From: Candidatus Omnitrophota bacterium
Lineage (GTDB): Bacteria > Omnitrophota > Omnitrophia > Omnitrophales > Aquincolibacteriaceae
Direction: 5' to 3'
NCBI GenBank assembly: GCA_903856085.1
Contig: CAIOAT010000039.1
Location: forward strand, 1 to 50,001
Length of the DNA stretch: 50,001 bases
Part shown: piece after piece, positions 1-50,001 of the stretch
Layout: every line of letters begins with the position of its first letter
Numbering within the stretch: position 1 is the first letter of the stretch
Made by a program: the position numbers and the translations under genes
Notes under the pieces: model-generated
What the model was told of the DNA's origin: nothing
Databases searched by the model: none
The model's input: the letters and a program-made list of their open reading frames with translations, nothing else

Positions 1-1
1 C

Positions 2-346
2 ATGGCCGAGGCATGGAATTTGATGAGCGCGCGTTTCCAGTCCGCCGCCAAGCGCAATCTGATCGAGTCCGGGATCCTCGCGAGGATCGAGGAGGCAAAG
101 CTTTGCGCGGCACTTGAGTTTAAGGAAGAAAAGATTGAACGCGAAACCCCGGAGCATGTCCTCGTTTCGCTTGTCTGGGTGCGGACGCTAAAAAGCTACA
201 AGGATTCCGATTACCGTGACGCCTCGCTTTTGAAATCAGAACTGGTCTTAAAAAAGATCCCGAGGAGCTTCCCGGCTCCTTCGGGACTGCTCGTGGAAGA
301 TTACAAAGAAATTCTTTTAAACCGACTGGAGGATAACAAACGATGA
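2..346 (+). CDS. VirB8/TraE-like protein, C-terminal part (partial)
   Basis: The reading frame is open from the first bases, so the 114 codons seen are probably the C-terminal half of a longer protein cut by the window edge; the ATG at position 2 need not be the real start. No signal peptide or membrane segment is visible in this part. The pattern of alternating hydrophobic strands ending in a short basic tail, and above all its place directly before VirB9-like and VirB10-like genes, suggest the periplasmic domain of a VirB8/TraE-type inner-membrane scaffold protein. The stop overlaps the next start (ATGA at 343). The family call rests mainly on gene order and is weak; the existence of the gene is well supported. 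Confidence 0.45.
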   Translation: MAEAWNLMSARFQSAAKRNLIESGILARIEEAKLCAALEFKEEKIERETPEHVLVSLVWVRTLKSYKDSDYRDASLLKSELVLKKIPRSFPAPSGLLVEDYKEILLNRLEDNKR

Positions 347-1344
347 AACAAACATTGCTTTACACAACGATCCTGACACTTTTTTTAACACCTGTCTGTG
401 CGCTAGCGGAAGACGTGAAGCCGGAGGCGCCTGAAAAACCGGTGGAGACGGCTGACGCGAACCTAAAGGAGCGGCAAACGTTTAATAAGCTTCGCCGTTC
501 GACTAAAAATATCTACAAAGTAACCATGCGCTCGGGCGTCGCGTACCGGCTGCAGACGGCGCTCGGTTATGTCTCCACGATCGATCTTCCTGAACCCGCG
601 CTCAAAGTATTTGTGGGGGACCAGGAGCTTTTCAAGGTGGAGGTCTATGAACGACAGGTCCTTGTGAAACCCGTCACGGATGAATCGGATGCCAGAACGA
701 ACCTCATTATTATCACGGAGTCCGGGAGGCTCGCGTTCGATGTGACTACGGGAGCGCCTGAGACTGCGGACTTCGTTCTCGACTACAGGCTGCCTCAGGA
801 TGACGAATCCCTTGTCCAGAACGCTTTTGAAAAGAAGGTGGAAGAAAAGGCTGCGGTCATTAAAAAGGACTACCACCAGAAAGAAGCGAAGCTGGAAGAA
901 AAGGCGGAGAAACTCTCCGAAGACAAGCTTAAGGAAAAAGTGGCCTCCGGCGTCCAGTCCTTCACTTTGAAGGGATCGTCCACGAAAGGCGAGGTGCAGG
1001 TAAATCTCCTCTCGCTTTCCCGGATGGCGGATAAAGGTTACCTGAGGTTCTCGGTCCTCAACTACTCAAAGACACCGTATAAGCCCCTTAAGGCCACGGT
1101 GGGAGCCATTGAATACGAGCGAAAGCTTCTCCTAAAGAACCAGGAATCCGGGAATATCGAGTTTCCTTCCGAACTGGAACTTTCCAAATGTATCCAGCCC
1201 GACAGCTACGTCTACGGTGTGATCGTCTTTGATTCCCGGACTCTCGGGAAAGGACAAAAACCGGTCTTCCGTATTTTTGAGGACGCTTTGGAGCCGGGCA
1301 CCGGCCGGGATATCGAGCTGAAAGGGTTCCGGTGGTTCGAATGA
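343..1344 (+). CDS. VirB9/TrbG/CagX-like periplasmic protein
   Basis: This 333-residue protein has a clear signal peptide (residues 1-22, hydrophobic core then Ala-Leu-Ala before Glu-Asp). Residues about 50-135 follow the VirB9 N-terminal domain: a strand with GVAYRLQT, a region ending in VFVGDQELF, a VLVKP strand, and TNLIIIT before a phenylalanine strand. A Lys/Glu-rich, probably helical linker follows (about 160-200), then a beta-rich C-terminal domain (about 205-333). VirB9 proteins line the outer-membrane core complex of type IV secretion systems together with VirB10 and VirB7. The start overlaps the stop of the VirB8-like gene and its own stop overlaps the VirB10-like start, so the three are translationally coupled. 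The C-terminal half is less typical, so a diverged, non-conjugative role is possible. Confidence 0.65.
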   Translation: MKQTLLYTTILTLFLTPVCALAEDVKPEAPEKPVETADANLKERQTFNKLRRSTKNIYKVTMRSGVAYRLQTALGYVSTIDLPEPALKVFVGDQELFKVEVYERQVLVKPVTDESDARTNLIIITESGRLAFDVTTGAPETADFVLDYRLPQDDESLVQNAFEKKVEEKAAVIKKDYHQKEAKLEEKAEKLSEDKLKEKVASGVQSFTLKGSSTKGEVQVNLLSLSRMADKGYLRFSVLNYSKTPYKPLKATVGAIEYERKLLLKNQESGNIEFPSELELSKCIQPDSYVYGVIVFDSRTLGKGQKPVFRIFEDALEPGTGRDIELKGFRWFE

Positions 1345-2303
1345 TAAAGTTCTTCGAGCTCTTCAAAAAGAAAAACACTCCGCCCGTTCCTCCGGAACCG
1401 GGGTTTTCAGCACCTCTGAAAGGTCTCGAAAAGAGCTGGTTCAAGCTCAGGAACTTTTCTGAGAAAGGATGGGTGCTCTTGGGCGCCGCGTTAGTGATCC
1501 TTCTTATCGCGGGTTTTTTTCTGAACCATAAAGCTCCGAAGTCAAAGGTCAAAAGTCTTGAGGCCCCGGAAGAGACCCGGGTGGCGATGACCACGACTTT
1601 TATGGAACGCGCGATAGGCGCGTATTCAAAATCGAAACAAACGGTTGAATCCATAAAACCCCTGAAAGTGTTGCCCGGGACTAAGCGAAAACTAGACAGT
1701 GCTATGGGTGTCTTCCTTTTCAAGAAGGAGCCGGAGCGGGATTCCCAGGCGAGGACCGAAAGAACAGAGAAAGTGAAGCTCGGGCTCGCGTCCGGAACCA
1801 AGATCCCCGCACTCCTGGGAGATCGGGTTTTCAGTTTTAACGTGGACGCGCCTGTCGTGGCGGTCCTTTCTAAAGACTTCATGGCCGGGGACAAGGTCGT
1901 GATTCCCAAAGGCTCGAAATTCCTTGGGGATGCGAGCGTCCTGAAGTCCCTTGACCGGATCAATGTCCGGTTCCATCTCCTGGTGCTCCCGGACGGACGC
2001 GAGATCCGGGTAAACGCGCTTGCGCTTTCTGAAGACGGAGCGGCGGGAATCAAAGGGAAGGTGCAAAAACAAACGGACATGAAAATGGTGAAAGCGATCG
2101 GGGAGTCTGTCCTTTCCATGGGAGCTCTCTTTCTGGGAGGCCGGTCGCAGGATCCATTCAGTATGCAGGACCAGCTGGAGCTCAACGTCGCGCAGGGGCT
2201 TTCGGATGAGGCGCGAAGGAATTTAAGAAGTGTGAACGTCGAAAAGTCCGTCACAGCGGAGGCTTCAAAGCCGATCTTTGTTTTTCTGCTTGAGGCCGTG
2301 TAA
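1341..2303 (+). CDS. VirB10/TrbI-like channel protein
   Basis: The chosen ATG at 1341 overlaps the preceding stop (ATGA); a GTG nine bases earlier is also in frame. The protein has a short cytoplasmic N-terminus, a proline-rich stretch, one membrane helix (about residues 44-61), a linker and a C-terminal TrbI/VirB10 beta-barrel domain from about residue 150. The barrel shows the family pattern: LASGTKIPALL, then VVAVLSKDF, then VVIPKGSKFLGD, a strand with VRFHLLVLPDGREI, and a Gly-rich GAAGIKGKV turn. VirB10 spans the envelope and links inner-membrane ATPases to the outer-membrane pore. No VirB4, VirB11 or VirD4 ATPase is visible in the window, although the operon continues upstream of it. 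Length (320 aa) is slightly short for VirB10. Confidence 0.75.
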   Translation: MIKFFELFKKKNTPPVPPEPGFSAPLKGLEKSWFKLRNFSEKGWVLLGAALVILLIAGFFLNHKAPKSKVKSLEAPEETRVAMTTTFMERAIGAYSKSKQTVESIKPLKVLPGTKRKLDSAMGVFLFKKEPERDSQARTERTEKVKLGLASGTKIPALLGDRVFSFNVDAPVVAVLSKDFMAGDKVVIPKGSKFLGDASVLKSLDRINVRFHLLVLPDGREIRVNALALSEDGAAGIKGKVQKQTDMKMVKAIGESVLSMGALFLGGRSQDPFSMQDQLELNVAQGLSDEARRNLRSVNVEKSVTAEASKPIFVFLLEAV

Positions 2304-2326
2304 ATCAAAACAAAAAGGAGAGAAAA

Positions 2327-2596
2327 ATGGACAAAGAAAAAAAGAACAAGGGTTTTGTTGAAAAAGAGAGAGTGCGCGTTGTTCCGACGCGCAGCGGAGA
2401 GGAGCTGCATTTCACGGTAGTGGAGGTGAACGGAAAATTGCGCGGAGACATCCGTTTCTTCGTGAAAAACGAGGAAAACGACGAAGTGTTTGCCGCGAAG
2501 CGCGGGATCAGCATCCTTCCGAGGCATTTCAAGGCATTCCAGGAAGGGGTCGCGGAGCTCGGAGCGAAACTGGCGGCAGAACAGAAACCGGAGTAA
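2327..2596 (+). CDS. PC4/YdbC-like small nucleic-acid-binding protein
   Basis: An 89-residue protein with a strong ribosome binding site (AAGGAGAG) just upstream. After a Lys-rich N-terminus (residues 1-17), residues about 25-80 match the PC4/p15 fold pattern: strands around VVEVNGK and IRFFVKNE, then the typical KRGISILP turn and an amphipathic helix (HFKAFQEGVAEL). PC4-like proteins bind single-stranded nucleic acid as dimers. Its role in an envelope operon is unclear; it could be a regulator of the operon or an unrelated passenger. It lies 24 bases after the VirB10-like gene and 48 bases before the TolC-like gene. The family call is by pattern only. Confidence 0.5.
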   Translation: MDKEKKNKGFVEKERVRVVPTRSGEELHFTVVEVNGKLRGDIRFFVKNEENDEVFAAKRGISILPRHFKAFQEGVAELGAKLAAEQKPE

Positions 2597-2644
2597 TCCG
2601 GAAACGCTGGATTTCCCAACGAGACAGATAAAGGAGGAAGACTC

Positions 2645-4003
2645 ATGACGAAGTGTTTCAAGGAGGGGAAAACGTTTTGGAGGAGAACAGTCTGCCTTGG
2701 ACTCACGGTAGCGGTCCTGACGGCGTCCTTCAGCGCGTACGCCGCGGAATCGGTGGTGCTTCGGCCGTCTGGCGCGCTTCTTAGCATTGACGAAGCGGTT
2801 AAAAACGCGCTAAAGGATTCAAGCGAGATAAAACGCGCGCTCGCGCGTCTTGGCAAAGAGGCGGCTCTTTACAAGGGGACGCTTGCCGAGTTCTTTCCGA
2901 AGCTCAAGGCTGATGTCCAAGCGGGTGCTGCCACGGGAGAAAGGACATTCCTGTCCTACCTGGATACGGGGATCGAGCAGCCGATCTTTCAGGGCGGGAA
3001 AGCGGTTGCGGAAAAGCGGCGACAGAGCGCTGTCTGCGAGATCGAGAAACTCCGGCTCGAAGAAGTAAAACTCGATCTGGAGCTTGCGGTGCGGGTCCTT
3101 TACGCGCAGGTCCTGGCGGAAAAGGAGCTCACGAGGATCGCCCAGGGAGAGGTGAAGGAGCTTACAGCCGAGTGCGAGCGGATCAAGAAACTCTCCGGGA
3201 AAGAGATGCTCCCGCATCTTGAAGCTTTCAAGGTCGAATCTCATCTTGAAAGCGTGAAGCATTCGCTCGTGAAGCACAAGGAGACCTACGACTACCTGCT
3301 TACGGTCTTACGGGAAACGGTGGGGATCGGGGAAGGAGAAGTCCTTGAGCTTCAGACGTACGGCACCATTCAGGAAGTTGAAAGCGGGCTCGAGTCGTTT
3401 CTTGGCGCGTCGCGTGAAACCGATCCGGTTTACAAGGAAGGGTCTCTCATGATCCTGGCGAAGCAGCAGGAGAAACGCTCTCTCCAGGCGGAAAGATTCC
3501 CGCAACTCAGCCTCTCAACGCGCTGGAACAGTGTCCGGGACGTGTACGTGGACACGAACCGCGTGATCGTGGGGATTGAAGGGAAATGGAACATCTGGGA
3601 TTTCGGCCGGCTTGGTTCCAAGATCCGCGCGAAGGAGCAGGAGATCGAGGAAACCAAATGGGCCGAGGATATCCGCATCCGGGAGCATGAAAAAGAGATC
3701 AGGCGGCTTTTTCATGAAGCGAGGGCTTTGCGCCAAAAGATCCGGATGACGGACGCTTTTCTCAAAGAAAATGAGGAAAACTACAAGAATGAGAAAACGC
3801 GTCTCGTAACGGGCGGTAAAGGCGCCGGGGAGCTTCTGGGATCCTTTATCGCTTTGGAAGAGGCGCGATCAGCGGCTGTTCAGGCGGTCGCGGAATACCG
3901 GATACAAATGGCGCGTCTTGAACGGACCCGGGCTTTTAAACCTGCGGCAATAGAAACGCTCCCGGAGAAGAGCATTACGGATCTTGAGGAGGATAGAGCG
4001 TGA
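2645..4003 (+). CDS. TolC-family outer-membrane efflux protein
   Basis: A 452-residue protein with a Shine-Dalgarno AAAGGAGGA and a signal peptide (about residues 1-34, cleaved after AYA). The mature part opens with LSIDEAVKNALKDSSEIKRAL, the usual start of the first outer-membrane-factor repeat, and then alternates long amphipathic helices with short strands (IEQPIFQGGKA near residue 112; a second structural repeat with LSLSTRWNSV and WNIWDFGRLGSK, the typical strand-turn that begins the second repeat). TolC proteins are trimeric beta-barrels with a periplasmic tunnel that pair with HlyD-type adaptors, one of which is encoded two genes downstream. The stop overlaps the start of the glycosyltransferase gene (GTGA), which supports a joint function in export. 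Confidence 0.85.
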   Translation: MTKCFKEGKTFWRRTVCLGLTVAVLTASFSAYAAESVVLRPSGALLSIDEAVKNALKDSSEIKRALARLGKEAALYKGTLAEFFPKLKADVQAGAATGERTFLSYLDTGIEQPIFQGGKAVAEKRRQSAVCEIEKLRLEEVKLDLELAVRVLYAQVLAEKELTRIAQGEVKELTAECERIKKLSGKEMLPHLEAFKVESHLESVKHSLVKHKETYDYLLTVLRETVGIGEGEVLELQTYGTIQEVESGLESFLGASRETDPVYKEGSLMILAKQQEKRSLQAERFPQLSLSTRWNSVRDVYVDTNRVIVGIEGKWNIWDFGRLGSKIRAKEQEIEETKWAEDIRIREHEKEIRRLFHEARALRQKIRMTDAFLKENEENYKNEKTRLVTGGKGAGELLGSFIALEEARSAAVQAVAEYRIQMARLERTRAFKPAAIETLPEKSITDLEEDRA

Positions 4004-5589
4004 CATCCTTGCGAGCGATCCCGGGAAGCCGCTTTCCGCTCAGTCCGGAGACCCGGACCGCGCTATTTCTTGGCGCGGTCGCGCTCCTGACATGTCTTGC
4101 GGTGTGGCTCGTGTCATCGGCGATCGTGTGGACGGAGGAATCCCGAATATTTGGGCTCCTCTGGGTCGCGGGCTTCGGATTTTTATTCTTTGACGTGGCG
4201 TTCCTTTTTTCCTTGAGCGTTCTGCGGCCGTTCCTTAAAGAGACGGCACTGAAGGGAGCCTACATCAAAGAATTTCCGAAGACCGCGATCGTCTATCCCG
4301 TCCGTAACGAATCTCACGGCCTCTTCGAGCGAATCATGTATTCATTTTCGGGGAATAAGCTCCCGAATACCGATCTTTGGGTCCTGTCTGATTCTTCGGC
4401 TGAGTTTGAGCCGTATGAACGGGAAATTGTCGCAAAGCTTTCGGAGAGTCATCCGGATCGCATCTTTTACAGGCGCAGGGATGTTCCCGTTGAACGTAAA
4501 CAAGGAAATATCGCGGAGTTTCTGGAATCGCATCCTGAATACGTCTATCTTTATGTTTGCGACGCTGACGGGATGATCCCCAAAGGGACGCTTCTCAAGC
4601 TACTCAGAAAGGCCGAGCATCCGGAAAACAGGGACATCGCGATCTTTCAGGCGTTCATCCGGATCGCTCATGCAGCAAGTTGGTATGCCCGTTTCGAAAA
4701 GATCGGGGCGAATTTCGCCCAGAGATTCAATTTCGCCTCCTTCCAGACGATCTTTGGCCGGACTATTTCTTTTGGGCATCATCACCTCGCCCGGGCCGGA
4801 CTTCTTTCGAGGATCAAGCTTCCGAGGGGACTGCTTTCCCATGATAACTGGGATACGGTCCTCTTGGACAAAATGGGATACCGTGTGGCGTTCTGCGCTG
4901 ATGTTCACGCGTATGACGAGGCGCCGGCGAACTACCTTGAGGCGAGGGCGAGAGCTCGGCGGTGGGCCCGGGGGACGCTGCAGGGTATTCCATTAATTTT
5001 TATGCCGCAGGTCAGCCTTGCCTCCCGGTTCCTCGCGTTCTTTGGGGTCTATCTTTACGCGGCGGATGTTGTGTTCTTCTTTTGGCTCATCTTCGGTCTT
5101 CTGGCCCATTCCTGCTTAGCGGGCGAGCTTATCCATTTCGAGATCGATTCCATCTGGCTTGGCGCCTGCACGAACAGCAAACTTAAGTGGACGCTTCTTT
5201 TCAGCATTGCCGTGGTCTATTTCCACAAACTCAGCTTGCTGAAAAACCTGAAGGACCTTAAGGATTTTCTCTACGAACTGGTTGTTTCCACATTCCTCAC
5301 CCTCAACAATGTTTTCTACACGCCCCTGGACATTGCAAGCATTCCCTCAAGGAAACTTCACTGGAAGCCTATGGCAAAAAATCCCTTTGCCAGTGTAGAC
5401 CTTCAAAATACCGCGAAGGTCCTATGGCCCGGGACCGTCGCGGGTCTTTCGGGTCTGTATTTCTGCCTATTTTTAACGCCTTACTTCATCTGGCAGGCAA
5501 CGCCCCTTTTGACAAGCCTGATCCTTTCCATTCCCGTTGCGTACTGGACCGCAAGGTCAGTTCCGGATCGGTGCAAGGCATGGATCTAA
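4000..5589 (+). CDS. OpgH/MdoH-like membrane glucosyltransferase (GT2)
   Basis: This 529-residue polytopic protein starts with GTG overlapping the tolC-like stop (GAGGAGG upstream). Two N-terminal membrane helices (about residues 22-48 and 52-76) precede a GT2 catalytic domain with the metal and sugar binding motifs VLSDSS (D131), CDADG (D188, D190), LSHD (D282) and ARRWARG (W322, the position of the QxxRW motif). The segments RRRDVPVERKQGNIAEF, SFGHHH and the sequence around LLSHDNWDTVLLDKMGYRV align by eye with OpgH, the enzyme that makes the beta-1,2-glucan backbone of osmoregulated periplasmic glucans from UDP-glucose. Four or more membrane helices follow (about 345-520). It is shorter than E. 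coli OpgH (about 850 aa) and no opgG-like gene is nearby, so the product may be another glucan. Confidence 0.8.
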   Translation: MTSLRAIPGSRFPLSPETRTALFLGAVALLTCLAVWLVSSAIVWTEESRIFGLLWVAGFGFLFFDVAFLFSLSVLRPFLKETALKGAYIKEFPKTAIVYPVRNESHGLFERIMYSFSGNKLPNTDLWVLSDSSAEFEPYEREIVAKLSESHPDRIFYRRRDVPVERKQGNIAEFLESHPEYVYLYVCDADGMIPKGTLLKLLRKAEHPENRDIAIFQAFIRIAHAASWYARFEKIGANFAQRFNFASFQTIFGRTISFGHHHLARAGLLSRIKLPRGLLSHDNWDTVLLDKMGYRVAFCADVHAYDEAPANYLEARARARRWARGTLQGIPLIFMPQVSLASRFLAFFGVYLYAADVVFFFWLIFGLLAHSCLAGELIHFEIDSIWLGACTNSKLKWTLLFSIAVVYFHKLSLLKNLKDLKDFLYELVVSTFLTLNNVFYTPLDIASIPSRKLHWKPMAKNPFASVDLQNTAKVLWPGTVAGLSGLYFCLFLTPYFIWQATPLLTSLILSIPVAYWTARSVPDRCKAWI

Positions 5590-5613
5590 TTCAAATAAGG
5601 AGAGACTAAGAAT

Positions 5614-6543
5614 ATGACCCAGAAAGAAATCCATACTCAGGAAAAAGAACCCGCTCTTTTTGAAGAGAAAAAAGAACCTCCGAAAAAGGGGAAGATGAAG
5701 ATCTTTGTTTTGCTTCTGGCCGTTCTTTTGGGAGCTTTCTTCTGGCCGAAGCCGGTCATTAAGGGGGAAGCCATCCTGCAGGCGGAGCGGTTCGCGAGGA
5801 TCGGTCTTTCCAGTCCCGGAATGCTCAAGGAACTTCTTCACCAAAAGGGTGACCGGGTGAAGAGAGGGGAGGTGATCGCCCGGTTCGAGAACCTGGATAT
5901 CAAGCAGCGTTTGGAGGAGAAGAAACTCGCTCTTGAGATCTTAAAGCTGGATAAGGATCGGCTTGCGAAAAAGGCGGGGTTTCTGACGCAGGAGAAGGAC
6001 CGTAGCAACATCCTCTTTGAGAACGGGGTGATCGGACAGACGGAACATGACCGCACCGTTTATGGGCTTGAAGAGTTGGAGCAGACGGTTTCGATCAAGG
6101 CGAAAGAGATGGAATCGGTCGAGGCCGAGATCGGATTTCTCAAGACGCAAGTGGAAGCCTTGGAACTCAAAGCGCCGTTTGACGGGATTCTGCTTACGGA
6201 CCCGAGCGAGCAGATCGGAAGCCCGCTTAAAGAAGGGGAATTCGTGCTCGAGTTCGCGGATCCGGACACATATTTTCTTGAGATGCTGATCCTTGAGAGG
6301 ATGATCCCAAAAGTTTCGCTCGGGGATCCGGTGAAAGGGAAATTCAACGCGTTCCGCGGAAAAACCTTTTCGGGGGAAGTGATCCGCATTGCGCCGCGGG
6401 CAAGGGACGAAATTGAAAAGGTCTTCAAGATCAAGCATGTCGTTGCCTGCGCGATCCGTCTTAAGGAAATGCCGCCTGACATTAAATACGGGATGCGGGC
6501 AGAGGTGGAGATAACGCCCGCGAAGGGCGGGTGGCGGAAATGA
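5614..6543 (+). CDS. HlyD-family membrane fusion (periplasmic adaptor) protein
   Basis: A 309-residue protein with an acidic/basic cytoplasmic tail, one membrane helix (about residues 29-44), a first lipoyl-like half-motif (SSPGMLKELLHQKGDRVKRG, about 68-87), a long alpha-helical hairpin (about 95-175), the second lipoyl half (LELKAPFDGILL, about 187) and a beta-barrel domain (about 210-300). These are the domains of adaptors that join an inner-membrane transporter or synthase to TolC. No ABC or RND transporter is encoded in the operon, so the adaptor may dock to the membrane glucosyltransferase encoded 24 bases upstream. Ribosome binding site: AAGGAGAG. The stop overlaps the next start (ATGA). 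Confidence 0.85.
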   Translation: MTQKEIHTQEKEPALFEEKKEPPKKGKMKIFVLLLAVLLGAFFWPKPVIKGEAILQAERFARIGLSSPGMLKELLHQKGDRVKRGEVIARFENLDIKQRLEEKKLALEILKLDKDRLAKKAGFLTQEKDRSNILFENGVIGQTEHDRTVYGLEELEQTVSIKAKEMESVEAEIGFLKTQVEALELKAPFDGILLTDPSEQIGSPLKEGEFVLEFADPDTYFLEMLILERMIPKVSLGDPVKGKFNAFRGKTFSGEVIRIAPRARDEIEKVFKIKHVVACAIRLKEMPPDIKYGMRAEVEITPAKGGWRK

Positions 6544-6728
6544 ATCCCAAGGAACTCCGTGAGGAGAACGACCGGTCGTTTGAAAGCGAGCTTGCGACGC
6601 TCTTTCACAAGGTCAGTGACGGGCGGCGGATACAGGATCTGAGAGTGTCTTTAAATTCAGTCAAGGAAAGCATGTGCTGGTGTCTGCCAATCCAATTTGA
6701 ACCCCAGGAGGAATTAATCGCTCTATGA
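6540..6728 (+). CDS. Small hypothetical protein in glycan export operon
   Basis: A 62-residue polypeptide whose ATG overlaps the hlyD-like stop and whose TGA overlaps the ATG of the nucleotidyltransferase gene, so its translation is coupled on both sides. It is charged at the N-terminus, has no signal peptide or membrane helix, and contains two cysteines close together (CWC) in the second half. I recognise no family. The double overlap argues that the frame is real, perhaps a small linker or regulatory protein. Confidence 0.45.
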   Translation: MNPKELREENDRSFESELATLFHKVSDGRRIQDLRVSLNSVKESMCWCLPIQFEPQEELIAL

Positions 6729-7480
6729 AAGCTATCATTCTCGCCGCCGGTTTTGGAACAAGACTCTATCCTCTTACGCGGAATATCCCGAAGGCGCTTT
6801 TAAAACTTGGGGATAAGACGCTTCTTGATCATCTGGTCGGGAAGCTGGATCGGTTTCCGATTATTGATGAGATCGTCATTGTTAGTAGTAAACGCTTCTT
6901 CCAGAATTTCAAGAGATGGAAAAAAGAAGCCATCTATCAAAAGCCGATACGCATCATCCATAACGGGGTTAATGATCCTGAGAAACGCCTGGGCGCCGTG
7001 CGGGACCTGGAGCTGTCGCTTAGACCGTCCCGTGGAACGCCGGAGAGTTTTCTTGTTTTCTGCGGGGATAATTATTTTGATTTCCCTATCGGGTATTTTC
7101 TGCTGCCGTGTCTGGGGCATTCGCGGTGCACGTTCATAGGTCTTTATGATGTTCGGGAGAAGGCTTTAGCGTCCCAATACGGCGTGGTTGAAATGAACGA
7201 GACCGGAAAGATCATCCGCTTTGACGAGAAACCGGCCACTCCGGCCTCCACGAAGGTGAGTGTGGGTGTTTATCACATGTCCCCGGAAGCACGCCTCAGG
7301 CTCCATGAGTATCTCGATATCGAAAAACGAAACCCCGATCGGATCGGAGATTTCTTTGCTTGGTTGACTGACAGGGAACCTGTTTTCGGGGTGGTTTTCG
7401 AAGGGGCATGGTTTGACATTGGCAGCAAGGAATCTTATGCAAAAGCCGCGAAGCATGTTTGCCATGCACCGATCCGTTAA
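6725..7480 (+). CDS. Sugar-1-phosphate nucleotidyltransferase
   Basis: This 251-residue protein begins with the nucleotidyltransferase signature (residues 6-12 AAGFGTR, then LYPLTRNIPKALL) and carries FCGDNYFDFP (about residues 117-126), the metal-binding Asp of the family, and EGAWFDIGSKESY near the C-terminus, the usual end of RmlA/GlmU-N-type enzymes. The enzyme would transfer a nucleotide from NTP to a hexose-1-phosphate to give an NDP-sugar. There is no C-terminal left-handed beta-helix, so it is a simple nucleotidyltransferase. A nucleotide-sugar supply enzyme in the same operon as a GT2 synthase makes biochemical sense, possibly providing the donor or a decorating sugar. The exact substrate cannot be read from the sequence. 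Confidence 0.8.
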   Translation: MKAIILAAGFGTRLYPLTRNIPKALLKLGDKTLLDHLVGKLDRFPIIDEIVIVSSKRFFQNFKRWKKEAIYQKPIRIIHNGVNDPEKRLGAVRDLELSLRPSRGTPESFLVFCGDNYFDFPIGYFLLPCLGHSRCTFIGLYDVREKALASQYGVVEMNETGKIIRFDEKPATPASTKVSVGVYHMSPEARLRLHEYLDIEKRNPDRIGDFFAWLTDREPVFGVVFEGAWFDIGSKESYAKAAKHVCHAPIR

Positions 7481-8015
7481 AGCGGTATTTCTAATCGTTG
7501 CGTTAGCCGTGCTGAGCGGCTGCGGAACAACGCCGCTCCCTGTGCCGGTCTTTTCGGGTGATGTTCGCGATGAACGTATTAAATCCGTTGCTCAGGCCCC
7601 GCCCAGCCATCTCGCGACCGTGATGAAGTGCATTGCAGAGAACCTTGAGGAAAATGCCGGTCTCAAGATCGCCGGAGTGATTTCAGAAGAAGGGGAGTCT
7701 CCGTATGTTTTTGCGGCTCCTGAGAAGTCCGTCGGATTACTTGTGATACGAATCAAAGAGATCGGTATGGCTGACCCAGCCTCAGGAATTCGGATCACAC
7801 TGCTCTTAAGAGTGTTCGATGCCGTGGGTGAGAATATCTATGCCAGAAGCATTACAGGTGTCTCTGGGGCCAATTCTCCTCAAAACCTGCCTTCCAGCAT
7901 CGAAAAAGCGCTTCAGGCTGTCACGAAGGATGTTCTCCGCCAATACGCCAAAGATCCCGCTCTTCGTCCGCTTATCCTGAAATATAAGCTGGGTTCCTTG
8001 CTGAAGTTTGGCTAA
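7455..8015 (+). CDS. Hypothetical outer-membrane lipoprotein
   Basis: The start is one of two closely spaced ATGs (7455 or 7464), both inside the 3' end of the nucleotidyltransferase gene. The signal peptide is hydrophobic and ends with a lipobox LSGC (Cys23 from the 7455 start), predicting an acylated periplasmic protein. The rest (about 160 residues) is mixed alpha/beta with a helix near the C-terminus (SIEKALQAVTKDVLRQYA). I recognise no family with certainty; the layout (lipobox, then a domain on level of gene-expression-like strands) resembles small trafficking or assembly lipoproteins. It is the last gene of the envelope operon and only 17 bases separate it from the SIR2-like gene that opens the accessory island. 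Confidence 0.65.
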   Translation: MFAMHRSVKAVFLIVALAVLSGCGTTPLPVPVFSGDVRDERIKSVAQAPPSHLATVMKCIAENLEENAGLKIAGVISEEGESPYVFAAPEKSVGLLVIRIKEIGMADPASGIRITLLLRVFDAVGENIYARSITGVSGANSPQNLPSSIEKALQAVTKDVLRQYAKDPALRPLILKYKLGSLLKFG

Positions 8016-8032
8016 CACCCGTTGAGGAGAAT

Positions 8033-9067
8033 ATGAGTAATGCGGTTGTAATTCTCGGGGCTGGAGCTTCGTCTGATTTTGGAGTGCCGACATTGCAAGG
8101 GATCTTCAAAGACAAATGGGCGCGGCAGTATCTTAAGCAGGATTCATTTCTTGCGCAGAAGTTAGATGAGATCTTCTGGGCCCCGCGAGGTCATACCCTC
8201 GAATCCTCAGACCAGTCCGTCACCATCGAAGAAATGCTTACCATTTTGAGAGATTGGGAGAATGAACCTCACTGTAAGGAATGTCCGGAGCCGAATCTAT
8301 TTGCCGAGTTCCGGAAGCGGCTGTATGTCTTGATCATGCGTGCCGTCTTTGAGGGGAAGTCGACTAAGGCGGCGCATCTTAACCCGTTAATACAAGTCTG
8401 TAATGAGAAATTCGAGCAAGTTACATGGGCATCCTTTAATTGGGACTGCGTTTTTGATGCTTCGTTCTGGTACTGGCAACTGTGGGCCGGTCCGGGATCA
8501 AGGTCGAATCCATCGCTGGCTATCTCCATAGATAATTGGTACGGAGGATGGTCAAAGCATCTATTTTTGAAGCTTCACGGCGGGATCAACTGGTGGATGA
8601 TAAAAAACCGGCTCACCTATGTGCGCTTTGCGTCTTCGGGGGACTTGGTAAGGAAATGGAATGAATATTCAAAAGCTCCAGATTCTCGGGATCAACCGGT
8701 CATCTTGGAGCCAAGCGCTTATAAATATTGTGGCGCCTTTTACAAGCTGCTTGAGCCTCAGTGGGATAAATTCTTCGAAAGGCTATGTGAGGCTGATTGC
8801 ATCATCATAATAGGGTATTCACTGCCGGAAGGGGATGCCCAGGCCAGATCAAAAATGATGACCGCTTTTAACATCAATAAACGCTGTAAATGGCTACTCA
8901 TTGATCCTTCTGAGTTGACATGCGCCCGGTTTATCCGCCTTTTAGGACAGAGTTCATTGACGGTTTTGAGGAAAGGGCTGGCGGGGTTCAATAGCGATGC
9001 TCGCGCTAACTTGCAGCAAGCGTTTCCTGATGTTGATTTTTCAGAAGCTTCTGAAAAGGCGGATTGA
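8033..9067 (+). CDS. Stand-alone SIR2-like (SIR2_2-type) protein, probable NADase
   Basis: A 344-residue protein with GAGGAG directly before the ATG. It has the defence-type SIR2 fold: VVILGAGASSDFGVPTL (residues 5-21, NAD-binding loop), SFNWDCVFD (about 138), LKLHGGINWW (about 179, the His usually essential for NAD hydrolysis) and CIIIIGYSLPEGD (about 254). No zinc-ribbon cysteines are present, unlike protein-deacetylating sirtuins. Proteins of this group cleave NAD+ in abortive anti-phage defence. It has no obvious partner gene; base composition is intermediate between the envelope operon and the A+T-rich genes downstream. It could also be a diverged partner of the SIR2-HerA pair that follows 200 bases later. 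Confidence 0.75.
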   Translation: MSNAVVILGAGASSDFGVPTLQGIFKDKWARQYLKQDSFLAQKLDEIFWAPRGHTLESSDQSVTIEEMLTILRDWENEPHCKECPEPNLFAEFRKRLYVLIMRAVFEGKSTKAAHLNPLIQVCNEKFEQVTWASFNWDCVFDASFWYWQLWAGPGSRSNPSLAISIDNWYGGWSKHLFLKLHGGINWWMIKNRLTYVRFASSGDLVRKWNEYSKAPDSRDQPVILEPSAYKYCGAFYKLLEPQWDKFFERLCEADCIIIIGYSLPEGDAQARSKMMTAFNINKRCKWLLIDPSELTCARFIRLLGQSSLTVLRKGLAGFNSDARANLQQAFPDVDFSEASEKAD

Positions 9068-9125
9068 ATTTGTCGATATTGCAGTTTGCAACATGGGGAA
9101 TAGGACTTAAATTGGATTTGAAACC

Positions 9126-9154
9126 TTGGCAGACGGTTATGGCGGCAGTATACT
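9126..9154 (+). promoter_or_regulatory. Sigma-70-type promoter of the SIR2-HerA leader
   Basis: TTGGCA (9126-9131), a 17-base spacer and TATACT (9149-9154) give five of six consensus bases at both boxes with the optimal spacing. The start of transcription would be near 9161. The transcript would contain the short ORF at 9177 and then meet the terminator at 9235 before reaching the SIR2 gene. Confidence 0.7.
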
Positions 9155-9176
9155 ACCCCCTTAAAACTTGGAGAAA

Positions 9177-9224
9177 ATGCGCATATGCAGTCAGCGAAGG
9201 CGTTGTGAGATGAAAATAATTTAG
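9177..9224 (+). CDS. Possible leader peptide (15 codons) before SIR2-HerA
   Basis: An ATG with a close GGAG (9170-9173) opens a 15-codon frame, MRICSQRRRCEMKII, ending in TAG at 9222-9224. It lies between the strong promoter and the terminator hairpin, which starts ten bases after the stop. Three consecutive arginine codons and two cysteine codons stand out. The layout is that of a transcription attenuator leader. No alternative antiterminator pairing was worked out, so coding function is only suggested. Confidence 0.3.
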   Translation: MRICSQRRRCEMKII

Positions 9225-9234
9225 TTTAATAACG

Positions 9235-9261
9235 AAAGCGGGCAAAAGACCGCTTTTTTTT
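9235..9261 (+). terminator. Intrinsic terminator in the SIR2-HerA leader
   Basis: A 7-bp perfect stem (AAAGCGG / CCGCTTT) with an 8-base loop is followed by a run of eight T. The T-run ends nine bases before the ATG of the SIR2 gene, immediately ahead of its AGGAG ribosome binding site. There is no room for a promoter between terminator and gene, so transcription of SIR2-HerA must read through, start within the hairpin, or be conditional. Confidence 0.75.
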
Positions 9262-9270
9262 AGGAGTAAT

Positions 9271-10413
9271 ATGGTAGACGATTTTTCCGTACTGAAAAAT
9301 CCAATATTTGCGACCGCGTTGAATGATTTGGACGAGTTGTTGGCCCAAAGCGGAAAGGCGTTCTTGCTTGGTGCTGGGTGTGGTAAATGTGCAGGATTAC
9401 CACTCACCGCAGAGCTTACGACGAAAAGTCTTTCTAGCCCCCTTTTAGATGCCACGACTAAAAATATTTTGACTGTAATTCAAAAGCAGTTTGCTGGCTC
9501 ACCAGCCGCTAACATAGAAGACTATTTGAGCGAGCTTGTAGATTTGGTGGCGATAGCAGAGCGAAGGACGAGTCGCGGAGCTACAAGCAATACAGCAGCG
9601 CTTGGCGGCGTCAGTTACACTGCCCAGCAGCTAAAAGACGGCGTTGATCAAATTAAACAAGCAATGGCTGAAACCATTGACCAGAGTGTTGCAATGGAAA
9701 CTCATTGGAATTTTGTGAAAGCAGTCCATCGGCCATTGCGCCCTGGCCGAGGGGGCGCTGAGCGACCCGTCGATTATTTGGTTCTCAATTACGATACTCT
9801 AATCGAGAATGCGCTTGCCCTTGAAAAACTAAGATATGCGGATGGGATGAGTGGCGGAAATAGCGCTTGGTGGGATATTAATGCTTTTCATTCTGACGGA
9901 TTGGCAGCGCGAGTTCTTAAGCTTCATGGGTCAATTGATTGGAGCGAAATTTTTGACGACTCTCTTCCAAGGCGAATTTCGCGAAAATTAACCTTGCCTG
10001 GCGTAAGTGATCGGCGAGTAATGATTTGGCCAGCATCTACTAAATACCGCGAGACGCAACGCGATCCATATGCGCAGTTAATCGGGCTCGCTCGTGGAAT
10101 TCTGCGTCCTAATGCTGGATCACAGACTGTACTGACGATTTGCGGATATAGCTTTGGAGATTCACATATTAATATTGAGATAGATCGAGCTCTTCGTGAG
10201 TCTGGAGGAGAGTTAACCGTTGTTGTTTTTACTTATGATGAAACTCCTTCGGGGGATCTAAAAAAATGGCATGATGATAAAGCCATCACGGAGCAAGTTA
10301 GGATTTATGCTAGAAAAGGATTTTTTCATAGTTCGATCGTAGAAAAAACAACCTCTGATTTGCCGTGGTGGAAATTCGAAAATATTACTCGTTTGCTTGG
10401 AGGCGAACGATGA
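9271..10413 (+). CDS. SIR2 NADase subunit of a SIR2-HerA (Nezha-type) defence system
   Basis: This 380-residue protein carries the SIR2 motifs AFLLGAGCGKCAGLPLT (about residues 31-47), VLNYDTLIE (about 171), LKLHGSIDW (about 213, catalytic His) and LTICGYSFGDSHIN (about 289). The ATGA overlap with a HerA-type ATPase gene is the diagnostic arrangement of the SIR2-HerA anti-phage pair, in which the two proteins form a large complex that depletes NAD+ on infection. Length fits the family. Codon use is clearly A+T-richer than that of the operon at 1-8 kb, consistent with acquisition by transfer. An AGGAG site precedes the start; regulation by the upstream terminator is likely. Confidence 0.85.
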   Translation: MVDDFSVLKNPIFATALNDLDELLAQSGKAFLLGAGCGKCAGLPLTAELTTKSLSSPLLDATTKNILTVIQKQFAGSPAANIEDYLSELVDLVAIAERRTSRGATSNTAALGGVSYTAQQLKDGVDQIKQAMAETIDQSVAMETHWNFVKAVHRPLRPGRGGAERPVDYLVLNYDTLIENALALEKLRYADGMSGGNSAWWDINAFHSDGLAARVLKLHGSIDWSEIFDDSLPRRISRKLTLPGVSDRRVMIWPASTKYRETQRDPYAQLIGLARGILRPNAGSQTVLTICGYSFGDSHINIEIDRALRESGGELTVVVFTYDETPSGDLKKWHDDKAITEQVRIYARKGFFHSSIVEKTTSDLPWWKFENITRLLGGER

Positions 10414-12116
10414 ATGCTCACGTGCGAAATCCGAATGAGCCAATTGAAAATCTAGCGATTGGAACCATTATTGAAGTTGATGGCGCGCATATTGTTGCCG
10501 AGCTAAAGCCAGCAATTACGGAGCTTTCACGTATTTTTGGTGGCGATACTTATCCAATCGGTCAGTTTGGTTCGATAGTGAAAATTCACTTTGGAAGACG
10601 AATTATTTTTGCTTTTGTTGGCAAGCTTCGCATGAAAGCAGAGTACGAGCTGGAGCGTGGTATCACGCCGCAGGTTGGTGGCGATGAAAGAGTCATCGAG
10701 GCGGATCTATTCGGCGAAGGAGAATGGATACAGAATGTTTCTGGAGCAACTACGCAATGGCAATTAAATTTTGAGCGCGGGGTAGCTACTTACCCGCTTC
10801 CTCAGCAAACTATTTATCTTACGCCCAAGAAAGAATTGCGTTTCATATATGGTCATGGAAAAGGTCATTGCGTTCTATTAGGTGAACATGTTGGTTCTGG
10901 CGGAACACCTTGTTATGCCGAAATGAACGAACTTCTGGGGAAACATACAGCCGTGCTTGGATCAACCGGCGCCGGTAAGTCAGGAACAGTCGCGGCAGTG
11001 ATTCATAGCATCTTAGAGCGGGGTCGTACAGCTGGTCATTCAAATTGGCAACCAAGGATTATTATCCTTGATCCACACGATGAATATGCGGCGGCTTTTC
11101 CGACGCACAAAAAATTATCAACGGATGACGGTAGTTTGTCACTACCCTACTGGTTTCTCAATTTTCAAGAGTCGGTGTCTCTCTTGATCGGCAAGACAGA
11201 GTTTGTAGCAACATCCCAAGCAAATATTGTTAAAATGGCATTACTTAAAGCGCGGATAGAGGGTGCCCAGGAGCTTAGCCTTGACGCGACCAAGATTACA
11301 GTTGATTCGCCAATCCCATACAAACTCGCAACTTTTCGCGCTGCTGTTGAAGCGGATAAACCACCTCAAGCAAGTAAGCAAGATTCGCATAACTCGATTT
11401 TAGAAAAGCTTGATGTCCTTGTTCGTGATGCAAGGGTGCGTTTTCTGATGTCTGAATGGGTTGGTGGTAACCAAGATCCATTCCCGAGCATTATTCAACA
11501 GTTGGTAGGCGATGGGCCACAACCGCGCATTATAGACCTTTCTGGAGTGCCTAATGAAGTTGCTGGTGTTTCAAGCGCCGTGGTTGCTCGGACCCTTTTC
11601 AATGTAAAGATATGGCAGACTGCGGATGAACGCAGCAAAGACCCCGTTCTTCTCGTCTGTGAAGAAGCTCATCGGTACGTGCCCAATAAGGGTGAGGCGC
11701 AATATGAAGCTGCCCAAGAAGCGATTCGAAGAATTGCAAAGGAAGGCCGAAAATATGGTCTCGGTTTGCTATTGATTTCGCAGAGGCCTGGTGAAGTCGA
11801 ACCCACCGTTTTATCTCAATGTAATAGTTGGATAATTCTTCGCGTCACAAACGATTCTGACCGAGAGCATGTGCGTGCAATTCTTCCGGACTCTATGACA
11901 GGATTATCCAAAATGCTGTCAGGCCTTCGTCGACAGGAAGCAATTTTCGTTGGACAGGCGGCAGTGCTGCCATCACGGATTATGATACGGACATTGGAGA
12001 AAGAGCAATTACCTCGATCACATGATATTGATTTTGATAAGGGGTGGCAGAATGTGCCAATGACCGAAGCCCAGCTCAAGGTTGTAGCCACGCGATGGCG
12101 CTTTCAGCAACGATAG
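10410..12116 (+). CDS. HerA-like ATPase subunit of SIR2-HerA defence system
   Basis: The start ATG overlaps the SIR2 stop; an in-frame start 45 bases earlier lies inside the SIR2 gene and lacks a ribosome binding site. The 568-residue protein has an N-terminal HAS-barrel-like region (residues about 10-110, beginning IGTIIEVDGAHIVAEL), Walker A GSTGAGKS (184-191, Lys190), Walker B LLVCEEAH (Glu418-Glu419), and the sensor and arginine-finger region (LLLISQRPGEVEP, then NSWIILRVTNDSD). HerA proteins are hexameric DNA-translocating ATPases. In this system the hexamer assembles with SIR2 subunits. No NurA nuclease is adjacent, so it is not the archaeal repair pair. Confidence 0.88.
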   Translation: MNAHVRNPNEPIENLAIGTIIEVDGAHIVAELKPAITELSRIFGGDTYPIGQFGSIVKIHFGRRIIFAFVGKLRMKAEYELERGITPQVGGDERVIEADLFGEGEWIQNVSGATTQWQLNFERGVATYPLPQQTIYLTPKKELRFIYGHGKGHCVLLGEHVGSGGTPCYAEMNELLGKHTAVLGSTGAGKSGTVAAVIHSILERGRTAGHSNWQPRIIILDPHDEYAAAFPTHKKLSTDDGSLSLPYWFLNFQESVSLLIGKTEFVATSQANIVKMALLKARIEGAQELSLDATKITVDSPIPYKLATFRAAVEADKPPQASKQDSHNSILEKLDVLVRDARVRFLMSEWVGGNQDPFPSIIQQLVGDGPQPRIIDLSGVPNEVAGVSSAVVARTLFNVKIWQTADERSKDPVLLVCEEAHRYVPNKGEAQYEAAQEAIRRIAKEGRKYGLGLLLISQRPGEVEPTVLSQCNSWIILRVTNDSDREHVRAILPDSMTGLSKMLSGLRRQEAIFVGQAAVLPSRIMIRTLEKEQLPRSHDIDFDKGWQNVPMTEAQLKVVATRWRFQQR

Positions 12117-12347
12117 GTTATTTAAGAGGATCGTATGTTTGAGGAACCGCTTCGACTGATACAATTATCCTGAGAGTCACCAGACTTACGCATTCGTCTC
12201 CGCACTATGCCATGACTCCGAGTGTCTCAAAATTCTTTAGACAGTTGGTTGAAGGCAGAGACTTGAAGAACAGGTTTAATCTCGTTTTTTAGTCGTTTAC
12301 GAGATACGGATATCGTGTCGCAAGTCTTCCTCCCGGATGAACCATCA
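12117..12347. other. Gene-free stretch between HerA and restriction operon
   Basis: No convincing coding frame on either strand. It contains a 7-bp inverted repeat ATCTCGT / ACGAGAT (12279-12285 and 12299-12305, 13-base spacing) without a T-run after it, and a lone TGTCGC half-site at 12316. The region ends at the operator-promoter described next. Confidence 0.4.
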
Positions 12348-12381
12348 ACGACATGACGTTGTCGCCCCTGCCACGTAAAAT
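12348..12381 (+). promoter_or_regulatory. Shared operator-promoter, copy 1 (restriction operon)
   Basis: ACGACA (12348-12353), six bases, TGTCGC (12360-12365), ten bases, then TAAAAT (12376-12381) as a -10 box. The same half-sites, spacer and distance to the -10 box occur at 28887 and 32679. This copy has one mismatch in the left half-site. The -35 position (ATGACG) overlaps the operator core, so a bound factor would contact or replace RNA polymerase there. The WYL regulator at 31677 is the best candidate ligand. Confidence 0.65.
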
Positions 12382-12461
12382 CCTTTAGAGTTAATCAGAA
12401 AAAGGCGGTAATATGGTGACCGTTTTCCTGGTATCTTTTGGCCAAAAATGGACACAAAAAA

Positions 12462-12650
12462 ATGACCGACAAATGGCTCACCATTGAACAGATTGCCGAT
12501 TATCTCCAGGTTTCGAAAGAGAAGATGTACAAACTTTGCCAGAGAGGGAAAATGCCTGTCTCCAAAGTCGGGGGACAATGGCGGTTTGATATTAAAGAGG
12601 TCGATGCATGGGTGCGAAGGCAAAGGCCGAAAAGGAATAACAAAACGTAG
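12462..12650 (+). CDS. Excisionase/MerR-type helix-turn-helix protein
   Basis: A 62-residue protein, MTDKWLTIEQIADYLQVS followed by KEKMYKLCQRGKMP and a WRFDIKEVDAWV end, which is the complete helix-turn-helix domain of the excisionase family (HTH_17). A TTG 24 bases upstream is in frame; neither start has a good ribosome binding site, and ATG at 12462 places the family motif at the usual distance from the N-terminus. It lies downstream of the shared operator-promoter and 46 bases before the helicase gene, so it is probably the first gene of the restriction operon and may act as a local regulator. Confidence 0.75.
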   Translation: MTDKWLTIEQIADYLQVSKEKMYKLCQRGKMPVSKVGGQWRFDIKEVDAWVRRQRPKRNNKT

Positions 12651-12696
12651 CGACTAGTAGCGATGGATTATCGCAGGGGCTAACTTTTATAATCGT

Positions 12697-15600
12697 ATGC
12701 GAATCATTAAAAATAGCGGTAATGAACGCGTAATAAATGAATTGCGAAAGAGTCTTTCCTCGGACTCAGCCCTCGATATTGTTTCGCCGGCATTCTCAAT
12801 CTTTGCTTATGCTGAATTGAGAGAAGTTCTTGAGAAGCTTGCAAGATGCCGCATTGTTCTTCCTGGCGAAGTGGTGGGCGAGTTGTCACTCCTTGGTTCT
12901 GTCGCAGATCGATCCTTCCGGAATCAATTGCAAAGCAAATGGCTGGCTAAGCAGTGCCTCCAATGGCTCGAAAAAAAAGCCGAAGTGAGGTATGTTCCCG
13001 CGACCTTGCCCCAATCAACTCTCATTTCTTCAAATACGGAATCACCTGCAAGCCAATTTATTGCGGGCAATTGTCCCTTCACCACCGAAGGGCTTGGGGT
13101 TACTCCGGGGAATCAATTCAGCTTAATTCAGGCTTCTGAAAGCACCGATGAGAGCGTCCTGCTAAGCTCTTGGTTTTCGAATCTCTGGAATAGTTTGCAA
13201 CCTATTTCAGACGAAAAAAACAAACTGTACGCCACGCTCAAAGAATTAAGCGAGCACAAACAACCAGCCCTTGTTTACTTTCAAATCTTGCACCGGCTTT
13301 TTAGCGATCTTGGTGAACAACTCGACGAAGAAAAAATCGTTAAAACCGCAACAGGGATACGCGATACAAAAGTTTGGAAAAAACTTTATAAGTTTCAACG
13401 CGACGGTGTGATAGGAGCAATTGATAAACTGGAGCGGCATGGCGGCTGCATCATTGCCGACAGCGTGGGATTGGGTAAAACTTTCGAAGCTCTAGCTATT
13501 ATCAAATATTACGAACTTCGCAATGACCGCGTGCTAGTGCTGTGTCCCAAACGTCTGCGGGATAACTGGACGCTTTACAAGGCCAACGACCGACGCAATA
13601 TTCTCTCTACAGATCGTTTTAATTACGATGTTCTTAACCACACTGATCTGTCTCGCGACGGTGGTATCTCAGGCGATATTGATCTGGCACACATCAATTG
13701 GGGGAATTACGACCTCCTGGTAATTGACGAATCCCATAATTTTCGCAATAAAGCTCCTCATAAAGAACACGAGACCCGCTACGATCGGCTGATGAAACGC
13801 ATTATCAAGGATGGCGTTAAAACCCGCGTGCTAATGCTTTCAGCCACTCCCGTGAATAACCGTTTGGCTGACCTCAAAAACCAGATTGCTTTTGCCACTG
13901 AGGGCAACGAAGAAGCTCTTGCTGAATATGGAATCACGAGCATTGAAACAACCGTGCGCCAGGCGCAGCTTCAATTCAACCGCTGGCTAAAACTCAATGA
14001 AACCGATCGTAAGCCCGCCAAGTTGATTGATATGTTGGGCTTTGATTATTTTAAGCTCCTCGATTTGTTGACGATTGCCAGATCGCGCAAGCATATTGAA
14101 AAATATTATGGCACAGCAGAGACCGGAAAGTTCCCAGAGCGCCTCAAACCTATCAATATAAAAGCGGACGTCGATCGGGAAGGAGAGTTTCGTCCGATTC
14201 GAGAAATCAATAATGAAATCAGACGCCTCAACCTCAGCGCCTACGCACCCCTGCGTTATGTTTTGCCCAGTAAGCAAGCGGCGTATGACGCAAAATACAG
14301 CACCAAGCTTCAAAGCGGAGAACGGTATTTTCGCCAACTCGATCGTGAGGAAAGTCTCATCCATTTGCTTCGAGTAAACATTCTCAAGCGTATGGAAAGC
14401 TCGGTGATTTCATTTACCCTCACGTTGCAACGTCAGCTTGAGGATGTAAAAAAACTGTTGGCCAAGATTAACGCTCATGCGGATTCCCTAGACGAACTTT
14501 CCATTGAAGACATTGAAGTTGATGACCCGGCTTTTGAGGCTCTTCTCATCGGAAGAAAAGTAAAGGTTCTTCTCCAGGACGTGGATCGTGTTCGCTGGCG
14601 CCAAGATTTACAAGAAGACCGGGATCGACTTAGCGAGCTTCTTTCGGCTGCAAAGCGCGTTGGGCCTTCACGAGATGCAAAGCTCGAAGAGTTGCGCAAA
14701 ATCATTGTCCAAAAATGTGAGCACGCCATTAACGAAGGGAACCGCAAGGTCATCGTGTTTACGGCTTTTGCGGATACGGCTGAATATCTTTATCACGAGC
14801 TCTCCAGCTGGTCGAAAAAGAAGCTTAAAATCTCTTCCGCTATTTTGACGGGTTCGGGTCGCAACAAAACGACTTTGGCTGGATTGCGCACTGATCTTGG
14901 AAGTATTCTCAGCGCCTTCTCGCCGCGTTCCAAAGAGCGAAACCAGGAATTTTCTGCTGAGGGGGAGATTGATCTGCTTATTGCCACCGATTGTATTTCC
15001 GAAGGTCAGAACCTTCAGGATTGCGACTGTGTGATTAATTATGATATTCATTGGAATCCCGTTCGAATCATACAGCGTTTCGGGCGCATTGATCGAATCG
15101 GTTCACCCAACACAGCCATTCAGCTTGTCAATTTTTGGCCAAACATGGAACTCGAAGAATACATCAACTTGGAGCAGCGAGTGAGTGGGCGTATGGTGTT
15201 GCTTGATATTTCGGCGACAGGCGAAGAAAACATTATAGAGCAGGAATCTGGAAATCAGATGAATGATCTCGAGTATCGACGCAAGCAACTGCTTAAACTC
15301 CAGGATGCTGTGATTGATTTAGAGGATTTATCAAGCGGCGTGTCCATTGCCGATCTTACGCTCAATGACTTTCGAATTGATCTCTCCGGTTTCACCAAAG
15401 AGCATCCGGGTCAGCTTGAACAATTATCCTTTGGAACAGTTGCTGTGACCACTGCAAATGACAGCGGTGACCCTGCGATTCCTCCCGGGATCATTTTCTG
15501 CTTACGTGCGGAAGGCCCAGCAGCAGCAAAGTATGCAGAGCCAAGTTATCCGCTTGCGCCCTATTATCTCGTCCACATCGGAGAAGACGGAAGCGTCTTG

Positions 15601-15903
15601 CTTTCCTACACTCAGGCCAAGCAAGTGCTAGATCGGCTTAAAAGACTTTGTATTAGCCGTGATCTGTCAGACCCTCAGATCTGCGCTCGATATGACAAAA
15701 TTACGAAGGACGGAAAGGAAATGAGTTCTGCTCAGGAACTGCTCGCCAAAGCGGTCGTGTCAGTCGCAGGAAAAAAAGAAGAACATGCCGTTGCGAGTTT
15801 GTTTACCCCGGGCGGAACCCATGCCATGAAGGGAGAATTTCAAGGTATAAATGACTTTGAGGTGATTGCTTTTGTTGTAATTCTACCGGAGGCATCTAAG
15901 TGA
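12697..15903 (+). CDS. SNF2-type helicase with PLD-like N-terminal domain
   Basis: This 1068-residue protein has an N-terminal region (about 1-180) resembling the degenerate phospholipase-D-like domain seen before restriction-associated helicases, then a superfamily 2 helicase: FQRDGVIGAI (Q-motif region), ADSVGLGKT (Walker A, about 254-262), DESHNF (344-349), LSATPVNNR (about 381), and in the second RecA domain VIVFTAFADTAEY, ATDCISEGQNLQ and QRFGRIDRIGS (about 793). SNF2-like enzymes translocate on double-stranded DNA. Its TGA overlaps the GTG of the DUF4391 gene, and that gene overlaps the methylase gene, so the helicase belongs to the restriction operon. A TATAAT lies three bases before the ATG, too close to serve it. 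No strong ribosome binding site is seen. Confidence 0.82.
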   Translation: MRIIKNSGNERVINELRKSLSSDSALDIVSPAFSIFAYAELREVLEKLARCRIVLPGEVVGELSLLGSVADRSFRNQLQSKWLAKQCLQWLEKKAEVRYVPATLPQSTLISSNTESPASQFIAGNCPFTTEGLGVTPGNQFSLIQASESTDESVLLSSWFSNLWNSLQPISDEKNKLYATLKELSEHKQPALVYFQILHRLFSDLGEQLDEEKIVKTATGIRDTKVWKKLYKFQRDGVIGAIDKLERHGGCIIADSVGLGKTFEALAIIKYYELRNDRVLVLCPKRLRDNWTLYKANDRRNILSTDRFNYDVLNHTDLSRDGGISGDIDLAHINWGNYDLLVIDESHNFRNKAPHKEHETRYDRLMKRIIKDGVKTRVLMLSATPVNNRLADLKNQIAFATEGNEEALAEYGITSIETTVRQAQLQFNRWLKLNETDRKPAKLIDMLGFDYFKLLDLLTIARSRKHIEKYYGTAETGKFPERLKPINIKADVDREGEFRPIREINNEIRRLNLSAYAPLRYVLPSKQAAYDAKYSTKLQSGERYFRQLDREESLIHLLRVNILKRMESSVISFTLTLQRQLEDVKKLLAKINAHADSLDELSIEDIEVDDPAFEALLIGRKVKVLLQDVDRVRWRQDLQEDRDRLSELLSAAKRVGPSRDAKLEELRKIIVQKCEHAINEGNRKVIVFTAFADTAEYLYHELSSWSKKKLKISSAILTGSGRNKTTLAGLRTDLGSILSAFSPRSKERNQEFSAEGEIDLLIATDCISEGQNLQDCDCVINYDIHWNPVRIIQRFGRIDRIGSPNTAIQLVNFWPNMELEEYINLEQRVSGRMVLLDISATGEENIIEQESGNQMNDLEYRRKQLLKLQDAVIDLEDLSSGVSIADLTLNDFRIDLSGFTKEHPGQLEQLSFGTVAVTTANDSGDPAIPPGIIFCLRAEGPAAAKYAEPSYPLAPYYLVHIGEDGSVLLSYTQAKQVLDRLKRLCISRDLSDPQICARYDKITKDGKEMSSAQELLAKAVVSVAGKKEEHAVASLFTPGGTHAMKGEFQGINDFEVIAFVVILPEASK

Positions 15904-16670
15904 AGGTTGCTGACCTCATTAACGCTCTTGCCATACCACCAGGTGCTTGCGTCGAAAAACGGGTGCCTAAAAAAATACTGATGGAACAAGGCGCACCCAC
16001 ACAAGCAGACAAGCGAAATATCCAGGATGGCATCGAGGACATGTTTTGGATTGCCGCTCTCAAACCCTCAAACGTTGCCGTGCCCGTTTATCGTGACGAA
16101 GTTCGTGAATATTTGGAGATTGCAGTGCTCTCGGCAACTCTGCGATCGAAGGCGAAGGCATCACGCCTCGTTGAATTGATCCATCGGTCTATTCCATATC
16201 CTACAGTTCTTCTCTTCGCGCAGGCAAAGTCCGTGACATTTTCGCTCGCGCATAAGCGTCAATCACTTGGCGAGGCAGGCCAGGTAGTCGTCGATGGCGA
16301 TATTGTTACAGTGGATATTTCTAAGGAATGTGAACTGGAGGCAACTTTCATGGCATCGCTTGCCGTGGCCAAACAGCCAGCTGTCAATCTTTATGCGCTC
16401 TACCAGAGTTGGATGAATCGAGCTGAAGAACTTATAGCTGCCCGCATTACAGGCCATTATGCGTTATCGGAAACATTAAGTGACGCAGCGGTGCGCAAAG
16501 AAGTCATTAAAGATCATGAAAAAATCCAGCGTGAACTGGCCGCATTGCGAGCGGATGCTGTAAAAGAAAAACAGATTAATCGAAGGGTTGAAATCAATCT
16601 TAAAATCAAGCAGCTTGAGGCCGAGCGTAATGCTAAAATGCGCATACTTAAATCAGGAGAAGCGAGATGA
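15900..16670 (+). CDS. DUF4391 protein of restriction operon
   Basis: A 256-residue protein with a GTG start overlapping the helicase stop (GTGA) and a stop overlapping the methylase start (ATGA). The N-terminal part contains ALAIPPGACVEKRVPKK and a helix-rich region with GIEDMFWIAALKP, the arrangement I associate with DUF4391, a family found next to type III-like restriction genes; the middle has a beta-alpha domain (PTVLLFAQAKSVTFSLAHKR) and the last 70 residues are a charged coiled coil (about 190-256). Function is unknown; a bridging or specificity role between helicase and modification subunit is inference from the overlaps. The family name is recalled from pattern and context. Confidence 0.65.
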   Translation: MKVADLINALAIPPGACVEKRVPKKILMEQGAPTQADKRNIQDGIEDMFWIAALKPSNVAVPVYRDEVREYLEIAVLSATLRSKAKASRLVELIHRSIPYPTVLLFAQAKSVTFSLAHKRQSLGEAGQVVVDGDIVTVDISKECELEATFMASLAVAKQPAVNLYALYQSWMNRAEELIAARITGHYALSETLSDAAVRKEVIKDHEKIQRELAALRADAVKEKQINRRVEINLKIKQLEAERNAKMRILKSGEAR

Positions 16671-18745
16671 AAAAAATATCCCCCCGGGATTCTCAAACCA
16701 AGAGTGCTGACATCATTGCCATGAACATTGAGAAGTTGAAAGAACTTTTTCCTTCAACCTTCAGCGAAGGGCAAATAAATTTCGAAGTGCTCAAGCAAGA
16801 ACTTGGTGGCGTGGTGGATGAGAGGGAAGAAAAATTCGGTCTCAATTGGCACGGAAAACGTAAAGCTCGCCAACTTGCTCTGACTCCTTCTACTGGGACG
16901 CTTCGTCCCTGTCCTGATGAAAGTGTGGGTTGGGCTACGACACAAAACCTCATGATCGAGGGCGATAACCTTGAAGTATTGAAACTCCTCAAAAAATCTT
17001 ATGCGGGGAAAGTCAAGCTCATCTATATTGATCCGCCCTACAACACGGGCAAAGACTTTGTGTATCCTGATAACTATCAGGACAACATTAAAAACTACCT
17101 AGAACTCACCAGCCAAGTTGAAGGCGGGAAAAAAATGAGCGCCAACACGGAATCCTCTGGCCGCTATCATACCGATTGGCTCAATATGATGTATCCGCGA
17201 CTTAAGTTGGCGCGGAATCTACTGCGAGACGATGGTGTGATTTTTATAAGCATTGACGATAGCGAGTCAGATAATCTAAGGCAGATTTGCAATGAAATAT
17301 TTGGTGAAGAAAACTTCGTCAATACAGTTTCGATCAATATGAAAAATATTGCAGGTGCATCGGGCGGCGGTGAAGACAAAAGACTTAAAAAGAATATCGA
17401 GTATCTGCATGTTTATGTAAAAAATTATGATTCATTCCCGTCCTTTAATAATGCCTACGACTATGTGCCGATTGATGAGTTGGTGGAGAAATACAGGCAA
17501 GAAGGCGTAAGCTGGAAATATACATCAGTCTTGGTTTATGAAGGTGACAAGGACTACATCGGGTCAACAGTGGATGGGGATGGAAATGAAATTAAAATAT
17601 ACAGTCGAAAGAACTCGGTTATTAAATCAGTAAACCAAATAATGAGCGAAGAAAAAATTACTGAAGCTCAGGCGTATTTGCGATATTCAAAAAAAATATT
17701 TCAGACTGCGATGCCACAGAGTTCGATTCGTCCGCGAGTCATGCAGAAGGTCGAGAGTTTGGGTATTCATAATGAATTATGCTCCATCGAGTATGTTCCT
17801 AAGTCCGGAAAGAACAAGGGGGCAGTTTATGAGCAGTTCTATAAAGGGGAGAATTTTCGACTGTTTGCATGGCTTGGAGATGTGTCAGAAGAAATCGATG
17901 GCAAGCTATACAAAAAGGATATGAAAGGTACATATTGGGATTTTGCTGGTGAAACTAAGAACCTTACCAAAGAAGGTGATACGCCGCTACCAAATGGCAA
18001 AAAGCCATTAGCGCTGCTTAGCAGACTGTTGGAACTCGATGGAAACAAGGATTCTTTAATTCTCGATTTCTTTGCGGGTTCCGGCACTACAGGCCACGCT
18101 GTCATGGCGCAGAATGTTGCTAAGGGCGGAAACTGCCGCTACATTCTGGTGCAACTCCCTGAGATCCTCGATCCACAAGACAAAGACCAACAGGTAGCTG
18201 CGGAGTTCTGCCAAAAACTTGGTAAGCCCTGCACTATTGCCGAACTAACCAAAGAACGCCTCCGCCGTGCTTCAAAGAAGATTAAAGAGGAAAACCCGCT
18301 TTTCGCGGGGGACTTCGGCTTCCGAGTTTTTAAATTGGATTCCAGCAATATTCGAACATGGGAGCCCAACCGCGAAAACTTATCGGAGACGCTTCTCGAT
18401 GCAACCGAGCACCTGAAATCAGGCCGCACGGAACAAGACATTCTTTTTGAATTGCTACTAAAACTCGGACTCGATCTTACGGTGCCGATCGAGGAGAAAA
18501 AGATCGCGGACAAGATTGTGCACAGTATTGGAACAGGATCGCTGTTGGTCTGTCTCGCGGAGAAAATTGACCGCAATGAGGTGGAGCCGTTGGCCCAGGG
18601 TATAGTTGCATGGCACAAGCAGCTTGCTCCGGCTGGAGAAACGCAAACGGTTTTCAGAGACAGTTCTTTTGTTGACGACGTAGCCAAAACAAACCTCGCG
18701 GCAATTCTCCAACAGTATGGCATTGAAAACGTGCGGAGCTTGTAG
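16667..18745 (+). CDS. Type III restriction-modification methyltransferase (Mod), N6-adenine
   Basis: This 692-residue protein has the beta-class amino-methyltransferase order: catalytic DPPYNTGKDF (DPPY at 122-125) first, SAM-binding LDFFAGSGTTGHAV (about 466-479) much later, with the target recognition region between (about 200-420). The N-terminus has a helical region and NLMIEGDNLEVLKLL, typical for Mod subunits. It would methylate adenine in an asymmetric recognition sequence and give the Res subunit its specificity. The start overlaps the DUF4391 stop. Length is as usual for Mod (about 600-700 aa). No frameshift or repeat tract that would suggest phase variation is visible. Confidence 0.9.
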   Translation: MKKISPRDSQTKSADIIAMNIEKLKELFPSTFSEGQINFEVLKQELGGVVDEREEKFGLNWHGKRKARQLALTPSTGTLRPCPDESVGWATTQNLMIEGDNLEVLKLLKKSYAGKVKLIYIDPPYNTGKDFVYPDNYQDNIKNYLELTSQVEGGKKMSANTESSGRYHTDWLNMMYPRLKLARNLLRDDGVIFISIDDSESDNLRQICNEIFGEENFVNTVSINMKNIAGASGGGEDKRLKKNIEYLHVYVKNYDSFPSFNNAYDYVPIDELVEKYRQEGVSWKYTSVLVYEGDKDYIGSTVDGDGNEIKIYSRKNSVIKSVNQIMSEEKITEAQAYLRYSKKIFQTAMPQSSIRPRVMQKVESLGIHNELCSIEYVPKSGKNKGAVYEQFYKGENFRLFAWLGDVSEEIDGKLYKKDMKGTYWDFAGETKNLTKEGDTPLPNGKKPLALLSRLLELDGNKDSLILDFFAGSGTTGHAVMAQNVAKGGNCRYILVQLPEILDPQDKDQQVAAEFCQKLGKPCTIAELTKERLRRASKKIKEENPLFAGDFGFRVFKLDSSNIRTWEPNRENLSETLLDATEHLKSGRTEQDILFELLLKLGLDLTVPIEEKKIADKIVHSIGTGSLLVCLAEKIDRNEVEPLAQGIVAWHKQLAPAGETQTVFRDSSFVDDVAKTNLAAILQQYGIENVRSL

Positions 18746-18752
18746 CGCCTCG

Positions 18753-21722
18753 ATGATGAAACTGCACTTCGAACCCAACCTTGATTATCAACACGTAGCC
18801 ATCGACGCTGTCTGTGATCTTTTTCGGGGTCAGGAAATCTGCCAAACAGTATTTACAGTGACTCGTGACCCGGATGATCCACAAAAACGGATGGGATTTG
18901 CGGAAAATGATCTTGGCATTGGTAATCGCCTGACCTTGCTGGACGATGAACTGCTTGCGAATCTAGGGGCCATTCAGCTGCGCAATGGCTTGAAGCCGTC
19001 AGGATCACTTGCTTCAGGTGATTTCACGGTTGAGATGGAAACCGGGACAGGCAAAACTTATGTTTATTTAAGGACGATTTTCAAGCTGAATGAGCAATAC
19101 GGATTCACTAAGTTTGTCATTGTCGTTCCGTCCGTGGCAATCAAGGAAGGCGTTTACAAAACGCTTCAAATTACGGAAGATCATTTTCGTGCGATCTACG
19201 CCAGTACGCCCTACGAGTATTTTCTTTATGATTCTTCAAAACTCGGCCAGGTTCGGAATTTTGCCACAAGCTCAAACATTCAAATCATGATTGTGACTGT
19301 CGGAGCGATCAACAAAAAGGATGTGAACAACCTCTATAAAGACAGCGAAAAAACAGGCGGTGAAAAACCCATCGACTTGATTAAAGCCACGAGACCGATT
19401 GTGATTGTTGATGAGCCGCAGAGTGTGGACGGTGGGCTGGAAGGTCGAGGTAAAGAAGCTCTTGATAAAATGAATCCGCTTTGCACGCTACGTTATTCGG
19501 CAACACATGCGGATAAACATCACATGGTTTATCGTCTTGACGCTGTGGACGCTTACGAGCGGAAACTCGTAAAACAGATCGAAGTTGCATCCGCGGGCGT
19601 GGAGGGTGGACACAATAATCCCTACGTGAAGCTTATCTCTGTAAATAATCGTGCCAATCGCATTACAGCGAAGGTGGAGCTCGACGTCCAGCGAGCCACA
19701 ACGGTAGAGCGTAAAGTTGTCGCCGTGAAAGCAGGTGACGATCTTGAGCAGGTAGCTAATCGGGCAATCTATGCGGGTTATTTTGTAGAAAACATTGGTT
19801 GCCGTACTGGCGATGAGTTTCTTCAGCTTTCAAATCGGGAACTCCCTTTGCGAGTTGGGCAGGCGATTGGTGGGGTTGATGTGGATAACCTCAAAAGACA
19901 AATGATTCGGCGCACGATTGAAGAACATCTGGAAAAAGAGTTACGGCTTTCTTCGCATGGCATAAAAGTTTTGAGCCTTTTTTTCATCGATGTCGTTGAG
20001 CATTACCGAAGATACACGCCTGACGGCATTGCTGAGAAGGGAAAGTATGCCCTGATGTTTGAGGAGGAATATCAAAGCGTGGCTGCCAAACCCAAGTATC
20101 GTACCCTCTTCAATGATGTGGATTTGAAGTCTAATGCTGCCGAGGTCCACGATGGCTATTTCTCCATCGACAAAAAAGGCACCTGGACAGACACAGCTGA
20201 GAATAATCAGGGCAATCGGGAGAATGCGGAACGGGCCTATCACTTGATTATGACCGAGAAAGAAAAATTGCTTAGTTTTGAAACTAAACTAAAATTCATA
20301 TTTTCCCATTCGGCGCTCAAAGAGGGATGGGACAACCCGAACGTTTTTCAGATTTGCGCTCTGCGTGAGATGGGCACTGAGCGAGAACGCCGACAAACCA
20401 TTGGAAGGGGATTGCGGTTGTGCGTGAATCAGCAAGGTGAACGCTTGCGGGGTTTTGAGATTAACACGCTTACGGTGGTTGCGACTGAAAACTACGAACA
20501 ATTTGCTGAAAATCTTCAAAAAGAAATTGAAACCGACACAGGAATTCGTTTTGGCGTTGTGGAGAAGCATCAGTTTGCGACCATTCCAGTGACAGATGCA
20601 AAAGGACATGCGACCGCATTAGGCGTCGAAAAATCCGAAGCCATTTGGAATTATCTTAAAGACTCGGGCATGGTGGACGCTAGGGGCCAAGTTCAAGACA
20701 GCCTGAAACGGGCCATCAAGGACGGAACGCTATCATTGCCTGAACCGCTTTCTGCGCAGCTTCCTCAAGTTAAAGAGGTATTGCGAAAATTAGCAGGCAG
20801 ACTAGAAATTAAAAATGCCGATGAGCGCAAGCAAATCAAGACTCGCCAGGCCATATTTAACAGCGAAGAGTTTAAAGCATTGTGGGATCGCATCAAACAC
20901 AAAACAACCTATCGGGTTGAATTCGACAATCAAGCATTAGTTAGAACCTGTTCTGAGGCCATTAAGGCTGCGCCCGCAGTCGCCAAAACTCGATTACAAT
21001 GGCGGAAAGCGGATTTGTCTATCGGAAAATCTGGCGTCGATGCCACTGAAACTACGGTGTTTGCTCCGATCATCATCGAGGAGCATGACATTGAGCTTCC
21101 TGATTTATTAACTGACTTACAGGATAAGACTCATCTTACTCGGCGAAGCCTTGTTCGGATTCTGACAGAAAGCGGACGCCTAGATGACTTTAAAAAGAAT
21201 CCGCAGCAGTTCATTGACTTGGTTGCAGAATCAATCAACCGAGCTAAACGTCTCGCATTGGTGGATGGCATTAAATATCAGCGCATTGGGGAGGATGTTT
21301 ATTATGCCCAAGAACTATTCGAGCAAGAAGAATTGACGGGCTACCTCAAAAATATCCTTGCGGCAACAAAGTCGGTCTATGAGCATGTTGTTTACGACTC
21401 AGAGGGTGTAGAAAAATCCTTTGCTGAACAATTGGAGAAGAACGAGTCTGTGAAGGTTTATGCCAAACTGCCTGGTTGGTTCAAGGTGCCCACGCCGCTT
21501 GGAACTTACAACCCTGACTGGGCCGTGCTAGTTGAAGAGGGCGGAAGCGAAAGGCTTTACTTTGTGGTTGAGACCAAAAGCAGTCTTTTCGCCGATGATT
21601 TGAGGGACAAGGAAAGCGGAAAGATTAAATGCGGTGAAGCTCACTTTAAGGCTCTAGCAGTTGCGGAAAACCCAGCACGCTATGAGGTCGCTCGAACAGT
21701 TGCTGATCTTTTGTCGCGTTAA
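18753..21722 (+). CDS. Type III restriction endonuclease subunit (Res)
   Basis: The start ATG at 18753, seven bases after the mod stop, gives a 989-residue protein. It has helicase motifs FTVEMETGTGKT (Walker A, 95-102), VDEPQS (D220-E221, Walker B), a second RecA domain with FSHSALKEGWDNPNVFQ and RRQTIGRGLRL, and a C-terminal PD-(D/E)XK nuclease: NPDWAVL (Asp922) and VVETKSS (Glu940, Lys942). All motifs needed for ATP-dependent cleavage are intact. Type III Res cuts DNA after two unmodified sites in opposite orientation meet through ATP-driven sliding. It is the last gene of the operon; a gap of 78 bases separates it from the nuclease gene that follows. Confidence 0.9.
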   Translation: MMKLHFEPNLDYQHVAIDAVCDLFRGQEICQTVFTVTRDPDDPQKRMGFAENDLGIGNRLTLLDDELLANLGAIQLRNGLKPSGSLASGDFTVEMETGTGKTYVYLRTIFKLNEQYGFTKFVIVVPSVAIKEGVYKTLQITEDHFRAIYASTPYEYFLYDSSKLGQVRNFATSSNIQIMIVTVGAINKKDVNNLYKDSEKTGGEKPIDLIKATRPIVIVDEPQSVDGGLEGRGKEALDKMNPLCTLRYSATHADKHHMVYRLDAVDAYERKLVKQIEVASAGVEGGHNNPYVKLISVNNRANRITAKVELDVQRATTVERKVVAVKAGDDLEQVANRAIYAGYFVENIGCRTGDEFLQLSNRELPLRVGQAIGGVDVDNLKRQMIRRTIEEHLEKELRLSSHGIKVLSLFFIDVVEHYRRYTPDGIAEKGKYALMFEEEYQSVAAKPKYRTLFNDVDLKSNAAEVHDGYFSIDKKGTWTDTAENNQGNRENAERAYHLIMTEKEKLLSFETKLKFIFSHSALKEGWDNPNVFQICALREMGTERERRQTIGRGLRLCVNQQGERLRGFEINTLTVVATENYEQFAENLQKEIETDTGIRFGVVEKHQFATIPVTDAKGHATALGVEKSEAIWNYLKDSGMVDARGQVQDSLKRAIKDGTLSLPEPLSAQLPQVKEVLRKLAGRLEIKNADERKQIKTRQAIFNSEEFKALWDRIKHKTTYRVEFDNQALVRTCSEAIKAAPAVAKTRLQWRKADLSIGKSGVDATETTVFAPIIIEEHDIELPDLLTDLQDKTHLTRRSLVRILTESGRLDDFKKNPQQFIDLVAESINRAKRLALVDGIKYQRIGEDVYYAQELFEQEELTGYLKNILAATKSVYEHVVYDSEGVEKSFAEQLEKNESVKVYAKLPGWFKVPTPLGTYNPDWAVLVEEGGSERLYFVVETKSSLFADDLRDKESGKIKCGEAHFKALAVAENPARYEVARTVADLLSR

Positions 21723-21800
21723 CGGAGAGAATATGTTGGATCTATTGATAGCACCTTATAGTGTTTTTGATAATCACTAAATAAAATCAAAGGAGTGATC

Positions 21801-22721
21801 ATGCAAAATTTGTTTTGGAAGAATAATGGGAAGATGATTTCTGTCGAAGAAGTTCCTTTTCGGACTGAAGAACAACTTGAAAAATATGTTATTGGTGAGG
21901 GAGCAAAATTGCTAGGGGATATTTTTGTATTTAAGCGGCAAGTCAGAGCCGGGGGCGATATTCCGGACCTTCTTGGGGTTGATCGGGATAATAATCTGGT
22001 AATTATTGAAAATAAAAATGTGGAAGTTACTGAAGATATATTGCCGCAAATTCTGAGATATGCGATCTGGGCCGAAAGCAACCCAGATTCAATAAAAGCT
22101 CTATGGTTTGAAACTGAAGAAAAGCCGGATGATATCGAGCTGGACTTTGATGATTTGAAGATCAGGATTGTCATCTTAGCCCCAAGGATTCATCTTTCCG
22201 TCGCACGTTTTGTGAAGAAGCTTGATTATGCTGTTGAGTTAATTGAAGTTAGAAGGTTTGCTAAGAGGCAGGAAGAATTTGTTCTTCTGAATAGGCTTGA
22301 AGATGAGAGCCGCGCAGTTTCAAGGAGGACGACGAAAGCATTAGAAGAATACGACCGGGGTTTCTACGAGAAATGGTATAACAAAAATAGTGTCAAACGG
22401 TTTTACCAGCTAACGGGTGAGCTTGAAAACATAGTTAAAGCGCAGAAATGGAAATTGGAAAAGAAGTTTAACCAAAATTATGTTGCGTTCAAACATGGTT
22501 TCCCGAACGCATTTGGAATCCATTGGGCCGGGACAAGATCAATGGGAGTATTTTTCAAGCTCGATAAGTCCCAGTTCGGAAGAATGAAAAAATGCATACC
22601 ATATGAATGTGAGTATGACGATCGATGGAAGCAAGTTTGGGTTAGCATTGATGACGAATTTCAATTGAAGAGGGTGATACCCGCTCTTCGCATGTCTTAC
22701 GAGTATATTTTAGGCAAATAA
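21801..22721 (+). CDS. NucS/DUF91-like PD-(D/E)XK protein
   Basis: A 306-residue protein with a good ribosome binding site (AAAGGAG); a GTG inside that site is in frame but unlikely as start. Residues about 15-110 look like the PD-(D/E)XK domain of NucS/DUF91-type proteins: GGDIPDLLGVDRDNNLVIIENKN with Asp56, Glu70 and Lys72, then QILRYAIWAES. The C-terminal part (about 190-306) is a separate domain ending VIPALRMSYEYILGK, of the type found in hypothetical proteins next to nucleases (DUF5655-like). It may be a DNA-cleaving effector or a passenger gene. A 35-residue copy of its C-terminus survives as a remnant at 31544-31651. A TAGTG / CACTA inverted repeat with 11-base spacing precedes the gene. 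Confidence 0.65.
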   Translation: MQNLFWKNNGKMISVEEVPFRTEEQLEKYVIGEGAKLLGDIFVFKRQVRAGGDIPDLLGVDRDNNLVIIENKNVEVTEDILPQILRYAIWAESNPDSIKALWFETEEKPDDIELDFDDLKIRIVILAPRIHLSVARFVKKLDYAVELIEVRRFAKRQEEFVLLNRLEDESRAVSRRTTKALEEYDRGFYEKWYNKNSVKRFYQLTGELENIVKAQKWKLEKKFNQNYVAFKHGFPNAFGIHWAGTRSMGVFFKLDKSQFGRMKKCIPYECEYDDRWKQVWVSIDDEFQLKRVIPALRMSYEYILGK

Positions 22722-22723
22722 TT

Positions 22724-22747
22724 CCACGAATGATTATCTCGTGGTTT
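22724..22747 (+). terminator. Possible weak terminator after NucS-like gene
   Basis: CCACGA (22724-22729) and TCGTGG (22739-22744) form a 6-bp stem with a 9-base loop, followed by only TTT. It begins three bases after the stop codon. Confidence 0.35.
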
Positions 22748-22858
22748 ACCTAAATTGCGACGTTGAGATCAGAGATTCAAATTGAAAGTCTGTGAGAGAG
22801 CATTCATTTAACTGCCTGGTATACGCTGAGACAAACGTGATAAACGATAGGGAGGCGC

Positions 22859-25800
22859 ATGATAAAATTTATTAAGTCATTTTTTTCCCCGGATTGCAAA
22901 ATAATCAGGATTGAAAAGAGCCTTAAAAAAGCCCATGCGAATAGATCCCTGTCGGCAATAATCTCAATTTTCAGTAATGGGTTTTTGTATCTATTGCGTG
23001 CACGTCGATATGATCTCCTTTCAAGCTTTGTGTTATCCCACCTAAGTCAAATTCAAGATGCAGCCGCCCTTAAGAATAGCATTCAGGCTAAAGATATAGA
23101 GCAGTCGATCAGCGCGTTAGAATCGACAAAACACGATGCCTCAGCGCTCAGCATATGTGATTATTTTGGATTGCAAGAGGCAGCCATCGAAATTTTGGCG
23201 AAGAAAGGTCGAGCTAATGATTTAGCTATGCGTATAGCTAAAGACCGAAATCCGGATAAGGGGATTTTAGAAATTTCAGTACTGCTCTGGGAAAAACATA
23301 ATGGAGATATCACTAAAAGCCCCACCATGACTGAGACGGTGAGGAATATAGGTAAGTTCTCCTTAGAATGCCTTCCGGATAATCCCCGAGTTAAAGAGAT
23401 CGTTGGACAAAAAAAAGAGGCGGCATTTTTATACGAAAAAGAGAATGATTTTGCCAACGCGGCACGGTGTTACGAAGAGATTGAGATGTACTCGCAGGCG
23501 TGCACGTTATATGCCGGGATTAAAGACAATGAAAGCGTTTCTAGAACCGCGGAAGCTCTCGGTGATTTGGAAAAGGCGCTTCAGTTCGTTGTTAAGCCAG
23601 ACCGAAAAATAAAACTACTTATTCGAATGGAAAGATTTATTGAGGCGAATAAGTATGCGGCCGGCTTGGAATCTCCAGAAGAATATTTTGCTTTGATACG
23701 CGAGAAGGCAAAGGCGCGCATGGGAGTGAAGGTTAAAAGTCATAATTTTATTGAGGCGATAGAGTTGGCGAATGTTGCCGAGTGCGAGACCGCAGAGAAA
23801 GAGGAAATCTTGTTGCGGGGGCGCGCATATTATGATCAGCAATTAGTTTCTGCGGCCTCAGAGGAAGCAATTAGAGAAATCTACAAGGAAAGGGTTCAAC
23901 TGGAGGAAAAGTCCGGAAAATTTGAAGAGGCTGGGAAAATCGCAGAGGAAATATTGAAGGATCTGAAGCTTGCAAGCTTGCTTTATGAAAAAGCCAATTT
24001 GTTTAATCGCGCAATTCACGCAACTTCTGAGTCTGCCGAAAGACAAAAAAATGAACCAAGCTTAAAGCTCAGGTTGGCTGAGCTCCACGAAAAAGGTGGA
24101 AATTTATTGAGCGCCGCCCAACTGTACGAGCAGTGTGCGTTATTTGATAAGGCTTTTATCTTATATGAAAAGCTTCTGAATTATTCAAAAGCGATAGATT
24201 GCTACAAAAAAACAACCAATCTAGATAAACATGTTCTTGCTGGGCTTTATATTAAGGCAGAGGAGTTCGAGAAAGCAGTAGAGATTTATTTACAATCGGA
24301 CACATTCTCAGAGTTAGAGCAGGCTATGGCTATTGCGAGGACATATAACTTAACCACCCATCTGAATGAAATAAGTGAAAAAATTGGGCGCCATTTGTCA
24401 GGCAGTGATGCCGATTTAAAAAGATGCTTTGCTGTATCTCGGGATGAGGTTGTGTCTTCATATTCTTCAGTTATTGGTATAGATTTTGGCACGACGAATT
24501 CTGTTGGAGCGATTTTTAATAAGAAAACAAAAAAAGTCGAAATCATTACAGTCCCCGGATCTGCCGACAGGGATTTCGAGCCGTCTTTTTTCGGGGTGGA
24601 TGAAAATAATCATCCTCTCTTTGGAGAGAAGGCTCGCCTTCGATCTCTGACGGCGCCGGATTGTGTCATGGCTCGTATTAAACGAACTCTTGGTGAAGGA
24701 CGGAGTTTTTCTATTGGTAATAAGAAATATAAGAGCGAAGAAATTGTTGCGAAGATTATTCAGAAGATGAAGTTTAATGCGGAAGCCTATCTGAGAGCTA
24801 AGGTTGAAACAAGGTTTCGCGAGGTTCTGCTTGCAAACAACCTACGCTTTCCAGAAGAAAAAATTGAGAGTTTCGTAAAACAAGAAGACTTCATTCACGT
24901 TAAAGATGTTGTGCTGACGGTTCCCGCTTATTTTAATGATAATCAAAAGAGGGCGACTAGGGATTCGGCGGAAATCGCGGGTTTGAGGGTGCTGAGGTTG
25001 TTGCATGAGCCTACTTCGGCCGCTCTGGCATATGGTTATCACAAATCATATTCTGGTACTTTTGTAGTGGTTGACTTGGGAGGAGGCACTCTGGATATTT
25101 CAATTCTGGAGGTCGGTGAAGGGGTTTATGAAATTCAGAGCATATCAGGAGATGTGAAACTTGGCGGAAGCGATGTCGACACCGCATTGTTGCAATATGT
25201 TATTTCCGATATCGAGAAAACGTTAAATATTACTGTGACTGAGAAGGATCACCCTATTGAAATAAACCGTTTGCGGGACAGTTGTGAAAATATGAAGATT
25301 AACTTGTCCAGTCTCGATACTTACACGATGGAATTAACTCACTTTTTAAATAAGCCCCAATATGCGTTCACCCTAACGAGAAAAGAATTGGAAAGAATAT
25401 CTCGGCCTGTCACCCATCGGATCAAAGACATCGTAGAAAAAGCGATTAAGGCATATGGCGGTTCCATTGATCATTTTATTCTGGTTGGCAATGCAACGAA
25501 AATGCCCGCTGTTGTTGAGGTGGCAAAAAGTGTCATTCGCGCTCGTCATTTGCAAGATCTTAACGCTGGGTCTGTTGTTGCGGCAGGTGCTGCTCTTGAA
25601 GGGGCTATTTTATTAGGGGATTTGAAGGAGCATCTGCTTTTAGATGTAGTCCCTTATAGCTTGGGCATTTCAATTCTGAAAAAGGATTCTAAAATAAGCG
25701 AAGAGGAAATGAGCCGGTTGATTGAAAAGAATACAACGATACCGACGATTAAATCACAAGAATATACCACAACAAAAGATAATCAGACAGGCGTCAATAT

Positions 25801-27361
25801 AAGGATATATCAGGGCGAGGCTTTAGTGCCCGGCAAAAATTATTTTCTGGGTGATTTTCACTTGGAAGGAATATTGCCGGCACCAGCTGGGACTCCAAAA
25901 ATAGAGGTGAAGTTTGAAATAGGCGCAGATTGCATCTTAACTGTTACAGCGATTGACAAGGGGACAACTAAACAGCAGTCAATAAGGATTGAAGGCGCTG
26001 TAACCCTGTCTCCAGGAGAGAAGGCGGGGCTTCGGAAATACTTTACTGAAAGTGAAAATATATATCCGCTAGAAAAGAAGATTGATGAAACTAAGAATGC
26101 TATCGATGGCTTGTTTGAGGCCTTTGACAAGACGGTTCAGGTTGTTGAGCAAGGCGTTAAGGATTTTGTAGAATTATTTCATGAGAAAGTAGAGGTTAAC
26201 GCACGATTTTATAAGGCAACGGCCGAGCAGGCGCGAGTAATACAGGGCATGTTTTCTCAGAAAGACCATTTCTTGTATGCGCTTCAGAAATATAAGGATG
26301 AAGCGACTTCAACGCGGAATAATCTAAAGCAGATTCTGTCGAAGCATTTGGATTATAGCGATAAAGAAATAGTCTCAAAGATGGAAGAGCGTTTCAATAT
26401 TCTTTCAAAGCTTAAAGAATCATTTGTTCATACAGCTCAATCGGTTGAGAAGGATATATTGCATGTTGTAATCGAATGGATCCAAATACTTAAGGCGATG
26501 GATCCTGATATGGACAAAATGAGTCTTGTGAGAGTAGCGAATTACCATTTTGTCGCTGGCCGTTTTGCTAAGGCGAAAGAAATTATTGGATCTATGGCGA
26601 TAGGTCCCGAGGGGTTATCGGAAGAAGCATTTCAGCTTCTTTTGAGATGCATTATTCGTTTGTGTCTACGAGAAGAATATCGTGATACGCATAAGAAGTA
26701 CGGAAATGTGTTCAAGTTGATTTATCCTGATTTTAATAGGCTCGATTCATTTCTGAAAAGTGTTGATGATTCGGTCTATATGATTGAAGCGCAGTCCCCG
26801 CAGGGTTCTTTTGTCGGCAGTGGTTTTAGCGTGGCCTCCAATTTAATTGCCACAAATCGACACGTTGTTGAAGGGGCAACTGCTCAAAATATTAGGGTTA
26901 TTAGCAAGAACAAGATTTTTTCAGTCGCTTGCGTGGAAGTGGATCCGATTAATGATTTGGCGATATTGAAGGTTAACGAGAATCTAACTCCATTCAGGCT
27001 AGGAGAATTTAATTTTGTAGCTCCAGGTGAACAGGTATTGGCGCTGGGATTCCCTTCTCCATCATCAAATGTGCATAGCGAAAACATATATATATCGAGA
27101 GGGATTGTCAATTCCATACGAAATATTAATGTTTCGCCTGAAAGGGTTATTTTTATCGATGCGAAGATCGGCAGGGGAATGAGCGGGGGGCCGCTAATCA
27201 ACGATTTGGGGGAGGTTATTGGGATTATTACGCTCATTAGGTATGAAATCGAGCAGAGTGATAAAGGAGCAGTTGCCATAGGGGATCAACCTGTGGCGTT
27301 GCCGATTCATCTTGTTAGGAACTATTTGCTTAAGCATATGGTAACTGCTGATAAAAAATGA
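22859..27361 (+). CDS. TPR/solenoid-Hsp70-trypsin-like protease fusion protein
   Basis: A 1500-residue protein with GGAGG four bases before the ATG. Residues about 90-530 are an alpha-solenoid of TPR-like helical hairpins (for example AAQLYEQCALFDKAFILYEK). Residues about 538-1070 are an Hsp70/DnaK-type chaperone: IGIDFGTTNS (539-548), VVDLGGGTLDISIL (about 736-749), ILVGNATKMPAV (about 872) and a substrate-binding domain after DVVPYSLGISI (about 928). A helical segment (about 1090-1290) leads to a trypsin/HtrA-like protease with NRHVV (His1335), INDLAIL (Asp1366) and GMSGGPL (Ser1442); the spacing of the triad is almost that of DegP. There is no PDZ domain and no signal peptide, so the protein should be cytoplasmic. 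All active sites appear intact. It resembles a sensor-switch-effector layout of conflict systems; function is inference. Confidence 0.85.
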   Translation: MIKFIKSFFSPDCKIIRIEKSLKKAHANRSLSAIISIFSNGFLYLLRARRYDLLSSFVLSHLSQIQDAAALKNSIQAKDIEQSISALESTKHDASALSICDYFGLQEAAIEILAKKGRANDLAMRIAKDRNPDKGILEISVLLWEKHNGDITKSPTMTETVRNIGKFSLECLPDNPRVKEIVGQKKEAAFLYEKENDFANAARCYEEIEMYSQACTLYAGIKDNESVSRTAEALGDLEKALQFVVKPDRKIKLLIRMERFIEANKYAAGLESPEEYFALIREKAKARMGVKVKSHNFIEAIELANVAECETAEKEEILLRGRAYYDQQLVSAASEEAIREIYKERVQLEEKSGKFEEAGKIAEEILKDLKLASLLYEKANLFNRAIHATSESAERQKNEPSLKLRLAELHEKGGNLLSAAQLYEQCALFDKAFILYEKLLNYSKAIDCYKKTTNLDKHVLAGLYIKAEEFEKAVEIYLQSDTFSELEQAMAIARTYNLTTHLNEISEKIGRHLSGSDADLKRCFAVSRDEVVSSYSSVIGIDFGTTNSVGAIFNKKTKKVEIITVPGSADRDFEPSFFGVDENNHPLFGEKARLRSLTAPDCVMARIKRTLGEGRSFSIGNKKYKSEEIVAKIIQKMKFNAEAYLRAKVETRFREVLLANNLRFPEEKIESFVKQEDFIHVKDVVLTVPAYFNDNQKRATRDSAEIAGLRVLRLLHEPTSAALAYGYHKSYSGTFVVVDLGGGTLDISILEVGEGVYEIQSISGDVKLGGSDVDTALLQYVISDIEKTLNITVTEKDHPIEINRLRDSCENMKINLSSLDTYTMELTHFLNKPQYAFTLTRKELERISRPVTHRIKDIVEKAIKAYGGSIDHFILVGNATKMPAVVEVAKSVIRARHLQDLNAGSVVAAGAALEGAILLGDLKEHLLLDVVPYSLGISILKKDSKISEEEMSRLIEKNTTIPTIKSQEYTTTKDNQTGVNIRIYQGEALVPGKNYFLGDFHLEGILPAPAGTPKIEVKFEIGADCILTVTAIDKGTTKQQSIRIEGAVTLSPGEKAGLRKYFTESENIYPLEKKIDETKNAIDGLFEAFDKTVQVVEQGVKDFVELFHEKVEVNARFYKATAEQARVIQGMFSQKDHFLYALQKYKDEATSTRNNLKQILSKHLDYSDKEIVSKMEERFNILSKLKESFVHTAQSVEKDILHVVIEWIQILKAMDPDMDKMSLVRVANYHFVAGRFAKAKEIIGSMAIGPEGLSEEAFQLLLRCIIRLCLREEYRDTHKKYGNVFKLIYPDFNRLDSFLKSVDDSVYMIEAQSPQGSFVGSGFSVASNLIATNRHVVEGATAQNIRVISKNKIFSVACVEVDPINDLAILKVNENLTPFRLGEFNFVAPGEQVLALGFPSPSSNVHSENIYISRGIVNSIRNINVSPERVIFIDAKIGRGMSGGPLINDLGEVIGIITLIRYEIEQSDKGAVAIGDQPVALPIHLVRNYLLKHMVTADKK

Positions 27362-27580
27362 GAATTGATAAGCTGTTTCTCCCAAGCGAAAGGTAAATGA
27401 GATTATTCATGTATTGTTTTGCAGCCGGTAATACAGGCGCGATGCCTGGCGCTATAGCGATCTCTGTGCTATGAGGTTCTCTTCGTTTGAGGGGGTAGGT
27501 CATCTCGCTTTTTGAATCAATTGGAAAATTGAACGACGCCCTCTGATGGTTTGAAGAAGTGTCGCGACGAAAGGCGTAAA

Positions 27581-28207
27581 GTGATTTTCAGGCTAAGACT
27601 AGCAACGTTTTTGAAAGAACTTGAGCGGATGGATTCGCTCGCTAATGGTAAAAAACGCAAGGATGTTTATCGGTTAATCTCCTTATCCACGTTAGGCCCG
27701 GACTGTTTAGTCCTTTGGTGTGGTGATGTCCAGCAGTTTATCCGGGCAGAAGTCCTCGATAGCGGAGGCTGGGTTGCAGACATAGAGCTTATCATCGGAA
27801 TTATAAAGACCTTCAAAGGTGCTGATATCTCTGTTTGGGTCCAAGATTCCAATGTAACTATTAAAGTGGGCGATCGGAAGCTGCAGATAGATACAGCTTC
27901 TTCTGTGGCGAATATTGACGCTTTCCTGGAGGAACAAGGTCTAAATGCCAAAAAGCTAAAGAAAGCTCAGGCTAAGTTGTTCGCTGAGCTAATGAGCCAG
28001 CTTCGGTTTGCACAAGAAGTGTCCTATGTTGACGATGCGGGGGTGATGCAAACCGGCAGCATATTCCTCGGGTTTGTCGGCGGTGGTGATGGTGTTATGG
28101 CGCAAGTCGCTAGTTTTGATCGTAAGGTTAAATTGATTGACCCCAAGCGGATCGGCAAGGTTTTGAACCGCCCCATGGAAAACCCGTTGTTACGGCAAAT
28201 GTTATGA
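27581..28207 (+). CDS. Hypothetical protein, possible single sliding-clamp-like domain
   Basis: The start is uncertain: GTG at 27581 has an AAAGG site six bases away; a TTG at 27551 and an ATG at 27629 are also in frame. The protein (208 residues from 27581) has a central segment with the strand order of a DnaN/beta-clamp domain: LVLWCGDVQQFIRAEV, then GWVADIELIIGIIKTF, then ISVWVQDSNVTIKVGDRKLQID. A second, smaller beta domain with two glycine-rich turns follows (about 150-200). True clamps have three such domains, so this would be a one-domain relative. The call is by visual pattern only. The stop overlaps the next start (ATGATTAG region), which ties it to the small gene downstream. A 10-bp palindrome CGCTATAGCG lies upstream at 27450. 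Confidence 0.45.
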   Translation: MIFRLRLATFLKELERMDSLANGKKRKDVYRLISLSTLGPDCLVLWCGDVQQFIRAEVLDSGGWVADIELIIGIIKTFKGADISVWVQDSNVTIKVGDRKLQIDTASSVANIDAFLEEQGLNAKKLKKAQAKLFAELMSQLRFAQEVSYVDDAGVMQTGSIFLGFVGGGDGVMAQVASFDRKVKLIDPKRIGKVLNRPMENPLLRQML

Positions 28208-28461
28208 TTAGCCAGGAAGACGCCATGAAGATTGCCGAGAAACATCGCGGTCCTGGCTATGAGTTCTATGGCATAACTCACGGTGTTCCCGCGAATTTCA
28301 GCCTCTACGGAAACTTCCCGCGCAATCCCGATGATGTCTGGTGCGTGTCTTGCTCCAATCATGCTGGGAAGCATCATATCGTGGCATCTTCCTGGGCGCT
28401 AGTTATCTCAAAAGAAACAGGAGAGGTTTTGTATGACGGATCAGCCAATGACGAAGGATAA
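28204..28461 (+). CDS. Small Imm35/PepSY-like protein
   Basis: An 85-residue protein overlapping the previous gene by four bases. It starts MISQEDAMKIAEKHRG, a helix typical of PepSY-like and Imm35-type immunity proteins, and ends ALVISKETGEVLYDGSANDEG-like (strand, TG turn, strand), the other half of that fold. It has no signal peptide. Such small proteins occur as immunity or inhibitor proteins in polymorphic toxin loci. Whether it protects against a neighbour product, for example the protease fusion, is speculation. The gene is real by overlap and composition, the family is tentative. Confidence 0.45.
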   Translation: MISQEDAMKIAEKHRGPGYEFYGITHGVPANFSLYGNFPRNPDDVWCVSCSNHAGKHHIVASSWALVISKETGEVLYDGSANDEG

Positions 28462-28843
28462 GCCCAAAATCCTTATTTCTGCTGAATGGGATGGCCTGGG
28501 CGAATTTCTTTCCGATTTTCTCGAAGATCAAGACTTCAAAGTGACTGTGGTTGATCCGCATTGCGATTCCAAGAAAATTCTGTCCGCTCTATCCTCGGGA
28601 AGCTACGGAATAGCCGTATTAACGGACAATAATTTAAACCAAGATGAACTTCCTGATCTGGTATCAGAAATTAAGATGAAGCATCCTAAAGTCTATTGCT
28701 TGGCCCTGGTAGGGAATGATAAGCCTGACTTTGCAATGAAACTTGAAAAACTTGCTATCGATGATTTTATGCCGATGCCGCTCGAAACAGGTTATTTCCT
28801 CAGTCGGATAGAAGAAGCGATGCAAGTCTTGGCCCGAAGATAA
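28433..28843 (+). CDS. Degenerate response-regulator receiver-like protein
   Basis: A 136-residue protein with AGGAG nine bases before the ATG and a 29-base overlap with the preceding gene. It follows the CheY fold: KILISAEWDGLGEFLSDFL (strand and first helix), YGIAVLTDNNL (strand 3, with an Asp near the phosphorylation position), a helix and PKVYCLALVGND (strand 4), then AIDDFMPMPLE where receivers have a conserved Lys-Pro; here the lysine is missing. The acidic pair near the N-terminus is also replaced. It is therefore probably a pseudo-receiver that binds a partner without phosphorylation. No histidine kinase is nearby. Confidence 0.6.
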   Translation: MTDQPMTKDKPKILISAEWDGLGEFLSDFLEDQDFKVTVVDPHCDSKKILSALSSGSYGIAVLTDNNLNQDELPDLVSEIKMKHPKVYCLALVGNDKPDFAMKLEKLAIDDFMPMPLETGYFLSRIEEAMQVLARR

Positions 28844-28886
28844 TCCGCAGCCGTCGCTTTTTACCCTCCGAAATACATTTTAGACC

Positions 28887-28920
28887 GCGACAATGCGTTG
28901 TCGCGATGATTCGTTACAAT
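28887..28920 (+). promoter_or_regulatory. Shared operator-promoter, copy 2 (DUF2779 nuclease operon)
   Basis: GCGACA (28887-28892), six bases, TGTCGC (28899-28904), ten bases, then TACAAT (28915-28920). The half-sites are a perfect inverted repeat. No recognisable -35 hexamer lies at the expected distance, because that position falls into the operator core. Transcription would start near 28927, so the nuclease must start downstream, at the GTG at 28968. Confidence 0.75.
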
Positions 28921-28967
28921 ATCCCAGGATTGGTATAGAATTCACTGGTATGCGAAGGGAGTTAATC

Positions 28968-30446
28968 GTGACGAATAATCCGGTTTTTTCGAAGTCTCGG
29001 TATCTTGAAGGGCTTCAGTGTCCGAAGCTGCTATGGATGCGTTGTAACGCGAAAGAGGAGTTCCCGCAGACTGATGATTCGACGCAAGCCATTTTCGATC
29101 AGGGGAACCAGGTGACTGCGCTCGCCCGGACGCTTTTCCAAGGCGGGATCGAGATTGAAGGCATCACGGATTATGATTCGATTATTCGGCGCACGCAGGA
29201 TCTTTTGCCGGAGCGTGTGCCCCTTTTCGAGCCCGCCTTTCGCGTGAAGAACCTTTTCGCCCGTCCCGATATCCTTTCCCCGAACAAAGACGGCTCATGG
29301 GACATCTTCGAGGTTAAGAGCTCGACTAAGGTGAAAGACGTAAATCTCAACGACGTTGCGTTCCAAGCCTGCTGTTACGAAAAAGCCGGGCTTAGGATTC
29401 GCCGGGCTCATCTTGTTTTGATCAATACTGACTATGTTCGCTCGGGCAAGGTCAATGCTAAGGGACTTTTTAAGATAAAGGATGTCACGAAGCTCGTGAG
29501 ACCGCTTTGTAAGCAGGTCGAATCCAATGTAGAGCGAATGATCAAGATTCGCGATCAAAGGGTTCGCCCCGAAGTGAAAATCGGGCCTCAATGCAGCAAT
29601 CCATACGATTGTCCGCTGCAGGAGCTCTGTTGGAAGCATATTCCTGAGGACAGCGTTTTTATGTACAACAGGATTAATGCTGACAAAGCTTTCGGTTTCA
29701 TAAACGAAGGATTCCTCAAGGCAACGGATGTTCCGGCTGAGCGATTGACCGCCGCGACGCACCAGATCGTGAGGGCGTGCCATGCTAAGAAAATGACGAA
29801 CGTGGACCTCAAGGTTATCAAGGGATTCATCCAGGGCCTGAAATTCCCCCTTTATCTCGTTGATTTTGAAACTTTAAATCCGGCGATCCCGCTTTATGAA
29901 AATTCAAGTCCGTACCAACAGATTCCATTCCAGTTCTCGCTCCACATTTGGGAGGGCTGGTCGAAAAAGCCGACACATCATGCATTTCTTTCTGAGGGGC
30001 GAGATGACCCAAGGCCCGGACTTTTGAAGAAGCTTCAGTCTTTGATTGGGCCTAAGGGGAGTATAGTCGCCTTCAATATGAGTTTTGAAATAGGCTGCCT
30101 TAAGGATTCTGTCGAGGTTTTTCCGGAATACAAGAACTGGTTCCAGGAGATAGAAGGGCGATTCATCGACCTAATGGTGCCATTTCGTCGGTTTGATTAT
30201 TACGATCCCAAGCAGATGGGGAGCTACTCGATCAAAGCCGTTTATCCAGCTCTTGTGGGTAGATCTTATGACAACATGACGATTTCGGATGGCGGACAGG
30301 CCAGCCGAGAATACGGACGTGTGACCTTTACGGATGGCATTTCTGAAAAGGAAAAGCAAAAGATTTATGATGGGCTTCTCGAATACTGTAAGCTTGATAC
30401 CCAAGCCATGGTTGATATTTCAAAAGTCTTGAAGTCGAAAACATGA
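28968..30446 (+). CDS. DUF2779 protein: Cas4/RecB-like nuclease plus DEDD exonuclease-like domain
   Basis: The GTG at 28968 has AAGGGAG at the right distance, and earlier in-frame starts would lie in or near the operator. The 492-residue protein has a Cas4/RecB-type nuclease domain: Asp101 (ARPDIL), Glu115 and Lys117 (FEVKSS), Gln133 (FQACCYE), and four cysteines at 18, 209, 215 and 221 that could hold an iron-sulfur cluster as in Cas4. The second half (about 285-492) has RNase H-fold exonuclease-like motifs: LVDFETL, VAFNMSFE and LEYCKLDTQAM. Both active sites appear intact. There is no CRISPR array or other cas gene, so this is not an adaptation protein by context. It probably forms an operon with the next gene (43-base gap) under the shared operator. 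Confidence 0.78.
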   Translation: MTNNPVFSKSRYLEGLQCPKLLWMRCNAKEEFPQTDDSTQAIFDQGNQVTALARTLFQGGIEIEGITDYDSIIRRTQDLLPERVPLFEPAFRVKNLFARPDILSPNKDGSWDIFEVKSSTKVKDVNLNDVAFQACCYEKAGLRIRRAHLVLINTDYVRSGKVNAKGLFKIKDVTKLVRPLCKQVESNVERMIKIRDQRVRPEVKIGPQCSNPYDCPLQELCWKHIPEDSVFMYNRINADKAFGFINEGFLKATDVPAERLTAATHQIVRACHAKKMTNVDLKVIKGFIQGLKFPLYLVDFETLNPAIPLYENSSPYQQIPFQFSLHIWEGWSKKPTHHAFLSEGRDDPRPGLLKKLQSLIGPKGSIVAFNMSFEIGCLKDSVEVFPEYKNWFQEIEGRFIDLMVPFRRFDYYDPKQMGSYSIKAVYPALVGRSYDNMTISDGGQASREYGRVTFTDGISEKEKQKIYDGLLEYCKLDTQAMVDISKVLKSKT

Positions 30447-30488
30447 ACATCGCGAAGTGCAAATATCACAATCAGAACAGGTAAAATT

Positions 30489-31478
30489 ATGGGAACGCTT
30501 GAATTGAATAACCGTGAAATAAAGAGCGTTTTTGGGTTATTAGGAGAAAAAGAAAACGACATTAGTTTTAGCGTTGCTTGGGCTCTTTCAAAGTGCCCAT
30601 TTTTTCTGAAAAAAATTATTAAGCATGTTGCGCATATAGATATAGATCCTGGCCTTGTGAAAATTAATCTGCAACATTATGAAAGAGATGGCGGCGTGAC
30701 AGACATCGAATTGGAGACGCCAGATAAGCTCTTTATCATTATGGAGGCGAAGCGCGGCTGGACTTTGCCTGGGAAAAAGCAACTAAGTACGTATAAGAAA
30801 AGGCGCTCTTTTCAGCGAAGTAAGGCTTCAACGAAAAAGTTTGTTATCTTGAGTGACTATAAGAAGCAATATGCCGGAAATTGTGATGAGCTTGCATACA
30901 TCAAGAACTCAAAAGCCGAGATACTCTCTTGGGAAGAAGTAGCGCGAATAGCTTCATGCTCAAGGAAGGGAAGCAGCCATAAGGAAAAACATTTAATCGA
31001 CGCGCTTTTAATTTATCTCAGGGAGGTAGTTTATATGCAAAAAATTGATTCGAACTGGGTATACGTTGTGTCTCTTGGTTCTTACCTTCCGCGAGGGTGG
31101 AAAATTTCCTGGATTGATATTGTTAGCAAGAAAGGGCTGTATTTTCATCCACTAGGAGTTAATGGCTGGCCTAAGGAGCCGCCGAACTATATCGCTTTTA
31201 GATATGGTGGAAAACTGCAGTCAATTCACCGCATTGAGGATTGGAAAGTTGTAAGGAGCATGCACAGCAACATTCGTGAAATTCCTGCGGGGGACTGGGG
31301 CGGGGATTATTTCCTTTATAAATTAGGCAAGCGATTTGTTCCTGGGCATGAGGTCAAAACCGGCGGGCTTTATGCCAACGGTCGGGTCTGGTGTATGCTT
31401 GATACGCTGCTCACAAGTAAAACCATAAAACAGGCTCGAGATATTTCAAAAGATAGAGAGAAAGGCCTGGGAGTGTAG
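30489..31478 (+). CDS. PD-(D/E)XK nuclease-like hypothetical protein
   Basis: A 329-residue protein. Residues 65-90 contain VTDIELETPDKLFIIMEAKRG with Asp72, Glu86 and Lys88 in the order of a PD-(D/E)XK active site. A basic region follows (KKQLSTYKKRRSFQ), and the second half (about 185-329) is a beta-rich domain with many tryptophans (WISWIDIV-like, PAGDWGGDYF). I recognise no named family. It follows the DUF2779 gene on the same strand, so it is likely the second nuclease of a WYL-controlled cassette. Base composition is A+T-rich. The ribosome binding site is weak (AGGTAAAATT before ATG). Confidence 0.55.
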   Translation: MGTLELNNREIKSVFGLLGEKENDISFSVAWALSKCPFFLKKIIKHVAHIDIDPGLVKINLQHYERDGGVTDIELETPDKLFIIMEAKRGWTLPGKKQLSTYKKRRSFQRSKASTKKFVILSDYKKQYAGNCDELAYIKNSKAEILSWEEVARIASCSRKGSSHKEKHLIDALLIYLREVVYMQKIDSNWVYVVSLGSYLPRGWKISWIDIVSKKGLYFHPLGVNGWPKEPPNYIAFRYGGKLQSIHRIEDWKVVRSMHSNIREIPAGDWGGDYFLYKLGKRFVPGHEVKTGGLYANGRVWCMLDTLLTSKTIKQARDISKDREKGLGV

Positions 31479-31543
31479 AGAAATATGAATGACTCGCGGG
31501 ATGATTTTATTGCGACCGTTCAAAGGTCCGTTATCGGCGATGA

Positions 31544-31651
31544 TACAACGAACGTTGGAAGTATGCGTATGTTAATGTTGACAAAAACTTTGGCCTCAAA
31601 AAAGTAATCCCAGCATTACGAATGGGTTGCGAATATATTCTTGGCAAATAA
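31544..31651 (+). pseudogene. Remnant of a NucS-like gene (C-terminal 35 codons)
   Basis: The frame 31544-31651 encodes YNERWKYAYVNVD followed by KNFGLKKVIPALRMG and CEYILGK, then a stop. The C-terminus of the protein at 21801-22721 reads YDDRWKQVWVSIDDEF, LKRVIPALRMS, YEYILGK, so the two are clear relatives. Upstream the frame is closed by a TGA at 31541 and there is no start or nuclease domain, so only the 3' tail of a gene survives. An overlapping 40-codon frame in another phase (31485-31607, starting MNDSRDDFIATVQRS) may be the beginning of another truncated gene; I do not recognise it. The remnant lies directly upstream of the WYL regulator. Confidence 0.8.
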
Positions 31652-31676
31652 GTAACGATGACGAACAGGCCTGTTT

Positions 31677-32621
31677 ATGAAAAATAAAAATTACGATAAA
31701 AAGATATTCCGGCTGGTGTCAATCCTTAATAAGCTTAATGGGGGCGGGAAGGTCCGCTCAAGCGAGCTTGCGGAGGAGTTTAATGTCTCGATTCGAAGTG
31801 TCCAACGAGACTTAGATCTTTTGAATATGACCGGATTCCCGCTCGATGTACCGGAAAAGGGCGTCTATTCATTCATGCCGGGGTTTTCCCTCAGGAAACT
31901 CATGCTTACCGATGAAGAAGCGTCGCTTCTAAGCTTTTTTCATGAAATTGCAAATTCGCTCGGGAGAAATTTCTCCGAATCCTTCCGTAGCCTTGTAAGT
32001 AAGGTTCTTGCGAAGGAAGATTCCTCACCGTTCTATGTGAAATTGCCTGGGATCCCGGCGAACATGAAAAATTTTCCGTTTGTAAAGGAACTGGAGCAGG
32101 CAGTCCAGGATTCGCAGAAGGTTCTGATCAAATACGAATCCGCGAAAGGCATCGCAGAGCACCGACTTTGTCCGCTCAAACTGGTTAACTTCGAAGGGTT
32201 CTGGTACTTGCTGGCTATGCCGGACGGAAAGCGTCAATACCGAAAGTTTCGGTCCGAGAAGATCAAAGCTCTTGAGGTTTTGGATGAGACCTTCGATCCG
32301 CCGCGGAACCTAAAGACGGCGCTCGATCGAAGCGTAAATATCTGGTTTAGCGAACAACCGGGGGAGAAGATCCTGCTTGAGATTGATAAAGATGCAGCCC
32401 ATTACTTCAAGAAGAAGATTTATTTCCCGGAGCAAAGGATCGTGAAAGAAAAGAAGGATGGCTCCCTCATCCTTCAGACGCAGGCGAACTTCAACGAAGT
32501 CATTCGCACCATCATTCAATGGATTCCTGATGTCCGGGTCATCAAGCCCAAAGAGCTCGACCTCAAGGTCCGGCAACTCCTTAGCGCCTACCTCAAAGGC
32601 TCCCGCCCTAGGTGGGGCTGA
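31677..32621 (+). CDS. WYL-domain transcriptional regulator
   Basis: A 314-residue protein with an N-terminal winged helix-turn-helix of the DeoR/HTH_11 type (residues about 8-65, with RSSELAEEFNVSIRSVQRDL), a WYL domain (about 135-230, with HRLCPLKLVNFEGFWYLLA and QYRKFRSEKIKALEVLDETF) and a C-terminal WCX-like extension (about 245-314). WYL regulators control many phage-defence loci and sense nucleic-acid or nucleotide ligands. The gene lies between two of the three shared operator sites, making it the most likely protein to bind GCGACA-N6-TGTCGC. Its own upstream region lacks that motif, so it is not obviously autoregulated. A strong terminator covers its 3' end and isolates it from the AAA operon. 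Confidence 0.9.
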   Translation: MKNKNYDKKIFRLVSILNKLNGGGKVRSSELAEEFNVSIRSVQRDLDLLNMTGFPLDVPEKGVYSFMPGFSLRKLMLTDEEASLLSFFHEIANSLGRNFSESFRSLVSKVLAKEDSSPFYVKLPGIPANMKNFPFVKELEQAVQDSQKVLIKYESAKGIAEHRLCPLKLVNFEGFWYLLAMPDGKRQYRKFRSEKIKALEVLDETFDPPRNLKTALDRSVNIWFSEQPGEKILLEIDKDAAHYFKKKIYFPEQRIVKEKKDGSLILQTQANFNEVIRTIIQWIPDVRVIKPKELDLKVRQLLSAYLKGSRPRWG

Positions 32622-32629
32622 GCCTTTTT
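32596..32629 (+). terminator. Intrinsic terminator of the WYL gene
   Basis: AAGGCTC (32596-32602) pairs with GAGCCTT (32620-32626), with further GC-rich pairing inside, followed by a T-run (32625-32629). The stop codon of the regulator lies inside the hairpin, so coding sequence doubles as terminator. Confidence 0.75.
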
Positions 32630-32678
32630 CCACCTATCTATCCCTAGTACCCGCTTTTAAAATACCCACAAAATGCAA

Positions 32679-32712
32679 GCGACATAATGCTGTCGCATAC
32701 ATAGGCTATCCT
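32679..32712 (+). promoter_or_regulatory. Shared operator-promoter, copy 3 (AAA ATPase operon)
   Basis: GCGACA (32679-32684), six bases, TGTCGC (32691-32696), ten bases, then TATCCT (32707-32712). Half-sites are a perfect inverted repeat and the distance to the -10 box equals that of copies 1 and 2. The six core bases differ between copies (TGACGT, ATGCGT, TAATGC), which points to contacts with the half-sites. Confidence 0.75.
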
Positions 32713-32747
32713 CTAGATATCTTAAAAGACTCTTTAAGGGGGATGCT

Positions 32748-34697
32748 ATGGCAAGCAACTATTTCAAAAATGAGTACGAATATCTGGACGCTCAATTTAA
32801 GTTGGTGGATATCTACAGGAAGTGGGAGCAAGAGAGAAATCCCGATAAGAAAATAGTTGTAAAAATCGGGAAAAATAAACCCCGTCCTCGGAACTATGCA
32901 AAAGAAATTAAAGAGAAGTCCGCAAGGGTCGAAGCAAGGTGGATCGGTTCTCAAAAGAAAGGGAAGAGTTTTCTTTTTGACAGAATTGCCGATACCGCTT
33001 GCTTGGATAGCAATGAACGTCTCTTTCTTATATTGCTGCTACACAGCCGTCTCACCATGCCGAACGGACAGGTTCCGTGCGCAGAAGCCACGAAGACGAT
33101 TTTTCCAAAAAGGCAGCAATGCTTGAAGAATCTTTATTGTCTCTCCCAGGAAGGGCGGCTTAAGAAGAGCGGATTGATCGAGTTCGAAGGTAAGGACGTG
33201 AAGATTTCTGATCGGATATATAAAAAATTCTTGCAGATCAAAATAAGGCGAAATATTTCTGGTTCCGTCTCGAAAGAAAATCAGACGCAAACATATGCGG
33301 ATTTTCTAACCAGTACATATCGACTTGCTGACTTAATGTGGGAAAGAACGCAGGCGACAGCTGCTGTTCAAGCTTGCCATGAGAGCAAAATCATACAAAA
33401 CGATTTAGCTGAACTGAATGAGCGCATTATCACGATGAGGCAGACAATTGAAAGCGCGATGGCGTCTGAATTCGCAAAAGACTTTCCCCTTGTGCTGTTT
33501 GCTAAGAAGTACGGACTTTCCTTTGAGGAACAGATGGTTCTGATCGGGATGATGCAAACCATGCTTCGACTAAGACAGGAAAATCCTGGAAATTGTTGCT
33601 GGGATGAGGGCTATCTGCAAGTCATGGATGTGAGCCGGTTTCTTGCTTTTTCGCGAGACGATGTCCCGAGGTTTTTTAAAATCTTTCACGAGGATTCCGT
33701 GCTGATCCAAGAAGGCATTATCGAAGAACATAGATGGGCCAGGGATTCGCTTCAGGTAAAGGAATTCACTTTGGCAACGGATGCGCTGAATTTTCTGACC
33801 AACCATGGTAACGGAACTCCGGAGGAGCGACTGAGGGATCTTGGCGTGAAACTCAGGGAAAAGGCCGAGAAAACTGGAAATATCACTGAACCTAGGTTTA
33901 CTCTCGAAGATGTAGTGCTTGAGGAACGAAACAAAGCTTGTCTTGTGAGTAGCCTCGGACAATTAATCAACAAGGACCTCATTTTTAAGGAGTGGGGCTT
34001 TGAAGAAAAGATTAAATATGGGACCGGCATAACGATGCTCTTTGCGGGGCCTCCCGGGACGGGAAAGACGATGGCTGCTGAAGCTGTGGCTGGGCATATC
34101 AAGAAGAAGGTTCTGATCGTTGATTACTCCAAGCTCGAAAGCTGCTGGGTCGGCGAAACGGAAAAAAACATCGTAAAAGTATTCAGGACCGCTAAGGAAA
34201 AAGACGCAGTGCTTGTGTTTGATGAAGCGGATGCTGTTTTTTATAGTCGCTCTCTTGCTTCAAGGACTTGGGAAGTTCGAGACGTTAACGTGCTCTTACG
34301 TGAAATCGAAAGGTTCACCGGCGTAGTGATTCTTACAACCAACCGTCATGACAGTTTTGATCCTGCCTTGGAACGAAGAATAGCGGTTCGTCTTGAATTC
34401 GGTGCGCCGGGGCTTAAGGAGCGAGTCCTTCTGTGGAAAAGGCATTTCCCTGGGAAAGCGCCCTTGGCTCAGGATGTCGATTTTGAATGCCTAGCCAATG
34501 AATTTGTTATTACAGGCGGGCAGATCAAAAACATTGCGCTTGGTGCCGCTCGCCGTGCTGCATTTAGAACTTCACGAGGTGAGATTGCCTTGATTACGAG
34601 GCAAGACATTCTGGATGCAGTTAATGATGAAAAGGCGCTTAGTTGGGCAGGGCATGGTATTAAGGGACAGCTTGGTTTTGCTCCATTAAATAATTAA
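32748..34697 (+). CDS. AAA+ ATPase (CDC48/FtsH-type AAA module)
   Basis: A 649-residue protein with AGGGGG before the ATG. The N-terminal 330 residues are mostly helical, rich in Lys and Arg, with short winged-helix-like parts (YLQVMDVSRFLAFSRDDV); I recognise no named domain. The C-terminal AAA module has Walker A GPPGTGKT (434-441), Walker B VFDEADAVF (Asp492, Glu493), sensor-1 VVILTTNRHDSFDPALERR with the arginine fingers, and a helical lid ending near residue 620. Such ATPases unfold or remodel proteins or complexes. It is the first gene behind operator copy 3, followed 15 bases later by a secreted repeat protein, an unusual partner. No protease domain is fused. Confidence 0.85.
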   Translation: MASNYFKNEYEYLDAQFKLVDIYRKWEQERNPDKKIVVKIGKNKPRPRNYAKEIKEKSARVEARWIGSQKKGKSFLFDRIADTACLDSNERLFLILLLHSRLTMPNGQVPCAEATKTIFPKRQQCLKNLYCLSQEGRLKKSGLIEFEGKDVKISDRIYKKFLQIKIRRNISGSVSKENQTQTYADFLTSTYRLADLMWERTQATAAVQACHESKIIQNDLAELNERIITMRQTIESAMASEFAKDFPLVLFAKKYGLSFEEQMVLIGMMQTMLRLRQENPGNCCWDEGYLQVMDVSRFLAFSRDDVPRFFKIFHEDSVLIQEGIIEEHRWARDSLQVKEFTLATDALNFLTNHGNGTPEERLRDLGVKLREKAEKTGNITEPRFTLEDVVLEERNKACLVSSLGQLINKDLIFKEWGFEEKIKYGTGITMLFAGPPGTGKTMAAEAVAGHIKKKVLIVDYSKLESCWVGETEKNIVKVFRTAKEKDAVLVFDEADAVFYSRSLASRTWEVRDVNVLLREIERFTGVVILTTNRHDSFDPALERRIAVRLEFGAPGLKERVLLWKRHFPGKAPLAQDVDFECLANEFVITGGQIKNIALGAARRAAFRTSRGEIALITRQDILDAVNDEKALSWAGHGIKGQLGFAPLNN

Positions 34698-34712
34698 TAA
34701 GGTGAGGTTTCA

Positions 34713-35036
34713 ATGAAAACAATATTGTTTCTGCTTTTGGTTCTAACTGCTTGCACGCTTGCTTTCGCGGATAGCGACTACACTCTGGCGCCCAACGGTC
34801 AGTATGTGAGCGATGGTAGTCCCACGCTTGCCCCTGATGGAACTTATGTTGGATATGGTAAGGCTACTTTGGCTCCCAACGGCACCTATGTGGGAGGCGA
34901 TCGGGCGACGCTTGCTCCGAACGGGACTTACGTGGGGGGTGATCGGGCCACATTGGCTCCGGATGGGACCTATGTTGGCGGGGACCGAGCGGTCCTTACG
35001 CCTGACGGCACGTATGTCGGCGTTTACGACGACTAA
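34713..35036 (+). CDS. Small secreted protein of six 14-residue repeats
   Basis: A 107-residue protein with GGTGAGG before the ATG. Residues 1-19 form a signal peptide ending LAFA. The mature protein consists almost only of six tandem 14-residue repeats of the form ATLAPNGTYVGGDR (residues 23-106), each with an NG or DG turn and a TYVGG strand, so it should form a small repetitive beta structure outside the cytoplasm. Short proteins with this repeat occur as hypothetical secreted proteins; I know no function. It is co-transcribed with an AAA ATPase and a cytoplasmic unknown protein, 15 and 12 bases away. Recent repeat expansion is likely because central repeats are nearly identical. Confidence 0.7.
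   Translation: MKTILFLLLVLTACTLAFADSDYTLAPNGQYVSDGSPTLAPDGTYVGYGKATLAPNGTYVGGDRATLAPNGTYVGGDRATLAPDGTYVGGDRAVLTPDGTYVGVYDD
34779..35030 (+). repeat. Coding tandem repeat, six units of 42 bp
   Basis: Six in-frame units of 42 bp, with units three to five nearly identical at protein level but with scattered synonymous differences. Copy number changes would lengthen or shorten the protein by 14 residues without frameshift. Confidence 0.8.
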
Positions 35037-35048
35037 GGAGATTCGAAA

Positions 35049-35444
35049 ATGAAAGTTGTGGGCAAATATAAAGACCGCGATGTCAGGATTATAAGCATGT
35101 ATATCAATGAAACGTATGGGGGCTATTTGATTCTGAGCGACAATGTATTGGAAAGAGAGAATCGAAGTATTCTTTCGGAGCGTGTGAAGAAAACGATCGA
35201 ACGGCTATGGGGAGATAATCGCACCGTTTATGTTATGGATCTTGACCAAATAGATTACAAGAAGCGCCTTCCCAGGGTCATGGTTTATGCGTGGCTTTTG
35301 GGCACTCCAATTAAAGAAGACCAAGACGGATCACATCTTTTTTTGGTCTGGCTTCAAGATTCCGACGCAGATCCGTTTATTAAGGCGGGAGAATATTTTC
35401 AAAAACTCGAATGGGAAAAAATGGCAAAAGGTTATTATTGCTAA
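35049..35444 (+). CDS. Hypothetical protein of the AAA operon
   Basis: A 131-residue protein with a strong ribosome binding site (AAGGAG) eight bases from the ATG. No signal peptide or membrane helix. It looks like a small alpha/beta protein: strands RDVRIISMYI and GGYLILSD, a helix around ILSERVKKTIERLW, a strand TVYVMDLD, a second helix-strand unit and an acidic loop (KEDQDGSHLFLVWLQDSDADPF). I recognise no family. Position suggests that it works with the AAA ATPase, perhaps as an adaptor. Confidence 0.55.
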   Translation: MKVVGKYKDRDVRIISMYINETYGGYLILSDNVLERENRSILSERVKKTIERLWGDNRTVYVMDLDQIDYKKRLPRVMVYAWLLGTPIKEDQDGSHLFLVWLQDSDADPFIKAGEYFQKLEWEKMAKGYYC

Positions 35445-35632
35445 ATGCAAAAAAGGTGGACTCCTTTGAGGATGATGGATCTGATTTGTTAGTTTTTATG
35501 CTATTTAGTTTTTTTAAAATGAACCGTTAATACTGGCCCAGTGAGCCCCGTGTCACCGCCGCGTTTTACAGACGGAAGAAGAGACCCACCGGAACAACCA
35601 GAAAAAGAACGATCAACCGGAGGAACCGCACC

Positions 35633-37654
35633 ATGCAGCCCGCCCCAAATCCCGCACAGTCTCACTCTGTCCAAAACAACTATCTCAGGAGGCTCGTATA
35701 CGCTCTTTTGTTTTTAAGCGTTTTCAGAGTTGCCCCGCCGCTTTTGGCTGATGTCCAGCAGCTTGCTCCTGCTATACCCCAAGCCAACCAGGTCTCCGCT
35801 CCAGAGGTTATTCCGGTAACGGCTAAACCGAAAACGAAGGTGAGTTTTGAGGAAAAACACAAAGACTGGGCCACGGTTATGCTTCTTCATGAGAGCCGCA
35901 TTACTCTTCATGAGGATTGGTCTTACGAAACTTATATTCACAGAAAGGTCCTCATTCAGACTAAAGACGGGAGCGCTATGGGTGAGATCCCGATCCTTTA
36001 CGATGCGGATACGGAGGAGGTCAAAATCCTGAGGGCTGTTACGATTACTCCGGACGGCAAGGAGCACCCGCCGGCAAAAGTTCAGGAGCTTTCCGTTTAT
36101 GAGGACTATGGCATGTACTCCAATGAAAAACAAAAGATTCTTTCCATGCCGGAAGTCACTGTGGGGTCGATTATCGATCTGGAGTATCTGAAAATAACCA
36201 AAAAGCGCCCCATGCCGAAAACTTTTTGGGACATTGAAAGCACCAGCATGCCATTCCCAGTCAGGGAACAAAAGCTGACTTACCGGTTTCCAAAGAGTCT
36301 TGAAATAAAACAAAAGACGTTCCTTCATTCCTGGCAGCCGGAGATCCGCCAAGAAGGTGAAACCACGGTTTATTATTGGGAGAGAAAGAAGTACTCTCCG
36401 AATACGGACGAAGAAGAGGTGTTTCCACCACTTCCTACGGCCGAGAACATTAATCAAGGCATCGAGCTTTCATCGGTCAAGAACTGGCAGGAAGTAGCGG
36501 TCTGGTATTACGGGCTCATCCAAAAGAACCTGAAGATTACTCCTAAGATCCGGAAGGCCGCAGAGAAAGCGGCCAAAGGGAAAACGAATCCCCGCGACAA
36601 AGCCCGGGCCGTACTTGAATACATGCAGGAGAACTTCCGGTATGTTTCGATGTCTTTTGGCGATTATTCCATGGAGCCGCATCCGACCGATGAGGTGTTC
36701 CGGAATAAGTACGGTGATTGCAAGGACCAGTCGCTTCTCGTGAAAGCCATGCTAGAAGCCGTGGGAGTCCGGGCGGAGCTATGCCTTTTCGCCTTGGAAT
36801 CGGAGGGGAACGATCCTAAGGATGATCTTCCGGTACTAGGTCTTTATGATCATGTACTGCTCAAGGTTATTGACCCCAAAGGCGGGGATTTCTACGCAGA
36901 CCCGCTTCTTCAGGGGTATGACATCGGGGAATACCCTTTGCAGTATCAGGGAGCGCATACCTTTATCATCGGACCCAAAGGCGGTGAGTTCGATCACTTT
37001 CCCGTTTTTGATGAGGCAAGGATGTCAGAATCCACTGTCGGAACCATAGAGATTCGTCCCGATGGCTCCTCTACCAACACGTTCCTGAATTCTTGGAAGC
37101 TTCACGAGTCCATAGATCTTCGCAGGAAACTCAAAGCGATGCCCGCGGAAGAAAAGAAAAAGTTTTTTGAAAAATTGGAAGCTGATATGGCGGGGGATGG
37201 CAAGGTGCTAGAACAAAAAATCGAAGGGCTTGACGCGAAATACGGACGGCTCAAGTCCCGATCGGTTTGTGATTACCCTAACAACTATCCAATAAACGAC
37301 GGACTCATGGTCCTCGATCTGGCACAAACGGACAGTTCCGATGGATGGAATGCCAAGGAAAGGAAGAAGCCTATTTTTTCTCCTATCAATGGATCGAATC
37401 AAGAAACCATCACTTTCAAATTACCAGCTGGTTTCGAGGTCATGCATCTTCCGAAAGGTTTTATTCTCGATAACGGTTTTTTCAGCTTTCGCCGGGATAT
37501 CGAAAGAACAGGCAACAGTATCAAGATCACGGACCTGCGACGGATACGTCGAATGGCGCTTCCGGCTTCTGACTATCCCAAGATCAAAGAGTTCTATGCC
37601 AAGCTTCCATTTCGCACCGAACAACGGATCATTTTGAGGAAAAAAGAGGCATAG
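35633..37654 (+). CDS. DUF3857 and transglutaminase-like protein
   Basis: A 673-residue protein with GGAGG before the ATG and a signal peptide (hydrophobic residues about 22-40). Residues about 70-220 match the DUF3857 beta domain (HEDWSYETYIHRKVLIQTKDG, VKILRAVTITPDGK). A transglutaminase-like protease fold follows with a complete triad: GDCKD (Cys363), YDHVLL (His407) and YADPLLQ (Asp423). The last part (about 440-673) is the DUF3858-like beta domain. Proteins of this layout are exported and common in Bacteroidetes and PVC bacteria; the substrate is unknown. GC-rich codon use matches the envelope operon, not the island. Confidence 0.85.
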   Translation: MQPAPNPAQSHSVQNNYLRRLVYALLFLSVFRVAPPLLADVQQLAPAIPQANQVSAPEVIPVTAKPKTKVSFEEKHKDWATVMLLHESRITLHEDWSYETYIHRKVLIQTKDGSAMGEIPILYDADTEEVKILRAVTITPDGKEHPPAKVQELSVYEDYGMYSNEKQKILSMPEVTVGSIIDLEYLKITKKRPMPKTFWDIESTSMPFPVREQKLTYRFPKSLEIKQKTFLHSWQPEIRQEGETTVYYWERKKYSPNTDEEEVFPPLPTAENINQGIELSSVKNWQEVAVWYYGLIQKNLKITPKIRKAAEKAAKGKTNPRDKARAVLEYMQENFRYVSMSFGDYSMEPHPTDEVFRNKYGDCKDQSLLVKAMLEAVGVRAELCLFALESEGNDPKDDLPVLGLYDHVLLKVIDPKGGDFYADPLLQGYDIGEYPLQYQGAHTFIIGPKGGEFDHFPVFDEARMSESTVGTIEIRPDGSSTNTFLNSWKLHESIDLRRKLKAMPAEEKKKFFEKLEADMAGDGKVLEQKIEGLDAKYGRLKSRSVCDYPNNYPINDGLMVLDLAQTDSSDGWNAKERKKPIFSPINGSNQETITFKLPAGFEVMHLPKGFILDNGFFSFRRDIERTGNSIKITDLRRIRRMALPASDYPKIKEFYAKLPFRTEQRIILRKKEA

Positions 37655-37705
37655 ATAGCGTTTCTAAACAGCAAGTGCGAAGCGACCAGAGAGAGCAGGT
37701 GACGG

Positions 37706-38185
37706 ATGGACTTTGATGGAGGCGAACTCGATCCAGATGTGTCGGGGGATTGGCGAGAGGTTTTGAAGCCGGAAAGTCTTCTCAAGAGTATCCGGGAGCT
37801 GGAAGGCGAGATCCGGTGGAATCCTGTGGATGCCGAGCTTTACTTTCAAATCGGTGTATTTTACGGTTGCCTCAAGGATGACGAGAATGCGGTCAAAGCT
37901 TATCATACAGCGCTTGAGTTGGATCCGGAGATGCACCAGGCGAATTATTTGCTCGGGGAGCATTTCTTCGGGAAGAAAAAGTATTGGGACGCAGCCATGG
38001 AATTCGGGCATTATGTTTGCGGAGAGCCGGACGATCCCGATGGGACGCTTTATCTGAAGTTCGGGATTGCCTGCCTGCGGCTGGGACAGATCAAGGATGC
38101 CAGGCGCCATTTGGAGAAAGCGCGGCTCGACAAGGCTTCAGGCCGCGTTGGTATCGCAAATAAACTCTTATCCCGGATCACTTGA
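37706..38185 (+). CDS. TPR repeat protein
   Basis: A 159-residue protein with about three tetratricopeptide units, for example DAELYFQIGVFYGCLKDDEN followed by AVKAYHTALELDPEMHQANY, and a C-terminal unit LYLKFGIACLRLGQIKDARR. No signal peptide. It probably acts as a protein-binding scaffold. The stop is directly followed by the ATG of the sirtuin gene (no gap), so the two are translationally coupled. Confidence 0.8.
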   Translation: MDFDGGELDPDVSGDWREVLKPESLLKSIRELEGEIRWNPVDAELYFQIGVFYGCLKDDENAVKAYHTALELDPEMHQANYLLGEHFFGKKKYWDAAMEFGHYVCGEPDDPDGTLYLKFGIACLRLGQIKDARRHLEKARLDKASGRVGIANKLLSRIT

Positions 38186-38953
38186 ATGAGTAATATCGAA
38201 AAGATAAAAAATGTCGCGGAATTGCTAAAACAGTCAAAGAGCGTTCTGTTCATTACCGGCGCCGGAATCTCGGCGGATTCGGGATTGCCGACCTACCGGG
38301 GACTTGGCGGGCTTTATGATGATGTCGAAACCGAAGACGGGATTCCGATTGAGATGGCGTTGGCGGGGGATATGCTGAGGAAGAAGCCCGAGGTCACCTG
38401 GAAATATCTTTCCCAGATCGAGAAAAAGTGTCGCGGGGCGAAGCATAACCGTGCTCACGAGATCATTGCGGAGATGGAACGGAGCTTTGATCGGGTCTGG
38501 GTCCTGACGCAGAATATCGATGGATTCCATCATGCGGCGGGCTCCAAGAACGTGATCGACATTCACGGGGACATGCATGACATCCGGTGCGAAGGATGTG
38601 GTTGGAAGACGCGGGTTGAGAATTATGACGGCCTCAGCATTCCACCGCGCTGTCCGAAGTGCAGCTCCATAGCAAGACCGGACGTGGTTTTCTTTGGAGA
38701 GATGTTACAGTCCGATAAAGTGGATCTGATGGAGCGGGAAGTGGGACAGCCGTTCGACATCTATTTTTCGATTGGGACGACGAGCGTGTTTCCTTATATC
38801 AAACACCCCATGGCTTTCGCGTCCCACCTCCAACGTCCGACGATTGAGATCAATCCCGACAAGACTGAGATCTCCGGATGGGTTGACGTTAAAATACCAC
38901 TGGGAGCTGCCGCGACTCTTGATGCCATATGGAAGAAATATGAATCCTTTTAA
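38186..38953 (+). CDS. NAD-dependent protein deacylase, sirtuin (CobB family)
   Basis: A 255-residue protein with all sirtuin motifs: ITGAGISADSGLPTYRG (NAD-binding loop, about residues 25-41), TQNIDGFH (about 111), catalytic His127 in HGDMHD, a zinc ribbon with Cys135, Cys138, Cys156 and Cys159, VVFFGEM, and the SIGTTS cofactor segment. It would remove acyl groups from lysines using NAD+. The zinc cysteines and HGD motif distinguish it from the two defence-type SIR2 proteins at 8033 and 9271. It matches the chromosomal composition and follows a TPR gene. Confidence 0.92.
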   Translation: MSNIEKIKNVAELLKQSKSVLFITGAGISADSGLPTYRGLGGLYDDVETEDGIPIEMALAGDMLRKKPEVTWKYLSQIEKKCRGAKHNRAHEIIAEMERSFDRVWVLTQNIDGFHHAAGSKNVIDIHGDMHDIRCEGCGWKTRVENYDGLSIPPRCPKCSSIARPDVVFFGEMLQSDKVDLMEREVGQPFDIYFSIGTTSVFPYIKHPMAFASHLQRPTIEINPDKTEISGWVDVKIPLGAAATLDAIWKKYESF

Positions 38954-39028
38954 AGCCGCATTTTATGCAAAAGGCTACATTTGTAGGGCTCCTACCGTTA
39001 ACAGTTTTCACCTGATCGTTCAATTTTT

Positions 39029-39055
39029 CTTAGGCCCTAAGTTATACTGTTGCCC
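39029..39055 (+). promoter_or_regulatory. Promoter with palindrome, probably giving a leaderless mRNA
   Basis: A 13-base near-perfect palindrome CTTAGG-C-CCTAAG (39029-39041) lies directly before TATACT (39043-39048). The ATG of the next gene is only seven bases after the -10 box, so transcription would begin at or next to the start codon. A TTCAAT 18 bases upstream of the -10 box may act as -35. No ribosome binding site is present, consistent with leaderless translation. Confidence 0.6.
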
Positions 39056-41014
39056 ATGATAAAAGCCACTAGTCAGCTTAATTTATCTGTAGCAAACCCC
39101 AAGCTAGCCCAAGAGTGGCATCCATCCAAAAACGGTAAGCTTACACCTAAAGATGTGACCCCCGGGTCTGGCAAAAAAGCCTGGTGGAAGTGTCCAAAGG
39201 CGGATGACCATGTGTGGGAAGCCGTAATTTTATCCAGAGCAAGAAATAATGCTGGATGTCCATATTGTTCGGGAAGATATGCTGACAAAAATAATAATTT
39301 TGAAAAATCAAATCCGGAAATATTAAAAGAGTGGCATCCTACAAAGAATGGGGGCTTAAAACCTAGTAGTTATACGCCTAGATCTGGTTTAGTAGTCTGG
39401 TGGAAATGTCCGAAAGGTGATGACCATGAATGGCAATCTACTATTGCTAATCGTGCTAGTGGAAATGGTTGTCCTGTTTGTTCTGGCAGAAAAGCTGTTA
39501 AATCAAACTGTCTTGCAACGTTAAATCCAGAATTAGCAAAGGAATGGCACCCTACAAAGAATAAAGATCTCACGCCACATGCTGTAGTTCTTGGATCGAA
39601 CAAAAAAGTTTGGTGGAAATGTCCGAAAGGTAATGACCACGAATGGGAAACAACCGTTGTTGATAGGAATGAGGGCGGCCGTTGCCCTGTATGTGCTAAT
39701 AGAAAAATTGTTAATTCAAATTGTTTAGCAACATTAAGGCCAAATTTAGCTAAAGAATGGCATCCTACAAAAAACGAAAAGAGAACTCCTTACAATACTC
39801 ATCCTGGGTCTAGTTTTAAAGTTTGGTGGAAGTGCAAGCACGGGCATGAATGGAGGGTTGCTGTTGAAAAAAGAACAGCTCGGAATACAGGGTGCCCTAA
39901 GTGTTGCAAAAAGACAACTCTGCCAGAATTGAGAATTTTTTCTGAATTAAAAACGATATTTCCATCAATTCAACATAGAACGATGATAAAGGGTTATGAA
40001 GTTGATATTTATATCCCAGAATTAAAAGTTGGGATTGAATATGACGGTGTTTTTTGGCATAAAAATTCGACTGAAAAAGACAAAAAAAAGAACAAAGCGC
40101 TAGAAACAGAGATATTGCTTTTCAGAGCTAGGGAAAAGGGATTATCAAAAATAAGCAGTAGGGATATTGAACTAAATGCGATAAATATTTCTGTAGAATC
40201 AATCAAAAAAATCCTGCGATCAATTCTAGAATATACAAACATTAAATCTAAAGAAGCATTAAGTAAGATCGAACAGTATTTAGAACTTAAAGGCTGGGCT
40301 GCATCGGAGTATTTTACAAAACTATGCACCGAAAGAAACCATATCGATTATGAAAAAGCGATTAGTTATCTATTCCCCAAACTAGCAAAAGAATGGCACC
40401 CAACCAAAAATGATCCCTTACTTCCAGAATACTTTTCACCAGGATCGAACAAAAAAGTCTGGTGGAAGTGTCCCAAGGCAGAGGATCATGTGTGGGAAGC
40501 TGCTATTAACTCTCGAGTAAGAGGTTGCGGCTGCTCAATTTGTGCTGGACAGAAAGCTGTTCACTTAAACTGTCTTGCAACATTATATCCGGATTTATCG
40601 AAGCAATGGCATCCTACAAAGAATAAAGAGCTCACGCCATATGATGTTAGACCAGGGTCTCACAATAAATTCTGGTGGAAATGTCCGAAAGGTGATGACC
40701 ATGAATGGCAATCTGAGCTTAGACATAGAGTAAATGGAATTGGTTGCCCTTTTTGTTCAAATAAAAGAATTTCAAAGGATAATTGTTTAGCTGCAACACA
40801 CCCTGAGCTGGCCAAGGAATGGCACCCTACTAAAAATAAAGACATCAACCCACGGAATGTTACTTATGGATTAGTGCAAAAAGTCTGGTGGAAATGCCCG
40901 AAAGGAAAAGATCATGAGTGGCAAGCTTTTATTGCTAACAGAACTAGAAGAGGAGATGGCTGCCCGTTTTGCGCTAGGAGGAAAAGCAGTTCGAAACAAT
41001 TAGCGCTGCTCTAA
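39056..41014 (+). CDS. Zinc-ribbon repeat protein (DUF4379) with embedded Vsr/MutH-type nuclease
   Basis: A 652-residue protein. Seven zinc-ribbon repeats of about 60 residues share the pattern LAKEWHPTKN, a PGS turn, VWWKCP, a DHEW motif and CPxC, giving Cys-His-Cys-Cys metal ligands. Four are N-terminal and three C-terminal. Between them (about residues 285-440) lies a domain with LPELRIFSELK, YEVDIYIPELKVGIEYDGVFWH, the Glu, Asp and Glu plus His pattern of Vsr-like PD-(D/E)XK endonucleases. The ribbons probably bind nucleic acid and position the nuclease. Such DUF4379 proteins occur in phages, giant viruses and mobile regions. Base composition is very A+T-rich compared with the sirtuin gene before it. 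Confidence 0.82.
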   Translation: MIKATSQLNLSVANPKLAQEWHPSKNGKLTPKDVTPGSGKKAWWKCPKADDHVWEAVILSRARNNAGCPYCSGRYADKNNNFEKSNPEILKEWHPTKNGGLKPSSYTPRSGLVVWWKCPKGDDHEWQSTIANRASGNGCPVCSGRKAVKSNCLATLNPELAKEWHPTKNKDLTPHAVVLGSNKKVWWKCPKGNDHEWETTVVDRNEGGRCPVCANRKIVNSNCLATLRPNLAKEWHPTKNEKRTPYNTHPGSSFKVWWKCKHGHEWRVAVEKRTARNTGCPKCCKKTTLPELRIFSELKTIFPSIQHRTMIKGYEVDIYIPELKVGIEYDGVFWHKNSTEKDKKKNKALETEILLFRAREKGLSKISSRDIELNAINISVESIKKILRSILEYTNIKSKEALSKIEQYLELKGWAASEYFTKLCTERNHIDYEKAISYLFPKLAKEWHPTKNDPLLPEYFSPGSNKKVWWKCPKAEDHVWEAAINSRVRGCGCSICAGQKAVHLNCLATLYPDLSKQWHPTKNKELTPYDVRPGSHNKFWWKCPKGDDHEWQSELRHRVNGIGCPFCSNKRISKDNCLAATHPELAKEWHPTKNKDINPRNVTYGLVQKVWWKCPKGKDHEWQAFIANRTRRGDGCPFCARRKSSSKQLALL

Positions 41015-41043
41015 ATGTAAAACTATGCTGGAGGCGGAGGGAT

Positions 41044-41568
41044 ATGCTGAAGACGAAGAGTTACATAAAGACATTTATGGCGCTCGTCTTTTTACTGGGT
41101 TTTGGGACAGGGCATTGCAACGCCGGGACATATACCTCAAAGACAAATCCGCAACATTCCGTACAATACAAGCAAGCGGTTTACCTTACGGATGGACAAT
41201 GTAAGAATTATTCCCGCCAGAATCCCGGAACGGTTTTTAGATGTTGGTCGATGCCTTCCCGCCACTTCTACTTGAACGGCGAAATCGTCGATGGCCGGAT
41301 GGACGAAATCGCCAAGGACGAAGTGGCGTGGGATGTTTTCCTTTTGATATTCGTTTTGCTTCTTATCGCCGTTGCATTTTATGTGTACCTGCTTCCGACC
41401 TTCACGGCTTACAACCGCCAGCATCCGCAAAGGTTTTGGATCATGATGTTGAATCTTTTTCTGGGCAACACATTGGTTGGGTGGATAGCGGCTATGGTTT
41501 GGGCCCGCAATGGGAGTGAGCGCGAGGGGGAAGGATCATTTCAAAATGACGAAGAAAAGCATGCGTAA
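41044..41568 (+). CDS. Superinfection immunity-like membrane protein
   Basis: A 174-residue protein with GGAGGCGGAGG before the ATG. It has a signal peptide or first membrane helix (about residues 9-27), a polar extracytoplasmic stretch with cysteines, a membrane helix (about 93-118) ending YLLPTFTAYNRQHPQR, and a second helix with MLNLFLGNTLVGWIAAMVWA. The LPT, NLFLG and T(L/V)GW motifs are those of the T4 Imm-like superinfection immunity family (PF14373), which blocks entry of DNA from a second phage. Many bacterial chromosomal proteins share the domain, so a defence role is plausible but not proven. Its 3' end overlaps the secreted nuclease gene by 23 bases. Confidence 0.75.
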   Translation: MLKTKSYIKTFMALVFLLGFGTGHCNAGTYTSKTNPQHSVQYKQAVYLTDGQCKNYSRQNPGTVFRCWSMPSRHFYLNGEIVDGRMDEIAKDEVAWDVFLLIFVLLLIAVAFYVYLLPTFTAYNRQHPQRFWIMMLNLFLGNTLVGWIAAMVWARNGSEREGEGSFQNDEEKHA

Positions 41569-42097
41569 ATTAATTATCTGGCCGATATTCTTTCTCGTCG
41601 CTCTCTCATGTCCCACTTCATCTATACAGGCCAAGCCATCTGCTACGGAAGAAGAGGTCTATTTTTCCCCGCATGGCGGCTGCACGCAGGCCATTGTCGA
41701 CAATCTGAATTGGGCCGAGAAATATGTTCGCGTCCAGGCCTACTCTTTCACGTCAAAGCCTATTGCCGAGGCATTGATCGCGGCTCACAAGCGCGGGGTA
41801 GACGTAAAAGTTCTTCTGGATAAGAGTCAGCCTCATGCCAAAGGCGGCAAGATTGATATGCTTGTCGACGCAGGAATCCCAGTCATGATCGATAAGAAAC
41901 ACGCCATCGCGCACAACAAGGTCATAATCATCGACGGCGTAACCGTGCTTACCGGTTCGTTTAACTTTACCAACGCTGCTGAAGACAAAAACGCCGAGAA
42001 TCTTCTCGTGGTTCGGGATAAGACCGTGGCCCGTAAATACCGCAACAACTGGAACAGCCACAGTAAACACTCGGAACCCTACAAACATAGCACTTAA
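41546..42097 (+). CDS. Secreted phospholipase-D-family nuclease (Nuc-like)
   Basis: A 183-residue protein whose ATG at 41546 lies in the preceding gene, with AAGGA upstream; a GTG 36 bases earlier is less likely. Signal peptide about residues 1-29 (ends IQA). The mature part has a PLD fold with one HKD motif: His123-Asn-Lys125, Asp130 and GSFNFT. Proteins with one motif act as homodimers and include the periplasmic endonuclease Nuc, which cuts DNA without metal. A periplasmic nuclease coupled to a superinfection immunity protein could degrade incoming phage DNA. The gene may alternatively be a nutrient-scavenging nuclease. Confidence 0.85.
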   Translation: MTKKSMRKLIIWPIFFLVALSCPTSSIQAKPSATEEEVYFSPHGGCTQAIVDNLNWAEKYVRVQAYSFTSKPIAEALIAAHKRGVDVKVLLDKSQPHAKGGKIDMLVDAGIPVMIDKKHAIAHNKVIIIDGVTVLTGSFNFTNAAEDKNAENLLVVRDKTVARKYRNNWNSHSKHSEPYKHST

Positions 42098-42386
42098 GAA
42101 CGCGTTTATCCTCCCAGGCGCTCTTACCGGCTATAGAACAGAGTCAGACTTCCGGCCTTTACCGTCAGTTCTTAATTCTCAAGGCCTTAACCCATCCCGG
42201 GGTCTTTACCCGTCTGGTCGTTGCCCTGCGATAAAATTTATTTCAAGTATAAAAACCTTCACAAACCATTCACGCCCACGTCTTAAACGGACCTCCCATG
42301 AGAGGTATTTTAAATCAACAAAGCCCAGTCTAAAGCCTGGGATACAATTCGCGGACCTAACGCCGCAGAAGTAACGGATTAAACAT
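42098..42386. other. Gene-free stretch before the recombinase cassette, possible attachment region
   Basis: No convincing gene. Two hairpins stand out: ACCTC / GAGGT (42291-42306, loop six bases) and CCCAG / CTGGG (42324-42341, loop eight bases), the second followed at once by ATACAAT, a possible -10 box for the next gene. Sequences next to large serine recombinase genes often include the attachment site, but no duplicate was found in the window. Confidence 0.35.
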
Positions 42387-42587
42387 ATGAACAAGAAGGA
42401 GGGAGACATTAACGAAAAACGATACGATTGGGACTCAATAGCAAGTGCGCTAAGGGCGCAAGGTCTGACAGAGCGCGAAATCGAGGCTGCACAGCTATCA
42501 TTTCAGAAAGGGATAAGACTCTTGCTGAAAATGTATCGAGCTTATGAGACAAATTGCCTGTTGCGAAAAGAAAAAAATGCCTTGTAA
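42387..42587 (+). CDS. Small hypothetical protein of the recombinase cassette
   Basis: A 66-residue, mostly helical polypeptide with the segment ALRAQGLTEREIEAAQLSF, which could form a helix-turn-helix-like unit, and a second helix with LLLKMYRAYETNC. An AAGGAGG occurs just after the ATG at 42387, so a start a few codons later is possible, but no ATG or GTG follows closely. I recognise no family. It is 33 bases upstream of the MerR-like gene. Confidence 0.4.
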   Translation: MNKKEGDINEKRYDWDSIASALRAQGLTEREIEAAQLSFQKGIRLLLKMYRAYETNCLLRKEKNAL

Positions 42588-42607
42588 GAGGTTGTCTAAT
42601 GAAGTAG

Positions 42608-42620
42608 TATAATATCCAGT
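42608..42620 (+). promoter_or_regulatory. TATAAT box of a probably leaderless transcript
   Basis: A perfect TATAAT (42608-42613) ends seven bases before the ATG of the MerR-like gene, the same geometry as at 39043. No convincing -35 box and no ribosome binding site are seen. The mRNA would start at the ATG. Confidence 0.5.
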
Positions 42621-45821
<3,201 letters not shown>

Positions 45822-45825
<4 letters not shown>

Positions 45826-46676
45826 GGCCTTGTTTTTTGAATGAGGTCTTTCAGCCGGACGATTTCAAATCCCTCAGCTTCAAGCCTTGGGATCTCTGTC
45901 CTTAGAACTTCCAAAGTGTTTTTCCTGTAGTGACCGATGGCGATCGCGGTGCCGCGTTCCCTGGCGGTCTGTTCAAGTAACTTAATCGCATCCAGGATTG
46001 CCTGTTTTTTATCCACATTATCCAGGAAAGAGCCGCGGGTCGCGTAGGGAACACCAACCTCGCGGGCTACTTCGGCAACGACTGAACTTCGGCTTGTGTA
46101 GCTATCGAGGAAGAAGAGGTGGTCCTTTTTGAACTCTTCGAGGATGAGTTTCATGACCCGGCGGTCAGCGGTACCTTTGGAACCCATGTGATTGTTGGCG
46201 CCGATATGGTTCGGGACAGAATTAAGGTCGCGGCGCAGCATGTCCACGATGTCTTCATCCGGCATATTGCTCACGATCAGTCCGGGTCCGGGCACTTTAT
46301 CAAGCACGGTGTCCAAGGGGAGATGCAAGATTACGTCTGCATGGTGTTGCCGGCCCAATTCACCGAAGAATCGTGAGTAAGGCAAAAGTGGTAGGATGGC
46401 ATAGGTGGCTCTTGGGTCTAGGGAGATAAGCTCCTGGGTCAGTTTGTTATGAGCGCCGATATCATCGATCACGAAAGCGATTTTGGGATGCTCTCTCCGT
46501 AAGTGGGTTGCCGGGATAGGACGAAGTTTGGGGCGGGTCCTGAGGGGGTGTGGGGGCTGGTGAAAAAGCCAAAAACCACCCCACACACAAAGTCCAATCA
46601 TTAGAAAAACGGAGAAGCGTCTTTTCTGTTTTTTGGAGAGTCTGAATTTAAAGAGTTTTCTTCGGGCCATGGGCAT
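45822..46676 (-). CDS. Divergent polysaccharide deacetylase family protein
   Basis: A 284-residue protein on the minus strand, converging with miaB (stops overlap by four bases). One membrane helix near the N-terminus (about residues 20-38) is followed by a proline- and arginine-rich linker and a divergent polysaccharide deacetylase (YibQ/DUF610-type) domain: KIAFVIDDIGAHN, ATYAILPLLPYS, HADVILHLPLD, IGANNHMGSKGT, LFFLDSYTSRSSV and TAIAIGHYRKNT. The motifs H-x-x-x-P and DD are those of the family, whose substrate is unknown but which acts in the periplasm. Ribosome binding site AAAGGA precedes the ATG. Confidence 0.9.
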
Positions 46677-46847
46677 CCTTTATATCATAAGAACGGCAAA
46701 AAGCATGATGAGTTAATGTGAAAACAGAAAATCAGAACTATCGGAATAGATCCCATGCCTCTAGGTTAGAGACAAGTAATTGTTATTCGTCCGGATACTT
46801 TTTTACGCCGCGGACACAATGTTCAAGAGAATCACACCGGAGCATGT
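46677..46847. other. Intergenic region between divergent genes
   Basis: 171 bases with no gene. It should hold the promoters of the minus-strand deacetylase gene and of the plus-strand genes, but I see no convincing pair of boxes and no hairpin. Confidence 0.3.
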
Positions 46848-47003
46848 ATGAAAGAGATAATGCAGAATGATGGGAAGGCTTTATACTGTTACTCATTCGA
46901 CTCTCTCGAAGGAGTGGTTGCTGCCGCAATAGATGTCGTCACTGAGGGCGTTGATAGCGATAATAGCAAAAACAATGGTGATCGTTCGGTGATTTTTCCG
47001 TAA
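46848..47003 (+). CDS. Possible small hypothetical ORF
   Basis: A 51-codon frame starting MKEIMQNDGKALYCYSF with a GGAG five bases before the ATG, ending VIFP. It contains a central AAAIDVVTEGVDSDNS stretch. No family is recognised and the sequence has low complexity near the end, so coding function is uncertain; the ribosome binding site is the main support. Confidence 0.3.
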   Translation: MKEIMQNDGKALYCYSFDSLEGVVAAAIDVVTEGVDSDNSKNNGDRSVIFP

Positions 47004-47090
47004 GCGAAAGGTGGTTTTGGGTAATTTCGCGCCTTGCAAGTCATGCTATGTCTTGATAGGATAACCCAAGTTTATTCTTGGAGATTTTTA

Positions 47091-47651
47091 GTGGTGGAAA
47101 ATAAGAAACAATCGTTTCAAAAATGTGCGAAGGCGTTGATCGAACTCGTTTTAGCGAGTGAAGGTCATGATCTTATCTATCGTGAATTCTGTGCTCTGGA
47201 GCCAAGGCTCAAGAGTGCCGCATTCGGGGCTTTTTGCCGGGAGTATGTGCCTGCCAAGCTGGCCTTGGGATGTGTCTATTGGGTCGGTTGCTGGGCGCAT
47301 CACCGGATTGAAGATAAGGATCTAAAGAATCTTTATTTTAAAGAAGTGATGAGCCTTTTTGAATCGCCGAAGTCACTTGAGGAAGCGACCCGCTTCAGCG
47401 AGAGTCTTTATGCTTCTAATGCGGATAAGGAGCAGTCGCCGGTCTTAGGCGTGTTGGTACATCTTTTTCACAAGTTGGGGCTTGAGGCCATCGTGAAACC
47501 CGGAGACGATGACGCCGGGGCGCTTAACGCAGGGTTTCATTTTATGATGCAAGTAAGCGAAGCTCTCAAAATCGTTTTTGAAGCACAATTCGACGATTTT
47601 TTTTATGCTAACGAAGATCTCCGCATTGCGGATATGAGAAAGAAGGCTTAG
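47091..47651 (+). CDS. Hypothetical helical protein upstream of orn
   Basis: The GTG at 47091 has GGAG seven bases upstream; an in-frame start at 47034 would add 19 residues without a good ribosome binding site. The protein (186 residues) is mostly alpha-helical with conserved-looking Cys, Trp and His positions in GCVYWVGCWAHHRIEDKD and a second helical half with FHFMMQVSEALKIVF. I recognise no family. It is one base before the orn start, so both are probably co-transcribed. Confidence 0.6.
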   Translation: MVENKKQSFQKCAKALIELVLASEGHDLIYREFCALEPRLKSAAFGAFCREYVPAKLALGCVYWVGCWAHHRIEDKDLKNLYFKEVMSLFESPKSLEEATRFSESLYASNADKEQSPVLGVLVHLFHKLGLEAIVKPGDDDAGALNAGFHFMMQVSEALKIVFEAQFDDFFYANEDLRIADMRKKA

Positions 47652-47652
47652 C

Positions 47653-48198
47653 ATGATCCCCAAGATCCATCGCAATAACATGGTCTGGATCGACATGGAA
47701 ATGACGGGGTTGGACCCGGAAAAAGAAAAGATCCTTGAGATTGCCACGATCATTACGGATGGGAATTTAAATATCTTGGCTGAAGGGCCTGATCTTGTGA
47801 TCCATCAGCCCTCGAACATCCTCAGGGGAATGGATGAATGGAATCAGGATCATCATGGCAAGTCGGGTCTCATCGAAGCGGTCAAGGCATCGACCATGAC
47901 CGTAAAAAAGGCTGAACAGTTGACTTTGGAGATCATTCAGGAATATTGTAAGCCGAAGAAGGCGCCGCTTTGTGGTAATTCCGTACATCACGACCGAAGG
48001 TTCCTTCTAAAATACATGCCAAAGATCGATGGCTATCTTCATTACCGACATGTCGATGTTAGTTCTCTGAAGGCGCTCATCGCGCGTTGGTATCCGAAGG
48101 ATAAGGAGCCGCCGAAAGGCAAGTCGCACCGCGCGTTGTCAGATATCCGGGAATCGATCGCAGAACTCAAGTTCTACCGGGAGCGGTACTTCAAATAA
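47653..48198 (+). CDS. orn: Oligoribonuclease
   Basis: A 181-residue DEDDh 3'-5' exoribonuclease that removes the last nucleotides of short RNA fragments. The motifs are complete: VWIDMEMTGLD (Asp14, Glu16), NSVHHDRRFL (second Asp), and SHRALSDIRESI (His and last Asp), with the typical KSGLIEAVKAS and PLCGNSV segments. Length matches the family exactly. GC-rich codon use marks it as a native gene. Confidence 0.95.
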   Translation: MIPKIHRNNMVWIDMEMTGLDPEKEKILEIATIITDGNLNILAEGPDLVIHQPSNILRGMDEWNQDHHGKSGLIEAVKASTMTVKKAEQLTLEIIQEYCKPKKAPLCGNSVHHDRRFLLKYMPKIDGYLHYRHVDVSSLKALIARWYPKDKEPPKGKSHRALSDIRESIAELKFYRERYFK

Positions 48199-48280
48199 TT
48201 TTTTCAGTGTATTAAAGTGTATAGATCAGTCGTCAACCAATAACAGAGCAGTTCAACGAAGGAATCCTAGGAGGATTGAG

Positions 48281-48646
48281 ATGAAGAATATCATTATTGC
48301 AGTGATCGCGGCGGTTGCGATCGTCGCTTCCGCGTTTGTTGTGAAAGTGGGTATCGAGAATTCCAAGCGTATGAGCCCGCCGGAGGCTTATTCTCTTTTT
48401 GGTTATGAAGGTGTTGTTTACCGCCTGAATAACGTGAACGGACGGATCGATGTCCTCGTGCCGAGCAATGAAGCCGCGCTCCTTTTCCCCGTCGGCCAGA
48501 TCCAGCTTCCCGGTGCGAACGAAAAACTGACGGATGACCAGAAGAAGAGTTTTTCGCAGAACATCAGGACGCTTTCTCAGTACATTCAGGGTGAGCGGGC
48601 ACGCAGTCTTGGCTTGAAGCTGGAAGCCCCTTCGCAGTCAAAGTAA
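48281..48646 (+). CDS. Hypothetical membrane-anchored protein
   Basis: A 121-residue protein with AGGAGG six bases before the ATG. An N-terminal hydrophobic helix (residues 4-23) anchors it in the membrane or serves as signal; the rest is a small soluble domain with strands GVVYRLNNV, RIDVLVPSN, LFPVGQIQLPG and a C-terminal helix. I recognise no family. It is followed by a strong hairpin that probably ends its transcript. Confidence 0.6.
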   Translation: MKNIIIAVIAAVAIVASAFVVKVGIENSKRMSPPEAYSLFGYEGVVYRLNNVNGRIDVLVPSNEAALLFPVGQIQLPGANEKLTDDQKKSFSQNIRTLSQYIQGERARSLGLKLEAPSQSK

Positions 48647-48654
48647 ATTTCTTG

Positions 48655-48713
48655 TGGGGCGGGTCTGATATGCGAAGGTCTCATGAAGAGCCTTCCGAAT
48701 CAGGCCCGCCCCA
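48655..48713 (+). terminator. Long hairpin, probable terminator
   Basis: A 15-bp stem (48655-48669 with 48699-48713, one G-U pair) enclosing a second stem GAAGG / CCTTC (48674-48678, 48691-48695). It starts eight bases after the stop codon and is followed within six bases by TTTT. The length is greater than that of usual intrinsic terminators. Confidence 0.55.
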
Positions 48714-48822
48714 GTGATTTTGGGGTTGAGGGCCTACTCAATTCCCCGTCTTTTTTCCATCAGGGGTGAATCGACTGGCTCTGATGACCTTTCATTTGTT
48801 CATCAAATCAGGACCTGCCACA

Positions 48823-49713
48823 ATGCTGAAAGAACCGAAAAAAGCCGCGCAAAATATTATTGCGATCGTCTACGATTTTGATGGGACGCTTTCGCCCGGC
48901 AATATGCAGGAAGAAACGATTTTCAAGGCGTACGGGATCGATAAGAAGAGATTTTGGGCAAGATCTCAGGCCTTGGTGATCCGCAGAGGTTATGAGAAAA
49001 CCCTCGCATATTTGAAACTCTTGATCGATGATCCTGTTTTTAGAAAACGTCCTCTTACAAAACGTAAGCTTAGAGAATTTGCAAGGCACGTCCCTTACTA
49101 TCCCGGCGTTGACGGCGGCTATTTCGATCAATTGAATGCTTTTATCAAATCCCTTCCGGAAGTCTCTGAGGCCGGCATTACACTCGAGCATTACATTATC
49201 TCAAGCGGGCTTCAGGAGATCCTGGAGGGGGTCAGTATCCGCAAATATTTCAAGAAGATCTATGCCTGTGAGTATGACTTCCGGGGCGGTCGGCCGGTTT
49301 TCCCAAAACTCGTCATCAATGACACGAATAAAACGCAGTTTCTTTTTCGGATCAACAAAGGCAAACTCAAGCTCAGTGAAAGCATCAATGAGCATATGCC
49401 GGAGACAGAACGCCGCATTCCTTTTCGCAATATGATCTATGTCGGCGATGGGATCACGGACGTTCCTTCCATGACGGTGATCCAGAAAGCGGGGGGCTAT
49501 GCCATCGCAGTTTATGATCCCGCGAGACGGGTGCCTCGTGCCGTGAAAGCCATGGTGGCGGAGCATCGTGCGGAACATTTCGCACCCGCGGATTTCAGAT
49601 CCCCATCGCTTTTCGTGAAGATTCTTCGCCAGACGCTCAAGAAGATTATCGCCTCAATTGTTTACCGTTCCTCAGCCGATCGTTCCTCGGATTGGGTGCG
49701 GCGCCATATGTAG
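48823..49713 (+). CDS. HAD-superfamily hydrolase (phosphoserine phosphatase-like)
   Basis: The ATG at 48823 has AGGA nine bases before it; a GTG at 48766 and an ATG at 48784 are also in frame and would add up to 19 residues without a good site. The protein (296 residues) has the HAD motifs: IVYDFDGTLSPGN (nucleophile Asp and acid Asp), YIISSGLQEIL (motif II Ser), a lysine in the PKLVINDTNK region and MIYVGDGITDVPSM (motif IV, two Asp). The cap lies between motif I and II. The layout resembles phosphoserine phosphatase-like enzymes; the substrate is unknown. Confidence 0.85.
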   Translation: MLKEPKKAAQNIIAIVYDFDGTLSPGNMQEETIFKAYGIDKKRFWARSQALVIRRGYEKTLAYLKLLIDDPVFRKRPLTKRKLREFARHVPYYPGVDGGYFDQLNAFIKSLPEVSEAGITLEHYIISSGLQEILEGVSIRKYFKKIYACEYDFRGGRPVFPKLVINDTNKTQFLFRINKGKLKLSESINEHMPETERRIPFRNMIYVGDGITDVPSMTVIQKAGGYAIAVYDPARRVPRAVKAMVAEHRAEHFAPADFRSPSLFVKILRQTLKKIIASIVYRSSADRSSDWVRRHM

Positions 49714-49773
49714 TGATGGGGTGTAGGGGAAGGGTGTTGGAGCCTTCTCTTTCTGGCGGGTCCCTCAACCTAT

Positions 49774-49796
49774 CAATTTCAATGAAGTTGAAATTG
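49774..49796. repeat. Perfect 9-bp inverted repeat between convergent genes
   Basis: CAATTTCAA and TTGAAATTG form a perfect 9-bp stem around a 5-base loop. It lies between the stop codons of the HAD gene and the dus gene, so it may end transcription in both directions, although no T-run follows. Confidence 0.5.
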
Positions 49797-49808
49797 GGGC
49801 CGTCTTGA

Positions 49809-50001
49809 TCATTCGTTTTTTTTCTCATAGTTGAGAATCAAGGAGGTCATTTCCTTTAAGGTCGTAGCACGATTGGTTTTGTTACGAAGTTGGGCGACGT
49901 TGGGACAGCCCTTAAAATACCACGCCGCGATTTTCCGAGACTGAAGTACGCCCATTTTTTCACCTTCATGTTCGACCTCGAGCCGGATGTGTTCAAGTGC
50001 G
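49809..50001 (-). CDS. tRNA-dihydrouridine synthase (Dus), C-terminal part (partial)
   Basis: On the minus strand, from the window edge, the frame encodes the last 63 residues: ALEHIRLEVEHEGEKMGVLQ, SRKIAAWYFKGCPNVAQLRN and a tail ending YEKKNE before TGA (49809-49811). The pattern of a helix, MGV, RKIAAWYFKG and P-N-VAQLRN is the C-terminal RNA-binding helical domain of DusB-type enzymes, which reduce uridine in tRNA D-loops using FMN and NADPH. The catalytic barrel lies beyond the window. Confidence 0.8.
   Translation of the reverse strand, partial: ALEHIRLEVEHEGEKMGVLQSRKIAAWYFKGCPNVAQLRNKTNRATTLKEMTSLILNYEKKNE

Follow-up and report, generated by a model that had tools for sequence, protein, structure and literature searches.

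A palindrome-fronted AAA ATPase and six-unit repeat operon in Omnitrophota as a possible output of a WYL-activated accessory regulon

The window analyzed here is the whole 50,001-nucleotide stretch of contig CAIOAT010000039.1 from a Candidatus Omnitrophota bacterium (genome G000). It carries three open reading frames in line, all on the + strand and separated by gaps of 15 and 12 bp: a CDC48/IetA-type AAA ATPase with an N-terminal winged-helix part (649 aa, 32748..34697); a protein of 107 aa made up of a signal peptide and six units TLAPDGTYVGGDRA (34713..35036, defined by translation, TRF and family alignment); and a small cytoplasmic protein of 131 aa (gene 3, 35049..35444), for which no Pfam match, family or solved structure was found. 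Upstream, on the same strand, lies the gene of an HTH-WYL-WCX regulator of 314 aa (31677..32621), whose HTH_11, WYL and WCX domains all exceed the Pfam cut-offs and which we propose to be an activator. An intrinsic terminator (32598..32629, + strand) overlaps the 3' end of this gene; its hairpin, GGCUCCCGCCC-UAGGU-GGGGCUGAGCC-UUUUU, has a folding energy of -19.2 kcal/mol (z -2.4), ends in U5 and parts the cassette from the WYL gene. The predicted WYL site, an exact palindrome GCGACA-N6-TGTCGC (GCGACATAATGCTGTCGC, 32679..32696, + strand), comes next, and exactly 10 bp past it is a putative -10 element, TATCCT (32707..32712, + strand), recognized from the spacing at other sites and accompanied by no -35 box. 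The gene order, spacing and strand, and the isolating terminator, agree with the preliminary description of this locus. The cassette adjoins a DUF3857/transglutaminase gene (35633-37654), which among 11 relatives was found only in G000, G005 and G009; as a marker of empty sites it is unusable, because it occurs only in the three genomes that have a repeat block at that site.

The ATPase contains a complete AAA module, with Walker A GPPGTGKT at residue 434, Walker B VLVFDE at 488 and the arginine motif ERRI at 542. Both Walker motifs and the match to the Pfam AAA profile PF00004 (3.4e-29; 102.4 bits against a cut-off of 21.2) place it in the AAA (CDC48-like) family, and the N-terminal winged-helix family PF22977 is also above its Pfam cut-off (2.6e-7). 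An orthologue with 80% identity is present at the same locus in the sister species G005, and a dN/dS of 0.06 relative to its relatives indicates purifying selection. Strong matches to the N-terminal part were found in 2 of 384 Omnitrophota genomes (G000 and G005), and a search for viral relatives of the ATPase found none.

The best PADLOC match of the ATPase is the AAA domain of IetA from the IetAS system (102.6 bits). The likeness is confined to the AAA part, as the N-terminal parts differ, and the score of 96.2 bits against NCBIfam NF042959 is far under the cut-off of 510. In Pfam scans of the neighbors of the ATPase (the WYL gene, the repeat protein, gene 3 and the DUF3857/transglutaminase protein), no subtilase that could represent the subtilisin-like protease partner IetS was detected. 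Because it falls short of the curated IetA cut-off and lacks a subtilase partner, the ATPase was not filed as IetAS. A further likeness is to the ATPase of the pADAP contractile injection system, with which about 310 residues of the AAA part align at 32% identity, whereas the N-terminal part fails to align; no sheath, tube, tail or baseplate genes were recognized among the window ORFs that were read.

The second gene of the cassette encodes six 14-residue units (TRF period 42). Those pairs of units that are identical at 8-9 of 9 positions in the protein differ at 6-10 of 27 bases; thus the repeat is kept by selection on the protein and does not result from recent slippage. Its dN/dS relative to the sister copies is 0.06-0.09. 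A lipobox-like LTAC in the signal peptide is peculiar to the window copy, and since close relatives carry P at that place, cleavage by signal peptidase I after AFA appears more likely than lipoprotein processing. Pfam matches to lung surfactant, stannin and pb9 were rejected as chance matches to a single unit. AlphaFold gave no usable fold for the protein, alone (43.7) or with 28 relatives (mean pLDDT 55.7, pTM 0.26).

The repeat protein qualifies for what is here named the six-unit APDG[TS]YVGG family, with about six units of 13-16 residues containing P-x-G-x-[YF]-V. The P, G and V positions are invariant in an alignment of 32 members, and exactly six units are present at 34 of 50 repeat loci. 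Searches of Pfam, NCBIfam, PHROG and PDB gave no match that covers the protein, and among the papers searched none had the repeat motif, or Orf69 together with phage 186. On sequence comparison, this is an undescribed and coherent family, scattered widely over many phyla. A survey with one genome per species in GTDB gave 43 loci, in Omnitrophota, Pseudomonadota, Campylobacterota, Planctomycetes, Melainabacteria, Verrucomicrobia, Spirochaetes and others; in a separate set of 384 Omnitrophota genomes, 10 have the repeat protein. Members are also found on a Caballeronia plasmid, on small non-mobilizable Klebsiella ColRNAI plasmids (WP_202963179) and in phage 186, in which the gene of Orf69 comes directly after int in a cI-int operon annotated as lysogenic in the record. 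A search of 5,426 E. coli genomes for Orf69, at two sensitivities, found no match with either. Orf69 and WP_202963179 are of the same six-unit family as the window protein; however, both stand alone, with neither the ATPase nor a WYL gene. At least six family members, Orf69 among them, have no signal peptide or hydrophobic start. The claim of a secreted protein, which the signal peptide suggests for the window protein, therefore does not extend to the family as a whole.

Some further features of the family were observed. Signal-less repeat proteins beginning MSVRLAPDG... or MSVRLTPNG... lie in phage tail-gene regions (L055 9989-10240, L074 4870-5121, L075 4868-5119), in contrast to phage 186, where Orf69 comes after int. 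A match in an Aeromonas phage was set aside, being antisense to an annotated tail gene. Units of the form CPDGxYVxGxxC in some repeat proteins (L037, L038, L050, L053, L054, L057) suggest disulfides in a sub-group. Outside Omnitrophota the neighbors are mixed, including a few defence genes (CARF nuclease, Zorya, HEC-05, methylases), integrases and housekeeping genes, and no recurring partner was seen in the neighborhoods read. Some Campylobacterota repeat genes have AAA genes in their vicinity, but these are ClpA/ClpB-like and not of the window type.

The palindrome in front of the cassette is one of a set. Allowing up to 2 mismatches, 7 copies occur in the window against 1.55 expected, and none of 100 shuffles reached 7. 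The exact form has only 2 copies in the 2.36 Mb genome, both within this island; the second (28887..28904, + strand) has TACAAT at +10 and lies upstream of a DUF2779 gene. A third palindrome, with 1 mismatch (12348..12365, + strand), has TAAAAT at +10 and lies upstream of a PLD/SNF2 helicase and type III restriction-modification cluster. Among the exact sites of G000, G005 and G009, TANNNT is located exactly 10 bp on the gene side at 8 of 9, and at 9 bp at the ninth, and a -35 box was seen at none; the chance of such spacing is about 8e-12, taking 2/64 per site. In a scan covering 20 genomes, the pattern CGACA-N6-TGTCG-N11-TANNNT was counted 3 times in G000 (all in the window); the counts for G005, G064 and G009 were 6, 5 and 5, and the reversed control pattern gave 0 in all four. 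The mycobacterial RecA-NDp motif TTGTCRGTG-N8-TANNNT has a TGTC-to-TANNNT distance equal to that at the window sites.

WYL orthologues were found in 23 of 384 Omnitrophota genomes, and the gene is under purifying selection (dN/dS 0.03). In three distant families (G258, G264, G278) a site lies at most 1.5 kb from the WYL orthologue, just upstream of the gene in two of them. Since G020 has two sites and no detected WYL orthologue, a regulator other than the WYL protein could also read the site.

A link of the cassette to a WYL regulon rich in defence genes, claimed at the outset, is supported by the raw tally of site-fronted genes, as far as sequence can tell. Besides the helicase and type III cluster of the window, palindromes front an Hma helicase in G005 (C79, 1740 bits), a type I methylase in G009 (C19) and a type II methylase in G020 (C52). 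The DUF2779 protein (28893..30446, + strand), with RNase H-like and Cas4-like parts in Pfam, is a recurrent member, with orthologues that likewise follow such a site in G005 (C33 and C38) and G064; the real start of its gene is probably downstream of the palindrome. AAA ATPases stand behind sites in the window, in G005 (C7 and C33) and in G064. The repeat gene is first after the site in G009, follows the site and a TPR gene in G005 C33, and follows the site and the ATPase in G000 and G005 C7. Further sites are followed by an integrase or by genes of no recognized kind. The WYL and repeat genes are found together in 4 genomes against 0.6 expected (Fisher p 0.0016, a value inflated by relatedness), and 6 of the 10 repeat-bearing Omnitrophota genomes have the repeat protein without such a WYL gene.

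Several other genes were noted around these sites. The segment 10365-22721 of the window, behind the 12348 site, is a large defence cluster of a HerA-type ATPase, the PLD/SNF2 helicase (PADLOC C3a139), and a type III methylase and restriction subunit. It is followed by a 1500 aa protein (22859-27361) in which a repeat-like N-terminus is joined to Hsp70-like and trypsin-like protease parts, and for which PADLOC gave a match to the protease part of RT-Protease_XI. A PQ-loop membrane protein (L030 9582-9842, L032 8882-9217, L126 6305-6592), divergent from the repeat or ATPase operon and with its own palindrome, is a recurrent regulon member in G009, G005 and G064. MORN-repeat/DUF6745 proteins recur near the repeat gene in WYL islands (L030 8721-9581 and 4596-5348; L032 7979-8881). 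Among small proteins starting MISQE.A.KIAEKH, that at window 28204-28461 resembles one at the site-bearing G020 locus (L133 3429-3689). Two large proteins that clearly resemble each other, both with zinc-ribbon-like EWHPTKN...WWKC units in repeated form (window 39050-41014, L041 6632-8593), are encoded close to the repeat/WYL loci of two genomes from different families, G000 and G253; from reading these loci, they may form a co-moving block.

The role of the repeat protein can be read in more than one way. It may be selfish or lysogenic-conversion cargo of mobile elements that travels along in defence islands and acts, for example, in superinfection exclusion or in modifying the envelope. The plasmid-borne members, the place of orf69 behind cI and int in the lysogenic operon of phage 186, the integrases and recombinases beside repeat genes, and the sparse distribution in many phyla are consistent with this reading, which we regard as a tentative but serious possibility; purifying selection, the position of the repeat gene directly behind WYL-type promoters in Omnitrophota, and the phage form without a signal peptide argue against it. 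It is somewhat doubtful that the protein belongs to the ordinary envelope, has no connection with defence and stands in the operon by chance. The mixed neighborhoods outside Omnitrophota would agree with such a role, but its recurrent placement in the WYL regulon of G000, G005 (twice) and G009, and the co-occurrence with WYL genes above chance, with the p value confounded by relatedness, would not.

The WYL protein itself could be a repressor of the BrxR/CapW type that occupies the palindrome and silences the operon until infection. WYL proteins of the BrxR type repress defence operons (PMC9122601), and CapW proteins do likewise (PMC9122588). As in these systems, a WYL protein lies inside a defence island and a palindrome within the promoter, a position that is by itself compatible with repression; unlike them, the window-type sites front several unlinked systems. 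Other WYL factors act positively. DriD of Caulobacter is activated by ssDNA, and its site, ATACGAC-N7-GTCGTAT, overlaps the -35 region at a fixed distance to the -10 (PMC12340889); mycobacterial PafBC provides ssDNA-activated sigma adaptation (PMC11804915). These regulons are alike in having WYL factors, promoters without a good -35 and a site at fixed -10 distance, and the window regulator agrees with them in its HTH, WYL and WCX domains and in a site that replaces the -35 at fixed spacing to the -10. The CGAC/GTCG half-sites are common to DriD and the window palindrome, although the spacer is 7 in DriD and 8 in the window sites (CGAC-N8-GTCG). Several window-type targets are defence genes rather than repair genes, and here activation is inferred only. 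Because the palindrome stands at a fixed distance from a -10 without a -35, in the geometry of DriD and PafBC, it is by analogy more likely an activator site replacing the -35 box than a repressor operator. A repressor site needs no fixed distance, and this invariant spacing, together with the DriD-like domain layout and half-sites, makes repression fairly unlikely. Thus, of the "operator copy 3" in the preliminary description, the palindrome is real and above chance, but its spacing to the -10 looks activator-like, not that of a repressor-type operator.

The three genes of the cassette had also been taken as one system, which their distribution did not support: in 384 Omnitrophota genomes, the N-terminal part of the ATPase has strong matches in 2, while the repeat protein occurs in 10 and gene 3 in 3. 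The ATPase and the repeat protein are mostly apart, the outcome that the preliminary description itself named as refuting a joint system: the ATPase is absent from 49 of the 50 other repeat loci examined, and among the 43 loci surveyed with one genome per species it is present only at the G005 locus, G005 being the one sister species, besides the window, to have both. Some loci lie on short contigs, so single absences are weak, but the overall pattern is not. In G005 the retained order is WYL, a gene of 193 aa, palindrome, ATPase and repeat; gene 3, whose relatives at 40-42% identity occur only in G373, is not conserved in the operon and is replaced there by other small genes. Repeat genes without this ATPase include a second copy at a separate place in G005 and the copy of G009. 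Conversely, G064, which has no repeat protein, carries the WYL gene and, behind a site, an IetA-like ATPase (40% identity to the window ATPase over 295 residues), and because of this site-fronted ATPase the two proteins are read, from their distribution, as separable members of one regulon. A single dedicated defence system, in which the ATPase works within the cell while the secreted repeat protein protects the surface or captures phage, with gene 3 as a third part, would suit the tight gene order behind a single promoter, the shared regulon and the ATPase-repeat order kept under strong purifying selection in G000 and G005, but is very unlikely given the absence of the ATPase at the repeat loci other than that of the sister species (some cut by contig ends) and the replacement of gene 3.

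The explanation we prefer, with about even confidence, is that the operon represents one output of a WYL-activated, mostly anti-phage accessory regulon with exchangeable cargo, in which activation is an inferred step. A nucleic-acid signal such as ssDNA, arising from infection or DNA damage, may bind the WYL domain. The DriD/PafBC-like HTH-WYL-WCX protein would occupy GCGACA-N6-TGTCGC in place of the missing -35 and bring RNA polymerase to the TANNNT 10 bp downstream, an architecture that is observed at the sites. The genes of the ATPase and the repeat protein would then be switched on jointly with other defence genes. From its family, the ATPase may act on a cytoplasmic target by remodeling or unfolding it; the repeat protein, judging from its signal peptide, would be exported and act at the envelope as independent, exchangeable cargo rather than as an obligate partner of the ATPase. 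By these comparisons, the constant feature in this clade is the switch and not the cassette.

A broader version of this proposal holds that a WYL activator of the DriD/PafBC kind is the master switch of a genome-wide anti-phage regulon throughout a phylum, one output of which is a new exported six-unit family, found in phage 186 and on small plasmids as well, that stops infection at the envelope; at present this appears quite unlikely. Two results stand out, namely the activator-type promoter signature and an undescribed six-unit family that also occurs in phage 186. The signature CGACA-N6-TGTCG-N11-TANNNT is short and searchable, and predicts WYL-activated genes, including ones of unknown function. 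The repeat proteins form an unnamed exported family common to many phyla, small plasmids and a classic phage, and its role may be tested in E. coli.
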